Source: Erysipelotrichia bacterium
GTDB lineage: Bacteria; Bacillota_I; Bacilli_A; Erysipelotrichales; Erysipelotrichaceae
Assembly: GCA_009916335.1 (NCBI GenBank)
Contig: SAAR01000035.1
Location: 1 to 16,684, forward strand
Direction: 5' to 3'
DNA length: 16,684 nt
The notes under the pieces were generated by a model. The model worked only from the letters and a program-made list of their open reading frames with translations. It had not been told where the DNA came from and did no database searches. Position 1 is the first letter of the stretch. Each line of letters begins with the position of its first letter. This document shows, one piece after another, positions 1 through 16,684 of this stretch. Position numbers and translations under genes: made by a program.

Positions 1-742
1 ATCACAGCTAATTGTTCAAGGGCTGGGGGGTCGTGATAATTTTGATGAGTTTGATTGCTGTATTACACGAATTAGGACACAAATTATTAATACAGCCGAA
101 GTTAATGAAGGATTATTAAAACAATCTGGGGCAGCAGCGGTAGTTGTTACAGGTAATAGTGTACAAATCATCTTTGGGCCAAAGGCGTCTACGATTAAAA
201 CAAACCTAGATAATTATTTAAGCAACGTACCTATTGAGTATGACTATTATGAACAAGATGCTGATGTTGAGGAAACAGAACAAACTAAAAAGGTCACCTT
301 ACAGATGATGGTAGAAGGAGAGTGTTTACCAATTGAACAGGCACATGATGAAATTTTCTCACAGAAACTATTGGGAGATGGAATTATGATTAAACCCGAT
401 AATGGATTAATTAGTGCGCCATGTGATGCGTTCGTGACAATGGTATATCCAAGTAAACATGCTATTGGACTAAGGCTAGATAATGGTTGTGAGCTACTAA
501 TACATTTTGGAATTGATACTGTGAGGTTAAATGGGGAAGGATTTGAACTGCTTGTTAAAAGTAAGCAACGCATTAAGTGTAATGATTTATTGTGGCAAGC
601 TGATTTAAACTATATTAAGACACATGCAATTAGTGAAAATCTACTTATTGTGGTCACATCAAAGGATGAGTATAGCTTGAAAAAAACTTATGGTAGGCTA
701 GAGAGAAAATTAGCAATGTTGGAGATAGATAAGGGAAGTTAA
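1..742 (+). CDS. Glucose-family PTS transporter, 3' end (EIIB-EIIA)
   Basis: Partial gene, open at the left edge; the first full codon starts at base 2. The visible part has a PTS EIIB domain with a CITRIR motif, whose phospho-cysteine codon is at 59-61, followed by a short acidic linker and an EIIA domain of the Crr/IIA-Glc type. EIIA shows GDGIMI, the HAIG histidine (458-460) and the IHFGIDTV motif with the phosphoryl-accepting histidine (503-505). An EIIB directly before EIIA implies the C-B-A order of glucose or N-acetylglucosamine transporters, with the membrane EIIC domain outside the window, rather than the B-C-A order of beta-glucoside permeases. EIIA would receive phosphate from HPr and pass it to EIIB and then to the sugar. 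The next gene, a transcriptional antiterminator, starts 2 bases after the stop, so the two are probably co-transcribed. The sugar cannot be read from this part. Confidence 0.93.
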   Translation, partial: SQLIVQGLGGRDNFDEFDCCITRIRTQIINTAEVNEGLLKQSGAAAVVVTGNSVQIIFGPKASTIKTNLDNYLSNVPIEYDYYEQDADVEETEQTKKVTLQMMVEGECLPIEQAHDEIFSQKLLGDGIMIKPDNGLISAPCDAFVTMVYPSKHAIGLRLDNGCELLIHFGIDTVRLNGEGFELLVKSKQRIKCNDLLWQADLNYIKTHAISENLLIVVTSKDEYSLKKTYGRLERKLAMLEIDKGS

Positions 743-744
743 AT

Positions 745-1578
745 ATGTATAAAATTTTGAAAATATTGAATCATAATGCAATTTTAGTCAGTGATGAAAA
801 AGAAGAGTTGATCGTAATGCATAAGGGAATAGGTTTTTCAAAAAAAGTAGATGATATGGTTGATATACCTATGCAGGCAAAGAAATATTTGATGCAAAAA
901 AGTTATAGTAAAAAAAATAAAGGTAATGAAATTATCGATTACATAGATCCTATTTACTTGGAAATTGCATCAGAGATATTAAAAAAAACAAGTGAAAAAT
1001 TTGATGAGGTTGATGATAGTATTTTGTTGCCTCTAGCAGATCACTTGTATTTTGTAATTAAACGCATGAACGATAATATCGCACCAGAAAATCCTTTTTT
1101 TCGTGACATTAAACTGCTATTTCCCGAGGAGTTTGAAGTGGCTTTGCAAGCCAAAGCAATTATTTATGAATATACAAGAAAAGAGATTAATTTAGATGAA
1201 GTAGGGTTTATAACTTTGCATATTCATTCTGCGGTATCTTCTAATCAACTTTTAGAGACGATGGATGCAACACGCGTCATTCATGATTCTATTGAGAAGT
1301 TACAAAAGGATTTAAAAATTAAAATTGATGTGGAATCTATTTCATATGCTAGGTTAATGAATCATATTAAGTTTTTAATTGTTCGCCTAAATAAAGACGA
1401 AGAATTGGCAATTGACATTAGTGAATTTACGCAAGAAAAGTTTCCTTTTGCATATGAACAAGCAACTCATATGTGCACTGCATTAGCCGAGGTTTTAAAT
1501 AAAGAGTTACCATACACAGAAATTGGTTACTTGGCGTTACACCTAGAAAGAATTTTATCTAGTATTGATTTTAGTTAG
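745..1578 (+). CDS. BglG/LicT/GlcT-family transcriptional antiterminator
   Basis: 277 aa, the usual length for the family. Residues 1-55 form the CAT RNA-binding domain, with the characteristic N-x-N-A-I-L and GKGIGF-like (HKGIGFSKK) segments. Two PTS regulation domains (PRD) follow. PRD1 carries H100 (PLADH) and H159 (ITLHIH); PRD2 carries H207 (LMNHIKF) and H266 (ALHLERI), matching the four conserved phosphorylatable histidines. Family members bind a hairpin (RAT) in mRNA leaders, prevent an overlapping terminator from forming, and are switched by PTS-dependent phosphorylation. The gene lies just behind a glucose-type PTS gene, so it most likely regulates that transporter. A RAT-like element at 4311-4343 in this window is a second possible target. 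Residues 112-124 (NPFFRDIKLLFP) resemble GlcT more than LicT, but I do not assign a symbol. Confidence 0.93.
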   Translation: MYKILKILNHNAILVSDEKEELIVMHKGIGFSKKVDDMVDIPMQAKKYLMQKSYSKKNKGNEIIDYIDPIYLEIASEILKKTSEKFDEVDDSILLPLADHLYFVIKRMNDNIAPENPFFRDIKLLFPEEFEVALQAKAIIYEYTRKEINLDEVGFITLHIHSAVSSNQLLETMDATRVIHDSIEKLQKDLKIKIDVESISYARLMNHIKFLIVRLNKDEELAIDISEFTQEKFPFAYEQATHMCTALAEVLNKELPYTEIGYLALHLERILSSIDFS

Positions 1579-1604
1579 TAAAAGTTAATGATATGTTTTT
1601 TCAC

Positions 1605-1769
1605 TTAATGATTATCAAAATAGAACTGAAAAATGTGTCTTAGATTACTTAGATTTTGACTAACTGATTTTGTTACTTCGTGGATAATGGAAGAAATAAT
1701 TGCAATAACAGCTTTTCTATCCAATTTGTCTAAACAAGGGGTGTATAATTCAATAAACATATTTGTCAT
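1605..1769 (-). pseudogene. Possible coding remnant, 54 codons, unknown
   Basis: On the minus strand an ATG at 1767-1769 opens 54 codons ending in TAA at 1605-1607. The frame stays open upstream for about 20 more codons, to a TAA near 1837. The conceptual protein is amphipathic and protein-like (for example LDRKAVIAIISSIIHE), with no repeats and no low-complexity bias. No good ribosome binding site precedes the ATG. It could be the C-terminal piece of a lost gene, for example from a mobile element, or simply chance. I do not recognise a family. Confidence 0.25.
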
Positions 1770-1786
1770 TTTATGAATGATTACTT

Positions 1787-1845
1787 CTTTTTGTGATAAG
1801 GGTGAAGTTTCTTTATTATCGCCACTGTACTCTTATCACAAAAAG
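1787..1845. repeat. Perfect 14-bp inverted repeat upstream of regulator
   Basis: CTTTTTGTGATAAG at 1787-1800 is repeated as its exact reverse complement, CTTATCACAAAAAG, at 1832-1845, with a 31-base spacer. The right arm ends 9 bases before the -35 box of the response-regulator promoter, so it may be a pair of operator half sites. There is no T-run placed to make it a simple terminator for either strand. Confidence 0.7.
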
Positions 1846-1854
1846 TCAAATATA

Positions 1855-1883
1855 TTGTATGCAAAATTTTAGCGTGATATAAT
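1855..1883 (+). promoter_or_regulatory. Sigma-A-type promoter of LytTR regulator
   Basis: TTGTAT at 1855-1860 and a perfect TATAAT at 1878-1883 are separated by 17 bases. The start would be near 1890, followed by AGGGGGG (1897-1903) five bases before the ATG at 1909. Confidence 0.75.
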
Positions 1884-1908
1884 CGTAAAGCATGCTAGGG
1901 GGGATGCT

Positions 1909-2597
1909 ATGGTGATCAATATTGGGATTTGCGATGATGAATCGCATTACTTAGAAAAAATGGAAAAACTAATTGCAGATTATTTTAAAAGAAGTGATAA
2001 TCAGTGCTTTATTACAAAATATAAAGATGGAGAAGAGCTTTTAAACAAAAGAGCTAAGTTAGATATTTTATTTTTAGATATTGAAATGAAAAAAATGAGT
2101 GGGATAGAGATTAAAAATAAGTTGGAGATGTATTGTGATAATTGCAAAATTATATTTGTGTCAAATTATGATAATAGAATGAAGGAGGCATTTGGGAAAA
2201 ATGTAATCGCATTTATAAGTAAAAGCAAGATAGATGCTATCATTTATTATTTGGCATGCATCGAAAGAGAATTAAAGGAACACAAAATTATAAAATTTGG
2301 AAATTATCAAGTTGATATTTTTGATGTAATCTATATCAAAGCAGAAGGTTCCTATGTTAATATTATTACCAAATTTGAAAAATATATATGTTGTATTTAT
2401 CTGTCTGATGTATTGGCAAAACTGCCAATTTCCTCTTTTTTAAAAGGCATAGATCATATATTGTCAATTTGCGTTATCTAAGAAATGTGGATAAAAAGGG
2501 ATTGCTTTTAAATAATGGAATAAAAATACCTATCTCAAGAAACAGTCAGAAAAAGGTATTAGAAAAATATTTTGAATATATAAGGAACACAAATTAA
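1909..2597 (+). pseudogene. LytTR-family response regulator, frameshifted
   Basis: The first frame gives a 190-aa product ending at 2481. Residues 1-115 are a receiver domain with the acidic pair D9-D10, the phospho-acceptor D57 (ILFLDIEM), S85 and K105. A LytTR DNA-binding domain follows from about residue 120 but stops midway. In another frame, from 2448, the text continues as HRSYIVNLRYLRNV, then ISRNSQKKVLEKY, ending at TAA 2595-2597, which is exactly the second half of a LytTR domain. One extra T in the run at 2436-2441 (six Ts) would join the halves as FFKRHRSYIVN and give about 229 aa, the normal length. The cut product keeps the receiver but lacks most of the DNA-binding domain. No histidine kinase lies nearby. 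The lesion may be real decay, slippage or a sequencing error in the homopolymer. Confidence 0.88.
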
Positions 2598-2694
2598 GCA
2601 CCTCGGTGTGCATTATGTGCAGGCGTTCGTATTTACATTTTTAATAGAAAATGGTGAAGTATAAGTTAAAATGAATAATTAAAAAAGTAAGGGC

Positions 2695-2745
2695 GATTAT
2701 ATTTATTAAACGAATATATGTTAAATTTGTTTAATAAATATAATC
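2695..2745. repeat. Perfect 17-bp inverted repeat, 17-base loop
   Basis: GATTATATTTATTAAAC (2695-2711) and GTTTAATAAATATAATC (2729-2745) are exact reverse complements around a 17-base AT-rich loop. It lies behind the broken regulator and about 230 bases before the next gene. It lacks a flanking T-run and GC content, so it is not a typical terminator. It could be a protein-binding palindrome or a relic of an element end. Confidence 0.75.
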
Positions 2746-2901
2746 AATGGAAGATTTTTAAACGTCAATAGTATAATAGAATATCATAATAGTATATTTT
2801 ATTGATAATCCTATAAGTACGGTGGATAGTATCGATTTTGATAAGTATGAATAAATATTATGAGTGACGCTCGTGCCTTTTTGTACCACTTATAGCATTT
2901 T

Positions 2902-2931
2902 TTGACAACTCACAAAATATAACTTTACATT
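2902..2931 (+). promoter_or_regulatory. Possible promoter for small membrane-protein genes
   Basis: A perfect -35 box TTGACA (2902-2907) is followed 18 bases later by a weak -10 box TACATT (2926-2931). The -10 box overlaps the left arm of the 9-bp inverted repeat. An alternative -10, TATAAA at 2945-2950, would need a different -35. Confidence 0.4.
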
Positions 2932-2968
2932 CTATTTTTTTCTCTATAAAATTGACTTGTAGAATGTA
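2926..2968. repeat. 9-bp inverted repeat over promoter and leader
   Basis: TACATTCTA (2926-2934) and TAGAATGTA (2960-2968) are exact reverse complements with a 25-base spacer. One arm covers the proposed -10 box and the other abuts the ribosome binding site of the gene at 2978, a position suited to an operator or to masking of translation. Confidence 0.5.
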
Positions 2969-2977
2969 GGAAAGATT

Positions 2978-3304
2978 ATGTATATGTTATTGTTAAATAA
3001 TCACTCTTTTATAGAAGAAAAGTTTAAAAGAACCATTACGAATAAATGGTTTTGGTGTGCATTCGCGTTAGTGCTACTAATTGGTTTATTGGCGATAAAC
3101 AGTATTAGTCCATATCTTTATTCATTAGCTATTCTATTGGTCTCGCTAATTATAGGGTTCCTATTTCCAAAATCAATGAGCAATATAAATGAAACCATTT
3201 CAGCATTTTTAGTAATGCTTATGCTTATGATTTTGTCAATGTTAGCAAATATAAAGTGGACATTAGTTCCTATCATAATACTACTTATCATTATTTTATA
3301 TTGA
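2978..3304 (+). CDS. Small hydrophobic membrane protein, unknown
   Basis: 108 aa, not recognised. A short charged N-terminus (EEKFKRTITNK, about residues 13-23) is followed by roughly four hydrophobic segments at about 25-42, 46-65, 73-91 and 93-108; the last ends at the stop. AGGAAAG lies shortly before the ATG; a second in-frame ATG two codons later is possible. It opens a three-gene row of small proteins with spacings of 29 and 3 bases, behind a broken response regulator. It may be a membrane part of a peptide-immunity or transport module, but nothing in the sequence proves this. It could also be the remainder of a larger protein. Confidence 0.6.
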   Translation: MYMLLLNNHSFIEEKFKRTITNKWFWCAFALVLLIGLLAINSISPYLYSLAILLVSLIIGFLFPKSMSNINETISAFLVMLMLMILSMLANIKWTLVPIIILLIIILY

Positions 3305-3333
3305 ATAATAAAAAAAGAATTTGAGGTGAGAAA

Positions 3334-3591
3334 ATGAAACAGTTAAAATATGCTGGATATGCGTCATTAATTTGGATCGTGCTTTTTTTATTTGATTATA
3401 TATATCACCTTTTCCAAATTGAGAAAAGTGGAGTTGTTACTACTTTAATGGGGTTAAAAATCACGACTGAAATGACAATTAGTGAATTAAATACACAATT
3501 TTCATTAACAATACAAGCTTTACTTATATACATTATTTTTATAGCAATATGTGTTGCTCTCTTTACTGTCGCTAGGAAGAAGAAAGGATGA
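3334..3591 (+). CDS. Small two-helix membrane protein, unknown
   Basis: 85 aa, not recognised. It has two transmembrane helices (about residues 9-28 and 60-79) joined by a polar loop with several threonines, and a basic C-terminal tail (RKKKG), which suggests the tail is cytoplasmic. A good ribosome binding site (GAGGTGAG) precedes the ATG. The next reading frame starts 3 bases after its stop, so the two are probably translated from one message. Confidence 0.65.
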   Translation: MKQLKYAGYASLIWIVLFLFDYIYHLFQIEKSGVVTTLMGLKITTEMTISELNTQFSLTIQALLIYIIFIAICVALFTVARKKKG

Positions 3592-3594
3592 GAT

Positions 3595-3774
3595 ATGGGG
3601 AATGAGACTATCATAATACTGTTTATATATGTGGTATCCATCCCCGTTGTTGTTGCAGTTCATGAATTTATTCATTGTATTTTTGCGATTTTATTCAAAA
3701 GAAATCCGAACACAATAGTGTCTAAATACCTCACATTTTCTATATGTTATAAGTTCGTGGGGAAAACTCTATAG
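3595..3774 (+). pseudogene. Short HExxH zinc-peptidase-like protein, probably truncated
   Basis: 59 aa, too short for most gene callers. A hydrophobic segment (residues 5-22) leads directly into H23-E24-F25-I26-H27, the HExxH zinc-binding motif, inside VVVAVHEFIH. This arrangement matches membrane-embedded putative zinc peptidases such as DUF3267, which are usually much longer (about 150-200 aa, from memory). Here the frame ends in TAG at 3772 without the third zinc ligand or further helices. AAAGGATGAG precedes the ATG, so it is probably translated or was so recently. I read it as the start of a decayed peptidase gene. A genuine mini-protein is less likely. Confidence 0.5.
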
Positions 3775-3819
3775 CTTGCTATGAGGATGAAAGTCATTAA
3801 CACAAAGGACACAAAGTTC

Positions 3820-4173
3820 ATGAGTAATAAAAAAAATATTTATTGATTATACAGGAGAAGAAGATTTTGTAGTTCCATTTTTAATTAATATAGATGGAAA
3901 TGGATCTATAAAAACTCATGTGGGAACCCTGTCTAATCACAATGCTAGAGTACATAAAATGTCTAAGCTTCAACGTGAGCAGTTGTATAAGCAATTGGTC
4001 ATTCTCGTTGACAATAAAAACATGGGGGAAGTCACAGGAAAATAGATTTTAGGGGCAAAATTCAATAGAAAGGTACATTTTTTAATTAGCCTTTATGAGA
4101 AGTTCAAGGGCATGATAGAGATTTAAAAAAGATGCTCCAAAGATATGAAGTGCTAGATGAACAAGTCAAATAG
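3820..4173 (+). pseudogene. Decayed gene fragments, unknown family
   Basis: Several protein-like stretches follow one another on the plus strand, broken by lesions. ATG at 3820 reads MSNKK and then runs out of frame after eight As (3829-3836). With seven As it would continue as IFIDYTGEEDFVVPFLINID for 74 aa to TAG at 4043-4045. The same frame after that stop reads ILGAKFNRKVHFLISLYEKF, and a neighbouring frame then gives HDRDLKKMLQRYEVLDEQVK, ending at TAG 4171-4173. Joined, these would make about 115 residues of ordinary composition. I do not recognise the family. Two frameshifts and one stop would be needed, so it is either dead or not one gene. Confidence 0.35.
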
Positions 4174-4260
4174 CGAGGTATAGGCATCATCAGATATGGT
4201 ATGGAAATAGAAATACTCTATTTACATTTGAGAGTATACCACTATATAAAATCAAAATGA

Positions 4261-4290
4261 TTGACAATAGGCTAATGAAAGTGCTATCAT
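4261..4290 (+). promoter_or_regulatory. Strong promoter of EIIAB operon
   Basis: Perfect -35 TTGACA (4261-4266), an 18-base spacer and -10 TATCAT (4285-4290). Transcription would begin near 4297, just before the RAT element. Confidence 0.85.
4275..4290 (+). promoter_or_regulatory. cre site (CcpA operator) over the -10 box
   Basis: ATGAAAGTGCTATCAT matches the Gram-positive cre consensus WTGNAANCGNWNNCAW at every fixed position except the central C, which is T. It covers the spacer and the -10 box, a position at which CcpA binding would repress. This predicts catabolite repression of the PTS operon. Confidence 0.65.
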
Positions 4291-4310
4291 GAAAATGTAA
4301 ATTGAATAGA

Positions 4311-4343
4311 GGTAGTGTGTAACTGTTAAGCAGGCATTAACTA
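4311..4343 (+). promoter_or_regulatory. RAT-type ribonucleic antiterminator
   Basis: The leader reads GTGTAACTG, four to five bases, then GCAGGCATTAAC, which closely resembles RAT elements bound by BglG/SacY/LicT/GlcT proteins (G-TTACTG ... GCAGGC-). Pairing of TAGT (4313-4316) with ACTA (4340-4343) and of CTG (4323-4325) with CAG (4331-4333) gives the expected two short stems with internal loops. It overlaps the 5' arm of the downstream terminator, as such elements do. The obvious reader is the antiterminator encoded at 745-1578, though another may exist elsewhere in the genome. Confidence 0.8.
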
Positions 4344-4419
4344 TTTTATTGAGTAGAGATACGATTTTGTATCTTTTTGGACTATTCCATACTTACTAAA
4401 ATAAGATGCCTGCTTTTTT
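4328..4419 (+). terminator. Leader terminator overlapping RAT
   Basis: AAGCAGGCAT (4328-4337) pairs perfectly with ATGCCTGCTT (4406-4415), followed by a T-run to 4419. The 68-base loop contains a second hairpin, AGATAC/GTATCT (4357-4362 with 4369-4374), itself followed by Ts. Either can end transcription unless the RAT is held by its protein. Confidence 0.8.
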
Positions 4420-4486
4420 GGTTTATCTACTTATTTATCTATTCAACATTTGCGTAGGACATTTAAAAAGAAAAGGAGGAATTTTA

Positions 4487-5647
4487 ATGGTAGGAATTGT
4501 TCTTGCGAGTCATGGCGAATTCGCAAATGGGATTCTACAATCGGGTGCTATGATTTTTGGTGAACAAAAAAATGTAAAAGCAATCACATTAGCACCTAGT
4601 GAAGGGCCTGAAAGTCTCAAGGCAAAAATGGAGGCGGCTGTCTCTACATTTGAAGATCAAGAAAATGTGCTATTCTTGGTTGATTTGTGGGGAGGTACAC
4701 CCTTTAATCAGTCAAATATGCTAATTGAAGGACATGAAGATAGATGGGCCATTGTAACAGGGTTGAATTTACCTATGTTGATTGAGGCATATGCATCTCG
4801 TATGTCTATGAATTCAGCTCATGAGATTGCGACACATGTAGCAAAGGTTGCTAAAGAAGGGGTTAAAACAAAGCCAGAATCACTAGAACCTAAAGAGGAA
4901 AAAGCTAAGGGAGCGAATGCAAACACAAGATTTACTGGTGGGATCCCTGAGGGAACTGTGTTAGGAGCTGGAAAAATTAAATATGTATTAGCACGTATTG
5001 ATACTCGTTTATTACATGGACAGGTGGCAACAACTTGGACAAAAACAACACAACCAGATCGTATCATCGTTGTGTCGGATGCTGTAGCGAAAGATACATT
5101 GCGAAAAAACATGATGGAGGAAGCAGCTCCACCAGGGGTAAAAGCAAATGTTATACCAATTGATAAAATGATTCAAGTGGCTAAAGATCCACGTTTTGGT
5201 GCGACAAAAGCAATGTTGTTGTTTGAAACACCACAAGATGCACTACAAGCAATTGAAGGTGGAGTTGAGATTAAAGAGTTAAATCTTGGGTCAATAGCGC
5301 ATTCATTAGGAAAAGTGGTCGTGAACAAAGCCATCGCTATGGATGGTGAAGATGTGAAGGCAATTGAAGCACTAATGAATAAAGGAATTAAATTTGATGT
5401 TCGAAAAGTTCCTGCTGGAGTGGTGGCAGTGGCAAACAAGTATCATAAACCATGTATTTGCATTAGTGGGGCATTGGGGTTACAATATAAAAAGCTTTAT
5501 CAGCTAGGCTTTATTGGTATTTATAGCGTTGCTGATCGAGCGATGAGTTTTTCACAGGCACTAGAAGGAGCAAAAGAAAAATTAGAAGCTGCAACGTATA
5601 GCATTGTGAAAACAATTATGTATTTTATCAATAAGGAGGACTTATGA
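4487..5647 (+). CDS. PTS mannose-family EIIAB fused to glycerate-kinase C-terminus
   Basis: 386 aa from the ATG at 4487, chosen because AAGGAGGA (4473-4480) lies six bases before it; the in-frame ATG at 4406 sits inside the terminator. Residues 1-125 are a mannose-type EIIA, with phospho-histidine H9 (LASHGEF) and DLWGGTPFN. Residues 126-160 are a charged linker. Residues 163-309 are EIIB, with phospho-histidine H177 (RIDTRLLHGQ), running to FDVRKVPA. A normal EIIB ends about 17 residues later. Here it continues as GVVAVANKYHKPCICISGAL and GFIGIYSVAD, then a helical tail, which matches the last 75 or so residues of GlxK/GarK-type glycerate kinases. The join is near nucleotide 5405-5425. No EIIC or EIID gene follows, so sugar transport by this locus alone is unlikely. 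EIIAB phosphorylation may persist. A deletion joining two genes is the simplest origin. Confidence 0.88.
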   Translation: MVGIVLASHGEFANGILQSGAMIFGEQKNVKAITLAPSEGPESLKAKMEAAVSTFEDQENVLFLVDLWGGTPFNQSNMLIEGHEDRWAIVTGLNLPMLIEAYASRMSMNSAHEIATHVAKVAKEGVKTKPESLEPKEEKAKGANANTRFTGGIPEGTVLGAGKIKYVLARIDTRLLHGQVATTWTKTTQPDRIIVVSDAVAKDTLRKNMMEEAAPPGVKANVIPIDKMIQVAKDPRFGATKAMLLFETPQDALQAIEGGVEIKELNLGSIAHSLGKVVVNKAIAMDGEDVKAIEALMNKGIKFDVRKVPAGVVAVANKYHKPCICISGALGLQYKKLYQLGFIGIYSVADRAMSFSQALEGAKEKLEAATYSIVKTIMYFINKEDL

Positions 5648-6132
5648 AAAAAATAGGAATTTTGTTTCTTTGTTTGCTTTGCGTGTCATTAAGTGCATGT
5701 GGTAAAGATGAAGAAGTAATGGACACATTTATTGGGACACCTCACATTTTTGTTGTAGAGGAAGGTCAAATTGTGGCAAGTGTTTCGCCAGGAGATGGCT
5801 CAGAAGGGAGTGGTCATGGTGAATATTTTAGCTCTAAAGAAAGTTTTGATCGCTTGATGAATCAATATAAAATGGTTGATAAAGATCAAAAAGAAGGAGA
5901 AATCATTAATATCCACTATGCTGATTTTGTGGAAATGATGGATAAAAAAACAAGTTTTGTGGCCATTGCAACACAAACGACATGCGGGCATTGCCTTTCC
6001 TTTAAAGAGAATGTGTTAGATGATTATATTAAAAATAATGGAATTAAAATTTATGAAATTAACTTTACGTTAGAAGCCTCTAGTGATGTCGCAAAAGCAG
6101 CATTTGAGGAAATGAAAGAGCTAGTGAAATAA
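5644..6132 (+). CDS. Thioredoxin-like lipoprotein
   Basis: 162 aa. A type II signal peptide with lipobox L16-S17-A18-C19 predicts a lipid-anchored protein on the outside of the membrane. A flexible Gly/Ser-rich part follows, then a thioredoxin-like fold with a C114-G-H-C117 redox motif in TTCGHCLSFKENV. It would act as a thiol reductase or oxidase of surface proteins. The start overlaps the previous stop by 4 bases (ATGA), with AAGGAGG before it, so the two genes are translationally coupled, an odd pairing with a PTS protein. The protein ends about 45 residues after CGHC, without the usual TPT-type cis-proline segment and final strands of a thioredoxin fold, so it may be truncated at the C-terminus. 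Confidence 0.8.
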   Translation: MKKIGILFLCLLCVSLSACGKDEEVMDTFIGTPHIFVVEEGQIVASVSPGDGSEGSGHGEYFSSKESFDRLMNQYKMVDKDQKEGEIINIHYADFVEMMDKKTSFVAIATQTTCGHCLSFKENVLDDYIKNNGIKIYEINFTLEASSDVAKAAFEEMKELVK

Positions 6133-6145
6133 GAATGTTAAAAAC

Positions 6146-6176
6146 GAAAGAAACACCTAGTGTTTCTTTTCATTTT
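6146..6176 (+). terminator. Intrinsic terminator of EIIAB-lipoprotein unit
   Basis: AAAGAAACAC (6147-6156) pairs with GTGTTTCTTT (6160-6169) around a 3-base loop, followed by T-rich sequence. Confidence 0.85.
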
Positions 6177-6212
6177 ATGTTATCATAGTAATATCGAAAT
6201 GAAAGAAGGCTG

Positions 6213-6232
6213 AAATGTTTGCAGAAACATTT
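6213..6232. repeat. 8-bp palindromic hairpin upstream of PPase-like gene
   Basis: AAATGTTT and AAACATTT flank a GCAG loop, 47 bases before the start codon at 6279. No T-run follows. It could be an operator or a leader hairpin. Confidence 0.5.
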
Positions 6233-6278
6233 TACAAAATAAAAAGAACCACTTTCAAATAAGCAAAGGAGACAACCT

Positions 6279-6668
6279 ATGAATGAATTAGAAAATAATG
6301 CATTATTCTGGCAGAAATTAGATACAATCTATCTGTCAAGTAAGCTAGAAATCGATCGTCCTAAATATACTTGTCACTATAAGTATTCTAATCTGATTTA
6401 TCCTGTGGACTATGGTTATTTAAAAGATACAGTAGGCTCTGATATGAAGCCAATCGATGTATTCAAAGGCTCAATGAAATCTACACAGGTACAAGCGGCT
6501 TTAATGAGTGCAGATATTTTAAAGAAAGATTGTGAAGTGAAATTGATTGTCGGCTGTACAGAAGAAGAAATGTATGATATTTTAGTATTTTTGAATCAAA
6601 CAGATTTTCAAAAGGCGGTATTAATGAAAAGAAACAATGAAGTACCTGAATGGGGAAGTAACGATTAA
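6279..6668 (+). CDS. Small inorganic-pyrophosphatase-like protein
   Basis: 129 aa, shorter than classical soluble pyrophosphatases (about 175 aa). Residues 24-63 follow the type I pyrophosphatase pattern: an EIDRPK segment, the YPVDYGYL signature (41-48) and SDMKPIDVF (54-62), which corresponds to the catalytic GDGDPLDV. D55 and D60 align with the first and third aspartates, but the second is K57. The later acidic cluster and C-terminal active-site Tyr-Lys pair are not evident. Catalysis of PPi hydrolysis is therefore doubtful, and it may belong to a family of short paralogs with another role. AAAGGAG precedes the ATG. It appears to be a single-gene unit closed by a terminator that overlaps its stop codon. 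Confidence 0.7.
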   Translation: MNELENNALFWQKLDTIYLSSKLEIDRPKYTCHYKYSNLIYPVDYGYLKDTVGSDMKPIDVFKGSMKSTQVQAALMSADILKKDCEVKLIVGCTEEEMYDILVFLNQTDFQKAVLMKRNNEVPEWGSND

Positions 6669-6688
6669 GCAAGGAAACTTGCTTTTTT
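6667..6688 (+). terminator. Intrinsic terminator after PPase-like gene
   Basis: AAGCAAG (6667-6673) pairs with CTTGCTT (6678-6684) around a GAAA tetraloop, followed by six Ts. The hairpin begins inside the TAA stop codon. Confidence 0.9.
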
Positions 6689-6744
6689 ATGTTTTAGGAT
6701 AGGTTTAAGTTTTTTACATTCACATATACTATATTGGTGATATA

Positions 6745-7185
6745 GTGAAAAAATATAGTATACTAGTATTAAGCATATTGATAATTAGCAGTATTTGTCT
6801 TTTCCTTTTGTATGAACATCATCACGATTTAAATAACGTTCAAATAGATTGTGATAGCTTTGTGTATGAATATAGTGAACAGGATCTAGCAAAGCAGTTA
6901 CAGATGGAGAAAAAATGGCTTAAATCGTATAAAGTGTTAGCCTCACTTTCTAATTTAGAGTGGGAGCGAATTCTTGTTTTTCAAGTAGAAGATGGGTATA
7001 TGGAAAGGGTGAAAGAAAGGGTTGAACGGTATTTATCTACATTGAAAGAAAGCCATGCAGATAGCTTATCACAAATAGAAAAGCATACACAATACTATGA
7101 AAATGAAAAGTTTTATATTGTGATCATCAGTAAACAGGCAAGTACGATCATGAAGGATATAAAAGAAAGGATGCAAATAGAATGA
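6745..7185 (+). CDS. Exported DUF4358-like protein
   Basis: 146 aa starting at a GTG (6745), since the frame has no better ATG; GGTGAT nearby may serve as ribosome binding site. Residues 5-23 are an uncleaved anchor or signal peptide. The remainder has the layout of DUF4358 proteins: a strand-rich part with ILVFQVEDGYMERVKERVE (about residues 76-94), a long charged helix, then KFYIVIISKQASTIMKDI. Function is unknown for this family, and the assignment rests on pattern memory rather than a search. A TATACT box (6725-6730) lies just upstream. Its end overlaps the next gene by 4 bases (ATGA), so it is the first gene of a three-gene unit with the BrkB and RlmD genes. Confidence 0.7.
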   Translation: MKKYSILVLSILIISSICLFLLYEHHHDLNNVQIDCDSFVYEYSEQDLAKQLQMEKKWLKSYKVLASLSNLEWERILVFQVEDGYMERVKERVERYLSTLKESHADSLSQIEKHTQYYENEKFYIVIISKQASTIMKDIKERMQIE

Positions 7186-7997
7186 AAAAAATAAGGCAGG
7201 TAATCTATGAGTTTTTATCATTAGAAGGTAGTTTGTTTCGCTACTCATTAAGTTACTGTTTTTTACTTGCCTTATTGCCAGGGATTATCGTTGCGTTATT
7301 GATGTTTCAATATTCGATTGTTGGGGTTGATAATTTACTAGTGCTTTTATATCGTTTTGTTCCCGAAGATTTAATTTCTCCTTTCATTGAATTTATTATG
7401 GATAAAAGCTATCATTCTATCCTTGGTGTAGGACTTGCCTTAATTGTCCCTTGCTTTGTGGCTAGTAAAAGCTTTTACTCTTTTATGTTAATTAGTGCGA
7501 AGGAAGAATTTTTTGATGGCTATAAAGTTTTGATTCGTTTGCATTCTTTTATTTTATTCTTTGTTTTTGTCGGCGAAATTGTTATATTGGCAATGCTTGT
7601 TCACTTTTTAAGATGGCCTGTATTACCCGCATTTGGTATTGGCTTGTTCATTGTCTTTTGGTTATTCTTTCGTATGCTTTCCTTTGAAAAACGCCCCATT
7701 AGTTTTGGTATAATTGGCTCTTTATTTGTTAGTGTGGCACTTTTACTTGTTGCTTATGTATTCATTTATTTTATTCAAATGTTTACATCTTATCAGACAA
7801 TGTATGGTCCATTAGCAAGTTTAGTTGTACTTTTCCTTGCAGTCTATGTCATTTCGTGTATCATATACTTTGGGTATTGTTTAAATATTGTTTATGGTAC
7901 ACATAGAAATAAAAAAGAATATAAAAGTGAATGGTATTACACCACAGGTGAAAAAGTCATTTGTTTTATTAGAAAGAAATTATTAAGAGGAAAATAA
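7182..7997 (+). CDS. YihY/BrkB-family membrane protein
   Basis: 271 aa with six transmembrane helices, at about residues 23-43, 79-104, 118-142, 147-166, 174-200 and 208-234. The family pattern is visible in SYCFLLALLPGII near the N-terminus and in TMYGPLASLVVLFLAVYVIS (207-226), corresponding to the YG-x-L-...-W-x-Y region before the last helix. The family was once annotated as ribonuclease BN, which is now regarded as a mistake, and its true role is unsettled. The C-terminal tail is basic and cytoplasmic. The start overlaps the previous gene by 4 bases and the stop abuts the next start without a gap, so expression is coupled. Confidence 0.85.
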   Translation: MKKIRQVIYEFLSLEGSLFRYSLSYCFLLALLPGIIVALLMFQYSIVGVDNLLVLLYRFVPEDLISPFIEFIMDKSYHSILGVGLALIVPCFVASKSFYSFMLISAKEEFFDGYKVLIRLHSFILFFVFVGEIVILAMLVHFLRWPVLPAFGIGLFIVFWLFFRMLSFEKRPISFGIIGSLFVSVALLLVAYVFIYFIQMFTSYQTMYGPLASLVVLFLAVYVISCIIYFGYCLNIVYGTHRNKKEYKSEWYYTTGEKVICFIRKKLLRGK

Positions 7998-9308
7998 ATG
8001 AGAGTAAAAATTGAAAAAATGGGGATTAACGGAGAGGGGATTTCCTTTGTAAATCGTCAGCCAGTATTTGTCGATGGGGCAATTGTCAACGAAGAAGTAG
8101 ATATTAAGATTGTTGAGCGTCAGCGTCGATATAGTAAAGGGCAATTACTAAGTGTTGTTAAAAGAAGCAAGGATCGTGTACGCAAGCCATGTAAATATGC
8201 AAATCAGTGTGGAGCTTGTTCATTGATGCATGTAAGCTATGACAAACAGGTGCAAATTAAGTATGATTTATTAAAGGAATCACTGATTAAATATGCACAA
8301 GTAAATCCTCACTGTATACAGAAAGTAGTGAAAAATGAGGAAGTATTAGGGTATCGCAATAGCTTTAAGCTACCGTTTTCGATGGAAAAAGGGAAATTAG
8401 TATGTGGGCTATATAAGCCAAATACGAATTATTTTATCCCTGTTGATCATTGCCTGATTCATGAAACAGGGTTAGAAAGAATCAGAAAAGAATTGCTAAA
8501 GATATTTAATAAATATCATTTAGAGGCATATGATTATAAAAAGAAAAGTGGACTTCGTACATTGGTATTACGGGGGTTTCAAAATCAGTATCAATGTTGT
8601 GTAGTCAGTGGGGAAACACCTTTACCACAAGCTTGTATTGAGGAATGTATGCAAATTGAAGGATTAGTTTCTTTATGGCAAAATTATCATACAGTTAAAA
8701 AAAGTGTCGATTTATTTGGTAAGGTAATGATTCACTTAGCAGGTGAAAAGCAGTTACGCTTAGACTTAAATGGATTAAAGTTAACACTTTCCCCAAAATC
8801 ATTTTTTCAATTGAACACTGCTCAAGCAGAAAAATTGTATGATATTGTGGCGGATATGGTTAGCTGTGGCAATGAATTTGTTGTTGAGGCATATAGTGGG
8901 ATTGGTGCAATTTCTCTTTACATAAAAGATAAGGCAAAAGAAATTGTCGGTATTGAATTTGTGAGTGATGCAGTTAGTAATGCGAATCAAAATGCAAAAC
9001 GCAATCACGCTAAAAATGTTTCTTTTGTGTGTGGAGATGCGGCTGAAAAATTGACGCAGTTATCGAAGAAAAGAAAAATTGATACATTGATTGTTGATCC
9101 ACCTCGCACAGGATTAGATGATGCAATGCTTTCATGTATTATGAAAGGGAAAATGAAACATATTATTTATGTTTCTTGTAATCCATCAACATTAGGTAAA
9201 AACTTAGCAATCTTACAAAAGTATTATCGTGTGGAAAAAATTGTCCCTGTGGACATGTTTTCTAATACTGCTGCGGTTGAGAGTGTTACGCTACTAGTTA
9301 GAAAATAA
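7998..9308 (+). CDS. 23S rRNA (uracil-C5)-methyltransferase, RlmD/RlmCD type
   Basis: 436 aa, full length. Residues 1-55 are a TRAM domain that contacts RNA. C65, C71, C74 and C152 form the iron-sulfur cluster set (KPCKYANQCGACSLMH and DHCLIH). The SAM-binding region includes FVVEAYSGIGAISLYI (294-309) and VGIEFVSDAV (317-326), then LIVDPPRTGLD (364-374). The catalytic cysteine is C394 in YVSCNPSTL, and the general base is E427 in AAVESV, where family members often have HVE. Enzymes of this type methylate uridines such as U747 and U1939 in Gram-positive 23S rRNA; which one cannot be read here. The ATG directly follows the TAA of the BrkB gene. Confidence 0.95.
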   Translation: MRVKIEKMGINGEGISFVNRQPVFVDGAIVNEEVDIKIVERQRRYSKGQLLSVVKRSKDRVRKPCKYANQCGACSLMHVSYDKQVQIKYDLLKESLIKYAQVNPHCIQKVVKNEEVLGYRNSFKLPFSMEKGKLVCGLYKPNTNYFIPVDHCLIHETGLERIRKELLKIFNKYHLEAYDYKKKSGLRTLVLRGFQNQYQCCVVSGETPLPQACIEECMQIEGLVSLWQNYHTVKKSVDLFGKVMIHLAGEKQLRLDLNGLKLTLSPKSFFQLNTAQAEKLYDIVADMVSCGNEFVVEAYSGIGAISLYIKDKAKEIVGIEFVSDAVSNANQNAKRNHAKNVSFVCGDAAEKLTQLSKKRKIDTLIVDPPRTGLDDAMLSCIMKGKMKHIIYVSCNPSTLGKNLAILQKYYRVEKIVPVDMFSNTAAVESVTLLVRK

Positions 9309-9312
9309 TAGG

Positions 9313-9338
9313 AAAAGTATCTCTATGATGCTTTTTTT
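9313..9338 (+). terminator. Intrinsic terminator after methyltransferase
   Basis: AAAAGTATC (9313-9321) pairs with GATGCTTTT (9327-9335), one G-U pair included, around a 5-base loop and followed by Ts to 9338. Confidence 0.85.
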
Positions 9339-9346
9339 CGTATTAT

Positions 9347-9375
9347 TTGTTGTTTATTAGGATTAGTGTTAAGAT
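9347..9375 (+). promoter_or_regulatory. Promoter of epimerase/reductase gene
   Basis: TTGTTG (9347-9352) and TAAGAT (9370-9375) with a 17-base spacer. The predicted start is about 12 bases before the ATG at 9395. Confidence 0.6.
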
Positions 9376-9394
9376 GTAATTGAAGAAGGGTCCT

Positions 9395-10396
9395 ATGAAA
9401 ACATTATATATTGTAACGGGGGCAAATGGTCATTTGGGAAAAACCATCATTCGATTTTTAAAAAAACAGGCAAATATCGAGATTAGAGGTTTGCTTCTTT
9501 TCAATGAGCATTGTGATGATGAAGAACATGTTCATTATATAAAAGGAGATGTAAGAAAAATAGAAACATTAGAGAGGTTATTTGTTCATACCCAGTGGCG
9601 AAAGGTTTATGTGATTCATACTGCAGGCATTATTAATATTCAAGAAAAGGTATCTAAATTACTTTATGATGTGAATGTAACAGGGACTAAAAATATTATT
9701 GCTTTGTGCCAACGTTATCATGTTAAACGTTTGTTATATGTTAGTTCTGTGCATGCGATTACAATCTTAGATCCTTTACAGGTTATTAGTGAAACAAAAT
9801 CATTTCATCCTGATACTGTACTTGGTGGCTATGCAAAAAGTAAAGCCGAGGCAACAAAACTCGTACTAGAAGCTGTTGATCAGGGACTTAACGCTGTGAT
9901 TGTGCATCCTTCAGGGATTATAGGTCCTTATGGAAATGAAAACAATCATCTAGTACAGATGATTATTGATTATCTATCAGGAAAGCTAGTTGCAGGTGTC
10001 CAAGGTGGATATGACTTTGTCGATGTAAGAGATGTTGCCAAAGGGATTCTTTTAGCATTAGAAAAAGGGGAAACAGGGGAATGTTATATTTTATCGAATC
10101 GTTATTATCCTATCAAAGAGGTGTTAGAAATGGTACATAGGGAAACAGGGAAAAGAAAGCTTTCTATACTACCAACCTGGCTTGCACAAATAGGAATCCC
10201 ACTTATCAATTTTATTGCGAAATGGAAAAAGGAACGCCCTCTTTATACACGATATTCTTTAATGACACTACAAAGTAATGCTCGTTTTTCACATGATAAG
10301 GCAACCCAAAAACTTGGGTATATGCCTAGAGATTTAAAAGATACAATTAAAGATACAATCTTGTGGTATCAAAAGAAAGAGATAGAGGAAGAATGA
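9395..10396 (+). CDS. NAD(P)-dependent epimerase/reductase (extended SDR)
   Basis: 333 aa. The ATG at 9395 is preferred over a TTG five codons upstream because GAAGAAGGG is well spaced before it. The N-terminal Rossmann fold shows T8-G-A-N-G-H-L-G15 for the dinucleotide. D52 in KGDVRK is the usual adenine contact, and S117-S118 and Y146-x3-K150 (YAKSK) form the catalytic set of short-chain dehydrogenases. VIHPSGIIGPYG (about 168-179) is the substrate-side motif of the dihydroflavonol-reductase/epimerase group. The substrate is unknown. Its context gives no pathway: it follows a terminator and has its own promoter, and an unrelated ATPase gene follows. Confidence 0.88.
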   Translation: MKTLYIVTGANGHLGKTIIRFLKKQANIEIRGLLLFNEHCDDEEHVHYIKGDVRKIETLERLFVHTQWRKVYVIHTAGIINIQEKVSKLLYDVNVTGTKNIIALCQRYHVKRLLYVSSVHAITILDPLQVISETKSFHPDTVLGGYAKSKAEATKLVLEAVDQGLNAVIVHPSGIIGPYGNENNHLVQMIIDYLSGKLVAGVQGGYDFVDVRDVAKGILLALEKGETGECYILSNRYYPIKEVLEMVHRETGKRKLSILPTWLAQIGIPLINFIAKWKKERPLYTRYSLMTLQSNARFSHDKATQKLGYMPRDLKDTIKDTILWYQKKEIEEE

Positions 10397-10410
10397 TAGA
10401 ATGGTTTGTT

Positions 10411-10433
10411 TCATTATCTAGCAAAGATAATGA
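10411..10433. repeat. 9-bp palindrome upstream of ATPase/nuclease gene
   Basis: TCATTATCT (10411-10419) and AGATAATGA (10425-10433) are exact reverse complements with a 5-base loop. It lies 14 bases after the epimerase stop and 7 bases before an extended -10 promoter. Without a T-run it is a poor terminator, so an operator is as likely. Confidence 0.5.
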
Positions 10434-10440
10434 GATATTG

Positions 10441-10449
10441 TGGTATAAT
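10441..10449 (+). promoter_or_regulatory. Extended -10 promoter of ATPase/nuclease gene
   Basis: TGGTATAAT fits the extended -10 pattern TGnTATAAT. There is no good -35 box. The ATG at 10481 follows 31 bases later, with CAGGAG in between. Confidence 0.6.
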
Positions 10450-10480
10450 GCAAACAATAAAACAAACAGGAGTTAATGTA

Positions 10481-12130
10481 ATGATAAAAAAATTAGGGGT
10501 AGGTGTAGATAATTATCGCAAATTAATTGAGAAAAAACACTATTATGTTGATAAAACTTTACTTATTGAAGATTTTATGAAAGATGGTAGTGAAGTCAGT
10601 TTAATTACTCGACCAAGAAGATTTGGGAAAACATTGAATATGTCGATGTTGGCAGAGTTTTTTGATATTAGTAAAGATAGTCAAGCCATCTTTGCTGGTA
10701 TGCATATTATGCAAAGTGAATATGCGACTTTAATGAATCAATATCCCGTCATTTTTCTTAGTTTTAAAGATGTGAAAGGAAAGGATAAAGATACCTTAAT
10801 TAAAGAGCTATTTACTGTTTTGTATAATGGCTATTTCAGATACTATGATCAATTAACAAAGAATAATGTGAACAAAGATTTAAACAATAATATTCAATAT
10901 ATGTATCACTTATTAAATGCAAAAGGTGTTCCTGATAAGATAGCGATTAGTGAATGTAATAACAGTTTAATCTTAATGAGCCAGTTTTTATATGAATACT
11001 ATGGGAAAAAAGTAATGCTGTTTATTGATGAATACGATACACCATTTATTGAAGCCTATAATCATACTTATTATGAGGAAGTTCACGATATATTAGCTAG
11101 TTTATTATCGAAAGCATTAAAAGGGAATGAATATTTAGAGAAAGCAATGATTACAGGGATACAAAGAATTGCGAAAGAGAATATCTTTAGTGGTTTAAAT
11201 AATTTAAGTGTGTGTACGGTAAGTGATGATGAATATGCAAATTATTTTGGGTTAAATGAAGAAGAAACAAAAATCTTATTGCAATATTATGATTTATCGT
11301 TAAGTGAAGAAGTGAAAGCGATGTATGATGGGTATCGCATAGGGGGATTAGAATTGTATAATCCATGGTCGATTATTAATTATGCACAAGAAAAAAAGCT
11401 GATTCCTTATTGGGTGAATACAGCAAGTAATATGATGATTAAAAATATGATTAGCTTAAATGATGAAAATTTTAAACAGGATTATGAAGATTTAATCGTT
11501 CATGGTGAAATTAATGTGAATGCCGATTTAGAAACTTCTTATTTTGAGGAGGCAAGCGATAAAACATTGTGGGCATTGTTAATTAATGCAGGGTATCTAA
11601 CTATTATCAAAGCGAATAAAATTAATAATTATTGTATTTGTATTCCTAATAATGAAGTAAAAGAAGTGTTTAAGGATCTAAGTACGCATTATTTACGTTT
11701 AGATGAAAGGAATTTAAGCCGTATTGATGATGCGTTACGAAATCAAGAATTTGATTTATTTATTCAAAGTTATCAAAAATTTATCATTGCGTATATGTCT
11801 TATTATGATGCATTAAATGAAAATAGCTTTCATTCATTAATGTTAGGTTTATGTGCGTATATGTACAATACACATGAAGTCATTTCTAATCGAGAAATGG
11901 GAAAGGGAAGATGTGATATTGTATTAAGAGGTGTGAATGCAAATTACGCTAGCTATATTTTAGAGTTTAAATATACAAAGGATAAGAAGATAGATTTAAA
12001 AGAAAAAGCAAAAGAGGCTTTAAAGCAAATCATAGATGAGAAGTATGATACAGGATTAAAAGGAGAAGTGTATTATATTGGCTTAGGACATCGTGGTAAA
12101 GAAGTAGAGATAGTTTATCAGAAAAGATGA
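10481..12130 (+). CDS. AAA-ATPase-like / PD-(D/E)XK nuclease family protein (DUF1703 type)
   Basis: 549 aa from the ATG at 10481, selected over an in-frame ATG at 10406 because of the CAGGAG site and because the family start (GVDNYRKLIEKKHYYVDKT) begins there. Residues 40-57 hold the Walker A-like ITRPRRFGKTLNMSML, and residues 178-187 the Walker B VMLFIDEYDT. The C-terminal nuclease-like domain shows GRCDIVL (D479) and YILEFKY (E495, K497), the D-x(n)-E-x-K pattern of PD-(D/E)XK enzymes. Such proteins occur in many near-identical copies in gut Bacteroidota and Bacillota; their biological role is not established, and a mobile or defence-related role has been suggested. Here it stands alone with its own promoter and terminator. 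Confidence 0.9.
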   Translation: MIKKLGVGVDNYRKLIEKKHYYVDKTLLIEDFMKDGSEVSLITRPRRFGKTLNMSMLAEFFDISKDSQAIFAGMHIMQSEYATLMNQYPVIFLSFKDVKGKDKDTLIKELFTVLYNGYFRYYDQLTKNNVNKDLNNNIQYMYHLLNAKGVPDKIAISECNNSLILMSQFLYEYYGKKVMLFIDEYDTPFIEAYNHTYYEEVHDILASLLSKALKGNEYLEKAMITGIQRIAKENIFSGLNNLSVCTVSDDEYANYFGLNEEETKILLQYYDLSLSEEVKAMYDGYRIGGLELYNPWSIINYAQEKKLIPYWVNTASNMMIKNMISLNDENFKQDYEDLIVHGEINVNADLETSYFEEASDKTLWALLINAGYLTIIKANKINNYCICIPNNEVKEVFKDLSTHYLRLDERNLSRIDDALRNQEFDLFIQSYQKFIIAYMSYYDALNENSFHSLMLGLCAYMYNTHEVISNREMGKGRCDIVLRGVNANYASYILEFKYTKDKKIDLKEKAKEALKQIIDEKYDTGLKGEVYYIGLGHRGKEVEIVYQKR

Positions 12131-12135
12131 TGAAT

Positions 12136-12180
12136 AAAAACAGAGTTTGTACCATGAAAGGTAGTAAACCCTGTTTTTTT
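12136..12180. terminator. Bidirectional terminator between convergent genes
   Basis: A long imperfect stem (AAACAG/CTGTTT, GTTT/AAAC and TACC/GGTA) around an ATGAAA loop is flanked by A5 on the left and T7 on the right. It can therefore stop the ATPase gene on the plus strand and the minus-strand gene that ends at 12179. Confidence 0.85.
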
Positions 12181-12607
12181 ATAAATAAATTTTTAAATCT
12201 TGATAAGATTTTTCTTCAAAATCTTGTAATGTTTTCATCATCATAAGCAAGTGTTTATCACTATTTTGATACTTTCTAATACTGCGTATAGTGTTAATGA
12301 CACCCATTGTGGAACCAATCATCATCATTTCTGCAATGTGTGAGGTGGAATCATCATTCAAAGTTTGTATATTAATCATAAAATATGTTTTAATCTTTTC
12401 AAAAGTAGTTAGTCCTTGTTCATCATAACCATGTTCATGTAGCTTGCTTTTAGCATCATGTAGCATTTGATCATAACCCTCTTGTTTTTCTTTAAGATAT
12501 TTTCTAAAATCATCTTCTTTCACGATGTCCAATAATTGTTGGATTGTTTCCACACCCATTTGAGCGTTTTGGTAAATAAAGTTCAACAGCTGTATATTTT
12601 CATTCAT
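12179..12607 (-). CDS. Helical protein, possibly ferritin-like fold, unknown
   Basis: 142 aa from the ATG at 12605-12607, chosen because TTAGGAGTG lies before it; an upstream ATG at 12655 lacks such a site and adds an unlikely segment. The sequence is almost all helix: MNENIQLLNFIYQNAQMGVE, a charged second helix, a third with MINIQTLNDDSTSHIAEMMM, and a final one ending in EEKSYQDLKIYL. The pattern fits a four-helix bundle like that of DUF2383/ferritin-like stress proteins. A full E-x-x-H metal site is not clear (H127-type ligands are not placed with certainty), so I give no function. It is transcribed alone, convergent to the ATPase gene and divergent from the toroid gene. Confidence 0.7.
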   Translation of the reverse strand: MNENIQLLNFIYQNAQMGVETIQQLLDIVKEDDFRKYLKEKQEGYDQMLHDAKSKLHEHGYDEQGLTTFEKIKTYFMINIQTLNDDSTSHIAEMMMIGSTMGVINTIRSIRKYQNSDKHLLMMMKTLQDFEEKSYQDLKIYL

Positions 12608-12693
12608 ATTATCACTCCTAACTTTAGTATGTAAACAAATAAAAGAAATATACATGTCGCAAGGGATAAATGATTAAGGATAGATGGATTCTG

Positions 12694-12702
12694 TTTATAG
12701 CA
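12694..12702 (-). promoter_or_regulatory. Possible extended -10 promoter, minus strand
   Basis: On the minus strand the bases read TGCTATAAA, an extended -10 pattern, about 85 bases before the helical-protein start. The -35 region is weak. It abuts the -35 box of the divergent plus-strand promoter. Confidence 0.4.
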
Positions 12703-12731
12703 TTGCAATTTCTATTTAAAAGTGATATAAA
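12703..12731 (+). promoter_or_regulatory. Promoter of toroid-DUF4430-ECF operon
   Basis: TTGCAA (12703-12708) and TATAAA (12726-12731) with a 17-base spacer. The leader is only about 60 bases, too short for a cobalamin riboswitch. It contains a small hairpin, CTTGAT/ATCAAG (12739-12758). Confidence 0.75.
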
Positions 12732-12797
12732 ATGATTACTTGATTCATTTTTATCAAGAATAAATTGAATATATTTTATTTTGAAAAAGGAGAAAGC

Positions 12798-13916
12798 ATG
12801 AAGAAATTATTCATTGGGTTATTTTCGTTATTATTAGCATCAACATTATTTGTTAGTGATGTTTTCGCTAATACAGAGGAAGTAAAAATTAAAGATGCTT
12901 TATTGAAAGTACAAGCACATTATATGCAAAAAGAAAAGGTTTTATATAGCGTTGATGATGTATTGGCAATTACCAATCTAGGTATTGATGTAAAAAGTAA
13001 CTTTACTTTAATTGAGGATATGTATCAACAAGGTTTTTCCACAATGAAAGTAGGCACATTGGCAAAAACAATTATGGCATTTTCATTGATGGGAGTAGAT
13101 GTTACTAGTGTGAATGGGACGAATCTTGTTGCGTTACTTGAATCCTATGTAAGAGAAGATGGTGCGATTATGTTTTCACAAACAGAAATGGCAGAGCCTA
13201 ATATTGCCGTTTGGTGCTTATATGCTTTATTAGGGGTAGAAAGTGATAAAAGTGGGATTGTTGCTGATGATTTAGCTAAAAAGCAATTAGCAACAGGTGC
13301 GTTTTGGTACTCCTATAATGGAAGTGTAATGGAAGATGAAGCGACTACAGGTTGGGTGATTGAAGCGTTAAGTGTAACAAATAAAGAGCAATATACGGCT
13401 GTGATTGAAAAAGCAATAGCTTTTTTAAAAACGAAACAACAAGTAGATGGTAGCTATGGTGAATGGGGAGCGAGTGCAGATACGCAAGCTGTGGTATTAC
13501 AAGGGTTACTTGCTTATGATGAACAAGGGGTAAAAAGTGGTCGATATGATATTCAGGGGGTAAGTCCTTATGATACATTATTAGCTATGCAAGATGAAAA
13601 TGGTGGTTTTACTTATCTTGATTGGCAAAGTAATGAATATGTATACAGTGCAATGACTACTTATAATGCGGCTCTTTCTTTAGGTACTTATTTTAATGGT
13701 TCTTTTGTATACAAGGTGCAAAATGCTTATCGTGCAATAGAAGAAAGTAAAAAGGGGAATGAAGAAAGCAGTAAGGAAGTAGTAAATGTACAGGAAGAAA
13801 CAAAGGTTAGTGGACCAACGACTGCTGATACAAGTGATGTAACAAGTTGGATTATGTTGATGCTTACTTCTTTCATTTCACTTTTATTTATAAGAAAATA
13901 TCATGCAAAAGCTTAA
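12798..13916 (+). CDS. Secreted alpha/alpha-toroid protein (intrinsic-factor alpha-domain-like)
   Basis: 372 aa from the ATG at 12798, which follows AAAGGAG. Residues 1-24 are a signal peptide, with likely cleavage after VFA. Residues 28-310 contain repeated helix pairs of the prenyltransferase/squalene-cyclase (alpha6/alpha6) type: NIAVWCLYALLG (135-146), TTGWVIEALSV (183-193), QQVDGSYGEWG (214-224), DTQAVVLQGLLAYD (228-241) and MQDENGGFTYLDW (264-276). A polar stalk (315-348) leads to a transmembrane helix (about 350-365) and a basic tail (RKYHAKA), so the protein is held at the outer face of the membrane. The same fold forms the alpha domain of vertebrate intrinsic factor and transcobalamin, and the next gene encodes the beta domain. 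Catalytic DxDD or DDxD motifs of cyclases are not apparent, which favours ligand binding over catalysis. Confidence 0.82.
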   Translation: MKKLFIGLFSLLLASTLFVSDVFANTEEVKIKDALLKVQAHYMQKEKVLYSVDDVLAITNLGIDVKSNFTLIEDMYQQGFSTMKVGTLAKTIMAFSLMGVDVTSVNGTNLVALLESYVREDGAIMFSQTEMAEPNIAVWCLYALLGVESDKSGIVADDLAKKQLATGAFWYSYNGSVMEDEATTGWVIEALSVTNKEQYTAVIEKAIAFLKTKQQVDGSYGEWGASADTQAVVLQGLLAYDEQGVKSGRYDIQGVSPYDTLLAMQDENGGFTYLDWQSNEYVYSAMTTYNAALSLGTYFNGSFVYKVQNAYRAIEESKKGNEESSKEVVNVQEETKVSGPTTADTSDVTSWIMLMLTSFISLLFIRKYHAKA

Positions 13917-14553
13917 AAAGTGGTTTCATTCATTAGATAAAACAAAAAGAGTAGCCTTCTTATTTGTTGGTGTTTCCTTTTTGCTTATCTTATTGATATC
14001 CTTTTACAATATGATGCACCCCTCTACGATAAAAAAGGATAAAGAGGATATTGTCATAGAAAAAGAAACGAGTAAAAAGGAAGAAAAGCAAAAAACAGAT
14101 ACACAAGAAGAAACATCATCTGCACAGATAGAAGTACCTATTGAAAATAAGCAGGAAGAAAGTGAACAGACACAGCAAAATGTTTCACCTACTACCCAAG
14201 TAGCTGCAAGTGATGAAATGGGGAATGAAAATGTAGTTGAGTATGTTAATATATCCATTTCTATTGTTGGTATGAATGATGAGTTAATTGCTAGTGGTAA
14301 TGTGCAAATGGAAAAAGGCAAAAGTGCATATGATGCTTTAGTGCAGTTTGCGAAAGAGAAAAATATTGTTATTACAACGACAGGTTTTGGTCCGTATGTA
14401 TATGTGAGTGGTATCAATGGTTTCAATGAAAGAGAGCATGGAGCGAGTTCAGGTTGGATGTATAAGGTCAATGAAGTAGCACCTAATCAATCAGCAGGTG
14501 AGTGTATCTTAAAAGATCATGATCAAATGCTTTGGTATTATATCTATGATTAA
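13903..14553 (+). CDS. Membrane-anchored DUF4430 protein (transcobalamin beta-domain-like)
   Basis: 216 aa, overlapping the toroid gene by 14 bases. Residues 17-36 are an N-terminal membrane anchor; about 40-110 is a disordered Glu/Lys/Gln/Thr stalk; 115-214 is a DUF4430 domain. The family signs are SAYDALVQFAKE (141-152), GPYVYVSGINGF (163-174), SGWMYKVN (183-190) and a final DHDQMLWYYIYD. DUF4430 is the bacterial counterpart of the beta domain that caps cobalamin in intrinsic factor and transcobalamin. Its placement between a toroid protein and an ECF S component suggests it completes an extracellular binding site and hands the ligand to the transporter. The ligand itself is not shown by the sequence. 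Confidence 0.88.
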   Translation: MQKLKKWFHSLDKTKRVAFLFVGVSFLLILLISFYNMMHPSTIKKDKEDIVIEKETSKKEEKQKTDTQEETSSAQIEVPIENKQEESEQTQQNVSPTTQVAASDEMGNENVVEYVNISISIVGMNDELIASGNVQMEKGKSAYDALVQFAKEKNIVITTTGFGPYVYVSGINGFNEREHGASSGWMYKVNEVAPNQSAGECILKDHDQMLWYYIYD

Positions 14554-15103
14554 ACTAACAAAAACACAAGAAATTGCTTTGATTTCTTTATTAGCTGCCT
14601 TTAATATTGCATCACGCATCTTCTTACAAGGATTCCCTAATATAAAACCTGTTACTTCAATTATTATGATATCAGTATTCATTTTTAATTTAGCGTTTGC
14701 CATCAAATTGTCCATTGTTACTACCATAGTATCTAATCTATTTTTAGGTATGGGTATTTGGACTTTCTTTCAAATACTAGCATGGATTTGTATTGCTTTA
14801 TTAACACAAATCGTTGTTGATGTGTGTGCGAAATATCATCGTAAACCAAACTTGATAGGTATGTCTATCTTTGCTTTTTTTATGGGTTATGTATTTGGTT
14901 TTATTGTTTCTTTAGATAAGTTGATGATAGGTGGACCTACTTTATTTTGGACTTATTATGTATCAGGGCTGGTATTTGATACATTTCATGCAGTGGGAAA
15001 TTTTTTCTTTTATCTGCTGTGTGCCCCTATTCTTTATCAAGTGTTTGTCAAACAAAGTAAGCATATGAGTGATAAAAACAAGTGTAAAAATGCCAATGAC
15101 TAA
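14546..15103 (+). CDS. ECF transporter S component
   Basis: 185 aa from the ATG at 14546, which overlaps the DUF4430 stop by 8 bases; a longer start nine codons upstream lies deeper in that gene. The protein is hydrophobic with about six helices. It begins KLTKTQEIALISLLAAFNIA, the typical first helix of ECF substrate-binding subunits with small residues for docking, and has the family-like GFPNIKPVTSIIMIS and FLGMGIWTFFQILAW segments. It would bind a vitamin-like substrate and work with the shared EcfA, EcfA' and EcfT subunits, which are not in the window. Similarity to the CbrT-like group and the neighbours suggest a corrinoid, by inference only. The C-terminus is polar and basic. Confidence 0.82.
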   Translation: MIKLTKTQEIALISLLAAFNIASRIFLQGFPNIKPVTSIIMISVFIFNLAFAIKLSIVTTIVSNLFLGMGIWTFFQILAWICIALLTQIVVDVCAKYHRKPNLIGMSIFAFFMGYVFGFIVSLDKLMIGGPTLFWTYYVSGLVFDTFHAVGNFFFYLLCAPILYQVFVKQSKHMSDKNKCKNAND

Positions 15104-15212
15104 TTATATGAAATATACAAAGAGATAAAAAATACACACAACCTTCACATTGACGACATATTCATACCACTTTTTACATATATACTTGTAGTCATGAAAG
15201 TGGGTGAATAAA

Positions 15213-15581
15213 ATGAATCTTAAGAAAAATAAAAAACAATGGAAGGGTAGTAAAGCAGCAATTGCCTTTTATGTATTAGCATTCATCTTTTTATTGTATG
15301 GAGCATATATGATTTATACAGTATATGAATACCTAGTTAGTTACTATGCAAGTTATAGTGCAGGTATGTGGGATGATGTGAAAAGTACAATACAGTATTT
15401 TGTATCTAATTGTAGTTCTTACTTTGTCTATGCCATTATTTGTTATGGTTTAGGTATGATTATCAATATGTTGCATTCTATCAAAACAACATTTGTTAAT
15501 GAAAAGGCAATGGAAGAAGAAAAGGAAGTATTGAGTGATGATGCTTCCATTGAGTATCATGGTGAAGAAAAGATAGCGTAA
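15213..15581 (+). CDS. Small two-helix membrane protein, unknown
   Basis: 122 aa from the ATG at 15213; a GTG three codons earlier is possible. A basic N-terminus (KKNKKQWKGSK) is followed by a helix at about 18-42, a Tyr/Ser-rich outer loop, a second helix at about 65-90 and an acidic cytoplasmic tail. No family recognised. It follows the ECF gene by 109 bases and is closed by its own terminator. It may have its own promoter, since TTGACG at 15150-15155 and TATACT at 15181-15186 are present but not ideally spaced, so membership of the uptake operon is uncertain. Confidence 0.7.
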   Translation: MNLKKNKKQWKGSKAAIAFYVLAFIFLLYGAYMIYTVYEYLVSYYASYSAGMWDDVKSTIQYFVSNCSSYFVYAIICYGLGMIINMLHSIKTTFVNEKAMEEEKEVLSDDASIEYHGEEKIA

Positions 15582-15587
15582 ATAAAG

Positions 15588-15613
15588 ACTTCAATTCAAT
15601 TTGAAGTTTTTTT
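15588..15613 (+). terminator. Intrinsic terminator
   Basis: ACTTCAA (15588-15594) pairs with TTGAAGT (15601-15607) around a 6-base loop, followed by seven Ts. Confidence 0.85.
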
Positions 15614-15706
15614 ATACAAGAGAGTCATTTTTAGTAGTGGTTATTATTTAGTGCTTTTTTTCAATGTATGGATTAAAATAGTGTATACTAATCATTGGTG
15701 ATAACA

Positions 15707-16309
15707 ATGAGTAGAAAACAAAAAATAATGATAATTATAATGAGTTTTTCTTTTATGCTATTAGCGATTTTAGTAAAACAAAAGGCTACTCTTTCTTTTG
15801 ATCGCTTTGTATATGACGCTATCATTACCTATCAAAGTAAGAGAACCACTTTTTTCTTTAATCAGATTACGCAATTAGCAAGTGGTGTGTTTGTTTTTGC
15901 TTTATCGCTTATTTTGTTTTTTATCAATAGACAAATAGGGAAATGGTGTTTCATCAATATGTTAGCGAATAGTGTTTTAAATCAGGTATGTAAGCTGATT
16001 TTTGTAAGAGAAAGACCTTCTCTTTTACATTTAACAAAAGTGAGTGGTTATAGTTTTCCTTCAGGACATGCGATGATGAGTATGGCTGTTTATGGCTTGC
16101 TTATTTATTTTGTGTACCAATCTTCCTTGCATCAAACATGGAAATATCTTTTATATACGATTTTTACTATGATTATCTTATTGGTTGGGTTTTCTCGTAT
16201 TTATTTAGGTGTGCATTATGCCAGTGATGTGCTAGGTGGTTATTTACTATCTTTCATTTATTTATTACTATTTATTCGTTTTTCCTTAAAAGAAAGGTAT
16301 CTTTTATAA
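15707..16309 (+). CDS. PAP2-family membrane phosphatase
   Basis: 200 aa from the ATG at 15707; an upstream TTG is in frame but lacks a ribosome site, while GGTGAT lies before the ATG. All three PAP2 motifs are present: K96-x6-R103-P104 (KLIFVRERP), SGYSFPSGH (113-121) with the catalytic H121, and S163-R164-x5-H170-x3-D174 (SRIYLGVHYASD). Several helices surround the motifs, so the active site faces outward. Such enzymes hydrolyse phosphatidylglycerophosphate, phosphatidic acid or undecaprenyl pyrophosphate; the substrate cannot be told here. A TATACT box (15684-15689) lies 18 bases before the start. Confidence 0.93.
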   Translation: MSRKQKIMIIIMSFSFMLLAILVKQKATLSFDRFVYDAIITYQSKRTTFFFNQITQLASGVFVFALSLILFFINRQIGKWCFINMLANSVLNQVCKLIFVRERPSLLHLTKVSGYSFPSGHAMMSMAVYGLLIYFVYQSSLHQTWKYLLYTIFTMIILLVGFSRIYLGVHYASDVLGGYLLSFIYLLLFIRFSLKERYLL

Positions 16310-16317
16310 AGATTTGA

Positions 16318-16346
16318 TTTTGCTTTTAGAGTAGATATAGTATAAT
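16318..16346 (+). promoter_or_regulatory. Promoter of YgiQ-like gene
   Basis: A perfect TATAAT at 16341-16346, with a weak -35 (TTTTGC, 16318-16323) at 17 bases. GGAGGAG (16361-16367) precedes the ATG at 16374. Confidence 0.6.
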
Positions 16347-16373
16347 TAATGAATGAATGTGGAGGAGAAATGT

Positions 16374-16684
16374 ATGAGTGATTTTTTGCCAATCAATAGA
16401 GAAGAAATGTTAGCGAGAGGGTGGGAACAACCTGACTTTGTATATGTTAGTGGTGATGCATATGTCGATCATCCATCTTTTGGTGCGGCGATTATCACGC
16501 GTGTGTTAGAAAGCCATGGCTATAAGGTGTGTTTTCTTTCGCAGCCTAATTGGCGAGATAAACAAGATTTTATGCAGTTTGGTAAACCTCGTCTGGGCTT
16601 TTTAATTTCTTCAGGAAATATTGATTCGATGGTGAATCATTATACGGTTGCTAAACGTAGACGTCATTTTGATAGTTATACACC
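16374..16684 (+). CDS. YgiQ-family radical SAM protein, 5' end
   Basis: Partial gene, open at the right edge; 103 codons visible. The N-terminus reads FLPINREEMLARGWEQPDF, then VSGDAYVDHPSFGAAIITR and SSGNIDSMVNHYT, all typical of the YgiQ family (B12-binding-like N-terminal fold before the radical SAM core). The CxxxCxxC cluster motif would lie beyond the window, so the radical SAM part is inferred from the family. The function of YgiQ proteins is not established. Confidence 0.9.
   Translation, partial: MSDFLPINREEMLARGWEQPDFVYVSGDAYVDHPSFGAAIITRVLESHGYKVCFLSQPNWRDKQDFMQFGKPRLGFLISSGNIDSMVNHYTVAKRRRHFDSYT

Follow-up and report, generated by a model that had tools for sequence, protein, structure and literature searches.

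This locus raises the question of how a single reading frame comes to begin as one protein and to end as another. In the window, by which we mean the whole stretch of 16,684 nucleotides that was analysed, an ORF on the forward strand (4487-5647, 386 amino acids) starts as a mannose-family PTS EIIAB and finishes as the tail of a glycerate kinase. The initial annotation suggested that a deletion through short homology could have joined two genes. Here we describe the parts of the frame and the point at which they meet, and then consider whether the join is a functional fusion, a product of recombination, or an artefact.

Parts of the reading frame and the point of the join

The chimera divides into an EIIAB-Man coding part (4487..5416, + strand) and the last 80 codons plus the stop codon of a GlxK-type glycerate kinase (5405..5647, + strand), the latter in frame with the former. 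In the Pfam search, residues 3-115 match the EIIA-man domain (E 3.1e-33; 114.8 bits against a curated cut-off of 21.4) and residues 167-310 match the PTSIIB_sorb domain (E 1.8e-49; 168.3 bits against a cut-off of 27). The Gly_kinase match lies at residues 307-377 and corresponds to profile positions 301-371 of 372; its E value is 8.3e-12 with the whole chimera and 5.1e-13 with the last 80 residues alone, and the kinase similarity of the tail claimed initially is thus upheld by profile searching. In addition, P0121 and P0122, two full-length glycerate kinases of 380 amino acids, each agree with the tail at 71 of 80 positions. With the EIIA-man and PTSIIB_sorb matches above their cut-offs and this level of identity, the assignment of residues 1-310 to a ManX-type EIIAB and of the C-terminus to a GlxK-type kinase is borne out. 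The NCBIfam models behave in the same way, each being matched in part and below its whole-protein cut-off: the EIIAB model PRK15088 at positions 3-309 of 323, and the glycerate kinase model TIGR00045 at positions 302-372 of 375. Among solved structures, the EIIB part matches the mannose-specific EIIAB/EIIB chains 2jzh and 1vsq (E 7.5e-41 and 8.4e-41), and the kinase tail matches the glycerate kinase 3cwc weakly (E 0.00074).

Both parts are well preserved as far as they go. The EIIAB part keeps 91 of the 94 residues that are invariant in 38 relatives, including H9 in EIIA and H177 in EIIB, which are invariant in the alignment including the chimera and which we take to be the phosphorylated histidines of the two domains. 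The tail keeps all 28 residues that are invariant in 26 kinases. What is missing is the first 300 residues of the kinase, with 61 of its 89 invariant residues, so that Gly_kinase is not matched at full length, and the end of EIIB, where the residues that usually follow RKVPx are replaced. This truncation had been noted initially and is confirmed, but it amounts to 20 residues rather than about 17: among the listed EIIAB relatives that bear the motif, 87 of 114 have exactly 20 residues beyond it. Profile searches of the window ORFs scanned gave no match to EIIC or EIID, in agreement with the earlier statement that both are missing.

The two parts meet at codons for KVPA (5405-5416), which fit EIIB (RKVPA) and the kinase (GKVPAG) in the same frame. 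Close EIIAB relatives (P0002 and P0005) read ...FDVRKVPADSGENINNLIKKAK... at this place and end soon after, the closest kinases (P0121, P0122, and P0123) read ...IYGKVPAGVVAVAN..., and the chimera reads ...FDVRKVPAGVVAVANKYHKPCICISGALGL... across the join; the window contains the word AAAGTTCCTGCT a single time. Judging from the protein families, the KVPA codons are expected in both parents, and the shared stretch (5403..5417, + strand) comprises at most 15 nt, of which the flanking bases contribute at most 3 on the assumption that the parents had the residues of these relatives. RKVP is followed by A, S, T or G in 114 of the 119 EIIAB relatives listed (A in 45), and the 78 kinases listed contain GKxPxG in 76 cases, GKVPxG in 71, and GKVPAG in 16. 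The proposal that the join falls on a short stretch common to both families therefore holds at protein level, with the refinement that this stretch is KVPA and not P-A alone.

Reach of the architecture and the expected product

If the fusion were a conserved functional protein, with the kinase tail serving EIIAB as a binding or regulatory module, other genomes should be expected to carry it. In a search with the whole chimera, 7995 candidates were scored and 6967 passed, and among the best 120 listed only P0001, the protein of the window itself, has all three domains. A second search used residues 311-386 as the query against 135 candidates chosen by whole-protein length; its 79 matches are P0001 and 78 proteins with Gly_kinase as their sole precomputed domain. 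The expectation that the architecture is not conserved across genera is thus sustained within these two sets. No exact junction and no relatives were found in viral contigs, plasmids gave no match, and a literature search (titles and starts of abstracts) yielded no report of a fusion of EIIAB with a glycerate kinase. As far as these searches reach, the architecture stands alone, and it looks like a one-off rather than a domain family.

The open frame and the full set of invariant residues in the tail favour a functional fusion. Against it stand, besides the lack of a like architecture, the origin of the tail as a kinase end without the part that holds most of the invariant residues, and the failure of the tail to be modelled with confidence. 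When AlphaFold2 was run with EIIAB relatives only, an alignment in which the tail has no relatives, the mean pLDDT was 63.3. Of the 26 ten-residue blocks in residues 1-120 and 161-300, 20 reached 70; residues 269-284 were weak. In the tail, pLDDT fell below 50 over 306-353 and 369-386, which with such an alignment says little about its fold. A mixed alignment of EIIAB and kinase relatives gave a poor model (mean pLDDT 49.5). On balance, we regard a conserved functional fusion as very improbable.

Judging from the gene content, the most probable result is a kinase without activity and an EIIAB without its permease. The kinase would be lost because its first 300 residues are gone, and the PTS permease would be lost because EIIC and EIID do not follow EIIAB. 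Phosphotransfer within EIIAB may still be possible, since both H9 and H177 are present. One can also imagine that a single recombination event gave rise to a new regulatory protein, made from the promoter and leader of EIIAB, in which EIIAB works as a soluble phosphocarrier without a permease and the tail taken from the kinase provides a new partner or ligand; we give this idea hardly any credence.

Among the named relatives of the two halves are Longibaculum, Thomasclavelia saccharogumia, Breznakia, and Erysipelotrichaceae, which makes an uncultured member of the Erysipelotrichales the likely source. The closest are at similar identity (87% at best for EIIAB and 88% for the kinase tail, among the matches listed), and the closest relatives of both halves appear to belong to one clade. 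The chimera and the downstream lipoprotein and RlmD (see below) are each listed on two contigs, of which the window is the longest.

Other EIIAB chimeras do occur. Six of the 119 EIIAB relatives listed carry the ends of other genes, on contigs of 1.5-1.9 kb: P0042 and P0044, which are two variants, combine EIIAB with the end of a sugar ABC ATPase, and P0111, P0112, P0114, and P0117, which are four variants, combine it with part of QueA. Either a recurrent artefact or a real hotspot could account for these six records. P0120 is a different case, in which EIIAB runs into EIIC.

Genes on either side of the join

As a proxy for linkage, we used identity in the size of the longest contig given for each protein; one size is shown for each, and real linkage could be missed. 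On the right side, a gene for a thioredoxin-like lipoprotein (5644..6132, + strand) overlaps the stop codon of the chimera with its start (ATGA), and the gene for RlmD, the 23S rRNA uracil-1939 methyltransferase, follows at 7998..9308 (+ strand). A query joining the lipoprotein (5644-6129) to the first 100 residues of RlmD gave 36 matches. Kinase P0122, lipoprotein P0204, and RlmD P0211 share a longest-contig size of 6006; kinase P0125, lipoprotein P0209, and RlmD P0210 share 11289; and kinase P0121 and lipoprotein P0200 share 2714. The sources agree within each of these sets. Allowing offsets of up to 100 bases, there are three kinase-lipoprotein matches against 0.005 expected and two kinase-RlmD matches against 0.04. 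Note that these expectations are rough, because an impossible match also occurred at 0.005 expected: lipoprotein P0201 and RlmD P0223 share a size of 1723 bases, although their sources differ and the two genes together exceed that length, and this pair was set aside as chance. For this reason, weight is put on the two agreements that involve three genes. In the clade, glxK seems to stand in a conserved neighbourhood with the genes for the thioredoxin-like lipoprotein and RlmD, with three genes in two relatives and the first two in a third, and from the same-size contigs we infer that everything from the kinase tail onward is a native glxK neighbourhood.

Farther downstream, at 12765-15103, a protein with a weak likeness to the C-terminal domains of squalene-hopene cyclase, one with DUF4430, and one that weakly matches ECF transporter substrate components stand in a row, which we take to resemble a vitamin uptake cluster.

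The left side gives a different picture. The initial annotation supposed that EIIAB, EIIC, and EIID had once been close neighbours of glxK; a local deletion, as a special case of recombination, would then have removed the DNA between two KVPA stretches in an ancestral order EIIAB-EIIC-EIID-...-glxK on one strand. In keeping with this, both gene ends lie on the same strand in the window, and one EIIAB (P0082) and one kinase (P0174) share a longest-contig size of 8623. This single coincidence compares with 0.17 expected, and as evidence of linkage it was judged to be chance. P0068, an EIIAB very similar to P0082, is found on 166 contigs, and the most for any kinase listed is 54. Same-size contigs of EIIAB with the lipoprotein (0.04 expected) or with RlmD (0.22 expected) numbered zero. 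The EIIAB relatives listed at 86-87% identity include contigs of up to 34 kb. The proxy therefore provides no credible link of EIIAB to the kinase, the lipoprotein, or RlmD, and the former closeness of the genes is not supported.

The positions of the two genes were also compared in the class of Sporolactobacillus, in which a close EIIAB (1e-95) is found in 43 of 398 genomes and a kinase match (0.001) in 368 of 398. Both genes are listed in six genomes (G131, G153, G210, G246, G281, and G293), a small sample, most kinase matches being outside those listed. In none of the six were the two genes seen within 20 kb: they are about 880 kb apart in one and about 56 kb apart in another, and in the other four they lie on different contigs, some near contig ends. 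Searches at the level of class, phylum, and order brought up no genome with a close kinase or RlmD, the best kinase match by E value being 38% identical and the highest among those listed 39%. At 1e-90 the kinase was found in 0 of 398 genomes in a search without a positive control, and at 1e-70 in 2 of 246, at 34% and 36% identity; RlmD at 1e-85 was found in 0 of 199, again without a positive control. In three genomes, G006, G263, and G388, EIIAB is 72-74% identical to Longibaculum P0020, as against 58-70% for the other 40 matches listed. Given the placement of the genes in the six genomes and the chance level of the 8623 coincidence, we consider a local deletion unlikely. Since EIIAB was not seen linked to the glxK neighbourhood in relatives, a larger rearrangement (a larger deletion, an inversion, or another kind) or an artefact would otherwise be needed.

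Upstream of the frame, the best sigma-70-like promoter match in the region scanned lies at 4261..4290 (+ strand; TTGACA, 18 nt, TATCAT, with TG before the -10) and agrees at 11 of 12 positions. The initial annotation considered both frame and promoter to be intact. This stands for the frame, which is open; the promoter is weakly supported, because nine sites of this kind occur in 3900-6300, where shuffling predicts 8.9. Between this site and EIIAB lies a structured leader (4328..4419, + strand), a possible attenuator, whose outer stem has 11 bp and leads into a T run. The region 4310-4425 folds at -35.5 kcal/mol, compared with -19.96 (sd 3.15) for shuffled sequences (z -4.93), and no Rfam family reaches its gathering score there. 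One EIIAB relative, P0050, has an N-terminal extension, MPAFL, that resembles the reading just upstream in the window, and this likeness suggests that the second arm of the leader stem is conserved.

The window opens with the end of a glucose/beta-glucoside-type PTS protein (the end of EIIB plus EIIA, 2-739), followed by a GlcT/LicT-type antiterminator (745-1578) that scores below the equivalog cut-offs. Just upstream of the leader region, 1909-4050 contains a cluster of broken genes. In particular, a LytTR response regulator is broken into two frames (LytTR positions 4-49 in one, 45-96 in the other) close to a T6A4 run (2436-2445). A DUF3267/M50-like remnant is seen at 3592 (E 0.00038, below its cut-off).

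Origin of the join and its relation to known systems

Third-position GC is similar throughout: 0.258 in the EIIAB part, 0.296 in the tail, 0.257 in the two upstream genes, and 0.253 in the eight downstream genes. The tetranucleotide composition of the left flank correlates with that of two downstream stretches at 0.92 and 0.93, and these two stretches correlate with each other at 0.96. The composition fits one genome without proving a single source for all parts, because the genes upstream (0.317) and downstream (0.334) have a lower overall GC than the EIIAB part (0.399) and the tail (0.374).

The reading to which we lean, by slightly more than an even chance, is that of a young junction formed in the cell by illegitimate recombination, in which the 3' ends of two genes, one for a mannose-family EIIAB and one for a glycerate kinase, were joined at KVPA. 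A single event at codons that stand in the same frame in both genes would suffice, and the frame would have been kept by the common reading frame of the shared stretch, not by selection. The right side would be the normal glxK neighbourhood, and the left side would bring the promoter, the leader, and EIIAB. The PTS permease and the kinase would probably be lost in the process, and at best EIIAB would keep a soluble phosphocarrier activity. The undecayed state of both halves, their similar third-position GC, and the similar identity of their closest relatives count for this reading, and the broken genes at 1909-4050 fit a decaying locus. That the junction exists in cells is an inference, and so are the type of rearrangement and the functional loss.

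The same halves could, however, have been joined outside the cell. Two loci of one organism, or of close relatives, may have been brought together at KVPA by template switching, by a chimeric fragment, or by the assembler, and we give this explanation somewhat less than an even chance. Pristine halves are just what would be expected if nothing ever broke; no second example appears among the matches listed; the source loci of the two halves were not seen linked in relatives; and chimeric records of EIIAB are no rarity in public assemblies, as the six listed above demonstrate, with family matches that overlap at the join. The presence of the chimera and of two downstream proteins on two contigs each speaks against an artefact, although the second contig of the chimera may be the same assembly deposited twice. 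The similarity of third-position GC on both sides also disfavours it. So does the length of the shared stretch: if the parents use the same codons, its 12-15 nt would be shorter than the overlap on which a de Bruijn assembler joins at the usual k >= 21. Altogether, we hold a real junction to be slightly more probable than not, with a chimera of assembly or library preparation close behind.

A real junction would be a clean and recent case of an in-frame chimera that arose at a handful of shared codons, and would show how a frame can be kept without selection. An artefact would be a warning that short shared words can give rise to in-frame domain fusions in metagenome contigs. Either way, this seems to be an isolated join of two ordinary genes and gives no pointer to a new domain family.

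Compared with Man-family PTS EIIAB proteins (ManX; PF03610 and PF03830), the chimera contains both domains in residues 1-310, but it lacks the usual C-terminal residues, carries a foreign tail of 76 residues, and is accompanied by no EIIC or EIID in the ORFs scanned. With GlxK/GarK-type glycerate kinases (PF02595, TIGR00045), it shares the last 80 residues and not the first 300. The other EIIAB chimeras resemble it in that a closely related EIIAB runs in frame near its end into the end of another gene and the two family matches overlap at the join (P0112 was judged from other evidence, including the search listing); they differ in their partners, in their join points, and in being confined to contigs of 1.5-1.9 kb.

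Junctions at short repeats have been studied in Salmonella. According to Sun et al. (2012; PMC3411829), spontaneous rearrangements were verified for 12 of 15 deletions, 5 of 8 duplications, and 5 of 7 inversions tested, and the deduced microhomology cut-offs were 8 bp or more for deletions, 11 for duplications, and 12 for inversions. Junctions with longer microhomology outnumbered those from simulated chimeric reads in the same study, which tells against an artefact in our case. Those junctions were verified experimentally, whereas the join described here is deduced from protein families and not from parental DNA. Like them, the chimera is joined at a short shared stretch, and its length would lie within the verified range if the parental codons were the same.
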